The position numbers and the translations under genes were made by a program. Shown in pieces: positions 1-64,000 of a DNA stretch of 64,000 bases; position 1 is the first letter of the stretch, and each line of letters opens with the position of its first letter. The DNA is from Okeania sp. KiyG1 (GTDB lineage: Bacteria > Cyanobacteriota > Cyanobacteriia > Cyanobacteriales > Microcoleaceae): positions 1-64,000 of the forward strand of contig NZ_BLZO01000069.1 of NCBI RefSeq assembly GCF_014132355.1, in the 5' to 3' direction. The notes under the pieces are model-generated. The model ran no database searches and was not told the origin of the DNA. It saw only the letters and a list, made by a program, of their open reading frames with translations.

Positions 1-124
1 AACGCTGCCAACTATTGGTATAAAAACCAGCAAATAGTGTTAACCCAACTACAGATAGAATTTTTAGACCTAGAGATTTTGCAGTTTCGGGTGAATTGTT
101 AGAAGTATTAACTGTAGTAGACAT
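1..124 (-). CDS. N-terminus of an unknown membrane protein (partial)
   Basis: An ATG at 124 on the minus strand opens a frame that runs off the window edge after 41 codons. An AGGAG ribosome-binding site lies 8 nt upstream of the start. The visible protein has a polar, Thr/Asn/Ser-rich head (about residues 1-18) followed by a hydrophobic helix (about residues 20-36), so a membrane anchor or an uncleaved signal is likely. It lies about 120 bp downstream of nirA on the same strand and could be co-transcribed with it. I do not recognise the family; the start does not look like the usual NrtP/NapA nitrate permease. Confidence 0.5.
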   Translation of the reverse strand, partial: MSTTVNTSNNSPETAKSLGLKILSVVGLTLFAGFYTNSWQR

Positions 125-244
125 TGTTGAGATTCTCCTTGTTGTTTTTTTGGCTTTGAGTGTAATAAATAAATTTTTGCTTTGAGACTAAATTTGAGAA
201 AGGCTATTTAAGCTTCTCCAGTCTTTACTTGTAAGATTTTTAAT

Positions 245-1775
245 TTACTTTGGTTGAGCACCAAAATTTTCAATTAGCAAATTCCGCAAAACAGGTTTGA
301 GGTCTTCACAGGGAATACCTTTTGAACGCAATTGCCAAGTTTAGCATCTTTGCCAACTGTGCCTCCCATGTACAGGTCAACACCCTCAACCATTTTACCA
401 TCTTTGCGGGCTTTAGTTCCCATCAAACCGATATCTGCAACCTGTGGCTGTCCACAAGAGTTGGGGCAACCAGTCCAGTGAATCCGTACTGGTTTTGGCA
501 TGGATAGTTCAGCCTGAGTTCCTTGACCATTGCTACGGCACGACTTTTGGTTTCGATGAGAGCAAAGTTACAAAACTGTGCCCCTGTGCATGAAACTACG
601 GCCCGAGTTAATGGTTGAGGATTAATGGAAAACTTTTCTAGCAGGGGTTCACCAAGGAACGCTTCGATTCTAGATTCTGGAATATTAGGAACTATAGCAT
701 TTTGTTCTACACTGAGCCTAATTTCTCCATTTCCATAAACCTCCGCTAGCCGCGCCAGCTCAAACATATCGTTAGCATACAGCCTACCAACCGGAATATG
801 CAACCCTATATAGTTTAATCCTGGTTGTTTTTGTTTGTAAACCCCTATGTGGTCCCGTTTTTCCCAGATAATTTCGTCTTTGGGAGCTTCTGTTTCTAGA
901 GTTTGCCCCATTTGTTGCTCGACTTTTGAGCGGAATTTGTCTAGACCTAATTCGTCAATTAACCACATTAGACGAGATTTCTGACGATTGGCTCGCGGTC
1001 CATTATCGCGAAATATTTCTAATATAGCTCGGCAGATGGCAACTACTTGATTTGGTTCTACCCAAGCATTTAGGGGGATAGCTGCTTCACAACGTTTGGC
1101 TGAGAAAAAGCCACCGACTAGAACATTAAAGCCAAACTTATCGTTTTTGTAAGCGGGAACAAAGGCAATATCATTGATTTCCGCATGAACAGAATTATCA
1201 CGACATCCAGCGATCGCTATATTGAATTTCCGTGGTAGATTGGTAAATTCTGGGTTGCCTTTGCTGTTGCCAGTAATCATGTCTTGGACTTGCTGCACTA
1301 ACTCACGAGTATCGTACAGTTCGTCTGCATCTATTCCTGCTACTGGGGAACCTGTAATGTTGCGTACATTATCCATACCTGATTGAACGGTGGTTAAACC
1401 TACTTGTTCAAATCGACTGAATATGTCTGGGATGTCTTCTATTCTAATTCCCCGCAGTTGCAAGTTTTGCCTGGTGGTAATATCCGCGCTACCATCTTCA
1501 CCGTAGCGTTGGACTATTTCTGCCAAGACTCGCATTTGCTTACTGGTGATGACTCCATTCGGCATCCGCATCCGCAACATAAATTTGCCTGGAGTTACTG
1601 GTCGGAAGAATATACCTAACCATTTTAGTCTGTGGTCGCGGTCAGTTTTGTCTATTGCTTCCCAACCAATATTGGCAAATTGTTCTAGTTCTGTTTTCAC
1701 TGCCAGACCATCTTTTTCTGCTTTAAATTTCTCAAATTTATTTAGTTTTTCTTGGCGTTCTACTGTGCCAGTCAT
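245..1775 (-). CDS. nirA: Ferredoxin-nitrite reductase NirA (reading frame broken twice in this sequence)
   Basis: NirA reduces nitrite to ammonium in the cytoplasm with six electrons from ferredoxin, using sirohaem and a 4Fe-4S cluster; it is the second step of nitrate assimilation. The N-terminal ferredoxin-like half (FRPVTPGKFMLRMRMPNG) and the sirohaem-binding part are clear, with cluster Cys motifs at 'SCTGAQFC' and 'GCPNSCGQPQ'. The frame is lost near 515 (inside 'KEL..AELSMPKPVRIHW') and again near 320 ('NCVQK' to 'GIPCEDLKPVLRNLL'). Adding one base at each place gives an unbroken protein of 510 residues, the normal family length, ending at TAA 245-247. Both sites are short base runs, so sequencing error is likelier than gene decay. 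The start is the ATG at 1775; an NtcA-type site lies 180 nt upstream. Confidence 0.9.
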
Positions 1776-1940
1776 TTCAGTTATCAGTTATCAGTTATCA
1801 GTTATCAGTACCTCCTGTAATAGGGAGGCTACGAGAATACGGAATTATCTTTCTTTTGGTCGATTAGATATGGCGAGGAGACCTTGCCATCTCTCGACCG
1901 CTTTTTATCTCCTTAAAAGGGCAGGAGGCTTTAGACCTTA
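1776..1940. repeat. Dispersed palindromic repeat in the nirA leader
   Basis: The segment begins with four TCAGTTA-type heptamer repeats directly next to the nirA start. It continues with a block containing ATGGCGAGG...CCTTGCCAT, an imperfect palindrome found in the same setting near 9370, 17710, 24450, 46590 and 62030. It is the shared 'TCAGTTATCAGT / GGCGAGG palindrome' element of this genome. It would form most of the 5' leader of the nirA transcript if the promoter is at the NtcA site. Confidence 0.6.
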
Positions 1941-1955
1941 TGTTTAACAATTTCT

Positions 1956-1969
1956 GTATCTGTTGTTAC
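1956..1969 (-). promoter_or_regulatory. NtcA-type binding site upstream of nirA
   Basis: On the plus strand the sequence reads GTA-TCTGTTGT-TAC, a perfect match to the NtcA consensus GTA-N8-TAC. NtcA is the CRP-family activator of nitrogen assimilation genes in cyanobacteria, and nirA is a standard target. A TAAAGC hexamer starting 22 nt downstream on the minus strand is an imperfect match to the TA-N3-T -10 box expected at that distance. The site lies 180 nt from the nirA start, with a dispersed repeat in between. Confidence 0.6.
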
Positions 1970-2159
1970 CACCTAAGTCAAATTTTTATTAACTTGTTGT
2001 TGATTAATGTAAATGAGTTTCCAGGAAGTATTCGTATTCTTTGTTACAAAATATTTATTTTTATGAAGTTTATGTATATTAAAATGCGTTTATTGCATTT
2101 CAGATGCAAAAGAGATATAGGGACAAGGGCTATAGCACTGGGCAAATAGGGCGTGGACA

Positions 2160-2660
2160 TTTATAGAACCCATTTGGGATCTATTGGGAGAGTGTGGGGA
2201 GTGTGGGAAGGGTGGGGAGTGTGGGAGGTGTGGGAGGTGTGGGGGTGTGGGAGGAGTTTGTGGGATGATTTTGTCAAAGAGCAGAAACGATAATCCCCGT
2301 GTCTCCGTGTCTCCGTGTCTCCCCGTCTCCGCCTCTCCGCCTCTCCGCTGCCTCCACGTCCGCGCCCGAGTTTCCACAATTCGCAGCTCCTCCGGAGGAG
2401 GCGTGCCCCCCGGCAAAAAAGCCGTAGTGTAGTATATCTGTTCAATTCACTTGCAAATAAAAAGTCGCCCTACAAGGGCGAGGCACCTACCCCAATTTTT
2501 TGGTAACTGTTCTATATTTTTTGTGCTGTAATCAAGATGTGGGTCATCTGAGAAATCAAGAAGCTACAAGTCAGTCGTCATTATTAAGGAGACAAAAAGT
2601 GAAATGGCCAAAATTTCAAGAATTTAGAATTTAGAATTTAGAATTTAGAATTTAGAATTA
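2160..2660. repeat. Low-complexity and dispersed repeats upstream of the histidine kinase
   Basis: This gene-free stretch holds G-rich GGGAGTGT-type short tandem repeats (about 2186-2262). Next comes a segment (about 2262-2340) matching the interior of the GGCGTTGC element at 36128 (GGGATGATTTTGTC...AATCCCCGTGTC), followed by CTCCGTGT/CTCCGCCT repeats. At 2614-2660 there are five TAGAATT heptamer repeats. Open frames here are artefacts of the repeats. Confidence 0.6.
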
Positions 2661-2994
2661 GGGCTTGCGCTCATAAAGCTAAAAGTCAGGATAGCTTACG
2701 GTAATGGAGCTTTTTATATTCAGTTTATCTCGTAGTTTATGGCTCTTATTGGCATCAATTTACTGAAATTTTCTGCTGAAATTCAAGAAAATTTCTTCAC
2801 ATAAAATGGCCGAAACCGTTGTCTGTTCCCCACACATCGACCCGTCCCCGCGTCTGGTGCGTCTCCGTGTCCTACCCCCACCAACCAATTTTTTCACCCG
2901 TACCCTAAATATAACTTTTGAGGGTGGTCAGGCGCAGTTTGAAACTAATATCTTTGTCCTTGTTTCTTTATCCCTATTGCCTTTCTTAAAAAAT

Positions 2995-4917
2995 ATGTTT
3001 GAATATAGACCTACTGGACAATGCTATCTCTGGAATCCTAGTTTAGTTAGCTTGCATTTAGTCTCAGATACTCTGATTACTATTGCTTACTTCTCTATCC
3101 CTCTAATATTGGTTTATTTTATCCAGCAAAGAAAAGATTTACCTTTTCCTTATATATTCTGGCTATTTAGTGCATTTATAGTTTCTTGTGGGACAAGCCA
3201 TCTTCTAGATGTGTGGACCTTATGGCATCCCACTTACTGGGTTTCAGGAACTCTGAAGGCTATAACTGCCATAATTTCATTGTTGACAGCTTTTGAACTC
3301 AGTATTCTCATGCCTCAAGCTTTAGCATTGCCTAGTCCAGCAGAACTAGAAAAAGCAAATCAGGAACTACACAAACAAATAGTAGAACGGCAGGTTATAG
3401 AAACTCAATTACGAGAAAGTGAGGTTAAATTTCGTGCTGCTGCAGAAGCAAGCTTAGATAGTTTATTTATATTTAATACTCTGCGGGATGAAACTGGAGG
3501 TATTATCGATTTTATTTTTGCAGAGCTAAACTCCCGCGCCGAACAACTCATTTCTATGTCTAAATCTGAAGTATTGGGACAAAGACTGTCCGAACTAATT
3601 CCTATCAACCGTACCGAAGGTTTCTTGGAAAAATACGTTCAGGTTGTGGAAACGGGAAAAGTTCTCAAAGAAGAGTTTTGCACAAATGCCTTTACCCCCA
3701 ACATTTCTTGGTTACAACACATGGTAGTTCCTCTAGCAGATGGTATTGCTATTACTACTAGAGATATCACTGAACGTAAACAGATGGAAAAAGTATTGCA
3801 AGAAAGAGAACAACGCTTCCGTCTAGCTTTTGACAATGCACCTATTGGTATTGCTCTAGTATCACTAGATGGAAAATTTATCCGGGTTAACCATGCTTTG
3901 TGCAAAATGCTGGATTACAGTGAAGTTGAATTGATCGAGTTAACTTTCCCAGAAATTACTTATCCTGACGATCTAGCTACCGATCTTGCCTTGATGCAGG
4001 AACTGTTAGAAGCAAAAAAAAGCAACTACAATATGGAGAAGCGCTATATTAGCAAGAAAGGTAATATTGTCTGGATAATTTTGAGTGTTTCTCTAGCAAA
4101 ATATCCATCAGGCGAACCTCTGTATTTTATTGCTCAAATTCAAAATATTACTCCCCGCAAGCAAAATGAAGCTAGACAGCAAAAGCTCATTACTCAGCTA
4201 AAAATTAGTAATCAAGAACTAGAGGATTTTGCTTATGTCGCTTCCCACGACCTGCAGGAACCACTACGGAAAATTCAGACTTTTGGCGATCGCCTCAAAG
4301 CTAAATATGGGGATGTGTTAGATGAAAAAGGACTAGACTATCTACGAAGAATGCAGAGTGCTGCCAACAGGATGCAAACTCTCATTAGAGATTTATTAAA
4401 CTTCTCCCGTATTACGACCAAAGCACAACCATATCTACCTGTAAGCCTTTCTCAAATAGTCGCAGAAGTTATTGACGACTTGGAAAACCGCATTGAACAA
4501 ACAAAAGCTCAGGTGGAAGTAGGAGAGTTACTGACTATTCAGGCCGACTCAATACAAATGCGACAATTGTTCCAAAACTTAATTGGCAATGCACTTAAAT
4601 TTCAATTACCAGAAAATCGTCCTATTGTCAAGGTAGAAGCAGTTTTACAGTGGAAAACTAATCAAGTTCAAATTATGGTATCCGACAATGGGATAGGTTT
4701 TGAGGAAAAATATTTAGACCGAATATTTACACCTTTTCAACGCCTGCATGGTAAGCAAAAATATCAAGGTACTGGCATGGGACTAGCAATATGTCGTAAA
4801 ATAGTAGAGAGACATAACGGTAATATTACTGCTCGTAGTATCCCCAATCAAGGAACTACTTTTGTGGTTACTTTGCCTATTGAACAGACTGCAGATGAAC
4901 AAAAGGAGCATATCTAA
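2995..4917 (+). CDS. Ethylene-receptor-like membrane histidine kinase (ETR1-type sensor domain, two PAS domains)
   Basis: Predicted membrane histidine kinase of 640 residues starting at the ATG at 2995. The frame is open back to 2806, but that extension is repeat-derived and fits no domain. Residues 1-110 form three membrane helices of the ethylene-binding type. With this start, Asp25, Tyr32, Ile35, Cys65 and His69 fall at exactly the plant ETR1 positions; Cys65 and His69 are the Cu(I) ligands in ETR1. PAS domains follow at about 144-260 and 271-393, then a HisKA domain with phosphoacceptor His418 in 'SHDLQEPLRKI', and a HATPase domain (about 512-632) with N and G boxes. A response regulator gene overlaps its 3' end, which makes that protein the likely partner. 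Signal identity (ethylene or another small hydrophobic ligand) is inferred from the conserved residues only. Confidence 0.88.
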   Translation: MFEYRPTGQCYLWNPSLVSLHLVSDTLITIAYFSIPLILVYFIQQRKDLPFPYIFWLFSAFIVSCGTSHLLDVWTLWHPTYWVSGTLKAITAIISLLTAFELSILMPQALALPSPAELEKANQELHKQIVERQVIETQLRESEVKFRAAAEASLDSLFIFNTLRDETGGIIDFIFAELNSRAEQLISMSKSEVLGQRLSELIPINRTEGFLEKYVQVVETGKVLKEEFCTNAFTPNISWLQHMVVPLADGIAITTRDITERKQMEKVLQEREQRFRLAFDNAPIGIALVSLDGKFIRVNHALCKMLDYSEVELIELTFPEITYPDDLATDLALMQELLEAKKSNYNMEKRYISKKGNIVWIILSVSLAKYPSGEPLYFIAQIQNITPRKQNEARQQKLITQLKISNQELEDFAYVASHDLQEPLRKIQTFGDRLKAKYGDVLDEKGLDYLRRMQSAANRMQTLIRDLLNFSRITTKAQPYLPVSLSQIVAEVIDDLENRIEQTKAQVEVGELLTIQADSIQMRQLFQNLIGNALKFQLPENRPIVKVEAVLQWKTNQVQIMVSDNGIGFEEKYLDRIFTPFQRLHGKQKYQGTGMGLAICRKIVERHNGNITARSIPNQGTTFVVTLPIEQTADEQKEHI

Positions 4918-5367
4918 GTTGAATAAAACACCAGTACCAATTCTCATGGCTGAAGATGATGAGGACGACCGCCTCCTGACAATAGAAGCTTTTGAGGAAA
5001 GTAGATTACTTAATAAGCTATATATTGTTGAGGATGGGGAAGAATTATTAGATTTTTACATCATCAAGGTGCTTATGCAGACCCCGGAACTTCGCCTCGA
5101 CCAGGACTAATTTTGTTAGACTTAAATATGCCTAAAAAAGATGGCAGAGAGGCTCTCAAAGAAATTAAATCTGACCCTAATTTATCTTTGATTCCTGTTA
5201 TAGTTTTAACTACTTCTAAAGAAGAAGAAGATATCTATACTTCTTATCAATTAGGAATTAGTTCATTTATTGTCAAGCCAGTAACATTTGAGGGATTAAT
5301 AACAGTAATTCAAGGTTTGAGTAGATATTGGTTTGAAATTGTTGAACTTCCTGCTAGAGAAGATTGA
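4895..5367 (+). CDS. Rcp-like single-domain response regulator (frame broken once)
   Basis: Receiver-only response regulator of the Rcp1 type that pairs with phytochrome-like kinases. It has the acidic patch 'AEDDEDD', phosphoacceptor Asp in 'LLDLNMPKKDG', 'LTTS' and the conserved Lys in 'IVKPV'. The frame breaks at a T run at 5053-5057: one more T joins 'ELLDF' to 'LHHQGAYADPG' and gives one protein of about 149 residues, a normal Rcp length. The gene overlaps the end of the histidine kinase gene. The ATG at 4895 lies inside that gene, while a TTG at 4919 follows an AAAGGAG site by 10 nt and gives a more typical N-terminus, so 4919 may be the true start. Likely target of the adjacent kinase. 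Confidence 0.8.
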
Positions 5368-5533
5368 ATCTGCTAGGGCAATTTTTAGGTTGATAATTTC
5401 CTGGGAAAATTATTGGAAAAATTATTGGGAAAATTATATTTATAATAAATTATTTTATGTTGGTGGCGATGCTAATTGTTTACCTAAATATAACTATAGT
5501 TAGTTGATAATATATAAAATCAAGCAGGCTGCT
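5368..5533. other. Short spacer before the cyclase gene
   Basis: AT-rich spacer with the direct repeat 'GGGAAAATTATT' / 'GGAAAAATTATT' at 5400-5440. No convincing promoter or terminator was seen. Confidence 0.4.
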
Positions 5534-8475
5534 ATGCAAAAATACACTATTAATATTCTCCTGATAGAAGATGATGAAGATGATTTTATTGTCATTGATG
5601 ATATATTGTCAGAAGTAGAGTCACCAAAAATCTCCCTGGTGTGGGAAAAGACCTATGAAGGGGGGTTAGCTGCAATACAAACAGGAGAATATGATGTTTG
5701 TTTGCTTGACTATCGTCTAGGAGAAAAAGACGGCATAGATTTACTCAAAGCAGCAATAGAACTTAATTGTCAGACACCAATTATATTCATCACAGGTCAA
5801 GGCGATCGAGAATTAGACCTACTGGCAATGAAAATTGGGGCAGCAGATTATTTGAATAAATTAGAAATTCGAGAATATACATTAGAGCGAGTAATTCGCT
5901 ATGTGATTGAAAGAAATAAAAATTTAATTGCCCTCAAAGAAACTCAAGCCAAACTACAAGAAGCACAAAAAATACCTCATTTGGGTAACTGGGTATTAGA
6001 CCTCAAAACACAGAAAATTACTTGGTCTGATGAAGTACTGAGGATTTTGGGTCTGAGTGGTACTCAAAAGCCACCAACTTGTACAGAATTCCTCCAAATG
6101 TTCCTTCCCGAAAGTAGAAAATTATGGGAAAAAAATATGGCTTTAATCTTAGAGAAAAGCCAAAAGTGTGAGTGTGAATATGAAATAATTCGCCCAGATG
6201 GAACAGCGAAATATCTTTATACGAAGACGAGTTTAATTACAAATAGTAACTTAGAACCAATCAAAATCTTTGGCACAATTCTAGATATTACCAAGCGCCA
6301 ACTAGCCGAATTAGAACTCAAAAAATTAGAAAACAAGAGAACTTATTAAGTTTAGTGATAGACAAAATTAATCAGTCTTTAAACTTAGAGGAAATATTAG
6401 AAACTACAGTAGAGTCAGTGCGAGAGTTTTTGCAATGCGACCGCGTAATAATTTATCGTTTATTAGCAAATGGTCATGGTGTTGTAGAAAAAGAATCTTT
6501 AGCACCAAATTATCTTTCACTGTTAGGCATGACAATTTTCGATCCATGTTTTCCCAACAGCAATATTTTAGAACGTTATAAACAAGGTCATTTTAGTATT
6601 ATTAGTAATATTAATCGACCGGATATACAAGAATGTTATGCAGAGATGCTGAGAAAATTTCAGGTGAAAGCAAATCTAGTACTACCCATCTTAATTACAG
6701 AGGAAACTGAAAATAAAAATCAGATTGACAATTCAGAAATTAATGTATGGGGGTTATTAATAGCTCATCAATGTCGAGAAAATAGACAGTGGGAAATATC
6801 AGAAACTGATTTATTAAGGCGCTTGGCAGCTCAGACAGCGATCGCTATTCAACAAGCTCAACTTTATCAATATGTAGAAAGCTTAAACCAAGAATTAATA
6901 GATAATAATTTATTTTTACAACAAGAAATTACAGAAAGAAAAAGAGCTGAAGCCGAAATCAGGTTTTTATTAGAAACTACTCAATCTATTAATAATACAG
7001 ATGATTTTCATTCTGCATTAACAATTATGCTTCAGTCTTGTTGTCAATTAATTGATTGGGATTTTAGTGAAGCCTGGATTCCTAATCAAGATACTAATTT
7101 CCTCGAATGTAGTCAAGGTTGGTGCCCTCAAAAACCAGATTTATTTGAGTGTAGAGACCAGATTATGAAACTAATTTTTAGTCATAATAATGGTTTGCCT
7201 GGTAGAATTTTTGCATCCAAAAAATCAGAGTGGGTTGAAGATTTTTCAACTGAGTCAAAATTAGCTGCTGTAGCAGATTTAAAAACAGCTTTTGGCGTAC
7301 CAATTATTGTCGAAAATAAAGTGTTGGCAATCTTGATTTTCTTTAACAAAAAGGTACTACATGAACAGTTACATATAATGCAATTAATTGAGGCAGTAGC
7401 TACTCAATTAGGCTCTCTAGTCCAACGTAAGCAAGCAGAAGAATCTCTGATAATTGCAGAACAACGATATCACGAGATAGTAGAAAATGCTGTTGATGGT
7501 ATTTTTCAGACTACTCCTTCTGGGCGTTTTATTAGTGCAAATATGGCATTAGCAAGAATGTATGGTTATAGTTTGCCAGAAGAGTTAATCAAGAATACTC
7601 AAGATATTTCTCGCCAGCTTTATGTTGAAGCAAACCGACGGCAAGAATTTATATCGGCAATAGAAGTGGATAATGCAGTGTATAATTTTGAGTCCTTAGT
7701 ATATCGCAAAGATGGTAATACAATGTGGATTTCTGAAAATGCTCGTGCTGTCCATGATTCTCAGGGAAAATTATTGTATTATGAGGGTACTGTTTCCAAT
7801 ATTAGCGAGCGGAAAATAGCACAGGAAGCTTTGAAGCTTCAGAAACAACAAATGCAAGAATTATTGCTAAATATTTTGCCAGCTAAAATTGCTCAACGTT
7901 TGCAAAAAGGAGCAAGAGCGATCGCTGATAGTTTTGATGATGTGAGCGTGTTATTTGCTGACTTGGTAGGGTTTACTGAATTTTCCTCAAATGTTTCTCC
8001 CATAGAACTTGTAGAACTTCTGAATTTGATTTTTTCGGAGTTTGACCAACTAACTCAAAAACATCGTTTAGAGAAAATCAAAACTATTGGAGATGCTTAT
8101 ATGGTAGTTGGTGGTTTGCTAATAAAACAAGAAGAGCATTTACAGGCGATCACTAATATGGCGCTAGAGATGCAAGCTTGTTTAGATCGTATTTGCATTC
8201 AACAACAAACATCTCTAACTCTACGAATTGGTATCCATGTTGGACCTGTGGTTGCTGGAGTTATAGGTCAAACTAAATTTATCTACGATCTGTGGGGTGA
8301 TACTGTAAATACTGCATCTCGAATGGAGTCTAGTGGTATTGATGGTAAAATTCAAGTTACCTCTGTTGTATATCAGCGGCTCAAAGAAAAATTTGTATTT
8401 GAAGAGCGAGGGGAGGTTTCAATTAAAGGAAAGGGAAATATGACTACCTATCTACTTTCAACAATTAATAATTAA
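5534..8475 (+). CDS. Receiver-PAS-cyanobacteriochrome GAF-GAF-PAS-adenylate cyclase (frame broken once)
   Basis: Multidomain light/phosphorelay-regulated class III nucleotide cyclase. The frame breaks near 6331: this copy has six A's where its paralogue at 9596 has seven. With the base restored the protein has 980 residues. Order: receiver (1-125, phospho-Asp in 'CLLDYRL'), PAS (about 150-260), GAF (about 285-445) with Cys339 in DPCF and Cys368 followed by Tyr, a second unrelated GAF, a PAS, and the cyclase domain with 'FADLVGFTEFSS' (metal Asp), 'KIKTIGDAY' (Lys) and 'YDLWGDTVNTASRMES'. Lys plus Asp at the base-recognition positions favour ATP, so the product should be cAMP. The DXCF plus second Cys pattern is that of bilin-binding DXCF cyanobacteriochromes. 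The start is the second ATG (5534), matching the paralogue. Confidence 0.87.
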
Positions 8476-9595
8476 TAATTAATAATTAATAATTATATCA
8501 TGTCCGGATAATTAGTTATAAAAAAACTTTCTCCTTCAACTCCAGTTGTTCTTCTTTCTTCCCCTCCACCGGAGGGGAGGGGCGAGGTGGGTTGACTCCT
8601 GAGGACTCCGTAGTTATTTATTTATCACTGTTTAACCGGACATGATATTAATCATCCTTTAAAATGGATAGGATTGAATCAAAGGAAAATCTTGATTTTT
8701 ATCCCCTTAAAATGGGAGGCTTTAAACCACAATTTTTCGGTAAATAAAAAGTAAACTAAGATCTAATATCAAGTTGCCGATAGACCAGAATATAAAAAGA
8801 TGAAAAAGATGGCATACTCCTCAAGAGTCATCAAAAGGAGACTTAAACTATTAGCCAATAAAATCCTTGGCGAGCTTGGCGAGCCATGTCATACGCTCTT
8901 GAAAATCTATCCAATTTCCTCCTACTCTCTAATAAATATAAATATCCAAAAAATAAAAAATTATCAATAATAATTGATAAATTATCAATTTATTACTGCT
9001 TATAACCTATTATATATTCCCTATTTTAATGTTTTTTTGGATCTTTTAAAGAGGTATGATATAATAGTTAAATACTTACAAATAAATGTATAGTTAGATG
9101 ATACATGAAAAAACTGTGGTCGCGATCAAATAAATATATAGGCAAAATTGTTTTTATATTGACTGTTGAGTTATATTTCTCTCCCAGAGATAACTTAAGT
9201 AAATTTATTTTAGTAAAAAATGCATCGCTCATTTTTTGTTAGTACTTATAGAAGTTTTCATAAAGGTAGACTACATTCAAGAATTTAGAATTTAGAATTT
9301 AGAATTTAGAATTACCTCTCCTTTATAAAGAAGAGGATTGACTCAAAGGAAAATTTTTCTTCTCTTGGTCTCATGGATATGGCGAGGAGACCTAGCCATC
9401 CCACCCTACGGGAAGCTCCGCTACGACCACTTTTTATCCTCTTAAAAGAGGAGGCTTTCAAACACAATTTTTCGGTAAAAATTGTACATATACCTAAAGT
9501 TTAATAAGTTGCATAAATAGTTGTATTCTATGAAACATGAAAACCGCTGTAAATATTATTCTCAAAGTAAAATTTAGTCAATAAATATTTATATC
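8476..9595. other. Gene-free repeat-rich spacer (1.1 kb)
   Basis: No supported gene. The spacer begins with TAATAAT short tandem repeats (8466-8494) and an ATATCATGTCCGG element (listed separately). It then holds a fragment of the GAGGCTTTAAACC/TTTTTCGGTAA dispersed repeat (8660-8745), an AT-rich stretch, TAGAATT repeats (9280-9314) and a fuller copy of the GGCGAGG palindrome element (9310-9478). Confidence 0.6.
8495..8648. repeat. MITE-like element with ATATCATGTCCGG terminal inverted repeats
   Basis: A 154 bp segment with near-perfect termini ATATCATGTCCGG...CCGGACATGATAT. Related full or partial copies occur near 12659, 30017, 32431, 34186, 35839 and 36490. The interior carries pyrimidine-rich TTCTTCTTTC tracts and GGGTTGACTCCTGA. 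It has no coding capacity. Confidence 0.75.
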
Positions 9596-12256
9596 ATGGA
9601 AAAGCAGACTATTAATATTCTCCTCATAGAAGATGATGAAGATGATTTTATTGCCATTGATGACATCTTGTCAGAAGTAGGATTGCCAAAAATATCCCTG
9701 GTGTGGAAAAATACTTATGAAGGAGGTTTGGCTGCAATACAAACAGGAGAATATGATGTTTGTTTGCTTGACTATCGTCTAGGAGAAAAAGACGGCATAG
9801 AACTACTCAAAGCAGCAATAGAACTTAATTGTCAGACACCAATTATATTCATCACAGGTCAAGGCGATCAAGAATTATACCTACTGGCGATGAAAATAGG
9901 AGCAGCAGATTATTTGAATAAATTAGAAATTCGAGAATATACATTAGAGCGAGTAATTCGCTATGTGATTGAAAGAAATAAAAATTTAATTGCCCTCAAA
10001 GAAACTCAAGCCAAACTACAAGAAGCACAAAAAATACCCCATTTAGGTAACTGGGAATTAGACCTCAAAACACAGGAAATAACTTGGTCTGATGAAGTAC
10101 TGAAGATTTTTGGTCTGAGTGGGACTCAAAAGCCACCAACTTATACAGAATTCCTCCAAATGTTCGCCCCCGAAAGTAGAAAATTATGGTCGGAAAATAT
10201 GGCTTTAATCTTAAAGAAAACCCAAAAGTGTGAGTGTGAATATGAAATAATTCGCCCAGACGGAACAGTGAAATATCTTTATACAAAGACGAGTTTAATT
10301 ACAAATAGTAACTTAGAATCAATCAAAATCTTTGGCACAATTCTAGATATTACCAAGCGCCAACTAGCCGAATTAGAACTCAAAAAAATTAGAAAACAAG
10401 AGCATTTATTAAGTCTGGTAATAGACAGAATTAATCAGTCTTTAGACTTAGAGGAAATATTAGAAACTACAGTAGAGTCAGTGCGAGAGTTTTTGCAGTG
10501 CGACCGCGTAATAATTTACCGTTTCTTACCAAATAGTCATGGTATTGTAGAAAAAGAATCTTTAGCGCCAAATTGTATGTCACTGTTAGGCATGACAATT
10601 GTCGATCCATGTTTTCCCAACAGCAATATTTTAGAACGTTACAAACAAGGTTATTTTAATATAATTAATAATATCGATCGATCAGGGAAACAACAATGTC
10701 ATGTCGATATGCTCAGGGATTTTCAGGTGAAAGCAAATATAGTGCTACCTATCTTAATTCCAAACGAAACCGAAAACAAAAATCAGATTGACAATTCAGA
10801 AATTAATGTATGGGGGTTATTAATAGCTCATCATTGTCGAGAAAATAGACAGTGGGAAATATCAGAAACCAACTTATTAAGGCGCTTGGCAGCTCAGACA
10901 GCGATCGCTATTCAACAAGCTCAATTTTATCAACGTTTAGAAAAACTAAATCAAGAATTAAAAGCAATTGCATATATTGATGATTTAACAGGAGTGTTTA
11001 ACCGTCGTCATTTTGAGCAAAAATTTAAACAAGAATGGAGAAGGTTGGCACGGGAGGAAGCTGTCATATCAATTATTATGTTAGATATAGACTACTTTAA
11101 ACCTTATAACGATACCTACGGTCATCAGCAGGGAGATAAATGTTTGCAACAAATAGCTATAGCTATTCAAGCTGTGGTGAAACGGCCAGGAGATTTTGTC
11201 GCTCGATATGGTGGAGAAGAGTTTGTAGTTGTGTTGCCAAATACCCCCATTGAAGGAGCACTTAAGGTTGCAGAAAATATCAGAATAGAAATTGAAGCTT
11301 TAAAAATTCCTCATCAAGCTTCAGCAACAAGTCAATGGGTGACAAGTAGCTTAGGAGTTGCAGATAGCAATTGTGCAAAAACATCTAATCCAGAGAGATT
11401 GCTAAAAGCAGCAGATACAGCCCTCTACAATGCTAAAACTTCTGGCAGAAACCGCATAGAGATTTATTATATATGTATGGAAACTTTAGAGAAACAAAAA
11501 CAAGAAATTAATTTAGTTACACAACTACGAGATGCTTTAAGAGAAAACGGTTTTTGTCTGTTTTCACAAGCAATTGTTCCATTGCATGAAGGCGTACAAA
11601 CAAAACTTTATGAAGTTTTGCTCAGATTTAGATATCCTTCAGGTAAAATTATTTCACCCGCTACTTTCCTGCCAGTAGCGGAGCGCTATCATCTAATGCC
11701 AAGAATTGACCGTTGGGTGGTAAAAAATCTACTATATTTGCTGTCTTTGCAGAAAATCGATCATTTAGACCAAGATTGTATTTTTACTGTTAATCTTTCT
11801 GGTGCTAGCATCAACGATAACCACTTTCTAGAATTTATCGAACATCAATTTACCTGTTTCCAAGTGCCCCCCCAAAAAATTTGTTTTGAGATTACTGAGA
11901 CTATAGCTATTACGAATTTAGATAAAGCAGCAAAATTTATTCAGTCTCTCAAACAAATTGGTTGTAGTTTTGCTTTGGATGATTTTGGCAAAGGAATGTC
12001 TTCTCTTTCTTATCTTACAAACTTGCCAGTAGATTATCTCAAGATTGACGGGATGTTTATTAAGAAGATGGAAAAAGATACTGTCACTCAAGGAATAGTA
12101 GAAGGTATTCATCACATTGGCAGGGCAATGAATTTAAAAGTAGTAGCTGAATATATAGAAACAGAGTCAATGCTCAACAAAGTCAGTAGTTTAGGAATAG
12201 ATTATGGTCAAGGATTTTATCTTGATAAACCAAGTCCACTTTTGTCTTCTGTTTGA
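9596..12256 (+). CDS. Receiver-PAS-cyanobacteriochrome GAF-GGDEF-EAL c-di-GMP protein
   Basis: Intact 886-residue bifunctional c-di-GMP enzyme with a light-sensor-like front end. Domains: receiver (1-125, phospho-Asp59), PAS (about 150-255), GAF (about 285-445), GGDEF (about 455-625) and EAL (about 640-880). The GAF has the DXCF motif (DPCF, Cys339), the canonical bilin Cys368-His369, and 'VWGLLIAHHC', as in DXCF cyanobacteriochromes that sense UV/blue to green light. The cyclase site is GGEEF (539-543) with an RxxD inhibitory site (RPGD 530-533). The EAL part keeps E673 in EVLLR, 'FEITET', 'LDDFGKG', 'LKIDGMF' and 'VAEYIE', so both activities look possible. The first 445 residues are nearly the same as in the cyclase gene at 5534, an evident segmental duplication. 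Confidence 0.93.
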   Translation: MEKQTINILLIEDDEDDFIAIDDILSEVGLPKISLVWKNTYEGGLAAIQTGEYDVCLLDYRLGEKDGIELLKAAIELNCQTPIIFITGQGDQELYLLAMKIGAADYLNKLEIREYTLERVIRYVIERNKNLIALKETQAKLQEAQKIPHLGNWELDLKTQEITWSDEVLKIFGLSGTQKPPTYTEFLQMFAPESRKLWSENMALILKKTQKCECEYEIIRPDGTVKYLYTKTSLITNSNLESIKIFGTILDITKRQLAELELKKIRKQEHLLSLVIDRINQSLDLEEILETTVESVREFLQCDRVIIYRFLPNSHGIVEKESLAPNCMSLLGMTIVDPCFPNSNILERYKQGYFNIINNIDRSGKQQCHVDMLRDFQVKANIVLPILIPNETENKNQIDNSEINVWGLLIAHHCRENRQWEISETNLLRRLAAQTAIAIQQAQFYQRLEKLNQELKAIAYIDDLTGVFNRRHFEQKFKQEWRRLAREEAVISIIMLDIDYFKPYNDTYGHQQGDKCLQQIAIAIQAVVKRPGDFVARYGGEEFVVVLPNTPIEGALKVAENIRIEIEALKIPHQASATSQWVTSSLGVADSNCAKTSNPERLLKAADTALYNAKTSGRNRIEIYYICMETLEKQKQEINLVTQLRDALRENGFCLFSQAIVPLHEGVQTKLYEVLLRFRYPSGKIISPATFLPVAERYHLMPRIDRWVVKNLLYLLSLQKIDHLDQDCIFTVNLSGASINDNHFLEFIEHQFTCFQVPPQKICFEITETIAITNLDKAAKFIQSLKQIGCSFALDDFGKGMSSLSYLTNLPVDYLKIDGMFIKKMEKDTVTQGIVEGIHHIGRAMNLKVVAEYIETESMLNKVSSLGIDYGQGFYLDKPSPLLSSV

Positions 12257-13183
12257 GGGTAGGGAGTAGGGAGTAGGGAGTAGGGGAGTGGGGAGTGGGG
12301 AGTGGGGAGTAGGCAGTAGGGAGTGGGGGAGTAGGGGAGATTACAACAGTTTCGGAGTTAGTGAGGTACAACATTTTAGGACTTTAGGCAACAGGCAAAA
12401 GAGAATTAATCAGCAAAAGAGAATTAATAAACTTTACCTCACTATCCTAAAAAGTGCTGTAAATATTGAAGTATAGTTATCAATGGATAATGGATAATGG
12501 ATAATTGCTTAATTTGGTCTAATACCAATGTGATAAATTTTTGTTACAAATAGTAGCAATAAGGAAGAGGGAAGAAAGAGGAAGGAGCAGGGAGAAAGAA
12601 TTGATGAATCAGAGTGGGATAATTGATTTGATTTTTTGGCGTTGGTAATTTGAGGTATGATATCGTGTCCGGATAAGAGCGCGATAGAAGTGCATGACCT
12701 TTACGCTCCCCGAAAAACTTTATCCTTCTACTCCTCCTTCTTCTTCTTTCTCCCCTCCTGGGAGGGGTTGGGGGTGGGTTGACTCCTGACTCGGTCCTCC
12801 TGAGTTCCCTCCTGGGAGGGGTTAGGGTGGGTTGACTCCTAAGTAGTTAAGATTAATATCATGCACGCGCTTTACCAACGCCGATTTTTTTTATTATTGG
12901 AAATGTCTATTGTATTTTATCAAGATTTATGCTACTGATATCAAATCAGCTTAAATACTTATTATTGGGAATAGGGGAGTAGGGGATATTGAATATTGAA
13001 GTAATTATAGAATTATCAACATATATTAATAACCGGATTCTATATGAATTATCAAATACAATAAAATAGAAAATTCAAGCATAGTTCTCAGCAGACGAGG
13101 ATTTGAAGGATAAAAGTATTCTTTTAGACTTTAGCTAAATTAGAAAAAAAGTAGTGTAAAAATGAGAATAGGGAAAAAATACT
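12257..13183. other. Gene-free repeat-rich spacer (0.9 kb)
   Basis: No supported gene. It holds GGGAGTGGGGAGT-type short tandem repeats (12256-12335), GGATAAT repeats (12484-12502), 'ATACCAAT...GTTACAAATAGTAG' (12522-12552, a repeat end also seen at 25707, 27023 and 38526), and a degenerate ATATCATGTCCGG element with embedded GGGAGGGGTT repeats (about 12659-12864). The last 200 bp before the pentapeptide gene are AT-rich and probably contain its promoter; no clear -10/-35 stands out. Confidence 0.5.
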
Positions 13184-14593
13184 ATGAGCAAGCAACACTG
13201 GTTAGACATAAGTGAATATGTTTGCCTGGCAGGTTCAGTTTTAGGAACCATTGCTTCAGCCACTTCTGGGCAGGCAATATATGCAGCAGCACCTTTAACT
13301 TTGGCCTTATCTGCAAGTGTAGCTAATAGAAAACGGCTAGATAAATTGCAACAACAAGAACAAAGAGTGGCGCTTACAGATGTTCAGAAAACCTTCCTAG
13401 AAGATTTAGACAGAGTTGATAGTCAAACATCTAAATTGCAAGAACAATTGAATCTTCAAACTGAGGAACAAAAAAAGAAATTAGAAGTAATAACAGAAGA
13501 GCTGAATCAAAAATTAGTCACCGAAAAGGAAACTTTAGAGTGGCAAACTCAGCAACAAAGGAATAAATTACAAGAAGTTATAGAGTTAATACCAACTGAG
13601 CTACAACAACTCATTCAACGTTTAGAACCATTAGAACGTCAGCAGAAAGAAATCATCACTCAACGCTTACCTTGGGCAGTTTCAGCGATTGAGGAATTAC
13701 AAGATAGAACTGCTGCCATAGCATCCTTAGAAAGTAACTTTGGTCATATTAGCAGAAATCTGCAAATTTTGAATAAGCGTGTTGAGAGTCTGCCTCAACC
13801 AGAGTTTTTTGGTAAAATTGAAACAGCTATTACTTCAGTAGAGAAGCGACTTGATTTAAATCCTATCAATCTTCAAGGTGCAGTGCTGACAGATGCAGAT
13901 TTCAGTGATATTTATCTTAAGAATGCAAAACTAACAGATGCTAACCTCAGTGGTGTTAACTTGGGTGGTGCTTGTTTAAATAATGCTAATCTCACAGATG
14001 TTAACCTCAGCAATGCTAATTTAACAGGTGCAGACTTAGCAGTTGCTAATCTATCCTACGCAAACTTGAATCATGCTGAACTTGGTCAAGTAGATTTGTC
14101 TGGTGCTAACCTCAGTGGAGTAGATTTATCCTCAGCTAACCTAAGTGGTGTTAATCTTTCGTCTGCTAATCTCACAGATGCAGATTTAAGTAATGCTAAC
14201 CTCAGTGGTGCTAACCTCAGTAATGCTAATCTCAGTGGGGTTATTCTCAGTCATGCAGATTTAAGTAATGCTAACCTCAGTGGTGCTAACTTGTCCCATG
14301 CAGGTTTAAATAATACTAATCTCAGTAATGCAAATCTTTGTGCTGCACAATTGTGGTGTGTTGATATCAGTGATGCTGACTTAACTGGTACATTAATAGA
14401 TCGAAACACTAAATTAGACAAAGAAACTCTAGAGAAATTGCAAAGAGCAAGTCATAAAACAAAGAATCAAAATTTTAATGGTTTTGGTAGGAAAGTAACT
14501 AATAATGGTGTTCATCTAATGAGTCCTAACTTCTTGGAAGGAAAATCAAATGATAGCGTTGTTGTTCAATCTTCAATTATTGATACAAATTAG
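13184..14593 (+). CDS. Pentapeptide repeat protein with membrane and coiled-coil N-terminus
   Basis: 469 residues. Residues 10-45 are hydrophobic (probably one or two membrane segments), 50-215 are Gln/Glu/Leu-rich coiled coil, and about 226-400 are tandem pentapeptide repeats of the A(N/D)LSx type that fold as a right-handed quadrilateral beta-helix. The tail (400-469) is polar and unrecognised. Such proteins are common in cyanobacteria and are thought to be scaffolds; no enzymatic function can be assigned. The ATG at 13184 follows an AT-rich leader without a strong ribosome-binding site. Its stop codon TAG coincides with the first bases of a downstream inverted-repeat element. Confidence 0.88.
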   Translation: MSKQHWLDISEYVCLAGSVLGTIASATSGQAIYAAAPLTLALSASVANRKRLDKLQQQEQRVALTDVQKTFLEDLDRVDSQTSKLQEQLNLQTEEQKKKLEVITEELNQKLVTEKETLEWQTQQQRNKLQEVIELIPTELQQLIQRLEPLERQQKEIITQRLPWAVSAIEELQDRTAAIASLESNFGHISRNLQILNKRVESLPQPEFFGKIETAITSVEKRLDLNPINLQGAVLTDADFSDIYLKNAKLTDANLSGVNLGGACLNNANLTDVNLSNANLTGADLAVANLSYANLNHAELGQVDLSGANLSGVDLSSANLSGVNLSSANLTDADLSNANLSGANLSNANLSGVILSHADLSNANLSGANLSHAGLNNTNLSNANLCAAQLWCVDISDADLTGTLIDRNTKLDKETLEKLQRASHKTKNQNFNGFGRKVTNNGVHLMSPNFLEGKSNDSVVVQSSIIDTN

Positions 14594-14732
14594 ACATATC
14601 CAGAAAAGAGGGAGTAGTCAGTAGGGAGTAGGGAGTAGGGAACCCACCCTCGCCCCTCCCCTCCCAGGAGGGGAAAGAATTGATAATTTATGTGCGATTA
14701 TTGGTTTTCTTTTTTATTATTAGAGATGTCTA
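14591..14732. repeat. MITE-like element with TAGACATCTCC termini
   Basis: A 142 bp segment with ends TAGACATATCC and GAGATGTCTA in inverted orientation. Matching elements lie at 31744, 34629 and 59606. The interior carries GGGAGTAGGGAGTA tracts and 'ATTGATAATT...TGTGCGATTATTG'. The left end supplies the stop codon of the pentapeptide gene. Confidence 0.7.
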
Positions 14733-15022
14733 TTCGTAAGGTACACCAGTCGCGGGCAAGATGCCCGCACTTGCATTCACTTTAGACTTCTATTCTGATA
14801 TTTTCTGTTCCCTTTTTCCTTATTATTCATATTATGTCCGGTTGAATAGTTATAAATAACGAGAGAGGAGTCAGGAGTAGGGGGACCTGCGGAGTATGCG
14901 AAGCAAACGGCCGTTTGCTTCGCATAACTATCGTTACACTACTTCCTACTCCCTACCTCAACAAAAAGACTTTTTCAGCAAACCCTAGTGGACTGACACA
15001 GCTAAAACTGTGCAGAGCGATT

Positions 15023-15176
15023 ATATCAAATCCGGTAGCATCGGTGTAATTAGATGGGGAGATGGGGGGATGGGGGGATGGGGACCCACCCCTAACCCCT
15101 CCCTGGAGGGGAGAAATATTTGGTAATCGTTGAAGATGGAACATTTTTTACGTGCCGAATTAAACGGATTTGATAT
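15023..15176. repeat. Inverted-repeat element with ATATCAAATCCG termini
   Basis: A 154 bp segment bounded by ATATCAAATCCG and CGGATTTGATAT. Inside is a G-rich GGGGATGG tandem and an ACCCCTAACCCCTCC tract. Just upstream (14938-14986) is a fragment of the AGGGYTTGCTGA element end. Confidence 0.6.
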
Positions 15177-15185
15177 TATTGGTGC

Positions 15186-15678
15186 GGGGGCGGGTTTACC
15201 AGCTCCTGGGTAAAACCATTAACTTCACGCGGAACCCGCCGGGGGCGGGTTTACCAGCTCCTGGGTAAAACCATTAACTTCACGCGGAACCCGCCGGGGG
15301 CGGGTTTACCAGCTCCTGGGTAAAACCATTAACTTCACGCGGAACCCGCCGGGGGCGGGTTTACCAGCTCCTGGGTAAAACCATTAACTTCACGCGGAAC
15401 CCGCCGGGGGCGGGTTTACCAGCTCCTGGGTAAAACCATTAACTTCACGCGGAACCCGCCGGGGGCGGGTTTACCAGCTCCTGGGTAAAACCATTAACTT
15501 CACGCGGAACCCGCCGGGGCGGGTTTACCAGCTCCTGGGTAAAACCATTAACTTCACGCGGAACCCGCCGGGGGCGGGTTTACCAGCTCCTGGGTAAAAC
15601 CATTAACTTCACGCGGAACCCGCCGGGGCGGGTTTACCAGCTCCTGGGTAAAACCATTAACTTCACGCGGAACCCGCC
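15186..15678. repeat. Tandem array: nine units of 54-55 bp behind the lipoxygenase gene
   Basis: Nine head-to-tail units; six are 55 bp in a row, then 54, 55 and 54. The units differ only in the length of one G run. Each starts with GGCGGGTT and ends with AACCCGCC, an 8 bp inverted repeat, and also contains TTTACC...GGTAAA. The array is far more GC-rich than its surroundings and ends 35 bp from the 3' end of the convergent lipoxygenase gene. There are no variable spacers, so this is not a CRISPR. Confidence 0.95.
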
Positions 15679-15712
15679 CCTACTATTGCACCATTTTAGG
15701 CGTGTCACGCCA

Positions 15713-17629
15713 CTAGATATTAATGCTCTGGGGAATTCTCGAAGGCAGTAAATATCTATAAAGTGGACGGTTTAAGTTACGCTGCTCAATAGTAGCTTCA
15801 ATCTGAGTTAAATTCTCTTGAAACTTCTCTAACAAAGGTTTCACCTGCGGGTTTGTGAAATGCTCTATGGGATATTCACCCAATCTGTTGTAATAGACAG
15901 ACCCCAATAAATATGTGAGATTCAGTTGGGTTTGTGCTTGCTCCAGAGGAGGTAGTAAATTCAGATAGTCTTGTTCACTCACCTCACCTCTGAGAGTTGA
16001 AGCTGGAGAATAACCTGCTAATGGTACCGCCGCAGCATAAGACATAATATTTTTTTGCGGGAAGTTAACTGCAGCGTGTTGAGCACTAGCAGTAAAAATA
16101 ATCAACGTCACTGCATCAATTAAATACTGTCGCGTCTTAATACCTCCATCTTCACCAAAATCAGGTACGCGACCACCATCATAAGCGATCGCTTCCGCTG
16201 CCCAAGCTTGTAGTCGTTTATCCGCCTGAATTTCTTCATCAGAAGAATAGTAAACTTTCACATAATCTGAAACCCATTGATGAATAGCATCCCAAACTAA
16301 CAAAGCATCATCCCGGTAAGGATAGACAGGAAGTAAATTCGGGTCGTCAACTCCCCGTTGTTTGAGTTGGTTGGGTAACATAGCTTGATTAAAGCTATAG
16401 CTTTGTAACCCGATCGCTGCTAATACACGGGAGTTATCAATAGTGGATGAAAGTAATTTGTCTACTCCACCTCCAGGAGCAATTAACATTTCCTGAGCTG
16501 CATTATTAATTGCCAAAGTGCCTTCAAAGTGAGGACGTAGTAGTATACTTAGACAATGAGTTTTTGGGAGTTGTCGATGAGTAGGCAGGATAAAAGCACC
16601 CACAAATAGATGAGTTCGACCCAAGTGACTCACAGCTTCATGGAAATTTGCATCCGCTATCTGTACGACTGTTTTGGCAAATAACCAAGCATATTTGGAA
16701 GAGTTAGGAATGAAAATTGGATTATCTGCTCCAGGAGTTTGACCGCACTGAATAGCTACGGGGCGTAATTTGCGATTGGGATCTGAACCTCTTGGCACTG
16801 CAAACAGAGCTAGAGGAGCATAACTATACTTTTGTTCTTTGGGAAAAGTGCCATTGAGAGCGCCTGCCAAAATTCCATAGTCTACTAGGTAAAGACGACC
16901 TTCTGCTCCTGCTGCTTCTAATGAATCTTCATTTCCCATGACTTGCTGATATGGAGCATCTGTAACAGGAAAGCGATCGTCTAAAGTTGATACCCGCTCA
17001 AGCATAACAGGGTTATAACCTGCCACTCGCATATAGGCAAATACTTCGTCTTCTTGAAAGGTATTAGCGATCGCTGGTATTCCACCAGTTTCAGGGAACA
17101 ACTCCTGATAGGGCAACAACTTCTTGTAATCTTGCAAATTAGTCACATGGCCTTTTGGAGCATTTTCATACAGAAGTTTGACTGCTCGCCCTAAAATACC
17201 CTGGAAGACTGACAGATCGCTTTTTTTTAAGAGAGAATACAATAGCTCGTCAATTTCGTGAAAGTCCCTAGATATTCCTTTAATCAATAATTTGATTAAA
17301 ACTTGCACTACTTGAGTCATGACGCTGATTTTTGTGGCTATCCCCTCTTGAGAAATCACTTCAATGATAAATTTTTTGATATCGTCTCTCACTCCTTGGT
17401 TGCCATAATTACCCCGGTTTGTGATTAGAGTATTCACAAAAAGAAGGCGGATAGTAGTGGCCAATAAGAAATACCATTGCGGGGAAGGCTGTTCTTGAGG
17501 GGGTAACTTATCCACCATTGCCAGAGGAGGAATATGAGCGTAGTTGTATTGATATTCTTGTTTGGCTATTTCTAGACTTTCATTCACTGGGGAACTTGCG
17601 ATCGTAATATTTTCTGATGAAGTAGTCAT
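15713..17629 (-). CDS. Lipoxygenase
   Basis: Non-haem iron dioxygenase that adds O2 to polyunsaturated fatty acids to give hydroperoxides. At 638 residues it corresponds to the catalytic domain alone, as usual in bacteria. Iron ligands are all present: His335 and His340 in 'HLGRTH', His518 and Asn522 in 'QHAAVN', and the C-terminal Ile638. Neighbouring family signatures 'PTHRQLPKTH' and 'LLRPHFEGT' are clear. The start ATG at 17629 lies directly against a TCAGTTA dispersed repeat, as in nirA, and no strong ribosome-binding site is visible. No signal peptide was seen. Regiospecificity and substrate cannot be read from sequence alone. Confidence 0.94.
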   Translation of the reverse strand: MTTSSENITIASSPVNESLEIAKQEYQYNYAHIPPLAMVDKLPPQEQPSPQWYFLLATTIRLLFVNTLITNRGNYGNQGVRDDIKKFIIEVISQEGIATKISVMTQVVQVLIKLLIKGISRDFHEIDELLYSLLKKSDLSVFQGILGRAVKLLYENAPKGHVTNLQDYKKLLPYQELFPETGGIPAIANTFQEDEVFAYMRVAGYNPVMLERVSTLDDRFPVTDAPYQQVMGNEDSLEAAGAEGRLYLVDYGILAGALNGTFPKEQKYSYAPLALFAVPRGSDPNRKLRPVAIQCGQTPGADNPIFIPNSSKYAWLFAKTVVQIADANFHEAVSHLGRTHLFVGAFILPTHRQLPKTHCLSILLRPHFEGTLAINNAAQEMLIAPGGGVDKLLSSTIDNSRVLAAIGLQSYSFNQAMLPNQLKQRGVDDPNLLPVYPYRDDALLVWDAIHQWVSDYVKVYYSSDEEIQADKRLQAWAAEAIAYDGGRVPDFGEDGGIKTRQYLIDAVTLIIFTASAQHAAVNFPQKNIMSYAAAVPLAGYSPASTLRGEVSEQDYLNLLPPLEQAQTQLNLTYLLGSVYYNRLGEYPIEHFTNPQVKPLLEKFQENLTQIEATIEQRNLNRPLYRYLLPSRIPQSINI

Positions 17630-17930
17630 TTCAGTTATCAGTTATCAGTTATCAGTTTACCTCTGCAATAAGGAGGCTTGATACATGGAATATTCTCTTT
17701 CTCTTGGTCTCATGGATATGGCTAGGAGACCTTGCCATCCCACCCTACGGGAAACTGCGCTAAGGACCGCTTTTTATCCCCTTAAAAAGGAAGGATTAAG
17801 ACCAAAATTTTTCGGTTATTAACATAATTTACCGAATAGTTAAGGTAAAAATCCTCTCCTTTTAAGGAGAAATAAGAAAAAATTTTCCTTTGATTCAATT
17901 CTCTTCCTTTTAGGGAGAGGTAATTATCAA
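17630..17930. repeat. TCAGTTA / GGCGAGG dispersed repeat cluster upstream of the lipoxygenase
   Basis: TCAGTTA repeats (17634-17656) lead into a copy of the element with ATGGCTAGG...CCTTGCCAT and 'CCACCCTACGGGAA' (17690-17820). A second half-element with CTCTCCTTTTAAGGAGA palindromes follows (17830-17930). The layout is the same as upstream of nirA. Confidence 0.6.
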
Positions 17931-17946
17931 TTATCCATTATCAACA

Positions 17947-18055
17947 GGACTTACGCAGAGACTCTACATATAGAGAGGGCGCAATTCGGAGCTTGGCGTT
18001 AGCCAATACCATTCGCCCCTACATATAGTGGTTTAAAAGTCAATTTGCGTAAGTC
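17947..18055. repeat. Inverted-repeat element with GGACTTACGCA termini
   Basis: A 109 bp segment with perfect 11 bp terminal inverted repeats GGACTTACGCA...TGCGTAAGTCC. The interior has CTACATATAG twice. The tandem array at 62407 has a similar core (GACTTACACAAAAACTCTATATATAG), suggesting common origin. Confidence 0.65.
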
Positions 18056-18240
18056 CCGATCAATTATTGAAAGCATAAATATTACAACTCAGAGCTGATT
18101 TATAAAGTAAATATTAAGAGGCTGAATTTCTTACAGGACAAAGGTTTTGCCGATTTTGGGCCAGTAAACCATAAATTCCTGAGACCTAGATAGCATAAGA
18201 GTTTTAGCTCAGTTTATCAATCAGCTCTTAAATAGGATTG

Positions 18241-19113
18241 CTATATATACTTTTGCAATAATAATTCCAATTTCTCCTTAGTCTTAGCAGGTGCTTGGTC
18301 CAAAGAAGTTAAGATGGCATTTTTCAAGGCAGAATGGGAATCAGAAACAAACTGATTTTCGCTCAACCTCCGCACCGTTTCCTGAATAACTTTTTGGGCA
18401 TTCACCGCATTCTTGCGTAGATTATTAATCACCATGTCCACAGTTACGCTCTCATGTTCTTCATGCCAACAATCATAATCTGTAGATAGCGCTAAAGTTG
18501 CATAAGCTATTTCTGCTTCCCTTGCCAACTTCGCTTCTGGTAAATTTGTCATCCCAATAACTGTTGCGCCCCAACTACGATATAAATTTGATTCTGCTTT
18601 GGTAGAAAAAGCAGGTCCTTCCATACATAAATAAGTGCCACTGCGATGCACATTGATATCTGATAAATTCAAACTTTCTGCAGCATCCGCCAACATTTTC
18701 GCTAGTTGAGGACAAGTAGGATTTTCAAAAGTAATGTGTGCTGCTATTCCTTCACCGAAAAAAGTAGATATCCGACCTTTTGTCCGGTCAATGAACTGGT
18801 CTACTACTACTAAGTCTAGTGGTTTGATTTCTTCTTTGAGAGAACCAACTGCAGAAGCAGAGATTAAATATTCCACACCTAGACTTTTCATACCATAGAT
18901 ATTGGCACGAAATGGTAATTCAGATGGTAATAAAGCGTGATTGCGATCATGTCTGGGGAGAAATGCTACTTGTGTTCCTTCTAAAGTACCAACAATAAAA
19001 GCATCAGAGGGAGACCCAAACGGAGTATCTACCCGTATCTCCTCCACATCTGTGAGTGCTTCCATTTTGTACAGACCACTGCCGCCAATAATTCCTATTT
19101 TTACTTTGGTCAT
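18241..19113 (-). CDS. mtnP: S-methyl-5'-thioadenosine phosphorylase
   Basis: Cytoplasmic enzyme of the methionine salvage pathway that cleaves 5'-methylthioadenosine with phosphate to adenine and 5-methylthioribose-1-phosphate. The 290 residues match the family length. Visible signatures: N-terminal 'GIIGGSGLY' phosphate loop, '[21 protein letters not shown]', 'SASAVGSL', '[13 protein letters not shown]' and '[17 protein letters not shown]', with the later Asp pair 'STDYDCW' of the base-binding site. No operon partner is adjacent, as the flanking genes are separated by long repeat-filled spacers. Confidence 0.95.
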
Positions 19114-20045
19114 CCTGAGATTAGCTAATATGGATTTTTCAGGTATTCTACCGGATTTCTGGTGAAATTATTTGAGATTGTATCCGTTTAAATACTTATT
19201 TAAGAAAGCGATCGATAATACGGCCTATGGGGTGTCTCACCCTACAAATGGTATGGACATCGCTGGTGATATAGAATCCGGGGCGTTGCTGAATTGAAGT
19301 ATGAATGTGCGATTGTTTGGTTCTCGCCTTCGCCCCCGCTGGTCCCCCATTCAACAAAAAGCGCAGCATCCTCTGGCTTCCCCCTCCTCACACTCCCCAC
19401 ACCTCCCACACTCCCCACACCTCCCACACCTCTCACACTCCCCACACTCTCCCTATATTTTTAAATAGATCCACTCAGGGGTTCTATATGTCGCGGAGCA
19501 AAACGCTCGTACAGGAGTCAGGAGAAATGGAAATTACAGAGAATGTAGTTGAAAGAACTGTCCCTTAATTTTTCTGCCCTTGTCTGCACAAAATGCGCTC
19601 CATGGATGAGCTTTCTTGATCGAAAAGCTGACACTTTTTTCAACCTAAGAAGTCTAAAACTTTTATATGTCAATGCTTTGATATTTGATCGGTAAGCCCT
19701 AACTAGCAATAGGGCACTATAGAGAACATAGCATAGAGTCAAGTAAGTGTTTATAATTAATACATAAGTATTAGACATACTGCAGATCTAAGTATTTTTC
19801 ATCGCTGAATGTATAAAAAAAATTAATTTTTCAAAATCTTCAATGTTTATGCTGAATCTTTATCAAAATTTTACAAAACAAACTATACTTTTGTAATACT
19901 CTAGAAAAATAAGAACTACTCAATTTTGTGTCGTGCCCTTTCTTTATGATTCTCCTACCCAAATAGTTTTTCAATTTTCTGCGGGTAGTCAGTATTTTAG
20001 GAATATTTCTCTTTTGTCGGACAATTATCTGATTTACTAGAAAAA
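19114..20045. other. Gene-free spacer (0.9 kb)
   Basis: It contains a GGCGTTGCTGAATTGAAGTATGA fragment (19282), CACACCTCCCACACTCCCC-type short repeats (19380-19450), a degenerate reverse copy of the AGGGYTTGCTGA element (about 19495-19700) and an AT-rich stretch leading to the small gene at 20046. No RNA gene or promoter could be called with confidence. Confidence 0.5.
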
Positions 20046-20252
20046 ATGAACAATTCCCAAGCTCAATCTAAAACAACTTCCCTAGAATTAGTTATCAGTA
20101 ATATTTTTGCTGCTCGTAAAATTTCGGCTAGCGATCGCCAGCTTTTAAGAACGGTGTTACTTTTACCTAATCTTTTAAGTATCACACAACAAAACCAGAT
20201 TAAACAAATTTATGAAGAATTAATGGCTGGACGAATTAGTATTGTTAAATAG
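20046..20252 (+). CDS. Small conserved cyanobacterial protein (68 aa)
   Basis: A 68-residue soluble, helical protein with a Ser/Thr/Gln-rich head and the segment 'ISASDRQLLRTVLLL' followed by 'QIYEELMAGRISIV'. It resembles small hypothetical proteins found widely in cyanobacteria, but I know of no function. The coding signal (an HIP1 GCGATCGC inside the frame, good codon use) supports a real gene. The start is ATG 20046 after an A-rich run without a clear Shine-Dalgarno. Its TAG stop overlaps the first stem of the structured RNA that follows. Confidence 0.65.
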   Translation: MNNSQAQSKTTSLELVISNIFAARKISASDRQLLRTVLLLPNLLSITQQNQIKQIYEELMAGRISIVK

Positions 20253-20460
20253 TCAGCATCCCGCTCTAAAGAGATGGGGCTTAGTGCCTCGTTAATTTAG
20301 ATAGCTGACCAGCCTAAGTCCTACGAGGGCTACGTTGCATTTAAGAGCCAAAGTTCTCACCTTGGGATGCTTGCCAGTTCCATGCTCTGAAATCAAACAG
20401 TTAAAAGTTTACGAGGGGTAAAGCGGTGCTATCTGAATGTGCCGGAATGCAACAAAGGAA
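20252..20460 (+). ncRNA. Structured pseudoknotted RNA, HEARO/omega-RNA-like (no nuclease gene attached)
   Basis: Several perfect complementary pairs can be read directly: GTCAGC 20252-20257 with GCTGAC 20304-20309; CTCT/AGAG 20264-20273; GGCTTAG 20278-20284 with CTAAGTC 20314-20320 (one G-T); CCTCGT 20287-20292 with ACGAGG 20323-20328; GTTGCATT 20334-20341 with AATGCAAC 20446-20453. The third and fourth pairs interleave, so they form a pseudoknot. The size and interleaved layout recall HEARO RNAs, the guide RNAs of IscB/IsrB elements, but no such ORF follows. The family name is an inference; that the segment encodes a folded RNA or element end is better supported. Confidence 0.55.
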
Positions 20461-20697
20461 ATTCTCGAAACTACTTTGATACAACTGAGTTTTCTATTGA
20501 AGTTACCAAAGCTAAAACTAAACGGACTCGCTTTCTTTAGGGGAACAGAGGGAGAACAACTAAGTTGATTTTAAGAGTAACGGCGATTAAAATCCCCTGA
20601 ATCGAACTTCCTCCCCGAACTAAAGTATCGCGGCTCCCGTTCTCCCATAATTTTTCCGTGGAATTTAGTGAACATTCTTCTTCCTTCTGCTATAAAT
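20461..20697. other. Second structured segment downstream of the RNA
   Basis: GGGAGAAC (about 20549-20556) is a perfect reverse complement of GTTCTCCC (about 20639-20646), enclosing a CAACTAAGTTG hairpin and ATTTTAA...TTAAAAT. AGGGGA also pairs with TCCCCT across the first arm. A short frame ending at 20541 reads 'NYFDTTEFSIEVTKAK', possibly the eroded tail of a protein. This may be the 3' end of the same mobile element. Confidence 0.4.
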
Positions 20698-20973
20698 AGG
20701 GCGTGACCGATCTAATCTAAAAGTATTTACAGATAAAGGTAAGTGCCTTTTTGGGGTCAAATTGCAGTGCCTGGTATCACGTCTAAAACCCTCATGCATG
20801 GATCGTATTTTAGGCTCATAGTTGGGCAGAAAAATAATTCTTACAATTCTTACTCCTACCTCCTCGCTCGTACCCATTTCTCCTGTCTCCTGTCTCCTGT
20901 CTTCCCCTCCAGGGAGGGGTTAGGGGTGGGTTGTCTCCTACCCTCACCCATAAGACTTTTTGCCGCAAACCCT
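20698..20973. repeat. MITE-like element of the AGGGYTTGCTGA family
   Basis: A 276 bp copy, 'AGGGCGTGACCGATCTAATC' at the left and GCAAACCCT at the right, with the shared interior (ATTTACAGATAAAGG, GGGCAGAAAAAT, TCCTACCTCCTCGCTC, CTCCTGTCTCCTGTC, CCCTCACCCATAAGA). It ends 15 bp from the 3' end of the Tab2-like gene. Other copies: 24541, 46288, 47487, 50264, 59119. Confidence 0.75.
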
Positions 20974-20987
20974 AAATAATTTTTTTT

Positions 20988-21821
20988 CTACTGTAAAAGC
21001 CAAAATCCACTGTAAGTCATCCCAGAATCATCTGGTTGTACTAACAGAAAATGTAACCCCTGACTATGTTGTTTTCTCTGTTCATAAACTTGAGCTGCTG
21101 ATGAAACTTCTCGGTCTGAAAAAGTAGCAACTACCCATCGATCTACTAATCCCGCCTCTAAAATTAACCCATCAGGATCACCAGAAACATACTTTAAAAA
21201 GTATGGTTGCGCTGCTTCTAACCATTTAGCTAATCTCATAGACTGACGACCTCCGTCTATAACAACCCCTGGTATAGGAAGTGTTGAAGACAATCCTAAA
21301 TTTAAGGGTAAAAGAAATTCAGATACTGTCAAAATAGGAATTGGGCGTTCAATAATATCCTTAATATTACCCGCAGGTAATGTAGCAAATCTCCAGCGAT
21401 CGCCCCAAAGATTTTCAGCTAATGGTACGGGTGGAGGAGAATCTAATTTTAAGGGATCGTAAAATTCCCCAGTATATGTTTCCATCCCCTGATATTCTTG
21501 CGCCCTATCTAGTAACCATTGTTTTAAAGCAGTAGTACGTCTAGTCGCTTCCACTTTTACCCCCAATATTTGAGCTGCGGTTTCAATTAAACCCAAAGAT
21601 TGAGGTCGAAATACTTGAATTGTATCTGGTATCTCCTGGCCTTGACCCACTGTTCTCAGTTGCTCCACTACCCAATGGGCATTAACTTCTGGTTGGGGAC
21701 AAATAGCCGTAAATTCTAGGCTACGAGTGGGAGTACAAATTAATAATTCCCATAACTGTTGGCCTTGTTTATCCTGGAGTGGACGACGATAAAAATCTGC
21801 TTGCCAAATACTATTGTTCAT
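20988..21821 (-). CDS. Tab2/Atab2 family RNA-binding protein
   Basis: 277 residues across the whole Tab2/Atab2 (DUF1092) family. In algae and plants members are needed for translation of the photosystem I psaB mRNA and other chloroplast messages; cyanobacterial members are conserved but less studied. Family features seen: N-terminal 'IWQADFYRRPLQDKQGQQLWELLICT', central 'LPAGNIKDIIERPIPIL' and 'PGVVIDGGRQSMRLAKWL', and a C-terminal 'LHFLLVQPDDSGMTYSGFWLL'. It has no signal or membrane segment and is expected in the cytoplasm. Its start is 360 bp from the divergent avtA frame, with a GAAGAAG tandem directly upstream. Confidence 0.88.
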   Translation of the reverse strand: MNNSIWQADFYRRPLQDKQGQQLWELLICTPTRSLEFTAICPQPEVNAHWVVEQLRTVGQGQEIPDTIQVFRPQSLGLIETAAQILGVKVEATRRTTALKQWLLDRAQEYQGMETYTGEFYDPLKLDSPPPVPLAENLWGDRWRFATLPAGNIKDIIERPIPILTVSEFLLPLNLGLSSTLPIPGVVIDGGRQSMRLAKWLEAAQPYFLKYVSGDPDGLILEAGLVDRWVVATFSDREVSSAAQVYEQRKQHSQGLHFLLVQPDDSGMTYSGFWLLQ

Positions 21822-22230
21822 TTATTTTTGAAGGAAGAAGGAAGAAGGAAGAAGGAAGAAGGAAAATTGGCTGGTTGAATTACCGAAAAATTTAGGTATA
21901 AAGATTTGATTTATGGAGAAAAAAGCGGTCGTTTTGCTAGCGCAAAGCTCCGCTAACGGCTGTCGCCGATATGTTTGCGTAGCATTCCGCACCGAAAAGC
22001 GGAGCTTCCCGTAGGGTGGGATGGCGTTTGCTATCGCAAAGCTGCGCTAAAAGCGGAGCGGCTCTGATAAGAGCGGGTCTCAGAGCCATATCCAATCGAC
22101 CAAAATCCTTTTAACCAATCCTCTTAGTTTATAAGAAGAGGTAATTCTAAATTCTAAATTCTAAATTCTAAATTCTGGAATCTTGGCTACAATAAAAAAT
22201 TGTCAATCTATTTATATTTTATTAGATGCT
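21822..22230. repeat. Repeat-filled divergent spacer
   Basis: Contains GGAAGAA heptamer repeats (21830-21862), a long copy of the TTTTTCGG / GGTCGA element (21883-22145) enlarged by insertions of 'GCGTAGCATTCCGCACCG'-type and 'GCGCAAAGCTCCGC'-type short repeats, and TTCTAAA repeats (22144-22177). The TTG at 22183 at the edge of this repeat is unlikely to be the avtA start. Confidence 0.55.
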
Positions 22231-23520
22231 ATGGTTAATCCGGCCCTGAGTGAATTTGGTACAACTATGTCCCGCCTCACAGGTGTGCGGGCAATTATGG
22301 CAGATATTATTGCTACTCTACGAGCAGGCCAGGGACAGGAGTTTCTCAACTTCAGTTCAGGAAATCCCCTGGTTTTGCCAGAAGTAGAAAAGTTGTGGCG
22401 GGATTGTACCACAAAATTATTGGCAAGTCCAGAATATGGGGAAGTTGTGGGGCGTTACGGTTCATCTCAGGGTTATCAACCGTTTATTGATGCAATTGTT
22501 AATGATTTTAACCGCCGCTATGGCCTGAATTTAAGCGATCGCAATATTTTAATTACCCCAGGTTCTCAGTCTATATATTTCTATGCTGCTAATGCTTTTG
22601 CTGGATATACTAACAGTCAAACTCTGAAAAAAATTGTTCTACCTCTGAGTCCAGATTATACAGGTTATGGCGGAGTGAGTTTATTCCCTGAAGCAGTGGT
22701 AGCTTATAAACCTACTCTGGAAATAGATGCTGAATCTCATCGCTTCAAATATTGTCCAGATTTTAGTCAGTTGGTCATTGATGAAAATACTGGTTGTGTC
22801 ATTTTCTCACGCCCCTGCAATCCTACTGGTAATGTGATTAGTGCTGATGAGGTTAAGAAAATTGCAGATCGGGCTGCTGTTTATGATGTGCCAGTATTTG
22901 TGGATGCTGCTTATGCTCCCCCATATCCAGGATTAAATTTTGTGGAGATGGAGCCAATATTTGGGGACAATATTTGTCATTGTATGAGTTTATCGAAAGC
23001 TGGACTTCCTGGAGAAAGAATCGGCATTGCTATTGGGGACGAACGAATAATTGAGGTTTTGCAGGCTTTCCAGACTAATATGTGTATTCATTCTCCTCGT
23101 TATGGACAAGCGATCGCTACTGATGCAATTAATTCTGGCGCTCTGGCAGAAATTTCTACTGGAGTAATTCGGCCTTTTTATCAAAATAAGTTTTCGATTT
23201 TAGAATCTACTTTATCAAAAGCTTTACCAAAAAGTTTGCCTTGGTTTCTCCATCGTTTTGAAGGAGCAATTTTTGCTTGGTTATGGTTGAAAGATTTACC
23301 GATGACTGACTGGGAACTTTATCAAAAGTTGAAGGAAGTGGGGGTTATTGTTGTGCCTGGCAGCTCTTTTTTCCCTGGTTTGCGCGAAGAGTGGCCTCAT
23401 AAGCAAGAGTGTATTCGGATTAGTTTAACGGCTTCTGATGAGGATATTCAAGAAGGAATGGAACGTTTAGCGAAGATGGTGGTTTCTATTTTTTCAAGCA
23501 CATCAACTAACTTTATTTAA
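22231..23520 (+). CDS. avtA: Valine-pyruvate aminotransferase
   Basis: PLP-dependent class I/II aminotransferase (AvtA family) that exchanges the amino group between valine or alanine and the matching 2-oxo acid. With the ATG at 22231 it is 429 residues, close to the family length. Visible: 'GRYGSSQGYQPF' and 'ITPGSQSIYFYAANAF' (cofactor phosphate region), 'FSRPCNPTGNV' with the substrate/PLP Asn, 'VDAAYAPPYPG' with the PLP-ring Asp and Tyr, and Lys256 in 'SLSKAGLPGERIG' as the Schiff-base lysine. An upstream in-frame TTG at 22183 is not favoured because it lies at the end of a dispersed repeat. Cytoplasmic. Confidence 0.93.
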   Translation: MVNPALSEFGTTMSRLTGVRAIMADIIATLRAGQGQEFLNFSSGNPLVLPEVEKLWRDCTTKLLASPEYGEVVGRYGSSQGYQPFIDAIVNDFNRRYGLNLSDRNILITPGSQSIYFYAANAFAGYTNSQTLKKIVLPLSPDYTGYGGVSLFPEAVVAYKPTLEIDAESHRFKYCPDFSQLVIDENTGCVIFSRPCNPTGNVISADEVKKIADRAAVYDVPVFVDAAYAPPYPGLNFVEMEPIFGDNICHCMSLSKAGLPGERIGIAIGDERIIEVLQAFQTNMCIHSPRYGQAIATDAINSGALAEISTGVIRPFYQNKFSILESTLSKALPKSLPWFLHRFEGAIFAWLWLKDLPMTDWELYQKLKEVGVIVVPGSSFFPGLREEWPHKQECIRISLTASDEDIQEGMERLAKMVVSIFSSTSTNFI

Positions 23521-23730
23521 TATAGCTATTATCCAAGTTAGAGTTAACAATAATGTTACAGTTGGAGAGATTATTTCTAGTAGTCTGATTCTTCCTAATA
23601 AGATTTAGTTGAAAGCTTCTGCTATCCCTCTAGGTTTACCAAAAACTTATTAGTTTGTTAAACGTATTAAGCAATTTTTAATAGCATAGACTTCAAAAAA
23701 ATACATATAAATAAAAGGAGTATAAAATAT

Positions 23731-24210
23731 ATGAATGCCTCAATTTATAGTATTGCAATTGAACCCACTGCTGGAATTGCTAGACATTATTTTATTTCGT
23801 CTGACGGAACATTTGAAAATTAAATTGGGTGGGGGCCTCAAGGAATTGAATATCGGGGAAAAGGGGCAGAATTAACAGTTGAACAAGAACAACGAGCTTG
23901 TGAATATTTACACAAGTTTGGCAAGTACAATATTCATACTAATAATTGTGAAATGTTTGCTTGGTATGTCATTACTGGAAGACATTATTCTGGGCAAATT
24001 CAAGAAAAAATTCACACTGCAATTGGAGCTAAAATGGTTTCTCTTGTACAACCTGTTTTGACCACTAGAGAAATAGTTAATTATCAGTATGAAAAAGCAA
24101 TAGTTTGTAAATTTAATGAAGACCTAGAAAAAGCAAAACTTGCTAGGTTAAAATCAGAGCAAGCAATGCGTGATGATTTTTGGAAAAAAAGAGATGCTAA
24201 GGAAAATTAG
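23731..24210 (+). pseudogene. LRAT-like (NlpC/P60 superfamily) protein with an in-frame TAA
   Basis: An ATG at 23731 with AAAAGGAG 10 nt upstream opens a frame that reads through to 24210 except for one TAA at 23821-23823, after 'SSDGTFEN'. The C-terminal part has 'TNNCEMFAWYVITGRHYSGQI', close to the catalytic Cys motif NCEHF of lecithin retinol acyltransferase-like proteins, followed by a Lys/Glu-rich helix. Frame and similarity continue on both sides of the stop without any indel, so this is a nonsense change rather than a run-length error. A His in 'GIARHYFI' could be the partner residue. An ATG at 23953 could restart translation but would lose the N-terminus. Confidence 0.6.
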
Positions 24211-24359
24211 ATTTGAGAGTAATACCAAATTCAAGAAAGATTGTTACAGTAAAATCCGGGGGTCAAAGGATTGGAAAATTGGCACTTGTTCTCTCTCATA
24301 ACTAACACCTAACACCTAGAAATCAACCACTGTAGCAATATTTTATGAAAATGGTATAA

Positions 24360-24540
24360 ATTAAGTTCCTTACCTAATAATGAAGGTTTAAAGCCTCTCC
24401 TTTAAAGGAGAAAAAAGTGGTCGTTAGTGTAGCTTCCCGTAGGGTGAGATGGCGAGGTCTCAGAGCTATATCCAATCGACCAAGAGAAGAAAAAATTTTC
24501 CCTTTTGCGTCAATCCTCTCCTTTTCAAGGAGAGGTAATT
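24360..24540. repeat. GGTCGA/GGCGAGG dispersed element (reverse orientation)
   Basis: Copy with 'GGTTTAAAGCCTCTCCTTT', 'CCCGTAGGGTGAGATGGCGAGG', 'ATATCCAATCGACCAAGAG' and terminal CTCCTTTTCAAGGAGAGG. The following AGGGCTTGCTGA element is inserted directly at its end. Confidence 0.6.
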
Positions 24541-24783
24541 AGGGCTTGCTGATTAAATCTAAAAGTATTTACAGATAAAGGTAAGTGCCTTTTTGGGGCC
24601 TTTAAAAAGTGCCTGGTTTTCAGCTCTTCATGCTCATGCATGGAGCGTATTTTAGGCGCATAGTTGGGCAGAAAAATCACTGTATCCAAAACTTAGCTCC
24701 TACCTCCTCGCTCCCGACCCTTTTCTCCTGTCTCCTGTCTCCTGTCTCCTACCCTCACCCATAAGAATTTTTCAGCAAACCCT
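24541..24783. repeat. MITE-like element of the AGGGYTTGCTGA family (best copy)
   Basis: A 243 bp segment with termini AGGGCTTGCTGA and TCAGCAAACCCT, flanked by TAATT on the left and AATTA on the right. It has no ORF. It defines the family consensus used for the other copies. Confidence 0.8.
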
Positions 24784-24925
24784 AATTATTAATTATTAAT
24801 TATTAATTGTTGAAGCATCCTAATTGTGCTTTCAGGATTTAATTTTTGAAGTTCACAGATTATTCTCCTGTAGAATCTGCTAAAAATATAAAGATACTAA
24901 TATTTGAAAAAAAGCCACTGTAACA

Positions 24926-25627
24926 ATGATAACTGTCAAAGAAGCTAGAGAACAAGCATTATCTTTTCTTAGTCAACAAGGACTTGAAAGAGAATTTATT
25001 GAAAATGCCTCAGTCAAACTTGATGATGCAGAAAAATTGATTAATATCAGCCGTCAAAAAAATCATCAGAAAATATTAGAAATTGGCACATTTGTCGGAG
25101 TTTCCACTGCTGTATTAGGATTGTGCCTACCAGAGTCAAAAATTGTTTGTGTCGATGCCGATCTTCCTGTAGAACTTCTCAATCTTCTTTGTGTTAAACA
25201 ATTTGAAATTAAAAATCAACAAACTCATTTATATTTTGTTGAAAAAGTGCTTAAACACTTTGAAATTTTGACAAGATTTACCTTAAAACGAGGTTTTTTT
25301 TCTTGCGGTTTTCCCAACAAAGAAGATTTAGATAAAGTTGTAAATTATGGGATTAACCTTGAAGATAGAGAAATTATTGGTCGAGAAATATGTGAAGAAT
25401 ATGGACCATTCGATCTAGCATTTCTGGATGCAGACCATCGAACAGAAGCGGTCAAACAAGACCTAACATTACTTTCTAGTTACATTAAACCAGAAGGAAC
25501 AATTATTCTTCATGATGTTGGCTTAGATTATTGGGGACAACAAGTACGACAAGGTGTGGAATTGTTCTTAAAAGAACATCCTCAAAAAAAATTTAATATT
25601 GAAGGTGAAATTGGCTTGATATCTTAA
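24926..25627 (+). CDS. Class I SAM-dependent methyltransferase
   Basis: 233-residue cytoplasmic methyltransferase of the Methyltransf_24/O-methyltransferase-like group. The SAM-binding glycine motif is 'ILEIGTFVGVSTAVLGL' (about residues 51-67), the acidic ribose-binding residue follows in 'IVCVDAD', and 'DLAFLDADHRTEAVKQDL' plus 'GTIILHDVG' supply the later motifs. Between them sits an unusually long insert (about 90-145) with a predicted helix and 'RGFFSCGFPNKEDLD', which may shape the substrate site. It stands alone between repeat-rich spacers, so the substrate cannot be inferred. Confidence 0.82.
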   Translation: MITVKEAREQALSFLSQQGLEREFIENASVKLDDAEKLINISRQKNHQKILEIGTFVGVSTAVLGLCLPESKIVCVDADLPVELLNLLCVKQFEIKNQQTHLYFVEKVLKHFEILTRFTLKRGFFSCGFPNKEDLDKVVNYGINLEDREIIGREICEEYGPFDLAFLDADHRTEAVKQDLTLLSSYIKPEGTIILHDVGLDYWGQQVRQGVELFLKEHPQKKFNIEGEIGLIS

Positions 25628-26413
25628 GGTTTTGTCAGCAACGAATGATTCTTAAAACTTAAAATTGGGTCATAAATTCCAGATACCGAGTTTCTAGCAC
25701 TGCCTTATACCAATTTAATCAAAGAATGTTACAAATGAGTGACTGGAAATCCTTGCCAGATATACATTTTTCCATACATCCATTTTTAAAATTGGTATTA
25801 GTCAGAGACTCGGTTAATTTTTTGGTGTTGCTGATTCTGGGTATGATTTGATGATTTGATGATTTTGGATTTTGGATTTTGGATTTTGGATGGTTTGAAC
25901 TACTTGTTAATATTAACTGTTCCCTGTTCTATGTTAAATGTTCCCTCCATACCTATAAACCTACTTTCATACCTTAATTCAGCAATGCCAATTTTTTATA
26001 TCTTAATATTTATAAATATCAAATTTTATAAGCTACATATATTTGAAATTCATATTTAATAAAAATAAATTTTATAGTGAATTAAACTTTCAATAAATTA
26101 TTTTTATTTGTAACTCAAATAAAGTCATAATCAAAAATTGTAAATCTTATACCAAATCCGGTCCTGAATGCACCACGTTTTTCGTTCTTCCTCTCTAACT
26201 TTTCTGCCTCCAGCATAGCTGCCTTACCCTTGTAAACCGGACATGATATTAGTTATCAATACAAAGCGAAAATTCCCCTGCTCAAAGTGAAGTTCTAAAG
26301 AAGAAATGAAAATTCTCCCGATCAAAGCAAAGTTCTCAAGAATAAGCTATAAGTAGTAAAAGAATGAGGGGTCTTACCCCTCAATGTAGTTACAGCTTTA
26401 TCAAGGATGTCCA
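25628..26413. other. Spacer with three inverted-repeat elements and a hairpin leader
   Basis: It holds an ATACCAATTT...AATTGGTAT element (25707-25798), an AATTTTTTGGTGTTGCTGA element (25816-25997) containing GGATTTT tandem repeats, and a third segment ending in AACCGGACATGATAT (about 26152-26250). At 26367-26383 a GAGGGG-TCTTA-CCCCTC hairpin lies 30 nt upstream of the next gene. A direct repeat GAAAATTC(C/T)CC...AAGTTCT occurs at 26270-26345. Confidence 0.55.
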
Positions 26414-26989
26414 ATGCTAAAGACTTTTCCGATTGATACAACGCGAAATATCAATCCTCTAACCAATAACTTCAGGGTCAACAATTTCAACAGATATACC
26501 GTAGCCATTCCTGACAATGAAATGACTAAATCAGAACTCTTACAACTCCCAACAATGTCTAGTTGTATTCGCCTTGGCCTAGAAAATTTAAAATCCTTTG
26601 AAGTAGTAGACCATCAGTTTAGAAATTGGGGCCTAACTTTCTCTAATGCAATTGCGATCGAACCCTCAAACCCTGCTTTTGCAATTCCTCCAGGTGTAAA
26701 AGTATTAATGGGAGCGCCAAAAAGTGGCCTAATAGAAATTCACTTTAAATTTCCAGTCAAGTTTGTCAGTGGAGTGGTTACCAGTTCTCGCCGAACAATC
26801 TTGTCAGCTTACGATCAAAATGAAGAACTTCTGGCCAAAGATGAAACGTCCGCCTCAAACTTGCTTAACTCTAATTCACATATTTCCCCAAATGCTCAAT
26901 TAACTGTGAATGCCGAGAACATTCACAAAGTTAGTTTCTACGCTTTTGAGGGTCAACTAATAGTTGTTGATTTGAAGTTTGGCTTCTGA
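26414..26989 (+). CDS. Hypothetical beta-rich protein
   Basis: 191 residues with no signal peptide or membrane segment. The central and C-terminal part alternates short hydrophobic strands ('KVLMGAPKSGLIEIHFKF', 'VKFVSGVVTSSRRTILSAYD', 'HKVSFYAFEGQLIVVDLKF'), the pattern of a jelly-roll or carbohydrate-binding beta-sandwich like those in PEP-CTERM exoproteins, although no sorting tail is present. A second ATG-containing frame was not preferred. A GAGGGG hairpin upstream might affect its expression. Function unknown. Confidence 0.7.
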   Translation: MLKTFPIDTTRNINPLTNNFRVNNFNRYTVAIPDNEMTKSELLQLPTMSSCIRLGLENLKSFEVVDHQFRNWGLTFSNAIAIEPSNPAFAIPPGVKVLMGAPKSGLIEIHFKFPVKFVSGVVTSSRRTILSAYDQNEELLAKDETSASNLLNSNSHISPNAQLTVNAENIHKVSFYAFEGQLIVVDLKFGF

Positions 26990-27253
26990 AACTCCCCAAA
27001 AGTTCCATCGAGCTTCAAGATTTGATACCAATTTGAAAAAAGAATGTTACAAATAGTTTCAAACTTTAGATATCGAATAATTTGCTGAAATTACTGCAAA
27101 ATAAAAGTTTTGAGCTATAAAATCTGACTTTTGACTTTTGAGTTTTGACTTTTGAATTCCGTGAAACGGTATGAGAACTTATCCTAACTTTTCTTAATAG
27201 TGCTATAAGTAATAAATCCATGAATAGTTTAGTACCAGGAAGAGTGTCAGAAA

Positions 27254-28495
27254 GTGTCAAATCCCAATCCTCTGTCTATATTTGTCCCCTGGTTACATTT
27301 TCATCAACCTCCGATTTGGAATAATGGTCAACTACAGGGCAACTTAGAAAAAATGCTTGGTGGTGAAGAAAACTCTGAAGAGCATTGGAATGCTCAATGG
27401 TTTGCTCAAGCATACAAAAATCCTGCCCGTTATGCGAAACAACTCACACAAGAAGGCCATAAACCTCGGATGATGGTAGATTACTCTGGGGTATTGCTCG
27501 AAGAAATGGCCAAGCTTTCTACCAATGGTATTTTTTCTCATCTTCACGTTGATAATGAACCAGTAGGAGATGTAATTAGTCTCTGGCGAGAAGTTCTCAC
27601 AGAATATTCAGACACAATAGAATTTACTGGTAGTGCATATAGTCATTGTTATTTTCCGGCCACTCCCGAACGAGACCATGAAGGTCAAATTATGGAATGG
27701 CGACGAGTCTTTAGGGATTTATTTGGGACAGAGGCATTATCGCGAGTAAGGGGGTTTTGGCCACCAGAGATGGGCATGACAGGAGACCCTGCTGAAGCAT
27801 TAAGATTTATACGTCTGTTGAAGAAGTGCGGTTATGAATGGATTATTTTACCCAATGCAGCATTGGAACATCCTGAAGGTTGGAGTACGCCAGAGTTAGA
27901 AAACCGAGTGCATTGGTTGGTGGTAGAATCAGATGGTGAGTCGGAACGTATTCTCTGTGTGGTTAGAGATACGGATATGGGTATTCGACAACAAAGTGGT
28001 CAAAATGCTGAGGGTTGTATTAGTGATGTGCGATATCGTGGGCAAGAAGTGGGAATGAAACCCCCTGCTTTGGTAGTGCCGACTTCTGATGGGGAAAATG
28101 GTAATGTGATGATGTTTGAATATTTTAAGAATTCTTTTGTTCCTCTGTTTCGGGAGAGCGATCGTTGGTCTGATGTGGGTTTTTTGACTGTAAGTCAATA
28201 TATCGATACATATTTATCAGAGGGTTCAGCGACAGAGGTAAGACTTAAGTCAACTGGGGGTTCGTGGATAGGGGGACACCAGCAATGGCAAGAAGGAGAC
28301 TTAAGACAAGAGGTATTGGCAGCAGTTGAAAAGTTGAGTCAAGATTATGCCAAGGTTGTAGAGTCTGGTAAGGGGTCTGCTGAAAAAACTAGGGCGTTAT
28401 TGTTGTGTGAAACCAGTTGTTTTGTTTATTGGGGTTCTGATTTTTGGGCGGAACAGGCAAAGTTATGTATTGAGTGGGCAACAGAGATGTTATAG
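27254..28495 (+). CDS. Glycoside hydrolase family 57 protein
   Basis: 413-residue GH57-type protein; the family includes alpha-amylases, amylopullulanases, branching enzymes and 4-alpha-glucanotransferases acting on alpha-glucans such as glycogen. The first family motif is 'LHFHQPP' (about residues 15-21); 'GSAYSHCYFPATPERD' and 'RGFWPPEMGM', with a Glu in the region where the nucleophile is expected, follow. It has no secretion signal, so it probably works on storage glucan in the cytoplasm. Translation starts at a GTG (27254), with AGGAAG upstream. Exact activity within GH57 is open because the short, catalytic-only form covers several reactions. Confidence 0.87.
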   Translation: MSNPNPLSIFVPWLHFHQPPIWNNGQLQGNLEKMLGGEENSEEHWNAQWFAQAYKNPARYAKQLTQEGHKPRMMVDYSGVLLEEMAKLSTNGIFSHLHVDNEPVGDVISLWREVLTEYSDTIEFTGSAYSHCYFPATPERDHEGQIMEWRRVFRDLFGTEALSRVRGFWPPEMGMTGDPAEALRFIRLLKKCGYEWIILPNAALEHPEGWSTPELENRVHWLVVESDGESERILCVVRDTDMGIRQQSGQNAEGCISDVRYRGQEVGMKPPALVVPTSDGENGNVMMFEYFKNSFVPLFRESDRWSDVGFLTVSQYIDTYLSEGSATEVRLKSTGGSWIGGHQQWQEGDLRQEVLAAVEKLSQDYAKVVESGKGSAEKTRALLLCETSCFVYWGSDFWAEQAKLCIEWATEML

Positions 28496-28509
28496 AACCT
28501 GTTTGAGAT

Positions 28510-28620
28510 CTATTTAGGGTTTGCGCTCAAAAGTCTTATGGGTGAGGGTAGGAGTCAGGAGTCATAATTCAGGAGAAATGGGAATCACACAGGAGACCAG
28601 GAAAGGATGTTTCATACAAG
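28510..28620. repeat. Partial AGGGTTTGC element
   Basis: 'AGGGTTTGCGCTCAAAAGTC' followed by 'TTATGGGTGAGGGTAGGAG' is the right end of the AGGGYTTGCTGA family in reverse orientation; the rest has eroded. The remaining spacer to 28767 shows nothing else. Confidence 0.5.
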
Positions 28621-28767
28621 TATTGTGAAACATCCCTATACTCTTTTTCATAAATCTTCAAAGATTCTGATGATATAGTAGTCGAAGCAAAGGGTGCTAA
28701 CATTTCTAAATTATCAAACTCACTCAAAGAGTATTTTTGACTTTTGACTTTTGCCTTGCACGTAGCG

Positions 28768-29850
28768 CTATACTTTCTGTTTCTGCTTTTGTATATCTTT
28801 CTGTTTGAAAGCTGACATTCCCAGGAAACTTAAACCTAATCCCAACAAACTCAATGTAGAACTAGCTTCAGGAACAGCTTGATTATATTCAGGAACAGCT
28901 TGATTATATTCAGAGTTCAAAGCAGATATAGCTTCATTTGCTACTAACTTATGAAATGCTTTTGTAGGATGAAGGTAATCCCAGAATAAGTATCTATCTG
29001 GATCTGCAAGATCGACATCACAGTCAAAAGCGTTGTTGCAAGCAGAAGGATCGAGAACTGTCTCTAACCAATTGTCTGTTACATTGGTAAAACCTAACTG
29101 ACTGGGATTATCAAGTATTTCATTGAAAATAGAGTCAACATCTAATAATGTGATGGTAACTTCAGATAACTCTTCCTCCAACTCAGCGATCTTTAACTCC
29201 AATTTTTGGTTATGATCGTCTGTTAATTGATTCAATCTCTCAGATGCACTTTCACTTCTGGATGTAGCAAGAGGTGAGAAACCGAATAATGGCAAGTTAG
29301 GGATAAGGAAGTCCTCAGCACCTTCACCATGTAAATTTCTAATAGCATCAGCAATATTCTCAACAACAATATCAGGATTTCCATCAGATTCTGCATCTGA
29401 ACCCAACAATGTCTCCTTAATATAATCATTTGCACCTATCCACACAGTATACAGTGCATTAGAGTTAGCTGACTGACCTTCATCTAAAAAATCATTGATA
29501 AAATCGTCAATTTGTTCACCGAATTTCTCTCCACTATCATTTCCACCTCTAGCAAAGTTAGCTCCATCTGAAGACACACCACCACGACGAGGACGATAAT
29601 AAGTTACAGGATCTAAATCTAAACACGATTCTGCTAGAATATCTGCAAAAACATTTCCGTTAGAAGCTCTACGCTCAAAATAACGACGGCCGTTTCTAGT
29701 TCCGTTTGTATTTCCTGGATCTGAAAGGCTATCCCCAAAAACAAACATTTGAGAAAAGTCTAAATTGCAATTTGTAGCATAAGCTGGTGCAGTGCCTATA
29801 GTTAGAGTAGATGCAGTTACAGCAAAGCTGAGTGACACAAATTTATTCAT
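28768..29850 (-). CDS. Secreted GDSL-type esterase/lipase with PEP-CTERM anchor
   Basis: 360 residues. The signal peptide at 1-25 ends near 'PAYAT'. The SGNH/GDSL hydrolase domain has block I 'FVFGDSLSD' (nucleophile Ser), block III 'GANDY' and block V 'DYLHPTKAFHKLV' (Asp and His). The C-terminus 'VPEASSTLSLLGLGLSF' followed by 'KQK' is a PEP-CTERM-type sorting signal, so the enzyme should be exported and held at the cell surface or in exopolymer. 'EYNQAVP' occurs twice in a row just before the tail. A paralogue lies 600 bp upstream on the same strand. Confidence 0.9.
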   Translation of the reverse strand: MNKFVSLSFAVTASTLTIGTAPAYATNCNLDFSQMFVFGDSLSDPGNTNGTRNGRRYFERRASNGNVFADILAESCLDLDPVTYYRPRRGGVSSDGANFARGGNDSGEKFGEQIDDFINDFLDEGQSANSNALYTVWIGANDYIKETLLGSDAESDGNPDIVVENIADAIRNLHGEGAEDFLIPNLPLFGFSPLATSRSESASERLNQLTDDHNQKLELKIAELEEELSEVTITLLDVDSIFNEILDNPSQLGFTNVTDNWLETVLDPSACNNAFDCDVDLADPDRYLFWDYLHPTKAFHKLVANEAISALNSEYNQAVPEYNQAVPEASSTLSLLGLGLSFLGMSAFKQKDIQKQKQKV

Positions 29851-30016
29851 TGATTTAAGCTGTATTATTATTATTGTTATTATAAATCTATTCTTTAAAT
29901 AATAAATTAAATTTCTAAAAATGTCAAGTAAGAATTGTTAGTGTTTTATGAAAATTCAGTAAAGATTTGGCAGTATTTCACTGGTTACATGAATATTTGA
30001 TGAAGTTGATATAGTA

Positions 30017-30184
30017 ATATTATGTCCGCTTAATCAGTGATAATACAGTTTGTAGGTTGTAGGTGGCTCGGTGGTAGGTGTAAATTCAAAAGGGAAGACT
30101 TGAAACGGAGTGGAAATTTGGGATATTTCTTCAATATTGAGAGTCAAACATTTTTATTATACTTAATCATCCGGACATGATATA
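30017..30184. repeat. MITE-like ATATYATGTCCG element between the two esterase genes
   Basis: Termini ATATTATGTCCG and CCGGACATGATAT; interior 'TTGTAGGTTGTAGGTGGCTCGG'. About 168 bp. The rest of the spacer (29851-30448) is AT-rich and holds an 'ACCAACGCC' end fragment at 30414. Confidence 0.65.
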
Positions 30185-30448
30185 ATTTACATTTATAGAT
30201 GAAGATTTGATGAACTTGGCCTTTTTGTTTTTGACATGAGCGGGTAAGAATTCATAATCCGAAAATAAAAATAGGCATTGGTAAAATAAGTAAGCATTTC
30301 CTGCGGAATGCTGACTAAAATAAGGTATTAAATTTGGATTAAATAAAGATTGATAGTAAGGAAAAAAAGCTGTTTTAAATATTTGGCTACGAAAAATCAT
30401 ACCATCATTTACCAACGCCTCTTATTCATAGCTCTTCAAAGATATTGA

Positions 30449-31579
30449 TTATATTTTCTGTTTCTGCTTTTGTTTATCTTTCTGTTTGAAAGCTGATATA
30501 GCTAACGAACTGACACCTAATCCCAATAAACCAAATGTAGAAGTAGGTTCTGGAACGGTTTTAAATTCTGATTTGAGAGCAGATAAAGCTTCATCGGCGA
30601 CTATCTGATTAGATACTTCTGTAGGATGAACTATATCCCAGAATAAGTATTCATCTGAATTAGGAACATCGATATCGCAGGACTCTACTGAACCATCTGC
30701 TCCTAAAAAAGCATCTGGACAAAAAGCTAATACTGTATCTGACCAACTGTCTGTTGTATTCGTAACATTAAACTGACTGGGATTTTCAATTATCTCATTT
30801 ACTATAGAGTTAACATCTAATAGAATGATTTTTGCTCCAACTAAAGATTGATTTAATTGGGCGATCGCATCCTCTAATTTTTGGTTATGCTCATCAGTTA
30901 ACTCGTTCAAAATATTAGATGTATTTGTTAATGTAGCTAAAGGACTAATACCTAATGATGGCAAGTTAGGGATGAGGAAGTTGCGAGCGCCTATGTTATA
31001 TAAAGATGCGATCGCGTTGGAAATATTATTAATAGTTGTATCTGTATTAGGTGGTGCATCTGGTTGTGATGTAAAACCTAATGTAAATAGAGGGTCTAAA
31101 AGATAATCATTTGCACCAGTCCAAATGGTATATAGTGCTTCGGAGTTAGCTGAACTATCTGTTGCTAACAGAGGACTAATAAAACTCTCAAGTTGTTGCT
31201 GTAAACCTAGAGGAAAATCATCAAAAATATTCTGGTCTCCGCTGAGAGAACCACCCGTGGCATAGTTTGCTCCATCCGGCGAAACAGAAAAATTAGTAAA
31301 AAAAGCTGTAGGATTTAAGTTTAAAGATGATGCTAGAGATTCTATCCAAATAGAGCTATTAGAAAATCTACCTTCAAACGAGAGGGAGTTTCCTGGAAAT
31401 GCTCCACCTGTTTGAGTAAAAGCATTTCCTGTATCAGAAAGACTATCTCCAAAAATAAACATTTGAGAAAAATCTAAACTGGAATTATCGGTGTTGAAAT
31501 TTGCAGCAGACACAGGGAATGTCCCCATAGTTAGAGCAGATACGCTTAAGGCAATGCTTATGGAAAAAACATGATTCAT
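30449..31579 (-). CDS. Secreted GDSL-type esterase/lipase with PEP-CTERM anchor (paralogue)
   Basis: 376 residues from the ATG at 31579. The frame extends 23 codons further but the signal peptide 'MNHVFSISIALSVSALTMG' fits this start. Block I is 'FIFGDSLSD', block III 'GANDY', and the catalytic Asp/His pair is in 'WDIVHPTEVSNQIV'. The C-terminus 'VPEPTSTFGLLGLGVSSL' followed by 'KQK' is a canonical PEP-CTERM tail. It shares architecture and many stretches with the gene at 28768, so the pair arose by tandem duplication, but the inserts around block III differ, allowing different substrates. Confidence 0.9.
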   Translation of the reverse strand: MNHVFSISIALSVSALTMGTFPVSAANFNTDNSSLDFSQMFIFGDSLSDTGNAFTQTGGAFPGNSLSFEGRFSNSSIWIESLASSLNLNPTAFFTNFSVSPDGANYATGGSLSGDQNIFDDFPLGLQQQLESFISPLLATDSSANSEALYTIWTGANDYLLDPLFTLGFTSQPDAPPNTDTTINNISNAIASLYNIGARNFLIPNLPSLGISPLATLTNTSNILNELTDEHNQKLEDAIAQLNQSLVGAKIILLDVNSIVNEIIENPSQFNVTNTTDSWSDTVLAFCPDAFLGADGSVESCDIDVPNSDEYLFWDIVHPTEVSNQIVADEALSALKSEFKTVPEPTSTFGLLGLGVSSLAISAFKQKDKQKQKQKI

Positions 31580-32755
31580 TTTTGCACCCCGTTCGATGTA
31601 ATAACTACCGAATATTTGCATATTGGCAAAATTTTTTAGGGATGTCAATTATGAAATAAAAGTTAAAAATTTTTATCATTCATGCTTCATAAAATACTTT
31701 TTTGTTAGTTATAAAATCAATAAATACTCACAAATTTAATCATTAGAAATCTCTGGAAAAGAGGGAGTAGGGAGTAGGGGAAAATAATTGATTATTTATG
31801 TACAATAATTGATTTTATTTTTTATTATTGGAGATATCTATTAGTTTACAGAAAAATCTATGTCAAAATCTGAATTTTGACTATTAGTATATTACTATGA
31901 AAGACTACCGAATAATTTACAAATTTACTCAAAAGCCAAATTTTAATTTGACAAAATAGCAAAGCTCTAGTAAAATATAATACTTATAATATTTCCTAAC
32001 TTTTAATATCAAGTCTCATTTAATTAGCCATAATAAAAATGTTCAACTCTAGAGAGAGAATATTTTTTCCGTTTGTCATGGGGAACAAACAAATTTCCTC
32101 TTGTTCCCTACTCCCTACTCCCTAAATTTTTTATCAAAATAATTGGGTCGCGCAACCCCGCCTTTTAAGGCGAAATATTTTTGGAGAGTTGCTCAAATCC
32201 CTTACTTCCCCTCCTGGGAGGGGCGGGGGTGGGTTGGGTTAAGGGTTGGTTAACTTCTGTACAGATGGTTCGCGTGTAGGGGTGCTTCGCGAACCACCCC
32301 TACTGTAAGGACGCCCTTGCGAAGCCCATGCCGTCAGGCTATATGGCCATTTGCGCTCTGCAAAGCTCCGAATGGCGCCTCTACTGACTTCTGACTTCGT
32401 TAATGGGGTTATTTAAAGAGACACGATATTATATCATGTCCGGATAAGAGCGCGATAGAACTCCGTTCCGCTCGGCGTTAACGCAGTTGTGCGCCAGCAA
32501 ACAAAAAAACTTTCTCCTTTTCCTCCTCTTATTTCTTGCTTCTTTCTTCCCTCCTGACTCCTGACTTCCCCTCCCCTCCACGGTCGGGGTTAGGGGTGGG
32601 TTGACTCCTGAGGACTCCGTCATTTTATTTATAAGTAATCAACCGTACATAATATAAGATATTTTCTGCACAATTCAAATAGGACTGCTAGGGATAGAAA
32701 AATATATTTAAATCATTAATATTAACCTGTAGAGTAAAACTATGTATCATCAGAA
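31580..32755. other. Gene-free spacer (1.2 kb) with two MITE-like elements
   Basis: Includes a TAGACATCTCC-type element (31744-31840), an AT-rich stretch, CTCCCTACTCCC repeats, a GGGAGGGGCGGGGGTGGG tract (32212-32232), 'GTAGGGGTGCTTCGCGAACCACCCCTAC' (a palindromic short repeat at about 32276-32303) and an ATATCATGTCCGG element (32431-32656). No gene was seen. Confidence 0.55.
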
Positions 32756-34105
32756 ATGGAAAAAAAGAATTATTTTTTGTTTATTATTTATCTTAATTTT
32801 TTTAGTACCATTATCTTAAACATTCTATGGCTCAAACAATCAGCGATCGCTGTAAAAGACGAGGACTGGGATAGATTTTTAGAACAGAAAGATTTTATTG
32901 AAGCAGTAAATCAAGTTGAGCAACATTGGGAAAGAGACTATGAAAATTACTTTGATGAAAATCTAGCTGACTTTTCAGTAACTGCTGAAGGTATAGCTGA
33001 AACTCTTTCAAATATATCTCAACAAACTGGTACAAAACCTGCAGTTATTTGGATTTGGTCACGAGCAGAGCAAATGCAGCTAATATTAATAACTCCAGGC
33101 AAAAAACCAGAAATTTATAGTGTTACTGATGCAGATAGGCCACAGTTAATTAATACAGTCAGAAGGCTAAATGTAGAAATTACAAATCCTAGAAAACGCA
33201 ATACAAAATCATATTTAGAGTCAGCACAAAAATTACATGAATGGATGGTAAAACCATTAGAAAAAACTTTAAAACGGGAAAAAATAGATACTATTATGTT
33301 CTGCTTAGGTATGGGTTTACGAACTTTACCATTAGCAGCATTACATGATGGAGAAAATTTTTTGATAGAAAAGTATGCTCTTACTAGAATTCCAGCATTT
33401 AATCTGATAGATACTAACTACAATAAAATTAAAAATGCTGAAATATTAGCAATGGGAGCATCAGAATTTAAAGAACTAGAACCTTTACCAGCAGTACCAG
33501 TAGAAATCAACAAAATCACGCGATTTGTGTGGCAAGGTAATGCTTTGATAAATCAAGATTTTACAGTGAAAAATTTACAAGCTCAACGACAGAAAAAATC
33601 TTATGAAATAGTTCATTTGGCTACCCATGCAGAGTTTAGACCAGGAAAACCAGAACGGTCTTATATACAGTTTTGGAATGATGAACAAATCGGATTAGAT
33701 GAAATAGAAAAATTAAAACTGAATGACCCCCCAGTAGAATTATTAGTTTTAAGTGCTTGTCGCACTGCTTTGGGGGATAGACAAGCAGAATTGGGTTTTG
33801 CGGGGTTAACGGTAAAGTCAGGAGTTAGATCGGCATTAGCAAGTTTATGGAATGTCAGCGATATCGGAACATTAGCATTAATGACAGAATTTTATCAACA
33901 CTTGCAAAAAACACTACTGAGAGCAGAAGCACTCCGACAAGCTCAAATTGCAATGATACGAGGGGAAGTAGGTATAAATATGGGTGAGTTAAGTGGAACT
34001 AGGGGAGAGTTACAACTACCTCCAGAATTGTCAGAGTTTGGCGATGAAATTTTTTCCCACCCTTATTATTGGTCAGCTTTTACATTAATTGGTAATCCTT
34101 GGTAA
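32756..34105 (+). CDS. CHAT-domain (caspase-like) protease with membrane signal
   Basis: 449 residues. An N-terminal hydrophobic segment (about 5-32) is followed by an acidic linker and a CHAT peptidase domain (about 160-449). Catalytic dyad: His291 in 'HLATHAEF' and Cys335 in 'LSACRTALG'; 'SGVRSALASLWNV' and the terminal 'YYWSAFTLIGNPW' are family hallmarks. CHAT proteins act as proteases in cyanobacterial signalling or death-like responses and often follow TPR repeats; this one has none. A second frame starting at ATG 32742 reads 'MYHQKWKKRIIFCLLFILI' and would join the main frame at 32809 if one T were missing, giving a better signal peptide, so the N-terminus may be affected by another run-length error. 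Confidence 0.88.
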   Translation: MEKKNYFLFIIYLNFFSTIILNILWLKQSAIAVKDEDWDRFLEQKDFIEAVNQVEQHWERDYENYFDENLADFSVTAEGIAETLSNISQQTGTKPAVIWIWSRAEQMQLILITPGKKPEIYSVTDADRPQLINTVRRLNVEITNPRKRNTKSYLESAQKLHEWMVKPLEKTLKREKIDTIMFCLGMGLRTLPLAALHDGENFLIEKYALTRIPAFNLIDTNYNKIKNAEILAMGASEFKELEPLPAVPVEINKITRFVWQGNALINQDFTVKNLQAQRQKKSYEIVHLATHAEFRPGKPERSYIQFWNDEQIGLDEIEKLKLNDPPVELLVLSACRTALGDRQAELGFAGLTVKSGVRSALASLWNVSDIGTLALMTEFYQHLQKTLLRAEALRQAQIAMIRGEVGINMGELSGTRGELQLPPELSEFGDEIFSHPYYWSAFTLIGNPW

Positions 34106-34185
34106 GTCTTCTGGGCGTTGTTAATTTAGACCCTAGATCGATCATCTTCTCGACCTTTCTATTTTCGGCGTTGCTGAATTAGTGT

Positions 34186-34413
34186 ATAATATTAGTCTTA
34201 ATTACTTAGGAGTCAACCCACCCCTCGCCCCTCCCCCGATCGTGGAGGGAAGTAAACCCACCCCTAACCCCTCCTGGGAGGGGAAGGACTGAGTCAGGAA
34301 GGAAGAAAGAAGAAGAAAAAAGAATAGAAGGAGAAAGTTTTTTGTTTAGCTACGCCATATGTAACGCGGAGCGCAGAACTCCGTTCTATCCCTAATTATT
34401 GGGACATGAAATC
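34186..34413. repeat. ATATCATGTCCGG-family element (reverse) with embedded GC-rich repeat
   Basis: 'ATAATATTAGTCTTAATTAC' at the left, 'GGGACATGAAATCAT' at the right. The interior has ACCCCTCGCCCCTCC and GGAAGAAAGAAGAAG tracts typical of the family. Termini are degenerate. Confidence 0.5.
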
Positions 34414-34628
34414 ATACCTCAAATCACCAATGCCCTATTTTCTATATGTAATAATATATATGATGATCTAACTCTAACAGTAAACAAATATTCCATTGCA
34501 CTGAACTGAGCAAAGCAGGAAGCAAGGAGTAGCAGTGCCACCCCACGAAGTGCGACAGACATATCTGGTAGCGCATCAACAGAGGGAGTAGGGAGAGTCC
34601 AAAAATTGGATAATTTATTTTTTGCTAT

Positions 34629-34741
34629 TAGACATCTCCAATAATAAAAAATCAAATCAATTATCGCACTCTTATTTATCAATTCTTTCCCCCTACTGCC
34701 TACTTTCTACTGCCTACTCCCTCTTTTGGTGGAGATGTCTA
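34629..34741. repeat. MITE-like element with TAGACATCTCC termini
   Basis: A 113 bp segment, TAGACATCTCCA...TGGAGATGTCTA, close to a perfect 12 bp terminal inverted repeat; interior CTCCCTACTG-type repeats. It sits 57 bp upstream of rnc. Confidence 0.75.
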
Positions 34742-34797
34742 TTCCTAAATTTTAAAAGTAAACAAATAAATTGGGAGATACCAAAACCATCCAAACA

Positions 34798-35535
34798 ATG
34801 ACTCAAATATATCATCCTCGCCAAAAGCAACTTCAATCTCTAATCAAAAAATTATCTATACCTCAACAAGCAGCAATAAAATGGAATTTACTAGATTTGG
34901 CTTTAACCCATTCTACAGTTTCCTCAACACATAACTATGAACAATTAGAGTTTGTAGGTGATGCAGTAGTACGACTGGTAGCTGCCGAGTTACTATTTGA
35001 AAAATATTCAAATTACCCAGTAGGAGAATTTGCTGCCATTCGTTCTATTTTGGTGAGCGATCGCTCTCTAGCACAAATTGCCAATAAGTATGGGTGGAGT
35101 CGTTATTTACTGGTATCTAAAAGTGCGGCAGGGGATCGAGCTGGAGAAGAATCACGAATAGCAGATTCTTTTGAAGCTGTTTTAGCTGCTCTTTATTTAA
35201 GCACTAATAGCTTAGAATTAATTCGCCCCTGGTTAGACTCTCACTTTGAAATCTTAATCGCAGAAATTCGCAGTGACCCAGCTAGGCAAAATTATAAAGC
35301 AGCTCTCCAAGAATGGACTCAAGGTCATTACAAAACACTGCCAAATTATCAAGTTGAGGAAACAAATAAGATTCATGGCGATCGTGGACGTTTCTTTGCA
35401 GAAGTTTGGTTTAAAGATAAGAAACTTGGCATGGGTAAGGGACCATCAATTAAAGCTGCGGAACAAGCTGCAGCTAAATCTGCTTTGAATAAATTGAAAG
35501 CTCACAGTTTTGAACAGTTAGATGATCTACTTTAG
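34798..35535 (+). CDS. rnc: Ribonuclease III
   Basis: Double-strand-specific endoribonuclease that processes rRNA precursors and structured RNAs. 245 residues from the ATG at 34798; an upstream in-frame TTG at 34771 adds nothing recognisable. The RNase III domain has the signature 'YEQLEFVGDAVVRLVAA' (metal-binding Glu and Asp) and the second catalytic block 'ADSFEAVLAALYL'. A C-terminal dsRNA-binding domain (about 170-240) ends in 'GKGPSIKAAEQAAAKSALNKL'. Cytoplasmic. The full two-domain form suggests the housekeeping enzyme rather than a Mini-III. Confidence 0.94.
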   Translation: MTQIYHPRQKQLQSLIKKLSIPQQAAIKWNLLDLALTHSTVSSTHNYEQLEFVGDAVVRLVAAELLFEKYSNYPVGEFAAIRSILVSDRSLAQIANKYGWSRYLLVSKSAAGDRAGEESRIADSFEAVLAALYLSTNSLELIRPWLDSHFEILIAEIRSDPARQNYKAALQEWTQGHYKTLPNYQVEETNKIHGDRGRFFAEVWFKDKKLGMGKGPSIKAAEQAAAKSALNKLKAHSFEQLDDLL

Positions 35536-36513
35536 TACCTGACAGATAAAATTTTTCATAGTAGTTAATACTTACCAGTTTTGAAAACCAGGTGAATAAT
35601 AACACTGATAGGTTTTGACTTGTTATTAGCAGTCAAATCAAATCTATCAAAAATGGAGCTTTAATGAATAGATAGGTAGATGTATTCTGTATAGATAGGA
35701 TCGGCTTTTTAATCGCTAAATTATCGGGACTCGATCTCAATCAAGTTGCATAAAGCTAACGCACATTGAATCTAGTATAACTACTACTCATGCCACTTGG
35801 ATGAATATTTGCTATAAATCTTGATTCTGTCTGTAATATCATGTCCGGATAATTAACCATAGAACTCCGTTCCGCTTACGCGACCAAAAAACTTCCTATT
35901 TCTTCTTCTTTACTGGCGTTGCTGAATTAAGGTATGATTATAGAAAAGTAGCGATCGCGCTCACTATAAAATAATTTGTATTATTTGAATAAGGAGTTGG
36001 CACATCTCTAAATTTTAGAAGCGTGAATTAATAATTGAATAGAATATTTGAGCATTTATTCAGATTTAGAATAGCAAAGAGTTTGACAATGTAACCTTGC
36101 TAAATAATGTTTTAATCTAGTATTTCCGGCATTGCATAATTGCGGGATGATTTTGTCACCAGAGCAGAAACCATAATCCCCGTGTCCCCGTGGAGCGCCG
36201 AAATCATCCCAGTATTCAGCAACGCCTCTTTACTTCCGTTCTTAGAAACCCACGATTATCTATATAAATCTATGATTTTCTCTAATTAACCATAATCCCC
36301 AATTCCAAGCGTGACGAGCTACACCTGCGTGTTTAGCCAGTAATGTTTTTTGCTGCTTATTTGGGTGTAATTCAGTATGATATCCAAGTAGCATAAACAG
36401 ATCATACCAGATTTTTATAGATAATACCAGATTTTAGCCAACAGTTACAAGCCCTCCTGACTCCTGACTCCTTAGTCGTTTATTTATAACTGTTCAACGG
36501 GACATGATATAAA
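35536..36513. other. Spacer (1 kb) with hairpin and repeat elements
   Basis: Directly behind rnc, 'GATAGGTTTTGACT...AGTCAAATCAAATCTATC' (35607-35648) forms a long imperfect hairpin without a T tract. A partial ATATCATGTCCGG element (35839-35905) meets a GGCGTTGCTGAATTAAGGTATGA end (35916). A complete GGCGTTGC element is at 36128-36226, and an ACGGGACATGATAT end at 36498-36511. Confidence 0.5.
36128..36226. repeat. MITE-like element with GGCGTTGC termini
   Basis: 99 bp with long imperfect terminal inverted repeats: GGCATTGCATAATTGCGGG-ATGATTTT at the left against the reverse complement of AAATCATCCC-AGTATTCAGCAACGCC at the right. The same family is nested in the array at 53281 and 54068. Confidence 0.7.
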
Positions 36514-37233
36514 TCAACGCAATGCAAAATCAGAGCGTAATCTCAAGTCTAAATCTTCTTCTGGACGAATCACGACAACCTCAGCTTTTTCCCGACCCAA
36601 TAATACTCCAGCTAAAGCACCCAAACCAGCACCAGCTAATACTCTTTCTGTAGCAATTACTTTATCCCCAGTAATACCAGATAGTAAAGTAGCAGCAGCA
36701 CCACCCACAGCGGCACCCTTCAAAATATCTCCAGCATCAGCACCCTTTCTAATTTGTTCAGTATCGGTAACTACCCTAGAAATAGCGTCAAAACGAAACC
36801 TTCTGCGACCGCTGATAATTAACTGTTCGGCCAAAAATTGAGTACCATCTGAAACAGGTTGTAGTTGACCTTCTATGAGACTGCCAGAGGGTATGATTAC
36901 TCTTCCTTGAACATCTCGAATATCTTGTGCTACTGTTAGCCTTAATCTCATAGATTCATCTGGACTCAGAACTATTTTTTCTGCTTCCTCATATTCGACA
37001 GGTATAAGTGTTCCTGCTGGTATTCGTGCTACAGAAAACTGTCTTTGTTGGTTATTAGAAAACTGTCTTTGTTGGTTATTAGGAAATTGCCTTTGTTGGT
37101 TCCCAATAAATGTTCTTCGCCGATAAAATTGAGCCATAGCAGGATTTGAAATTAGGGGTGTTGCTGTGGCTAATGTCATACCTAAAGTTAATAATAAAGA
37201 TGTTCCGAAATGCCATTTTTTTGAATTAAACAT
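36514..37233 (-). CDS. Exported protein of unknown function with glycine-zipper segment
   Basis: 239 residues. A signal peptide (1-34) ends at 'PAMAQ'. Three consecutive copies of an NNQQRQF heptad (about 44-66) follow, then a beta-rich middle part ('RIPAGTLIPVEYEEAEKIVL', 'GRVIIPSGSLIEGQLQPV') that resembles outer-membrane/pilus-assembly TrbI- or VirB10-like beta domains. A Gly/Ala-rich helix pair (about 165-215, 'GAAVGGAAATLL' and 'AGAGLGALAGVLLG') could insert in a membrane. It is a recognisable conserved cyanobacterial type, but I know no assigned role. Probably periplasmic or outer-membrane associated. Confidence 0.72.
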   Translation of the reverse strand: MFNSKKWHFGTSLLLTLGMTLATATPLISNPAMAQFYRRRTFIGNQQRQFPNNQQRQFSNNQQRQFSVARIPAGTLIPVEYEEAEKIVLSPDESMRLRLTVAQDIRDVQGRVIIPSGSLIEGQLQPVSDGTQFLAEQLIISGRRRFRFDAISRVVTDTEQIRKGADAGDILKGAAVGGAAATLLSGITGDKVIATERVLAGAGLGALAGVLLGREKAEVVVIRPEEDLDLRLRSDFALR

Positions 37234-37471
37234 AGGTAATATTCTCCAAATAGAAAATTTTCAGTAGTGTAATAAATATCTGGTTAGATATATAGTAGGG
37301 AACAAGGAACAGTTAGAAAAACATTTCCTAGTATTCGATTCATTATCAGTAATTCTCCTAACCAATTCTTTCTTAGCTATAGCAGTGCAACCTCAGCTAT
37401 TTAAATTTTTAAGGTCAGGGAAAATTACTAAACTTTTTGTATTACAAGATTTTTGATTCCCTGTTATTTGC

Positions 37472-38425
37472 CTACATAGTAATAGCTTTCAAGGCTAAAA
37501 TTCCTGCACCATAAGCAGGTTGATGTCGAGGCCAGATAATTTTCGCAGCAGGAGCGATCGCTATGATGGAGTCTTCAAATTTACCGCGAAAATTAATTAT
37601 GCTCTTCCAGATATTTCCAATAGTAACAACCTCAAAAGTTTCGTGAGGCTGAAATAAGGTAGATATCACAATTTTTGTAGCTACGCTTAACTCCTCTACA
37701 GCATCGTGGATAATTTTTTTAGCCACCTTATCTCCCTTATCTGCGGCTGTGGAGACAATAGGAGCAAGTGCTGCTATCTGTGTTGGACCCCATCCACGAC
37801 GATAGACTACTTCTATTAGACCTTCAATATTACTCAGGCCCAGATATGCTTGAAAATCTGTAATTAGAGTTGTGGGTAATTCACGTCCATCATCAGCTTT
37901 CAATACTGCTTGTAAACCCCGAATAGCTATATTATAACCACTACCTTCGTCTCCTAACAGATAGCCCCAACCACCAACTCGTTTAGTTAACCCCTGACTA
38001 TTTTGGCCGAATACTTGAGAACCTGTACCTGCCATAGCCACAATACCTACAGAATGGCCAATACCACCGACCAGAGCGATCGGGCTATCGCTACAAATAA
38101 TTATTGTATTTGGCTGTAATGCCCATTTTATCGGAATATTAGTAATAATTTCTTGGAGGAAATTTTTTACTACTCGAATATCTCCAGGTCTTCCTACTCC
38201 TGCTAAACCAAGACAAATTCCAGAAATTGGTTGATGGTTATTACTATTACTAACTGCTTGAGTAATAGCGGTTTGAATCGAATTTTTTGCTACTTCAATT
38301 CCTACGCTCTGATAATTTGAAGGACCGCTTTTACTACTACCAAGAATTTGATAATTTTCATCCATTAAAACGGCTTCTGTTTTGGTACCACCGCCATCAA
38401 TTCCTAAAACATTCACTTTTTTCAT
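37472..38425 (-). CDS. BadF/BadG/BcrA/BcrD-type ATPase, N-acetylglucosamine kinase-like
   Basis: 317 residues of the actin-like/hexokinase ATPase fold. The first phosphate loop is 'LGIDGGGTKTEAVLMD' (residues 7-22), the sugar-binding and second phosphate regions are 'AGTGSQVFG' and 'GGWGYLLGDEGSGYNIA', and the adenosine motif is near 'EVVTIGNIWKS'. The 'GGWGxxLGDEGSG' block is characteristic of the GlcNAc-kinase branch, which phosphorylates N-acetylglucosamine or related amino sugars for recycling of cell-wall material. Cytoplasmic. It starts 238 bp from the 5' end of the neighbouring exported protein gene on the same strand. Confidence 0.85.
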   Translation of the reverse strand: MKKVNVLGIDGGGTKTEAVLMDENYQILGSSKSGPSNYQSVGIEVAKNSIQTAITQAVSNSNNHQPISGICLGLAGVGRPGDIRVVKNFLQEIITNIPIKWALQPNTIIICSDSPIALVGGIGHSVGIVAMAGTGSQVFGQNSQGLTKRVGGWGYLLGDEGSGYNIAIRGLQAVLKADDGRELPTTLITDFQAYLGLSNIEGLIEVVYRRGWGPTQIAALAPIVSTAADKGDKVAKKIIHDAVEELSVATKIVISTLFQPHETFEVVTIGNIWKSIINFRGKFEDSIIAIAPAAKIIWPRHQPAYGAGILALKAITM

Positions 38426-38525
38426 GTTCTTCTATATATTATAATTACTATTATTATTAGACATATATATAAAATAGGGAACAGGAAACAATAATATAGT
38501 ATATAGTGGTATTAATTGATAATTT

Positions 38526-38749
38526 ATACCAATTTGATAAGTGTTTGTTACAGATAGTAGAAGTAAGAAAGAAGGAAGAAGGAAGAAGGAAGAAGGAAGA
38601 AGGAAGAAGGAAGAAGGAAGAAGAAGAAAATATTTAAAAAAGGTAAAAAATAGATAGAACTATCTCTAATGAAGGATCGCCACTATTTTTAAACATATTT
38701 TATCGAGAGGCACTTTTTATAGAATTATTTTTTCAAATTGAATTGGTAT
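38526..38749. repeat. Inverted-repeat element with ATACCAATTT termini and (GAAGAAG) tract
   Basis: Ends ATACCAATTTGATAA and AATTGAATTGGTAT. The interior contains about ten GGAAGAA repeats (38565-38625). The same end sequence occurs at 12522, 25707, 27023 and 50529. Confidence 0.6.
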
Positions 38750-38793
38750 TATAGATAATAATTTATTTTTTAAAATTTTTGGAGAAGTCTATT

Positions 38794-39030
38794 TATCTAA
38801 TTTGGAGGCAGGAAAAACTTTAAAATCAAATTATTATAATCAGACAAAAATTATCACAAGTAGTCATTTCAGTTATCAGTTACCAGTTATCAGTACCTCT
38901 GCCTGTTTGCACAGCATGACCTAGGAAAGTCAGAGGCTTGAAATACTGAACTTTATTTTTTTAATCCCCTTGTAGAGCGGTAGCTCGCGGCGCAGCCAAG
39001 GGGAGGTTTGAAACCTTATTTTTTGGTCAA
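38794..39030. repeat. Decayed duplicate fragment plus TCAGTTA dispersed element
   Basis: 38794-38865 ('ATTTGGAGGCAGGAAAAACT', 'CAGACAAAAATTATCACAAG') is a diverged copy of 40550-40625. It is followed by the TCAGTTA repeats and a copy of the element with 'CTTGTAGAGCGGTAGCTCGC' that appears in reverse at 57420-57606. No gene was seen up to 39218. Confidence 0.5.
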
Positions 39031-39218
39031 AATAAATTTATTTTTTATTCAGCTTGACAGGAATGAAATGTAAAAGTTAGTATCAAAAGTGATGAAGCAG
39101 GTGATATAGGGTTTCTCAGCCTAATGAGGTACACCTATTTTTATTTGTATTCTGTTCCCTATTTCCTGTGCCTTAAAACCAACGAATAACAGTACATCAC
39201 CAGCATGGGAATTGCTAT

Positions 39219-40220
39219 ATGACTAATAGTTGCATAGTTAAAAGTAACATGAATATTTATTTTGGACAAGATCGAACCTTCTGCATTTCAACCATAGATG
39301 AAATTAATTTGTACCTCAAAATTCCTATTCTAGAAGGGCGATCGATTATTCATTACTCTAGCAAATTAGGAAAAAAATACAGCGAGCAAGGCTTTCATCT
39401 GCTACAAACAAAATCACAACTAATAGGCGCTTCCACTGTACCGATAACATATCCTCTAAACGAATTTGTATACAAAACATATTTAAGTTTGCTAGAGCTG
39501 ACCCAAGACTGGAATTTATGTCGAATTTGGAATTATGTTCCCTACATTAATGATGAAAGTAGGGGTGATTAACTGTTAAACTTAAACCGTAGAAAATAGT
39601 TGTAAAATTTACACTCATTGTTGTAATATTAAATAGGTAACAATAAATTATCAAGCGTTAGCGAGTGAATGCAACTTGTTGATAGACATATTATTAACCG
39701 AACACATAACTTTTGGCGAGTTTGTGATGAATTAGCCAATAAGATCGAAAAACTTGTATAATTTGGCTAATTATTATTGTCGTCAGCATTTTTTCCAGTC
39801 CTCAAAAAGCCTGGATTTAACTAAGCTGTACCACGCCACCAAAGATAGCGATGCTTATAGAGCATTACCAACTAAAGTATCAAAACAAATAATCAAATGC
39901 TTGGTTGCCACTTGGCGTAGTTATTTTCAGGCAATGGACATGAGTCTCTGGGCAAAGGCAATATTGACAAACAGTTTGAGGTAACTCTAGATAACATGAA
40001 ACTGGTGTTTGAACGTATGGGGTTTAATCCAGGACTTCCAGACCCAATACTTTACGATCGTACCTTCACCATTTACCTCCGCCATCCTTCTGATTTGCCT
40101 GTTGTTCAACAGATGGTTAAGAAAAATTTCCCTGCTGCTGATAGACTTATCTATTTGCATTCGGATATATGCCGCTCAGAACTAGACATTGAAATTGAAG
40201 CCATCATTACTGAAAAATAG
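39219..40220 (+). pseudogene. Chorismatase-like gene (FkbO/Hyg5 type) split by a tnpB relic
   Basis: The 5' fragment (39219-39572, 117 residues) carries 'LTQDWNLCRIWNYVPYIND', typical of chorismatase N-terminal halves. The 3' fragment, read from about 39944 to 40220, gives 'GNIDKQFEVTLDNMKLVFER' and 'TFTIYLRHPSDLPVVQQM...LHSDICRSELDIEIEA', typical of the C-terminal half. Chorismatases hydrolyse chorismate to dihydroxy-cyclohexadiene or hydroxybenzoate starters for secondary metabolites. The middle (about 100 residues, including active-site segments) is missing and replaced by transposon sequence, so the gene is dead. Its family assignment rests on these motifs only. Confidence 0.6.
39590..39940 (+). 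mobile_element. Truncated IS200/IS605-family tnpB relic inside the chorismatase gene
   Basis: From ATG 39669 the reading 'QLVDRHIINRTHNFWRVCDE' and, after a one-base frame change near 39753, 'LYNLANYYCRQHFF' and 'LPTKVSKQIIKCLVATWRSYF' match the first about 90 residues of TnpB. The catalytic RuvC part is absent. The right boundary abuts chorismatase sequence. Confidence 0.65.
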
Positions 40221-40241
40221 CAGACCATAACTATCCTGCAA

Positions 40242-40840
40242 TTGAGCTACCCGATTTTATCCTTTATCAACTCTAAAAACAAAATAGAATTTGGTTTACA
40301 GTTTTTTCCCGATGTTAGCCCTCAACAGAAGTCAGGATCACAGTATTTTAACGAAGCTCTCCATCTGGTAAGTCTGTGCGACAAACTTAATTATACTAAT
40401 GTTCGGATTGTCGAACACTACTCCCCTACTCCCCCACTCCCCCACTCCCAACTATACAATAACTATTCAACCGGATTCTATATTAGGAGTGGGTTGACTC
40501 CTACCCTCACCCATAAGACTTTTTTAGCAAATCCTAATTATTATCTACCCACTTTGGAGGCAGAAAAAATTTTGGTATTACAAACAAACTATTCCTACCA
40601 GACAAAAATTATCACAAATAGTCAGGATGAGCCGTATCTAACTCCAGAATTTCAATATGTTCTATCTGGCTTAATTATGAAGCTGAAAAATTCTCAATTA
40701 AGAGACTTTCTGATTGATAAAATCCTTGGGGATACAAAGCAAAATATTAAATCTGATGTAACCAAGCTAGAAATATTTGAAAAATCTCGACCTCCCCGTT
40801 TAGGAGCATTCTATACTTCTGAGAATTACGAATGAAAATT
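40242..40840 (+). pseudogene. Luciferase-like monooxygenase fragment fused by repeats to an unknown fragment
   Basis: The first 60 codons, 'IEFGLQFFPDVSPQQKSGS' and 'ALHLVSLCDKLNYTNVRIVE', match the N-terminal strand and helix of LLM-class flavin-dependent oxidoreductases as found in natural-product clusters. At about 40420 a repeat block takes over: CTCCCCCACTCCC tracts, 'CAACCGGATTCTATATTAG' and the end of an AGGGYTTGCTGA element. From about 40547 a different coding remnant resumes ('YQTKIITNSQDEPYLTPEFQ', 'LRDFLIDKILGD'), ending at 40833. I do not recognise the second part. It starts 25 bp after the chorismatase fragment on the same strand, suggesting one former operon. Confidence 0.5.
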
Positions 40841-40842
40841 TT

Positions 40843-41028
40843 ATGGCAAATAATAGTTTATATGCATTAACTCCTATTTATTCTAATTTTCAAAAGGAAA
40901 ACTGGGAAAATATTTTAATTTACACGGAACGCTTACTCAACTCGAAATTATATTTATGTCTAGCGTATCAGATGAATATTATTAGAAAAATCCCAAGCAG
41001 CAACCTCAAATCAAAGTTAGTGATTTAA
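40843..41028 (+). other. Short coding-like remnant (61 codons)
   Basis: 'NNSLYALTPIYSNFQKENWE' and 'ILIYTERLLNSKLYLCLAYQ' look protein-like and follow directly on the previous fragment. Probably another piece of the decayed cluster. Family not recognised. Confidence 0.3.
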
Positions 41029-41536
41029 AAAGATTACCTTTTTGGCTGGATAAAAAAGTTTATTTTTTGAAAAAATTATTAGTCTCAATCCTATAGCCTA
41101 CATTTCGCACGACAAAATGTAGTACATAAAGAGGAGAAAACTTGAATAAGTATTTAGACTCAAGAAAAAAACACCTCAAACTGTAATTCTAGATCGGGAG
41201 GTGAAGATACAAAAGAGGAGAAAATGTCAATAGAAGTGACTAATGTAGACCCAGATCGGATTGGTAGCAGGAATTATTGATGAAATTGGTATAGAAAAGA
41301 AAATTAATCTATTACCTAAATAACACGGGAGCATGAAAGCCATCGTCTTTTAAGCGATGGATGAAAGGCAACTCGTCGGATTTTAATCCGAAGTATTTTA
41401 TTTTACCGAAAAGCGACGTTTAAGCTCCCCCGTGTTTGAACCGGGATATGAAAACAAGGGAGTTGTTTGGACTAGACAATTTTAGCTGCCCTCTGTTACT
41501 ATAATAGACAATAACTTTTCAGTCTGCCCGTTTCCA

Positions 41537-42785
41537 ATGTACTCTTGCCAGAAAGTTTTAGTAAATAAAAATTCTGAATTAATTGCTATCTTAAAATTCT
41601 TGTGCGAAGAATCTCACAAGCTAACTAACATGGGAATATATTATGGCAGACAATTATATTTTAAGTCTCACAAAACCTTGGGTAAGTATGACTTGGAAAA
41701 AGTCTATAAAAACAACTATCACTATAAAGTTTTATATTCACTCTTCAGCACAACAAATATTGAGAACTGTAGCTGAATCATTTAGGTCTTATTATAGTAT
41801 AATTAAAGCTTATAGTTCAGGTAAAATCTCAGATAAACCAAGGATTCCTAACTACAGAAAAAAAGGGGGAATGGCTACAGTAAGTTACCCCAAGCAAGCA
41901 TTAAAACTTAAAGATAATCAAATTAGAGTACCATTAGGCAATACCTGTAAACGCTGGTTTGGAATAGATTGCTTTTTAATTCCAATGCCTAGTATAAGAG
42001 CATTTTCTACTCTCAAGGAACTGAGAATATTACCCATAAATAGATGCTTTACCCAAGAATTTGTCTATGAAAAAGAAGTAGTAGTTAAACCTCAATTAAA
42101 TCAAGACAATGTATTAGGAATAGACCATGGTGTAAATAATTGGTTAGCCTGTGTATCTAATGTTGGTACTAGCTTAATCCTAGATGGTAAACATCTCAAA
42201 TCAATGAATCGTTGGTACAACAAACAAGTATCAACCATTAAAGAAAATCAACCTTTAGGATTTTGGTCAAATAGGCTAGCTTCTATTACTGAAAAACGTA
42301 ACCGCCAAATGCGATTTGGGTATAAATAAAGCAGCAAGAATAGTAATTAATCATTGCTTAAAAATTCTATTGGTACAATTGTATTTGGTTGGAATAAATG
42401 TCAGAAAAATCAAATAGAATTAGGAAAGAAAAGTAATTCAGAATTTGTACCAATTCCCACAGCTAGACTCTTTGAAAGAATAGCTCAGTTGTGCGATGAA
42501 TATGGAATAATATTTATAGAAACCGAAGAAAGTTATACTTGTAGGGGCGAATGGCATTCGCCCCTTCATTTTTAGATGGTGACTATCTACCTAATTATGG
42601 TGAGAAACCCAATGATTGGAAACCTAAGTCTTTCAGACAAGCTTCGCTAACAGGAAAAAGAATAAAGCGTGGTTTGTATAGAACAGGTGATAATTTGTGT
42701 GTGAATGCAGACTGTAATGGAGCTGCAAATATCATCACAAAAGTAAGCAGAAAGTTAAGTTTAGACGCTATGCCGACTGTGTAGG
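41537..42785 (+). pseudogene. tnpB remnant (RNA-guided RuvC-like nuclease family)
   Basis: At least three reading-frame changes break the gene. Recognisable parts: 'YSCQKVLVNKNSELIAILKF' (N-terminal), 'GKISDKPRIPNYRKKGG', 'NVLGIDHGVNNWLACVSN' (first RuvC Asp), 'RLASITEKRNRQMR', 'IIFIETEESYT' (catalytic Glu), and 'NADCNGAANI' (last Asp). A 22-25 bp palindrome (42543-42565) is inserted in the codons after 'EESYT', replacing the usual Ser-Lys-Ala segment. The zinc-finger Cys pairs are incomplete. Inactive, though its catalytic residues survive in pieces. Confidence 0.7.
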
Positions 42786-42918
42786 GGCACTTTGACTTGT
42801 CCCCAGAGAGCGTATCTTTGGTCAGCTAAGAAGAAACGGAGCAACAGAGATTTATCCTGTTGCGTAGTATCTGCGCTTGTTTCCCCTCGGCTTCAGCCAG
42901 GGGAGTAGTCAATTGGAG
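42786..42918 (+). ncRNA. Probable TnpB-associated RNA / right end of the nested element
   Basis: Immediately downstream of tnpB, two perfect hairpins (GCAACAG/CTGTTGC and the CCCCT..GGCT/AGCC..AGGGG hairpin) lead to the element's right end, after which the sequence becomes IS1634-type coding DNA. In TnpB systems the guide RNA scaffold overlaps this region and the guide lies just beyond the end. With tnpB broken, any RNA could act only in trans. Confidence 0.4.
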
Positions 42919-43450
42919 AACAGTTACCAGAAAAAATTACAGGGAGTCAAGCAGTCAAAGGAATACTTTTAAATGGGTTAGGTAAGGTTTCATCTCCATT
43001 ATACTTATTTAGTCGATTTTTTCAGAGGAAAGCAATAGAACATTTAATTGCCCAAGGGGTGAAAGCAGAGTATTTTAACAACGATGATAGATTATTGTTG
43101 AGTATTAGACCAACTTTATCGCACAGGATTAAATCAGATTTTCATGTCTGTGGTGGAGCGAAGCAGTGAAAATTTATCAACTAGAAACAAGCACAGTCCA
43201 CCTAGATTCCGGTTCCCGATCATGTTCATGGAGATTATCAAAGACTTGAAGATGAATCCACAGAAGATATAGAACCAAAAACTGTGAAAATCACTTATGG
43301 ATATTCGAGAGATAAAGGACCTGACTTAAAACAATTTCTGATGGATTTAATTTGTACGAACGACGGAGATGTGCCATTCTGGATGAGAATTGGGTCGGGA
43401 AATGAATCTCGACCAAAAACAATTTGTAAAAGCCATGAAAGAGTTTAAAA

Positions 43451-44400
43451 GTCAGTTAAATTTTTTTATCCCCTCAGTTCAAACACGGGGGCCTTCAACG
43501 TTGCTTTTCGGTCAAATAAAATACATCGGATTATAACAAGATTCTCAAATAATAACTTATATATTTCAACAGAAAAATATTAATTTTCTGACAACTTATA
43601 ACTGATAACCGAAATAACTCCTTCTTCTTTTTTATAAGACTATAAAATACTTTGACATTAATTAAACTTATAATTAATTGATTAACATATTTATAATTTA
43701 AACTAATTTTGGCAAAAAAGTTCAAATGAGCTATCGAAGACCATATTTTAGGGAAAAATCACGATTTTGCCCCTGTATGAGCAATCTTTTCATAAACGCT
43801 ACAAGTATTGATATGCAATAAATACAGGATTTTTGCTTATCGCTCAATTTTGATCTATATTGATAACAAGTCTGTCGCTCTGCGTAGGTGCTTATTAAAA
43901 TGAAAAAGGGCATTAGCGAGTGGGAGTGCGATCGCGTACTATCACAAAATGGTATTGATAAGATTGATAACTTTTTCTACCATTTCATATTGATAAAAAT
44001 TTCGACCATAAAAACTGCTGAATAAGTGCCAAAACCTATTCAGCCATCCTGAAAAGTAATAGAAAAATTACACCTATAGCTAAGAAAAAATTGGTGAGAA
44101 CTTATGCAGATGATAAACCTTAGACTAGGAAATATTTTTCCGACTATTCCCTATTCCCTGGTAAGCATTAAGCTATTAGCTGTCAGCTCGAGCGCAACAA
44201 GAGTCTCTCCTCAAAAACAGTGTTTAAATTAACAACTGACTTTAAGGGCAAGGGAGCCAACTTTTGTAGTAAGAAAATTAATAAAGCTTTTATCCTAAAC
44301 TAGAAGCAATAGCTGATAGCTGAAGTCCGCAGTTACGACCATAGAAGGCTGGCTGACGGCTGTTTGCGCAGCATTCCGTAGGAAATGCTTACATTCCCTG
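43451..44400. other. Gene-free spacer with a reversed element end
   Basis: 43480-43540 ('CAAACACGGGGGCCTTCAAC', 'TTGCTTTTCGGTCAAATAAA', 'ATACATCGGATT') is a reverse-complement match to 41384-41448 inside the nested element, so it is probably the left end of another, lost IS605-type element in opposite orientation. The rest is AT-rich with no supported gene; 'GGAATGCTTACATTCC' near 44383 is one of the short interspersed repeats. Confidence 0.45.
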
Positions 44401-45318
44401 CTACTGTAATTGAGGTAAAGCCTTTCTTGCCCTTTCTGCACGAGCATCTGCCGACTCCATCACTTCATCAATTTTTTCCAACATTTCCCCTGGATAATTT
44501 TCTAGCACCTTAGTAGAAAGAGAAATTCGCTTTCGGCCTTCATCTAAATCAACAATCATCGCCCTAACCAAATTACCCTGGGCAAAAATAGTTGATAAAG
44601 AATCAACCCGTTTTTGACTAACTTGGGTAATATGCAGCAAACCAGTTAAACCCTCTAAATCGACAAAAACCCCAAAAGGTTTCACTCCAGCAACCTTTCC
44701 TTCAACCAACTGACCAACTATTAACTTACTAAAACCAGCAGATTGAGCAGCCAAACGCTGAGACATCACAATTTTCTTCTTTTCTTGGTCTAATTCCAAA
44801 AAATTGACCGTCAATACTTGGTCAATCAATGACTCTAAATTATCCTTTGCCAGAAGATGGGAGCGCGGAATAAAACCCCGCAAAGATTGTACATCCACCG
44901 TCACCCCACCCTTATTAGTACCAATTACTCGAACTTGGAAAGACTGACCACCTTCTTGTAATTCAATCAAATTCTCCCAAATTTGATTAATTTCTAGCTG
45001 CTTGATAGAAAGAAGCACTTCTCCTTCTGCATTTTGCTCGCGGATAATTAGGAAGTCCCGTTCTAGCTGTAATGGTAGTGCTTCCGATAAATCTTGTGTT
45101 ACTCCCAAGAAAGCTTCTTGAATGGGTAAAAGAGCTAAAGACTTACCCCCTATATCAATGTATATACCTTCAGATTCATAACTATATACTTTTCCAGTAA
45201 CTATTTGTCCTTTTTGAAATTCATAATTATATTGAGGTTGTTCGAGAGCTTTAGCAAAATCGTCCATGGAAAAGGACTGTTTACTTTCTTGAGAGCTGCT
45301 TGATTCGGGATTCATCAT
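44401..45318 (-). CDS. rps1B: S1-domain RNA-binding protein, Rps1B-like
   Basis: 305 residues with three S1 (OB-fold) domains at about 33-105, 118-188 and 202-272 and an Ala/Arg-rich tail. Cyanobacteria carry a longer housekeeping S1 (Rps1A) and a shorter paralogue (Rps1B); the length and the divergent first domain ('GKVYSYESEGIYIDIGGKSL') fit the second. It probably helps mRNAs bind the 30S subunit or acts as an extra RNA-binding factor. The N-terminus is Ser/Gln-rich; the second Met is an equally good start. An IS605-type left end lies directly upstream, so the promoter may be partly transposon DNA. Confidence 0.87.
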   Translation of the reverse strand: MMNPESSSSQESKQSFSMDDFAKALEQPQYNYEFQKGQIVTGKVYSYESEGIYIDIGGKSLALLPIQEAFLGVTQDLSEALPLQLERDFLIIREQNAEGEVLLSIKQLEINQIWENLIELQEGGQSFQVRVIGTNKGGVTVDVQSLRGFIPRSHLLAKDNLESLIDQVLTVNFLELDQEKKKIVMSQRLAAQSAGFSKLIVGQLVEGKVAGVKPFGVFVDLEGLTGLLHITQVSQKRVDSLSTIFAQGNLVRAMIVDLDEGRKRISLSTKVLENYPGEMLEKIDEVMESADARAERARKALPQLQ

Positions 45319-45324
45319 AAACTT

Positions 45325-46285
45325 TCGGTAAGTGGGAAACCAGCCAGTTTTTAACGGCTGGATGGAAACGATGCGACGGGTTTTAACCCGTAGTCACGCA
45401 CATTGCCAATTTTGAATATTTTCGCTACTAAGATGTATTATAAGTGCGAAAGTTAATTATGTATCTTACCCAAAAGAACAAAATTATAAACCTGTATGGC
45501 CAGAAGTTTAGAGCCTTAAAGCAATTGTGCAGATTATCTAAAAATATTTACAATGTAGGACTTTACTCTGGGTGATAGTTTTATTTTGCTGAGGGCGGAT
45601 ATCTCAGATACGAGTCAAATTACCATTACTGCAAGGATAACGAAAGCGTTTGCGTAGCATTCCGTAGGAAAGCTCCTCTGTAAGAGGCAAATTATCAACT
45701 ACTTCAAACCTATATTGCACAGCAAACTTTAAAAGTTGTAGATAGGTCTTTTAATAATTAATAATTAATAATTAATAATTAATAATTAACAATTACCTCA
45801 GACCTGGGGTTAGACAATAAGCGCAACTTGTGTATCAAATATTGGGTCATCGTTTATTTTAGACGGTAGAAAACTTAGATCAATCAACCAGTTGTACAAC
45901 AAGGAAAATTCGCTTATTACAGTCATTAAAGGATAAACAAGGCATTAAAGGTTTAACCAAAAAACAAGGCGCGCATTACAGTAAATCGGAACAATAAAGT
46001 TAGAGATTACCTAAATAAAGCAGCTAGATATTTAATTAACTGGTGTAGAGAAAACAAAATATCTACTATTTTTTTTGGTGTTAATCCAGGGATGAAACAA
46101 AATCTCAATTTAGGTAAAAAAAACAATCAAAAGTTGGTGCAAATATCACACAACATTTTTAGATTCAAACTAAAAGCCATGTGTGATAGGTATGGGTTAA
46201 CTTACATGGAGCAAGATAAGTCTTATACTTCCAAGGCTAGTTTTTTAGATAGCGATCCAATACCTGTTTACCGAATAATTAATAA
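45325..46285 (+). mobile_element. Second tnpB relic with IS605-type left end
   Basis: Left-end hairpins CCAGCC...GGCTGG (45343-45363) and CGGGTT-TT-AACCCG (about 45378-45391) precede an ATG at 45459 ('YLTQKNKIINLYGQKFRALK', 'LCRLSKNIYNVGLYSG'). After stops, a 'GCGTTTGCGTAGCATTCCGT' repeat and TAATAAT repeats, the C-terminal half resumes ('VRDYLNKAARYLINWCREN', 'FRFKLKAMCDRYGLTYMEQD', 'SYTSKASFLDSD'). An AGGGTTTGC element follows at once and the rest is gone. It is a different copy from the one at 41537. Confidence 0.6.
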
Positions 46286-46287
46286 TT

Positions 46288-46515
46288 AGGGTTTGCACTT
46301 CACTAGTCTTTTAGTAGGGGTAGGAGACAGGAGACAGGAGAAATTGGAATTTATAGCAGGTAGGAGTAAGAATTGTTCCTTGATTTTTCTGCCCAAGTCT
46401 TGCCTAAAATACTAACTTTTTGAGCATAAAGAGCTGAAAAATTTGCATTTTATTCTACCCCAAAAAAGCTAAAGCCTTTATATGTCAATGCTTTGATATT
46501 TAATCAGCAAGCCCT
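46288..46515. repeat. MITE-like element of the AGGGYTTGCTGA family (reverse)
   Basis: 228 bp, AGGGTTTGC at the left and 'AATCAGCAAGCCCT' at the right, flanked by TAATT/AATTA. It is inserted at the broken 3' end of the tnpB relic. 46520-46680 is a reverse copy of the GGTCGA/GGCGAGG element. Confidence 0.75.
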
Positions 46516-46683
46516 AATTAATAATTAAATAATTTTGGTTTAAAGCCTCCCCTTTAAAGGGAAAAAAGCGGTCGAGATATGGGAGGAAACCTGCGCCATA
46601 TCCAATCGACCAAGAGAAGAAATAATATTTCCTGATATTCAATTCCGTAAAGGTTAAAACCAGAGGTAATTATCAATTATCAA

Positions 46684-47439
46684 TTATCCATTATCCATTA
46701 ATGAAAATTCTTGACTAAACAGTTGCTTTGTCTTAACCCAAGCATCAGTAGCAGCTTCAGCATTATAACTACTACGATGGTCACAAAAGAAACCATGGTC
46801 TGCCGGATAACGAAATACCTGGTGCTTAATTTGATACTTCTGTAATTCTGCCTCTATTTGGTCTACTTGTTCTACGGGAATTAAAGGATCTTCTGTGCCA
46901 AAAAAGCAGTAGATAGTACCACTAATTTTCGGAGTTAGAGTAATAGTAGGTTCACCACCACCGGGAGTACCAGTGGCAATACCAGCTCCATAGAAAGAGG
47001 CAGTTGCTTGAATTTCTGGTAAAGTTGCTGCCAGATAACTCACATGGCCTCCAAAACAGAAACCAATACAACCAAACTTATCTGCTTTAATAGTAGGTAG
47101 GGTTTTGAGATAGTTTATAGTAGCTTGAACATCACTTAGTAGTTCTGAGGCTTTGGTTTGTTCTTTATATTTGCGGCCCAGTTTTAAATCTTCCTCACTA
47201 TAGCCAACTTCAAAACCGGGAGCTTGACGTTGGTAGATTGAGGGAGCGATCGCTACATAACCTTGTTTGGCAATTTTTTCTGTTACTTCTCGAATATGGG
47301 CATTGACCCCAAATATTTCTTGAATTACTACTACTGCTGGAAATAGATTTTCTTCTACTGGTTGTGCTAGATAGGAAGCTATTTCTAGGTCTCCGTTGGG
47401 GACTTGAATATGGCCTGTACGAATTTTTAATTCTGTCAT
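46684..47439 (-). CDS. Dienelactone hydrolase family protein
   Basis: 251-residue alpha/beta hydrolase of the dienelactone hydrolase family. The catalytic triad is Cys128 in 'GFCFGG', Asp184 in 'GTEDPLIP' and His215 in 'DHGFFC', with Glu41 in 'QEIFG', the residue that holds the Cys in DLH enzymes. Family members open lactone rings in chlorocatechol breakdown, but in cyanobacteria without that pathway they act as general carboxylesterases, and the natural substrate here is unknown. No signal peptide; cytoplasmic. It stands alone between a transposon-rich spacer and plmA. Confidence 0.92.
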   Translation of the reverse strand: MTELKIRTGHIQVPNGDLEIASYLAQPVEENLFPAVVVIQEIFGVNAHIREVTEKIAKQGYVAIAPSIYQRQAPGFEVGYSEEDLKLGRKYKEQTKASELLSDVQATINYLKTLPTIKADKFGCIGFCFGGHVSYLAATLPEIQATASFYGAGIATGTPGGGEPTITLTPKISGTIYCFFGTEDPLIPVEQVDQIEAELQKYQIKHQVFRYPADHGFFCDHRSSYNAEAATDAWVKTKQLFSQEFSLMDNG

Positions 47440-47486
47440 ATAGTTTCTACACTCCGAAGGTATTAGGTAGGAGGTTGTAAGTATTT

Positions 47487-47788
47487 AGGGCTTGCTGATT
47501 AAATCTAAAAGCATTGACAAGTAAAGGTTTGAGCCTTCTTTAATTCCCAAGTCGTGCGCTGGGAGTAGTCTAAAACCCTCAAAAAGTTAGCATAAAAGGC
47601 AAACCTTCGGACAGAAAAATTGAGGGACAAAACGCCCGCTCCTACCTCCTCGCTCCCGACCCATGTCTCCTGTCTCCTGTCTCCTGTCTCCCCTCCTGGG
47701 AGGGAGGGGCGAGGGGTGGGTTGGGAGGGGAGGGGCGAGGGGTGGGTTGTCTCCTACCCTTACCCATAAGACTTTTTCAGCAAACCCT
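47487..47788. repeat. MITE-like element of the AGGGYTTGCTGA family with internal expansion
   Basis: 302 bp, AGGGCTTGCTGA...TCAGCAAACCCT, perfect 12 bp ends apart from one C/T. It is longer than other copies because a 'GGGAGGGGCGAGGGGTGGGT' block is present twice (47697-47750). Confidence 0.78.
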
Positions 47789-47983
47789 ATTTAGATGGGA
47801 AAAGTTTACTTAAATCCTTATTCAAAACTAGATGCTATCTAGTTGATTGTTCAGAATACATAATAATTGTTCAAGTAATTAAGATCAATTTAATTAAAAG
47901 ATTTAATATGAGTGAGTTCTTGACGAAGCAAAAACTAAAATTAGAGGATGAAAATTTATTTCTGAGCAGCAGTTTTTTCTACT

Positions 47984-48967
47984 ATGGTTAATTTTCAGAT
48001 TAAAGCAGATAGTGATATTCCTGCATCAAACCAATTATTTAATCAAATTCGGTTTGCCATTGCTTCTCGACAATTTCCCCCTGGCCATCGACTACCTAGT
48101 ACTCGACAACTTGCGATGCAAACTGGTTTACATCGCAACACGATAAGTAAGGTATATCGTCAACTTGAAGATATCGATCTTGTGGAAGCTCAAGCAGGTT
48201 CAGGTATTTATGTCAGAGCGCAGGGAAATGAGAGAGGGCCAAGGTTAAATTCTCCCTTTTATGACAAGTATCCCCATGCCAGTAATATAGTCAAGGGTGG
48301 CTTGGATGAATTACTGTCCCAAGGTTGTAGTTTGAATGAAGCTAGAGAAATGTTTCTCTCTGAGATTGATTGGCGACTGCGTTGTAGTGCCAGGGTATTA
48401 GTTACAGCTCCCTCTAATGATATTGGTATTGGACAGTTAATGGCTAAAGAGTTGGAACAAGCTCTTAATATTTCTGTCCAAGTAGTTCCTCTGGAAGAAC
48501 TAGGTAGAGTTATAGAGGAAATATCTTCTGGAACGGTTGTCACAAGTCGATATTTCATTGGACGAGCTGAAAAAATAGCTGCTCCTCAATCTGTACGAGT
48601 GATTCCAATTGATATATATGATTATGCTCAAGAATTTAAGTTGGTCAATAATTTATCTCAGGGAAGTTACTTTGGTATTGTTAGTCTCAGTTCTGGTCTA
48701 CTAAAAGCTGCAGAAGTAATTATTTACAGCTTGCGTGGAAATGACATAAATGTAATGACTGCCCAACAGGAAGAAACCCACAAAGTTGATGCTATGGTGC
48801 GGGTAGCTAAAATAATTATTTGTGACAGATTTAGTGATGCTAAAGTTAAAGCTGCCGTACAAAAAAACAGAGCAGATATTATTCGCCCGCCACAAATTAT
48901 CTGTTTTGAAAATTACATTGGTACAGAGTCAATTAATTTATTGAAACGAGAGTTGGGTTTGGTATAG
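47984..48967 (+). CDS. plmA: GntR-family regulator PlmA
   Basis: 327 residues. An N-terminal winged helix of the GntR type ('FPPGHRLPSTRQLAMQTGLH', 'RNTISKVYRQLED', about residues 10-80) is joined to a long C-terminal domain without an aminotransferase or FadR-like fold. This is the arrangement of PlmA, the cyanobacterium-specific regulator first linked to plasmid maintenance in Anabaena and later to the PII-PipX nitrogen signalling network. Length and sequence match the PlmA group throughout. The start ATG at 47984 follows a 200 bp AT-rich leader. Its presence in the same window as nirA with an NtcA site is suggestive but the genes are 46 kb apart. Confidence 0.9.
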   Translation: MVNFQIKADSDIPASNQLFNQIRFAIASRQFPPGHRLPSTRQLAMQTGLHRNTISKVYRQLEDIDLVEAQAGSGIYVRAQGNERGPRLNSPFYDKYPHASNIVKGGLDELLSQGCSLNEAREMFLSEIDWRLRCSARVLVTAPSNDIGIGQLMAKELEQALNISVQVVPLEELGRVIEEISSGTVVTSRYFIGRAEKIAAPQSVRVIPIDIYDYAQEFKLVNNLSQGSYFGIVSLSSGLLKAAEVIIYSLRGNDINVMTAQQEETHKVDAMVRVAKIIICDRFSDAKVKAAVQKNRADIIRPPQIICFENYIGTESINLLKRELGLV

Positions 48968-49448
48968 TTACTTCTTAAGATTATGCAAGATGAAGAACAA
49001 TTAGATAAAATTAATATTAATTTATTCCCTATTTCCAATGTTTATGCTGCTATAACTTTATATGGTATTTTCAAATATTGTGAAGCCTAATAGTAAGCAT
49101 TTCCGTTTGTCATGCTGCGCAAACAGCAGTCAGCTATTAGCTATCAGTTATTAACTTATTATCTGAGAAGGAGAATTCAAAATTATGTTTATACAGCATT
49201 CCGCAGGAAATAAAAAGGTAACAAGTTAACCTTAGTAAGTCCTGTGTATTCATGCATCTTTTTGCGTAGCATTACAAACGGAAATTCTTACTCCTAATAA
49301 TTGCTGAATATAGCAGCACTAAAAAATCTCTATCTATTATTTCCTCTTATTCCATTTTTCTATCAATCTTAGTTTCACACCTTAAAATAGAAAAATTATA
49401 GTTCAATCAGAAATAAAAAAATCCAACTATAAATTATATTTTGATTTT
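48968..49448. other. Spacer with short interspersed repeats
   Basis: Contains copies of the short repeat 'GGAATGCTGCGCAAACAG' / 'CATTCCGCAGGAAA' (49112-49128, 49196-49212, 49262-49280) and TCAGTTA/TAGCTATCAG segments, then an AT-rich leader. No gene was seen. Confidence 0.45.
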
Positions 49449-50102
49449 ATGGAACCAAGCATTAATTTAAAGCAAGCTATTGAAAAACGTCGTTCTGCTC
49501 GTGCATTTAGTAAAGATTTAATTCCTAATGTAATCCTAGAAGAAATTTTACGTCTGGGTATGATGGCTCCTTCTAGTTTTAATTTACAACCTTGGCGTTT
49601 TATTGTGGTTAAGAAACAAGATAATAAAGAACGACTTAAGGCTTGTGCTTTTAATCAACGCCAGGTAGGAGAAGCTCCAGTAGTTTTAATTTGTTGTGGC
49701 GATCGCCATGTATCTAAACCAGAATATATAGAATCTATAATTGAGTTGCGCAAAGAGCATGAAGCTATCAATGATACTTATGCAGATTATATGAAAAATT
49801 CAATTCCTAAAATGTTTGAAAATCCTCATTCTTTTGAGTCTATGGAAGCTTGGATAAATAGGCAAATAATGTTAGCAGTAGCTCAAATTATGCTCATTTC
49901 TAGTAGTTTTGGGGTTGATAGTTGTCCTCTCGAAGGATTTATTACATCTCAAGTTAAAGCAGCATTTAATATTCCTGAGCAAGTAGATGTTTGTTGTCTA
50001 TTAGCTATGGGTTATGCTGCTGAACCATTTAAAAAATACGGTGGACGTCTTTCTGTTCGTCAGGTCTGCTTTCAAGAAACCTATGGACAGGATTTTGTCT
50101 GA
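49449..50102 (+). CDS. Nitroreductase family protein
   Basis: 217-residue FMN-dependent NAD(P)H oxidoreductase of the nitroreductase family. FMN-binding features: 'EKRRSARAFSKD' at the N-terminus, 'MMAPSSFNLQPWRFIVV' (about 38-54), and a C-terminal 'DSCPLEGF' and 'LLAMGYAAE'. Such enzymes reduce nitroaromatics or quinones, but physiological substrates are mostly unknown. A 30-residue helical stretch in the middle ('IIELRKEHEAINDTYADYMK') forms the dimer interface. Cytoplasmic; monocistronic by spacing. Confidence 0.9.
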   Translation: MEPSINLKQAIEKRRSARAFSKDLIPNVILEEILRLGMMAPSSFNLQPWRFIVVKKQDNKERLKACAFNQRQVGEAPVVLICCGDRHVSKPEYIESIIELRKEHEAINDTYADYMKNSIPKMFENPHSFESMEAWINRQIMLAVAQIMLISSSFGVDSCPLEGFITSQVKAAFNIPEQVDVCCLLAMGYAAEPFKKYGGRLSVRQVCFQETYGQDFV

Positions 50103-50263
50103 TTGACCAATCCTACTAATTTGACCAAAAAATGTGACAAAACTGTGTTTGTATGTAACAAAAATTTATCGCAAATATTTATCCAAATTTTATTATTAAT
50201 AGCTTTACGTTTAGGGTTATTAATTTAGTGACAAAATTCAAAAGATTAATTCCTAAAATAATT

Positions 50264-50524
50264 AGGGTTTGCGTATGGAAAGTCTTTTTGCTCTTTGTAG
50301 GAGACAGGAGAAAACCCACCCCTCGCCCCTCCCCTCCCAGGAGGGGAGAAATGGGAATGTAGAGGAGGTAGGAGCGGGCGTTTTGTCTCTCAATTTTTCT
50401 GCCATAATCGTCCCAAAAAACTAGCTTTATGCAGCTCTTGCCACCGAAAAGCTGGTACTTTTTTCAACTATAAAACGCTAAAATCAATATCTGTCAATAC
50501 TTTTAGAATTAATCAGCAAGCCCT
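50264..50524. repeat. MITE-like element of the AGGGYTTGCTGA family (reverse, with insertion)
   Basis: 261 bp, AGGGTTTGC at the left and AGCAAGCCCT at the right, flanked by TAATT/AATTA. A GC-rich 'ACCCCTCGCCCCTCCCCTC' palindromic block is inserted in the region where other copies have CTCCTGTCTCC repeats. Confidence 0.75.
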
Positions 50525-50665
50525 AATTAATACCAATTTGTTTGATAAATGTTTGCTACAAATTTCTGTTGCCTGTTCCTTATAACTAGAGTTTTGTAAC
50601 ATTATTTATTTTCACGCTTAGTATTGAACCCACAAAGAAAAGATAATAAAATTATTAACTAGAAA

Positions 50666-52593
50666 ATGAAAACAGCAATCAGAAATATTAATACTCAGAT
50701 ATTAGAGGATAATTTACAAAAAAGCTGGCAATCTTTGAGAGATTTCAATGATGCTTGTAAAATTAAATGTGACTTAAAAGCTGGAACATTATTAGTGATT
50801 TGTGAACATCCAGCAAATTTAGTGATAGATCGAGAGAAAACAATTTCTGAGTTAAAAGATATAGTTCAAAAACAACCACTAGAATCTATTGAGAAAATAG
50901 GTATTTGTTTAAATGTGATTGGTCATATACATCCTTATGCTTATCATTCATTTTTTACCAAGAGTCGGCAAGAAGAGTCTACATTAACTTTTATGCCGAG
51001 ATGGGTAGATAGAGATATGGATTATCAAGTAAAAATTACATCAGAATTTTTAGATTCTTTAGATAATCCATTTGATTTAAAAATTTAGAACAGATATCTA
51101 TTAGGTTAGAGTCTGAGCTAAACACTAATGTCGAGAAAGAGGATATTCCTGGAAATAAAAGTCAAAACTCAGAGATTAAAATTACTTCAAAATTGCTGGA
51201 TGATTTAGATAACCCCTTTGATGCGGAAGGATTAGATCTATCTCTAAAAATCAAGAATAAAAGCAAAAATTCTAATTATGTAGAACAAAAATCAACTGTT
51301 AACTTCAGTACCTTCTCTAAAGTAGAATTTCTCAGTGCCAGTTTAAGTTTGACCATTTTAATAGGCTGTTTTTATGCAATAACTCAACCCTGTGTTATAG
51401 GAAAATGTATGATCGTACCCACAGCAAGAGAGTTAAATCAACAATCATTAGAAACAATTAAAAATTTTCAAAACTCTCTAGCTCCAAAGCAAGCAAAAGA
51501 AAAGTTACAAAAAGCAGTTCAAGATTTAAACAAAATTCCATTTTGGTCAATACATTATCTAGAGTCACAACATTTAAAATCTACTTACAAAGTAGAAATT
51601 CAACATTTGGAAAATATTGAACAAGCTTTAGCTAAAGGTCAACAAGCAGCTCAAAATAGTAAAACTTTGCCACTCAAAGTAGAAGATTGGATAGAAACTC
51701 AATCACTTTGGCAAAATGCAATTTTCTTACTAGAAAAAGTACCAGAAGATAGTACTGCTTATCCTTTTGCTAAGAATAAACTACAGCAATATCGTAAATA
51801 TTTAGTGGCGATTAAAGGTAGATTAACAACAGAAGAAGCAGCAGATAAAAAATTAATTGCTGCTAAAAAATCAGCTCAGTTAGCAAATACAAGAGAAGTC
51901 GTAGCTCAGTTTCCTGAAAGCTGGAAAAGTGTATATTCAAGTTGGGCGGATGCCTTAGATAAAATATCTTCTATTCCACCACAAACAACTGCCTATTTAG
52001 AAGCTAAAAATTTACTCCCTCAGTATGAACAAAAACTTCAGTTAGCTGAGGAACGTAGGATTATAGAACAAATTGGTGAAGAATATTATAATCAAGCTAT
52101 TAGTTATGCGAAACAAGCTGAAGTTTTTGAGACAAAAGATAATTGGCAAGAGGCTGTGGAATATTGGCAAAATGCTCTAAATTCTGCTGAGGAAGTACCT
52201 ACCAATTCTAGTTATTTTTCTAAGGCAAAACCTCTGATTAAATCTTATGACACTATTCTCAAAATAGCACAAGCTAACCAGAGATTTTTAGATACTATAG
52301 CTAAAGCTCGTCAAGATTTAAGTAAGACTTGTAAGGGAACACCCAAAATTTGTGAATATAGTATTACTAAGGATTTAATTACTGTACGCTTAACTTCTGA
52401 TTATGTGGATAAAATTAAGAAAACAGCTAAGGAGTTACAGGGGAATAAAGATCAAAAGAGTTTGAATCAACTAGAAAAACATTTGAAAACTTTACAGATA
52501 GCTTTGAAGGCTATTAGTAATAATGCCAATATTCCTTTAGAGGTTTATAACCCACAAGGTTTAAAAATTGCTGCTCATATTCCTAATAGTTGA
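50666..52593 (+). CDS. DNPFD-motif membrane protein with repetitive helical domain (frame broken once)
   Basis: Two frames, 50666-51088 and one ending at 52593, join into a single protein of about 642 residues if one A is added to the five-A run near 51080: 'NPFDLKI-stop' becomes 'NPFDLKNLEQISIRLESEL', which continues without stops to the next ATG. Domains: an N-terminal alpha/beta unit (1-115), two 'KITS..LD.LDNPFD' motifs about 45 residues apart, a membrane helix ('LSASLSLTILIGCFYAITQ'), then four to five related helical repeats with 'W..A...L..IP..T.AY..A...L..Y', a TPR-like pattern common in cyanobacterial membrane proteins. The C-terminal part is probably extracytoplasmic. No function known. 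Confidence 0.75.
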
Positions 52594-52594
52594 A

Positions 52595-52937
52595 GTAATT
52601 TCAGTTATCAGTTATCAGTTATCAGTTAACAGTACCTCTACAATAAAGAGGCTTGAAATCTGTAATATTCTCGATTTTTACCCTTGGTATGATACTAATT
52701 TTTAAAAGAAAGCGATCATGGAGAATTAGCAGACATAGTTGACCGTTAAATAATACTTTTAGAGTGAGGTATTGAATTAAGATGAAATTTGAGCATACCT
52801 TCTATATTTAAATATGAGAAAATTGCTACTTTTTGAAAGTAGAAATAGGCTTCTCTATTTATGAAGCGATCGCTCAATTGGCAATTGGATAACTTTTCTA
52901 AATTGTAGAGGTACTGATAACTGATAACTGAAATTAC
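52595..52937. repeat. 343 bp element with TCAGTTA terminal inverted repeats
   Basis: The left end is GTAATTTCAGTTATCAGTTA plus 'CAGTACCTCTACAAT'; the right end is the reverse complement of nearly the same about 40 bp. This copy shows that TCAGTTA heptamer repeats seen alone at 1785, 17634, 38870 and 57555 are ends of one dispersed element. It follows the stop codon of the preceding gene by 1 bp. Confidence 0.7.
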
Positions 52938-53280
52938 CTTCAGCTACTTACCATGACATTTGAGCAACTGCTAGACAAGGATTTGGCCACAGATACACGG
53001 ATGATTAATCTGCATTCTGTGCAGCTCCAAAAAACAGCAAGGCTTTTCCCCTGGCATCCCTAAAAAAATCGTGATAGTATGTAATTATTGGGTGTTTATC
53101 GCCCCTACGCATGACTTTTTATTCAACGCAAAAACAGCATTTCGTTACTGAATACATATAGAAGGCATACTCACATAACCAAAGCACCAGAAAATCATCA
53201 TCCTGTGAAGCACTACGAACAGAATTTCGGAAAAATTTTCTACCATTAACAGTATCGATATAGGTCAACATATCAATATA

Positions 53281-53393
53281 GGCGTTGCTGAGGGGCGGGA
53301 TGAAACTTTTGACAGAAGGTAAATCCCATGTTTTGTTTTTTATACGGACTGTGTTCGAGAGCCTAAAATTCATCCTGCACTCTATGCAACGCC
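53281..53393. repeat. GGCGTTGC element nested in the array (copy 1)
   Basis: 113 bp, GGCGTTGCTGAGGGG...ATGCAACGCC, flanked by ATATA on both sides, as expected for a target-site duplication. 'GGGGCGGGATGAAACTTTTG' matches the interior of the element at 36128. Confidence 0.7.
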
Positions 53394-54067
53394 ATATATA
53401 TACTCATATAGAGGGGATGTAGCTACTGCTATGCGATCGCTATTATTCACAACCAAAGAAAAATTATCATCCTGTGAAGCTCCAAAAAAACGGCAAGGTA
53501 TTTCCTCTGGCATTCTCAAAAAAATTATGATAGTATGTAAACATTGGCTTCTACTCGCCCCTACGCATGACTTTTTATTCAACGCAAAAACAGCATTTCG
53601 TTACTGAATACATATAGAAGAGATACTCACATAACCAAAGCACCAGAAAATCATCATCCTGTGAAACTCTAAAAAATTAAGTGGCGACACCGAAAAATTT
53701 TCACCCCATCAACACATCCATATATTTACTCATGTAAAGGCGATGTCGCTACCGCACAGCAAGTGCGGTAGCTATTATTCACTTTTGAATCAAATTATCA
53801 TTCTGTGAAGCTTCAAAAAAACGGCAAGGTATTTCCTCTTGCATCCCTAAAAAAATCGTGATAGTATGTAATCGTTGGGTTCTACTCGCACCTACGCATG
53901 ACTTTTTATTCAACGCAAAAACAGCATTTCGTTACTGAATACATATAGAAGAGATACTCACATAACCAAAGCAGAGAAAATTCATCATCCTGTGAAGCAC
54001 TACGAACAGAATTTCGGAAAAATTTTCTACCATTAACAGTATCGATATAGGTCAACATATCAATATA

Positions 54068-54185
54068 GGCGTTGCTGAGGGGCGGGATGAAACTTTTGGC
54101 AGAAGGTAAATCCCATGTTTTGTTTTTTATGCTTCCTGTGTTCGAGAGCCTAAAATTCCCGAACGCACTCTATCTATGCAACGCC
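54068..54185. repeat. GGCGTTGC element nested in the array (copy 2)
   Basis: 118 bp, same ends and same position within the long unit as the copy at 53281. It was therefore carried by duplication of the array, not by a second insertion. Confidence 0.7.
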
Positions 54186-55430
54186 ATATATATACTCATA
54201 TAGAGGGGATGTAGCTACTGCTATGCGATCGCTATATTCACTTTTCAATCAAATCATCATTCTGTGAAGCTCCAAAAAAACAGCAAGGTATTTCCTCTTG
54301 CATCCCCAAAAAAATCGTGATACTATGTAATCATTGGGTGTTACTCGCCCCTACGCATGACTTTTTATTCAACGCAAAAACAGCATTTCGTTACTGAATA
54401 CATATAGAAGGAATACTCACATAACCAAAGCAGAGAAAAATTATCATCCTGTGAAGCACTAAGAAAAGAAGTGGTGACACCGAAAAATTTTCACCCCATC
54501 AACACATCCATACATATACTCATATAAAAGGAATGTAGCTACTGCTATGCGATCGCTATTATTCACTTTTCAATCAAATTATCATCCTGTGAAGCTCAAA
54601 AAAAAAGCGGCAAGGTATTTCCCCTTGCATCCCCAAAAAAATCGTGATACTATGTAATTATTGGGAGTTACTCGCCCCTACGCATGACTTTTTATTCAAC
54701 GCAAAAACAGCATTTCGTTACTGAATACATATAGAAGGAATACTCACATAACCAAAGCAGAGAAAAATTATCATCCTGTGAAGCACTAAGAAAAGAAGTG
54801 GTGACACCGAAAAATTTTCACCCCATCAACATATCCATATATTTACTCATATAAAAGGAATGTAGCTACTGCTATGCGATCGCTATTATTCACTTTTCAA
54901 TCAAATTATCATCCTGTGAAGCTCAAAAAAAAACGGCAAGGTATTTTCCCTTGCATCCCCAAAAAAATCGTGATAGTATGTAATCATTGGGTGTTGTTCG
55001 CCCCTGCACATGACTTTTTATTCAACCAAAGAAAAACTTATATTTTGCGTTCATACTTAATCTCAAAATCATTACCACTGAACAACGCCGAGAATTTAGT
55101 TAAGATAAAAGTCTGAAATATCAGAAAAATGCTACTTTTTGAAAGTCGAAACAGAGTTCAGTATTTTTGAAGCGATTCAGCTTTAGCAAAGTTTATATTA
55201 TAGTCATTTAACTTTAGATTGAGACAAAGCTTTCTTGCTCTGAGGAAGTTTCAGACGAAAAAACGTCTCATTTTTAAGTTAAACAACTATAAGTAGTCGT
55301 GCTTTTAGGAATTTCCTAGTTGAGATAGGGAACAAGGAATAGTAAACAGGGAGTGAATTAGGATGTGTAATTAATTTTGCATAGGAACTTATTATAAAAA
55401 TAAGAAAAACTTTTCTACCAGTGAGATAAC

Positions 55431-56636
55431 CTACGACTGAATCATAAAATCTCTAGCTCTAAGTAGTGGAATATCTGTAAAAGTAGCAAACTTTCCACCG
55501 TTGCCAAAACCATTAGTTCTACCATTAGGATTGTAATATAAATCTCCACTGGAAAAATCATAAACAATTTCTGCGCGACTTCTAGCAACTGCATCCCTAC
55601 TATCAACAACTGCAAATTCTCTTGCCACATTAAAACCTCTACCGATACGACTATTTAAACTGGTAAAAGTGGTTTTATCTAGAACAATTTTGTCCTGACC
55701 TAATACAAAATCTACGATAGTATCTATTCCCACATCATTCCGACGAAAACGTCTGTCTGTTTCATAAATAAATTTATCTTTTCCTCGACCACCAATTAAA
55801 TTATCGTTTCCTGAACCACCATTAATATTATCATTTCCTGAACCACCATTAAGTCTATCATTACCCGCTCCACCAATTAAATTATCGTTTCCTGAACCAC
55901 CATTAATATTATCATTTCCACCTTCACCTATTAATAAATCTCTCCCAGCACCACCGTTGATTCTATCGTTTCCTGAACCGCCATTAATTTCATCATTGCC
56001 ACCTCTACCATTGAGAGTATCTCTGCCGCCTCTACCTGCAATAATTTCATTTTGGTTAGTTCCTGAAAGTTTGTCATTTCCAGAACTACCTTGAAGTAAA
56101 TTTTCTGAATTTTCTACTAAAGCTTCCAAACGAATATTATCAAAAAAAACATCCCCAGTTACTCCACCTGAACCTGACCAGTCTTCAAATATAAGGTGAA
56201 CTTCTTCATCGGTTGTGAATATAATTTCAACAGATTCCCATCTTCCAGTATCCTGTAAATCAGTAAAATCTTCAGCTAGGGTATTCGTATCTCGAATTGT
56301 TCCAGCAACCCATGCATCTGCGTTGGTCAGTTCACTGCCATACCCTACATATCCACCAAAATTACCTACTATACTTCCTGGTAATCCTAAACCTAAATAG
56401 TCAAAAGATAAACGATATATACCAATATTACTATTATTAAACAGAACCCTGAAGGACTCTTGTGTGAAAATATCTCCTCCACTTCCGAAACCACTAAATG
56501 AAACAACTTGGTCATTTTGTAGTGGGTCATTAGTAATAAATCCTGTAAAAGAACCTCCAAACCTTCCAGTCCAACGAGATAAGTTTGACTCAAAATCTTC
56601 AAAAAATATTGTTTCAAAGGTAAAAGTTTCTGCCAT
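55431..56636 (-). CDS. Secreted RTX (hemolysin-type calcium-binding) protein
   Basis: 401 residues. Residues 5-170 form a jelly-roll, carbohydrate-binding-like domain ('FFEDFESNLSRWTGRFGG', 'HLIFEDWSGSGG', 'FFDNIRLEAL'). About 185-300 contain roughly ten GGxGxDxxx nonapeptides (such as GGSGNDNIN and GGAGNDRLN) that bind Ca2+ and fold as a parallel beta-roll. The C-terminal 100 residues end in hydrophobic, DFMIQS-type sequence, as in type I secretion signals. There is no N-terminal signal, which fits export by a type I system rather than Sec. Probably an exoprotein binding cell-surface or matrix sugars. No hydrolase motif was seen. Confidence 0.9.
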   Translation of the reverse strand: MAETFTFETIFFEDFESNLSRWTGRFGGSFTGFITNDPLQNDQVVSFSGFGSGGDIFTQESFRVLFNNSNIGIYRLSFDYLGLGLPGSIVGNFGGYVGYGSELTNADAWVAGTIRDTNTLAEDFTDLQDTGRWESVEIIFTTDEEVHLIFEDWSGSGGVTGDVFFDNIRLEALVENSENLLQGSSGNDKLSGTNQNEIIAGRGGRDTLNGRGGNDEINGGSGNDRINGGAGRDLLIGEGGNDNINGGSGNDNLIGGAGNDRLNGGSGNDNINGGSGNDNLIGGRGKDKFIYETDRRFRRNDVGIDTIVDFVLGQDKIVLDKTTFTSLNSRIGRGFNVAREFAVVDSRDAVARSRAEIVYDFSSGDLYYNPNGRTNGFGNGGKFATFTDIPLLRARDFMIQS

Positions 56637-56712
56637 AAAGTTTTCCTTAAATTAACAAGATTATCTGAAGCATGATGTTAATCCATTTCTGTCATTTTGC
56701 GAAAAAAATTTA

Positions 56713-57400
56713 TTATTGCTTAATTGTCGTCGCTACACTCTGAATGTATTTACCTTCTTGCCTTCCTTTTTGAGTAGCATTCTCTAAACGTTCTAAATAA
56801 AGCGGTGATAATTCCATAATTAATTCCCTATCCTCTGGTTCTAGACCTCGATTTAGTTCCAACATTGTCAGCAAGTTGTAAACTAATTCCAACACATTGA
56901 AACGTAATGGATTTTCAACAGATAAATTTCTTAATTCCTCAATAACTTCTTTTTGCACTTGTCCTCTACCTAAAATTCTCAACCACAAAGTTTCCCCACT
57001 TTTTTGTAATTGATGAACTGCGATTATTTTGGTTCTCAAAATTTTTCCTAGGGTGTAAATACCTGGGGAACTACATTCTGTATCATTCACAGCACTAACT
57101 CCCGAAATTATTGCCTGTGAAATAGTTAGTGTAATTATCCATAATAGAGGTAAGTCTGTTTTAGTAGTTTTCTGATTTTTTCGATTAATTTATCTTTCTA
57201 AACCTGCACAAATATCAAATAAATTTTCCAAACAACTACGAATTTTTCTAGGAGTAACTTAATTACGAAATGGTTCGATAGTACAGACATTGACAGCAAT
57301 TTTTTCTAGTATACCTAAGTTGAATAAATTCTCAGGAGTCTGAGTATATAGGATAAAATAAACGTCAGCTTGTCTGATTTATCCAGATATATCTTTACTT
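56713..57400 (-). pseudogene. Conserved cyanobacterial protein (Rpn/PD-DExK-like tail) with three in-frame TAA codons
   Basis: The last 125 codons (56713-57090) are open and read 'GETLWLRILGRGQVQKEVIE', 'NPLRFNVLELVYNLLTMLEL', 'EDRELIMELSPLYLERLE' and an RQEG tail. The same frame continues upstream to about 57400 with matching family segments ('LGILEKIAVNVCTIEPFRN', 'CLENLFDICAGLER', 'DLPLLWIITLTISQAIISG') but is cut by three TAA codons and lacks a start. The family is frequent in filamentous cyanobacteria; its tail resembles Rpn-type recombination-promoting nucleases, function unproved. GTG 57087 could start a truncated product. Confidence 0.65.
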
Positions 57401-57419
57401 ACTTCTACTTAACCAAAAA

Positions 57420-57606
57420 ATAAGGTCTCAAGCCTTCCCTTGGCTGCGCCGCGAGCTGCCGCTCTACAACTCTACAAGAGGAGGAAAAAAAATAAAGTTC
57501 AATATTTCAAGCCTCTGAATTTCCTGCGGAATGCTGCGCAAACAGGCAAAAGTACTGATAACTGATAACTGATAACTGATAACTTATAACTGATAACTTA
57601 TAACTT
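57420..57606. repeat. TCAGTTA dispersed element (reverse of the 38866-39030 type)
   Basis: 'CCAAAAAATAAGGTCTCAAG', 'CTTGGCTGCGCCGCGAGCTG', 'GGAATGCTGCGCAAACAGGC' and terminal TAACTGA repeats. It is an inverted copy of the element near 38866. CTTCTTTCTT repeats follow at 57780-57850. No other feature up to fetB. Confidence 0.6.
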
Positions 57607-57860
57607 AAATGACCTCTGTTAGATAATAATTCTGTTAAATACTGTTTGGCAAATTGGTCATGGATAAATCTTGTCATTGATTAATTTTAAGTTGTACTAA
57701 CTTTAATAAATACTTCTACATTTCTATTACGGTTCAGATAAGACCAAAACTCATAAAGTATAGTTCTATAGACTCATATAATTTCCTTCTTTCTTCTTTC
57801 TTCTTTATTATTCCTTCTTCCCTCTTCCCTCTTCCTTCTTCCTTCTTACTTCTTACTTTC

Positions 57861-58631
57861 TTATAAATTTTTGAGTTGTGCATCCTGATTAAAAAATTGT
57901 CTACATAAACCATAGGTAATTAATAAACTTGTCACCAAGTTTGTAAAAGCCAAAAGAAACATAATTAAAATCTGATATGCTACAGCATTCAAAGGATTAA
58001 CACCAGTTAATAACTGACCAGTAAAAATACCAGGAAGCGTAACTATTCCAACTACCATCATTAAATTTAAAGTAGGTATTAATGCAGCACGAACAGCATC
58101 TTTTCTATATTTAGCAACTGCCTGTTGAGAAGTAGCTCCTAAACTTAAATAAGTTTCAATTTCTACTGGACTAGAATTAATTGTACTGACAAGTCTTTCG
58201 CCAGCGAGCGCTGCTGTATTCATGGCATTTCCTAATACTATTCCTACTAAGGGAATTAAGTATTGAGGTTCGTACCAAGTTTCAGGTTGAATAACTAATA
58301 AGTTGGTATAACTGATACTTAAAACTGTACTTGTTAAAATCGAAACCCAAACTAAAGGTAATAATCGAGGTATTTTTTTACTAATTCTATTCCTAGCAAC
58401 AACAGAAGCAACTGTTAACATAATAGTAATCATAGCGACCACCAACCAAGGTTGTTTATTATCAAATACTATTTCTAATACATAGCCAACAAATATTAAC
58501 TGCACAATAGTACGAATTGTCGCTATTAATAATTGCCATTCTAATCCTAATTTTTGCCAAGCTGACAAACCAATAGCTATAGCAATAAGTCCTAAAGCCA
58601 TAGCTATATCTATAATTGTTAATTGAATCAT
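57861..58631 (-). CDS. fetB: ABC transporter permease of the FetB/UPF0014 family
   Basis: 256-residue inner-membrane protein with about seven hydrophobic helices. It matches FetB (YbbM), the permease of the FetAB exporter linked to iron homeostasis and oxidative stress resistance. Signatures: 'MALGLIAIAIGLSAWQKLGL', 'RTIVQLIFVGYVLE', 'GNAMNTAALAGERL', 'LSLGATSQQAVAKYRKDAVRAALIPTLN' region and 'GIVTLPGIFTGQLL'. No fetA ATPase gene lies next to it here, and upstream is a truncated duplicate, so the partner must be elsewhere. Start ATG 58631. Confidence 0.9.
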   Translation of the reverse strand: MIQLTIIDIAMALGLIAIAIGLSAWQKLGLEWQLLIATIRTIVQLIFVGYVLEIVFDNKQPWLVVAMITIMLTVASVVARNRISKKIPRLLPLVWVSILTSTVLSISYTNLLVIQPETWYEPQYLIPLVGIVLGNAMNTAALAGERLVSTINSSPVEIETYLSLGATSQQAVAKYRKDAVRAALIPTLNLMMVVGIVTLPGIFTGQLLTGVNPLNAVAYQILIMFLLAFTNLVTSLLITYGLCRQFFNQDAQLKNL

Positions 58632-58723
58632 ATTTGTTACTTATACCAAATTAATAATAAGTTCCATAGAATAATATTTTAATCAGAGTTGACTGTAGAT
58701 TAAAATATACAGGTTAATAAATT

Positions 58724-58969
58724 TCATATTTTAGCAACAACAGAAGCAACTGTTAACATAACAGTAATCATAGCAACTACTAACCAAGGTTGTTTATAAT
58801 CGAATACTATTTCTAATACATAGCCAACAAATATTAACTGTACAATAGTACGAGTTGTTGCTATTAATAATTGCCATTCTAATCCTAATTTTTGCCAAGC
58901 TGACAAACCAATAGCTATAGCAATAAGTCCTAAAGCCATAGCTATATCTATAATTGTTAATTGAATCAT
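58724..58969 (-). pseudogene. Truncated tandem copy of fetB (first 80 codons)
   Basis: It repeats the first 80 residues of FetB with very few changes (for example Ile to Thr, Asn to Tyr) and then stops after 'VASVVAKI'. It is part of a 338 bp tandem duplication: 58391-58728 and 58729-59066 match along their whole length, including the upstream leader 'TTTGTTACTTATACCAAATT'. The copy cannot make a transporter, but it places a duplicate of the promoter region ahead of fetB. Confidence 0.85.
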
Positions 58970-59118
58970 ATTTGTTACTTATACCAAATTAATAATAAGT
59001 TCCATAGAATAATATTTTAATCAGAGTTGACTGTAGATTAAAATATACAGGTTAATAAATTTCATAATTCTGTGCAACTTCACATAAAATTGGTATAAAG
59101 TTTAATTTTATATTAGTT

Positions 59119-59350
59119 AGGGCTTACCGATCTAATCTCAAAGCATTGACAGATAAAGCCAAGTTTCTTTTAGGTCGAAAAAAGTGTCAGCTTTTCAGTC
59201 CAAAAAGCTCAAAAAATCAGTACAAAAAATCAGTATTTTAGGCATACAAGAGCAGAAAAATTACTCTGGCAACTTTTCCTCCTACCTCCTATATAATTCT
59301 CCCTCTCTCCTGACTCCTACCCTCACCAAAATACTTTTTCAGCCAACTCT
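59119..59350. repeat. MITE-like element of the AGGGYTTGCTGA family (degenerate)
   Basis: 232 bp, 'AGGGCTTACCGATCTAATCT' at the left, 'CAGCCAACTCT' at the right. The left end matches the 20698 copy best, so those two may form a subfamily. Confidence 0.65.
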
Positions 59351-59883
59351 AGTTAGTAAAAATCATAATTAACCTCACCAAAAGCATTATGCTTTCTAGT
59401 TAGGTATGACTAATTTATATTAATGTATATTCTGAAATTCTAATTTTTAGAAGACTTAGCTAGGAATAGTTAAGTTAATTAGAATTACAGATATGAGGAT
59501 TCTTTAAATGTAAGCATTTCCTGCGGAATGCTGCGCAAACAGCTTTTAGCGGTTAGCTATGCGGTTAGCTATTGCGTTTGTCATGCTGCGCAAACAGCTT
59601 TTAAATAGACATCTCCTTCATGGATAGGGAGTAGGGAATAGGGGGAAAGAATTGATAATTGCTGTGCAATAATTGATTGGATTTTTTATGATTGGAGATG
59701 TCTAATCAATAAAGCAAGCATTCATTTAATTTCTACTACATTATCAACCAGATATTCGTACTCTAAAGCTTTGATAAAATTGCTTTTTTCTCCTTTAAAA
59801 GTAATAAAGCTAATAGGTCATAGCTGACTGCTTAATTCTTACCTTTGAATTAACTTTAAAGATACTTGGAATTAACTTTAATA
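59351..59883. other. Spacer with a TAGACATCTCC element and short repeats
   Basis: 59510-59600 has two copies of 'GCTGCGCAAACAGCTTTTA'. 59606-59704 is a 99 bp element, TAGACATCTCC...GGAGATGTCTA with a perfect 11 bp terminal inverted repeat. Nothing else was seen. Confidence 0.6.
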
Positions 59884-60123
59884 TTAGCTAATAGCCTCAC
59901 TCAAGTCATCATAATCTATAGCTGGTTCAGGAGGATTTTCAAGACCTGACTTATGAGTATCAGTTAGTACTTGCCAAACTAAACCACCAAAGCGTTCGGC
60001 ACATCTCTTTTGTATACTCTCTATTAACTTTTCACCATAGTAATATTTTTCTTCATTCCAATACACATTCTCTTTTTTTCCAGTTTCTTTGTTATCAACT
60101 GTTATCACAGAATATTTTGACAT
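59884..60123 (-). CDS. Small hypothetical protein (79 aa)
   Basis: Charged, soluble 79-residue protein ('KYYYGEKLIESIQKRCAERF', 'PEPAIDYDDLSEAI' at the acidic end) without recognised domain. AGGAGAATACA directly before the ATG at 60123 is a good ribosome-binding site with normal spacing, which supports it as real. No linked gene suggests a role. Confidence 0.6.
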   Translation of the reverse strand: MSKYSVITVDNKETGKKENVYWNEEKYYYGEKLIESIQKRCAERFGGLVWQVLTDTHKSGLENPPEPAIDYDDLSEAIS

Positions 60124-60557
60124 TGTATTCTCCTAATATATGTTAAGTAATAGGCACCTCTAATTACTCTTAGAAAAATTAAAAATTTACTTGTATTAGC
60201 AATAAATTAAAGCATTTATTCTAGATGCAAATATATCAAATATAAAAAGAAATATACTACTACCTAAAGTTATAGATTAGGTAAATTTTTGATTGAGTTA
60301 ATACTAGAAAATATCTATCCTTAGATTGTAGCTAAAATTGTATTTTAGCAATCTTATTTGAGTTGTGAGATATTGTAGATTTTAGGAAATAGGGAATAGG
60401 GAACAGGTATGGGAAAAACACCGAAGCAATAAAATTATCACAAATGATTTAGGATTGCTATTACAAGACTCACGTTAACAGTAGCTTGATTTTCTAAGTC
60501 AGTTATCATATCAATAAATTTTACTAGCCTTTTATTCTTTAATTTCTCACTCTAAAT
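60124..60557. other. Divergent AT-rich spacer (434 bp)
   Basis: Separates the divergent small gene and the aminotransferase gene. AT-rich with GGGAATAGGGAACAGG-type short repeats near 60390; no clear promoter motif or element found. Confidence 0.4.
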
Positions 60558-61709
60558 ATGACTAATATTCCTCCCCTAGATTTAACACAACAGTATAAAT
60601 CAATCGCTGAAGAAATAAACACCAGAGTCCAAGAAGTACTCAGCTCTGGTCGCTATATTGGTGGCTCTATTGTTGATGAATTTGAACAACAATTTGCTAA
60701 CTATATAGATGTATCTCATTGTGTATCCTGTAACTCTGGCACTGATGCTCTATTTCTAGCTTTACGAGCTGTAAATATTGGCCCTGGTGATGAAGTAATT
60801 ACTACTCCTTTTACTTTTTTCGCTACCGCTGAAGTAATAAGTGCTGTCGGAGCAACACCAGTTTTTATTGATATTGACCCCCAGACTTTTAACCTAGATA
60901 TTGAACAACTCCAATCAGCAATTACTGAAAAAACAAAGGCTATTTTGCCAGTACATTTATTTGGTCAACCAGTAGATATGACCCGGTTAATGGCGATCGC
61001 TCGTTCCCATAATTTAATAGTTATAGAAGATTGTGCCCAAGCTACAGGGGCTGAATGGTCAGGAAAAAAAGTAGGAAGTTTTGGTGATATCGGTTGTTTT
61101 AGTTTTTTTCCTACTAAAAATTTGGGAGCTTTTGGAGATGGGGGTGCTTTAACTACTAATAACTCGGCGATCGCTGACCAAGTACGGATGCTCAAAAATC
61201 ATGGACAGTCTGCTAAATATTTTTATGAACATATCGGTATTAATAGTCGGTTGGACACCATACAAGCTGCAATTCTACAAGTTAAGTTGCGTTATCTAGA
61301 TAGTTGGAACGAGCAACGTCGGGATTTAGCAGATCGTTACCTTGAATTTATGAGTGGAATAAATGCTGTAGTTCCTCCTCAAGAGTTGACTGGTAGTAGA
61401 TGTGTTTGGAATCAATACACGATTAGGCTCAAAAGTCAAGATTTAGAAGCTACAGTAAAGTCTCGTTTTTCTAATTCTCTGCGTAATTGGATTCGTATTC
61501 AGTTACAAAACAAAGGAATAGGTTCAATGGTTTACTATCCTACTCCTTTACATTTACAGCCAGTTTACAAATTTTTGGCATTCCGTCAGTTGCCAGTGGT
61601 AGAACAAGTTTGTCATCAGGTTTTGTCCTTGCCTATATTTCCGGAACTTTCTACTCCACAACAAGAACAAGTTATATTTGCTTTGAAGGATTGTTTACAG
61701 GAACTTTGA
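60558..61709 (+). CDS. DegT/DnrJ/EryC1/StrS family aminotransferase
   Basis: 383-residue PLP enzyme that usually transfers an amino group to a 3- or 4-keto nucleotide sugar for surface polysaccharide or glycan synthesis. Lys187 in 'FFPTKNLGAFGDGG' is the Schiff-base lysine; 'VSCNSGTDALFLALRA' binds the cofactor phosphate; 'VIEDCAQATGAEW' provides the ring-binding Asp and nearby residues; 'NSRLDTIQAAIL' is the family signature. A short insert near 310 ('KSRFSNSLRNWIRIQLQNKG') distinguishes it from standard members. No sugar dehydratase or glycosyltransferase lies next to it, so the substrate stays open. Cytoplasmic. Confidence 0.92.
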   Translation: MTNIPPLDLTQQYKSIAEEINTRVQEVLSSGRYIGGSIVDEFEQQFANYIDVSHCVSCNSGTDALFLALRAVNIGPGDEVITTPFTFFATAEVISAVGATPVFIDIDPQTFNLDIEQLQSAITEKTKAILPVHLFGQPVDMTRLMAIARSHNLIVIEDCAQATGAEWSGKKVGSFGDIGCFSFFPTKNLGAFGDGGALTTNNSAIADQVRMLKNHGQSAKYFYEHIGINSRLDTIQAAILQVKLRYLDSWNEQRRDLADRYLEFMSGINAVVPPQELTGSRCVWNQYTIRLKSQDLEATVKSRFSNSLRNWIRIQLQNKGIGSMVYYPTPLHLQPVYKFLAFRQLPVVEQVCHQVLSLPIFPELSTPQQEQVIFALKDCLQEL

Positions 61710-62406
61710 TAGTCAGGAATTACGGCAAGGCACTACATATAGCAGATAAAAACTATAGCACTATGGTATATATAGTGTTTTTGTTGGAAAAATGCTTCAA
61801 TAATTTAGAATTTAGAATTTAGAATTTAGAATTACCTCTTCTTGAAAAGAAGAGGATTGGGTTACAGCGCTTTTCATTCGAGTAGACCACAAAGTCAGCC
61901 ATCTATTGTGGAATTTGCAGTCCTCGTTTCGCTGACCACCGCTTCACCTACCACCTAACTTTTTAACTGTGGTTTACCGATTTAAAAACTGCTGTAAAAG
62001 GAATTTTTTTCTTCTCTTGGTCGATTGGATATGGCGAGGAGACCTCGCCATCCCTCGACCGCTTTTTTCTCCATGAATGGAGAGGCTTTATACCTTAATT
62101 TTTCGGTAAGTTCTGATAGTGTTGACTTTAATATTTCTTTAAAATTTATTTTTGAAATTTGTAGTTTTGTATACTATACTTAATAAAAAGAAAAATAATT
62201 TAATTTAAGACAGCAGGGATAAATTTTTTTTATACCTTTTGAATCACTCAAAATCTGCCATTAGTTAAGAAGAAAAAAGGTACAACAAACAACAAAAAGA
62301 TGAAGGAAAAATTTCAGCTCTAAGCTCTAGAAATATAGCTAAATACAGATAAAGTAACAATTGCCCGTTACTTAGAAACTGTCAATATCCTTGACTTATT
62401 TTTGTT
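61710..62406. repeat. Spacer with a palindromic CTATATATAG relative and a GGCGAGG element
   Basis: 61725-61790 contains 'CACTACATATAGCAG' and 'ACTATAGCACTATGGTATATATAGTG', related to the following array. 61803-61833 has TAGAATT repeats; 61830-62108 is a long copy of the GGTCGA element with the perfect ATGGCGAGG/CCTCGCCAT palindrome (about 62032-62052) and an unrelated insertion at 61860-61985. 62110-62400 shows no feature. Confidence 0.55.
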
Positions 62407-63252
62407 GTGAAATACCACCCCCTTTTTTCAGACGACTTACACAAAAACTCTATATATAGTCAAAAAACTATAGTGCCACACTATATATAGCGATTTGCCA
62501 GAAAAAGCCAAGGTGAAATACCACCCCTTTTTTCAAATGACTTACACAAAAACCCTATATATAGTCAAAAACTATAGTGCCACACTATATATATGATTTG
62601 CCAGAAAAAGCCAAGGTGAAATACCACCCCCTTTTTCAGACGACTTACACAAAAACTCTATATATAGTCAAAAACTATAGTGCCACACTATATATAGCGA
62701 TTTGCCAGAAAAAAGCCAAGGTGAAATACCACCCCCTTTTTTCAGACGACTTACACAAAAACTCTATATATAGTCAAAAAAAACTATAGTGCCACACTAT
62801 ATATAGCGATTTGCCAGAAAAAAGCCAAGGAGAAATACCACCTCCTTTTTTCAGATGACTTACACAAAAACTCTATATATAGTCAAAAAAAACTATAGTG
62901 CCACACTATATATAGCGATTTGCCAGAAAAAAGCCAAGGAGAAATACCACCCCCTTTTTTCAAATGACTTACACAAAAACCCTATATATAGTCAAAAACT
63001 ATAGTACCACACTATATATAGCGATTTGCCAGAAAAAGCCAAGGAGAAATACCACCCCCTTTTTCAAATGACTTACACAAAAACTCTATATATAGTCAAA
63101 AACTATAGTACCACACTATATATAGCGATTTGCCAGAAAAAGCCAAGGAGAAATACCACCCCTTTTTTCAAATGACTTACACAAAAACCCTATATATAGT
63201 AAACAAAAACTATAGTGCCACACTATATATAGCGATTTACCAGAAAAAAGCT
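62407..63252. repeat. Tandem array: eight units of 103-109 bp with CTATATATAG palindromes
   Basis: Unit starts (GTGAAATACCACC or GAGAAATACCACC) at 62407, 62513, 62616, 62721, 62830, 62939, 63044 and 63148. Each unit has 'GACTTACACAAAAACYCTAT', two CTATATATAG palindromes, ACTATAGTGCCACACTATA and 'GCGATTTGCCAGAAAAA'. The first four units have AAGGTGAAA and the later ones AAGGAGAAA, so the array grew in at least two steps. It ends 210 bp before the ABC1 kinase start. Short frames within it are not genes. Confidence 0.93.
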
Positions 63253-63460
63253 AAACATACCTAAGTCATGTGTAACTAGCTATCAGCTTTTAGCAGCTTT
63301 GGTTAAAATTCCCGACAACCACAAGCGATAGTTTAGGAGGAGTAGTGTATCCCCTTCTCCCACGTTAAAAAAATGAACAAAGCTGAGTGCTGAGTGCTGA
63401 GTGCTTCTTTAACTCAACTCAATAAATAAAAATATAAAATTTAAGAGGAAAATATTAAAA

Positions 63461-64000
63461 GTGGATGACAATCACTTTAATTCAACAAGACGATACGACC
63501 CAGAAGCGATCGCTAAATATTACCGTTACCGTCCCTGGTTAGTAATTTGGAGATTTCTCGTTATACTTTTGTCCTTTGCTAGTTTTCTACTAGGAGTTTT
63601 ATGGGATAAATGGCAATATGACAAAGTTGAAGATACTCCCGAACGAGCTACCCAACTGCGAAAAATTCTAACTCGCTTAGGACCAACATTTATTAAAGTA
63701 GGCCAAGCATTATCCACAAGACCCGATTTAATTCGTAAAGACTTTTTAGAAGAACTAACAAAATTACAAGACCAGTTACCACCTTTTGATAATCAGAAAG
63801 CCATCTCAATTATAGAAACAGAGTTAGGCCAAAACATCAACAACATATACAGCGAAATTTCTCCCAGACCAGTTGCAGCAGCTAGTCTGGGTCAAGTTTA
63901 TCAGGCACGTCTTCAGAGCGGAGAAGTAGTAGCAGTAAAAGTTCAACGACCAAACTTATTGCCCATTATTACTCTCGATTTATTCTTAATGCGGTGGTCA
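63461..64000 (+). CDS. ABC1/AarF/UbiB family atypical kinase (partial, 3' end beyond window)
   Basis: The frame starts at GTG 63461 with AAGAGGAA about 10 nt upstream and is open to the window edge (180 codons). An N-terminal hydrophobic helix ('VIWRFLVILLSFASFLLG') is followed by the family-specific 'KxGQ' motif in 'FIKVGQALSTRPDLI', the Ala-rich loop 'AAASLGQVYQA' that replaces the Gly-rich loop, and the ATP-binding Lys in 'VVAVKVQRPN'. UbiB-like proteins support prenylquinone metabolism; in cyanobacteria several paralogues exist, so plastoquinone or tocopherol pathways are possible roles. Membrane-associated. Confidence 0.92.
   Translation, partial: MDDNHFNSTRRYDPEAIAKYYRYRPWLVIWRFLVILLSFASFLLGVLWDKWQYDKVEDTPERATQLRKILTRLGPTFIKVGQALSTRPDLIRKDFLEELTKLQDQLPPFDNQKAISIIETELGQNINNIYSEISPRPVAAASLGQVYQARLQSGEVVAVKVQRPNLLPIITLDLFLMRWS

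What the first reader, a model, noticed from the sequence alone, without database searches (positions are those of the whole stretch)
5534..12256. One cyanobacteriochrome-type sensor module duplicated onto two second-messenger outputs (cAMP and c-di-GMP)
The genes at 5534 and 9596 share about 445 nearly identical N-terminal residues (receiver, PAS, DXCF-type GAF) and then diverge completely: GAF-PAS-class III cyclase in one, GGDEF-EAL in the other. Both GAFs carry DPCF (Cys339) and a second Cys368, 29 residues apart, close to the 28-residue spacing in characterised DXCF cyanobacteriochromes. If both bind bilin, one light signal plus a phosphorelay input would set cAMP and c-di-GMP at the same time.
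Basis: partly seen in the sequence, partly recalled or inferred. Interest (0 to 1): 0.85.

Follow-up and report, generated by a model that had tools for sequence, protein, structure and literature searches.

The report
Shared light sensor on two messengers
In the marine cyanobacterium Okeania, two neighbouring genes carry nearly the same phosphate-and-light sensor, one predicted to make the messenger cAMP and the other to make and break c-di-GMP; DNA exchange between the two sensors looks likely, and the reading-frame break seen in the first gene of this genome is probably a sequencing error.

Summary
Largely right, but a frame break was missed. The window is from Okeania sp. KiyG1 (contig count and length equal the published nanopore assembly). 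Gene B (9596-12256) is intact: REC-PAS-GAF-GGDEF-EAL. Gene A is two ORFs (5534-6349, 6355-8475) because an A-run has 6, not 7, bases; three other Okeania have it open over 993-998 codons. Six frame breaks in 5 of 23 compared window genes are all one-base deletions, five in homopolymers: probably residual nanopore error. Both GAFs align with the DXCF cyanobacteriochrome TePixJ, cysteines in register; 16 of 16 GAFs compared keep them. A is a domain replacement: B's REC-PAS-GAF stands where a paralogue (REC-GAF-PAS-cyclase) has its REC. In KiyG1, REC-PAS rejects an A clade while the GAF rejects pairing A with B (AU p 2e-5, 0.006), suggesting gene conversion; the whole module alone does not reject an A clade (p 0.11). 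Two of six same-genus genomes have only B. Cyanobacteriochrome enzymes for cAMP and for c-di-GMP are known separately; eight literature searches listed no such pair. Bilin binding and enzyme activity are untested.

The parts
2995..4917 (+). Sensor histidine kinase: ETR1_N (ethylene-receptor-like membrane domain), PAS, PAS, HisKA, HATPase. The listed ORF starts at 2806; relatives match only from about 2929-2938 on, and the next Met that fits is at 2995.
   Evidence: Pfam; orthologues; position of the Met
4901..5367 (+). Single-domain response regulator (RcpA-like is a recalled name), frame broken near 5053 by a one-base deletion in a T-run
   Evidence: Relatives' 156-161 codon open frames match in two frames; alignment
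5534..6349 (+). Gene A, first ORF: receiver (5555-5863) and PAS (6014-6280)
   Evidence: ORF, Pfam, residues 1-265 91% identical to B
6320..6325 (+). Run of six A where B has seven: the frame break of gene A
   Evidence: Sequence; seven alignment rows from five other genomes
6355..8475 (+). Gene A, second ORF: DXCF-type GAF (6382-6849), second GAF (7000-7419), PAS (7465-7809), class III nucleotide cyclase (7927-8460)
   Evidence: ORF, Pfam, solved relatives
6547..6549 (+). Cys of DPCF in A's GAF (second Cys)
6634..6636 (+). Canonical chromophore Cys in A's GAF, followed by Tyr
8476..9595 (.). 1,120-base spacer between A and B with short repeats; promoter- and terminator-like sites over 4700-12500 not clearly above the shuffled expectation
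9596..12256 (+). Gene B: receiver (9617-9925), PAS (10079-10339), DXCF-type GAF (10445-10912), GGDEF (10970-11455, motif GGEEF), EAL (11522-12232)
   Evidence: ORF, Pfam, solved relatives
10610..10612 (+). Cys339 of DPCF in B's GAF
10697..10699 (+). Cys368, canonical chromophore Cys in B's GAF, followed by His

Best explanation
The locus is a two-component input (ETR1-like histidine kinase and response regulator) followed by two tandem effectors with homologous sensors. Shown by sequence: both effectors begin REC-PAS-DXCF GAF; B ends in GGDEF-EAL, A in GAF-PAS-class III cyclase; A looks like a replacement in which B's module stands in place of the REC of a REC-GAF-PAS-cyclase paralogue. Supported but not proven: the REC-PAS part of A was converted from B in KiyG1; the frame break of A is an assembly error, so the protein is probably about 980 residues as in three relatives. 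Inferred: both GAFs bind a phycocyanobilin-type bilin and switch, most likely blue/green, and both receivers take phosphate from the upstream kinase, so that light and a kinase signal together set cAMP and c-di-GMP, probably for motility or aggregation. The CY/CH difference may give the two sensors different colour or kinetics.
For: Domains. GAF alignment to TePixJ with both Cys in register; 16 of 16 GAFs aligned (4 A, 7 B, 5 of the third paralogue D) keep DPCF and the canonical Cys. Bilin reductase matches in the genome. A open over 998, 993 and 998 codons in SIO3B5, SIO2B3 and SIO1I7. Paralogue E = REC-GAF-PAS-cyclase, 73% identical to residues 152-704 of A's second ORF. Receiver Asp59 and Lys109 in B; GGEEF with RPGD upstream, EAL-type and cyclase motifs present (meaning of the residues recalled). 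HK and RR upstream of A or B in SIO2B3, SIO2C9 and SIO1I7; HK-RR-REC-(PAS)-GGDEF-EAL also in L075 and L080. REC-PAS rejects A monophyly, GAF rejects pairing of KiyG1 A with B. dN/dS of A's pieces in pairs with KiyG1 is 0.255-0.499, against 0.258-0.719 in pairs without it, so not raised. Assembly method: GridION, Flye, Pilon, single-cell amplified DNA.
Against: No spectra or enzyme data. A's frame is broken in the only assembly of this strain examined. The AlphaFold model of B's GAF is poor (mean pLDDT 61.7). The kinase link is not universal: no HK or RR match was found in the short flanks held for B in G022, G026 and Hydrocoleum, only an RR in G012, and the kinase of O. hirsuta is in two pieces. 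Single-cell amplification and polishing with 75-cycle reads could blur two 92%-similar copies, so the conversion signal in KiyG1 may be partly technical; over the whole module A monophyly is not rejected (AU p 0.11), and SIO3B5 shows no obvious conversion (its A and B are 86-89% alike). The cyclase gene is missing at the locus in 2 of 6 same-genus genomes.
Confidence: 0.7

Rival explanations
1. Gene A is really broken in KiyG1: a recent pseudogene, or two separate proteins (REC-PAS and GAF-GAF-PAS-cyclase).
For: The assembly has the break, and it was polished with Pilon.
Against: Six breaks in 5 of 23 compared genes, two of them in the gene at 248-1787, all one-base deletions and five in homopolymers; open in 3 of 3 other Okeania that have A; dN/dS not raised.
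Confidence: 0.15
2. Gene A is expressed through a -1 ribosomal or polymerase slip at the A-run.
For: A six-A run lies exactly at the break.
Against: The other Okeania A genes do not need it; comparable one-base losses occur in unrelated genes of the same window.
Confidence: 0.03
3. The GAFs are cyanobacteriochrome relatives that do not bind bilin or do not signal; the real input is the receiver and the PAS.
For: No experimental data; A has Tyr after the canonical Cys; the GAF has an insertion against TePixJ.
Against: Both Cys kept in 16 of 16 GAFs aligned across A, B and D; best solved relatives are cyanobacteriochromes (E down to 2e-37 for B, 3.9e-33 for A); Tyr also follows the canonical Cys in miRFP670nano as aligned (that it binds a bilin is recalled).
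Confidence: 0.12
4. No gene conversion: A and B are simply recent duplicates, and the discordant trees reflect few sites, assembly mixing or rate differences.
For: Single-cell amplified, short-read polished assembly; SIO1I7's identical stretch abuts a run of N with repeated sequence on both sides; the whole-module test does not reject A monophyly; SIO3B5 shows no obvious conversion.
Against: REC-PAS and GAF reject opposite topologies; in SIO2B3 the start of B matches its own A at 274 of 281 nt, 5 of the 7 differences in the first 14 nt, up to the contig end.
Confidence: 0.3

Closest known systems
SesA, SesB, SesC of Thermosynechococcus (cyanobacteriochromes with c-di-GMP enzymes; PMC8846402 and PMC9090330, passages seen)
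   Same: A GAF with phycoviolobilin drives c-di-GMP synthesis or breakdown; several such sensors act together in one cell
   Different: No cyclase partner with the same sensor module is described in the passages seen; here a receiver and PAS precede the GAF and a kinase pair lies upstream
cPAC, cyanobacteriochrome-based adenylyl cyclase (Blain-Hartung 2018; paper not held; mention in a review, PMC8892541, passages; natural source in Microcoleus recalled)
   Same: A cyanobacteriochrome controls an adenylyl cyclase with blue and green light
   Different: Here the module is shared with a c-di-GMP enzyme next door, has a REC and PAS in front, and a second GAF and a PAS before the cyclase
SynEtr1/UirS (slr1212) of Synechocystis (PMC6682694, passages seen)
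   Same: Ethylene-binding domain on a histidine kinase that passes phosphate to a response regulator and affects phototaxis
   Different: Pfam finds PAS domains and no GAF in the Okeania kinase; the light GAF is in the downstream effectors
HK-RR-REC-PAS-GGDEF-EAL locus of Pseudomonas (L075) and HK-RR-REC-GGDEF-EAL of Pleionea (L080)
   Same: Same gene order and related effector
   Different: No GAF in the effector by Pfam; no cyclase among the ORFs listed beside it (by eye, not searched)

Membership tests
DXCF cyanobacteriochrome | GAF domain closest to cyanobacteriochromes | tested here: met
   phmmer best solved relatives 6oap, 8k9o, 6bhn, 7ckv, 3vv4; Foldseek rows are mostly cyanobacteriochromes, phytochromes and fluorescent proteins made from them, on a low-confidence model
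DXCF cyanobacteriochrome | Canonical Cys and second Cys in DXCF, aligned with TePixJ | tested here: met
   Alignment to 3vv4; 16 of 16 GAFs
DXCF cyanobacteriochrome | Covalent bilin, PCB to PVB isomerisation, reversible photoconversion | not testable with these tools
   Needs expressed protein and spectra; definition from PMC11284453 passages
XRG (red/green) cyanobacteriochrome | WXDXXL motif | tested here: not met
   Focal has VDPCF (B) or FDPCF (A) where 6bhn has WEDTHL
Class III adenylyl cyclase | Guanylate_cyc domain with metal Asp residues and Lys/Asp for adenine | tested here: met
   Pfam 2.4e-67; motifs located; alignment to adenylate cyclases; meaning of residues recalled
Class III adenylyl cyclase | Makes cAMP | not testable with these tools
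   No assay
GGDEF-EAL bifunctional c-di-GMP enzyme | GGDEF/GGEEF and EAL-type residues present | tested here: met
   Pfam; GGEEF, RPGD, EVLLR, NLSGAS, FEITET, LDDFGKG, KIDG, YGQGF; alignment to PA0861 and others; meaning of residues recalled
GGDEF-EAL bifunctional c-di-GMP enzyme | Makes and breaks c-di-GMP | not testable with these tools
   No assay
Receiver domain | Phosphoacceptor Asp and conserved Lys | tested here: met
   Asp59 in A and B, Lys109 in B; Pfam Response_reg
Ethylene receptor-like kinase | ETR1_N domain with the Cys/His pair | tested here: inconclusive
   Pfam 1.6e-39; CGTSH at residue 128 of the listed ORF, role of the pair recalled; binding not tested

The most novel reading that the evidence does not exclude
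The two genes form a recombining sensor cassette: exchange between the 1.3-kb direct repeats keeps the kinase-and-light input of a cAMP enzyme and a c-di-GMP enzyme in register, and crossing over between them deletes the cyclase in some species, so the messenger output of one light sensor is switched on an evolutionary time scale.
Probability: 0.35. Interest if true: 0.65.

Novelty: new variant of a known kind. Interest (0 to 1): 0.5.

Why it matters
Light control of cAMP and of c-di-GMP by cyanobacteriochromes is known in separate proteins. A pair with a shared, possibly co-evolving sensor gives a direct test of whether one input sets both messengers together, and of how a sensor can be moved to a new output: the junction lies just after the GAF, with a traceable donor for each half. 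It is also natural material for light-controlled cyclases.

Tried and rejected
Programmed frameshift at the A-run: considered, not favoured (rivals). Operon A-B: 1.1 kb spacer; over 4700-12500, promoter-like sites 34 against 30.1 expected, terminator-like 1 against 3.8, so nothing to conclude. Gain or loss of A in O. hirsuta and SIO2C9: tested on the B C-terminus, rpoB, and rpoB plus one window gene; the root inside Okeania is unresolved (AU p for those two being basal 0.08, 0.05, 0.35), so both remain open. Their single gene has a start and near flank like A's, which fits both an unduplicated ancestor and a crossover deletion. SIO1I7's 1,007 nt of A/B identity lies next to a run of N, so SIO1I7's B was dropped from the AU tests; it was in the trees. 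The clade list printed shifts the support labels on rooting; I read them from the Newick string. Structure of B's GAF: low confidence, weak support only; one of two AlphaFold jobs and one of three Foldseek jobs used. Papers: searches showed no report of this pair in the titles and abstract openings listed (listings are capped, and only openly licensed PMC papers are held). NCBIfam passed its cut-off only for general PAS and GGDEF domain models in the rows shown (25 best rows of 59, 80 and 85 for three of the four proteins).

Full report
What is there. The window is contig 69 of a 10,982,302-base assembly in 198 contigs. These two numbers equal those in Table 1 of the announcement of Okeania sp. 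KiyG1 (PMC7660993, whole text read), a single-cell amplified, GridION-sequenced, Flye-assembled and Pilon-polished genome.

Gene order. A gene at 248-1787 on the minus strand, then on the plus strand an ETR1_N-PAS-PAS histidine kinase, a single-domain response regulator, gene A, a 1.1 kb spacer and gene B. B is one ORF of 886 codons. A is two ORFs in two frames, because the run at 6320-6325 has six A where B has seven.

Is the break real? I compared the window with open frames of at least 100 codons in relatives, keeping matches of at least 70% identity that cover at least 75% of the frame; 23 genes (28.2 kb) could be compared and 5 have frame breaks. The six breaks are all one-base deletions in the focal sequence: five in homopolymers (near 324, 5053, 6324, 32797 and 51083), one not (516). 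A is open over 998, 993 and 998 codons in SIO3B5, SIO2B3 and SIO1I7. dN/dS of A's pieces in pairs with KiyG1 is 0.255-0.499, against 0.258-0.719 without it. With the sequencing method known, a residual nanopore error is the likely cause; it is not proven.

The sensor. A and B share 91% of residues 1-265 and 83% of the GAF. The GAFs align with TePixJ (3vv4) with the DPCF Cys and the canonical Cys in register, spacing 29 against 28. All 16 GAFs aligned keep both: 4 A, 7 B and 5 of a third paralogue D (REC-PAS-GAF-GGDEF). After the canonical Cys, A has Tyr in 4 of 4; B has His in 6 of 7 (Tyr in G012); D has His in 5 of 5. Two B genes not in that alignment: SIO2B3 has His; SIO1I7, beside a gap, has Tyr. 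The genome has ferredoxin-dependent bilin reductase matches on C156 and C72. Typical DXCF cyanobacteriochromes switch between blue and green (PMC11284453, passages).

The outputs. A's cyclase and B's GGDEF and EAL keep the motifs usually needed for activity (meaning of residues recalled). Nothing was assayed. A review ties light-dependent motility to cAMP and c-di-GMP in cyanobacteria (PMC10117731, passages).

How A arose. The GAF-PAS-cyclase part of A is 73% identical to a separate gene in the same genome that starts with its own receiver. So A looks like B's REC-PAS-GAF put in place of that receiver. The fusion was seen in 4 of 60 genomes (own, G001, G002, G005, rows starting at query residue 1). 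In a class-wide draw of 388 genomes, 7 matched an intact A at 1e-150 and only the focal one reached into the shared GAF; rows of the other six began at residue 428 or later (other Okeania were not among the seven). In an order-wide draw of 291, 2 matched the second ORF at 1e-250: the focal genome and SIO2B3 (this cut-off would miss more distant fusions). B-like genes, some broken, were seen in 10 of 60 genomes (own, G001-G005, G012, G022, G026, G035).

Recombination between the two. With SIO1I7's B left out, REC-PAS rejects a single clade of A (delta lnL 77, AU p 1.8e-5), while the GAF rejects pairing KiyG1's A with its B (AU p 0.0057); over the whole module A monophyly is not rejected (p 0.11). 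In the REC-PAS tree, KiyG1's A groups with its own B (support 86) and then with SIO3B5's B (support 100), so the direction would be B to A. In SIO2B3 the first 281 nt of B differ from A at 7 places, 5 of them in the first 14 nt, up to the contig end, and the rest of its GAF from residue 350 on is 88% like A and has the B-type His. In SIO1I7, A and B are identical from nt 262 to 1268, but a run of N follows. SIO3B5 shows no obvious conversion (A and B 86-89% alike). O. hirsuta and SIO2C9 have B alone directly after the response regulator, with a start like A's. Whether they lost A or never had it is open. Caveat: single-cell amplification and short-read polishing can mix close copies.

The input. 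An HK-RR pair next to a REC-GGDEF-EAL gene is also found in Pseudomonas L075 and Pleionea L080, without the GAF by Pfam, so phosphotransfer from that kinase to the receivers is a fair inference. Against it, no HK or RR match was found in the short flanks held for B in G022, G026 and Hydrocoleum, and only an RR in G012. In Synechocystis the ETR1-type kinase SynEtr1 links ethylene, UV-A and phototaxis (PMC6682694, passages).

Verdict. The finding is a real shared-sensor pair, better described as a domain replacement with probable gene conversion. Each half has known counterparts: SesA/B/C for c-di-GMP and cPAC for cAMP. Eight literature searches listed no report of such a pair; the listings are capped and only openly licensed papers are held.

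Noticed in passing
window 248-1787 (-): A 510-514 codon gene (looks like a ferredoxin-dependent nitrite/sulfite reductase; name recalled) has two one-base deletions near 324 and 516 against five other Okeania.
   Followed up: yes
window 32712-34102 and 50663-52590: Two further genes with one-base homopolymer deletions against G003 and G005, pointing to assembly error along the contig.
   Followed up: partly
window about 2656-2911: A repeat of about 250 bases just upstream of the kinase gene matches many places in the five other Okeania genomes searched (capped list).
   Followed up: no
window 15130-15678: Tandem array of a 55-base unit.
   Followed up: no
L068 about 5493-6974: In O. hirsuta the kinase gene matches in two pieces about 1.5 kb apart, as if interrupted by an insertion.
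   Followed up: no
G000:C156:11644-12317 (L128, L129): A third bilin reductase match is split in two rows with a TGA inside, possibly another assembly indel.
   Followed up: no
L053 (G000:C85): The third paralogue D (REC-PAS-GAF-GGDEF) is split near residue 50-58 in KiyG1 but matches in one frame there in four relatives.
   Followed up: partly
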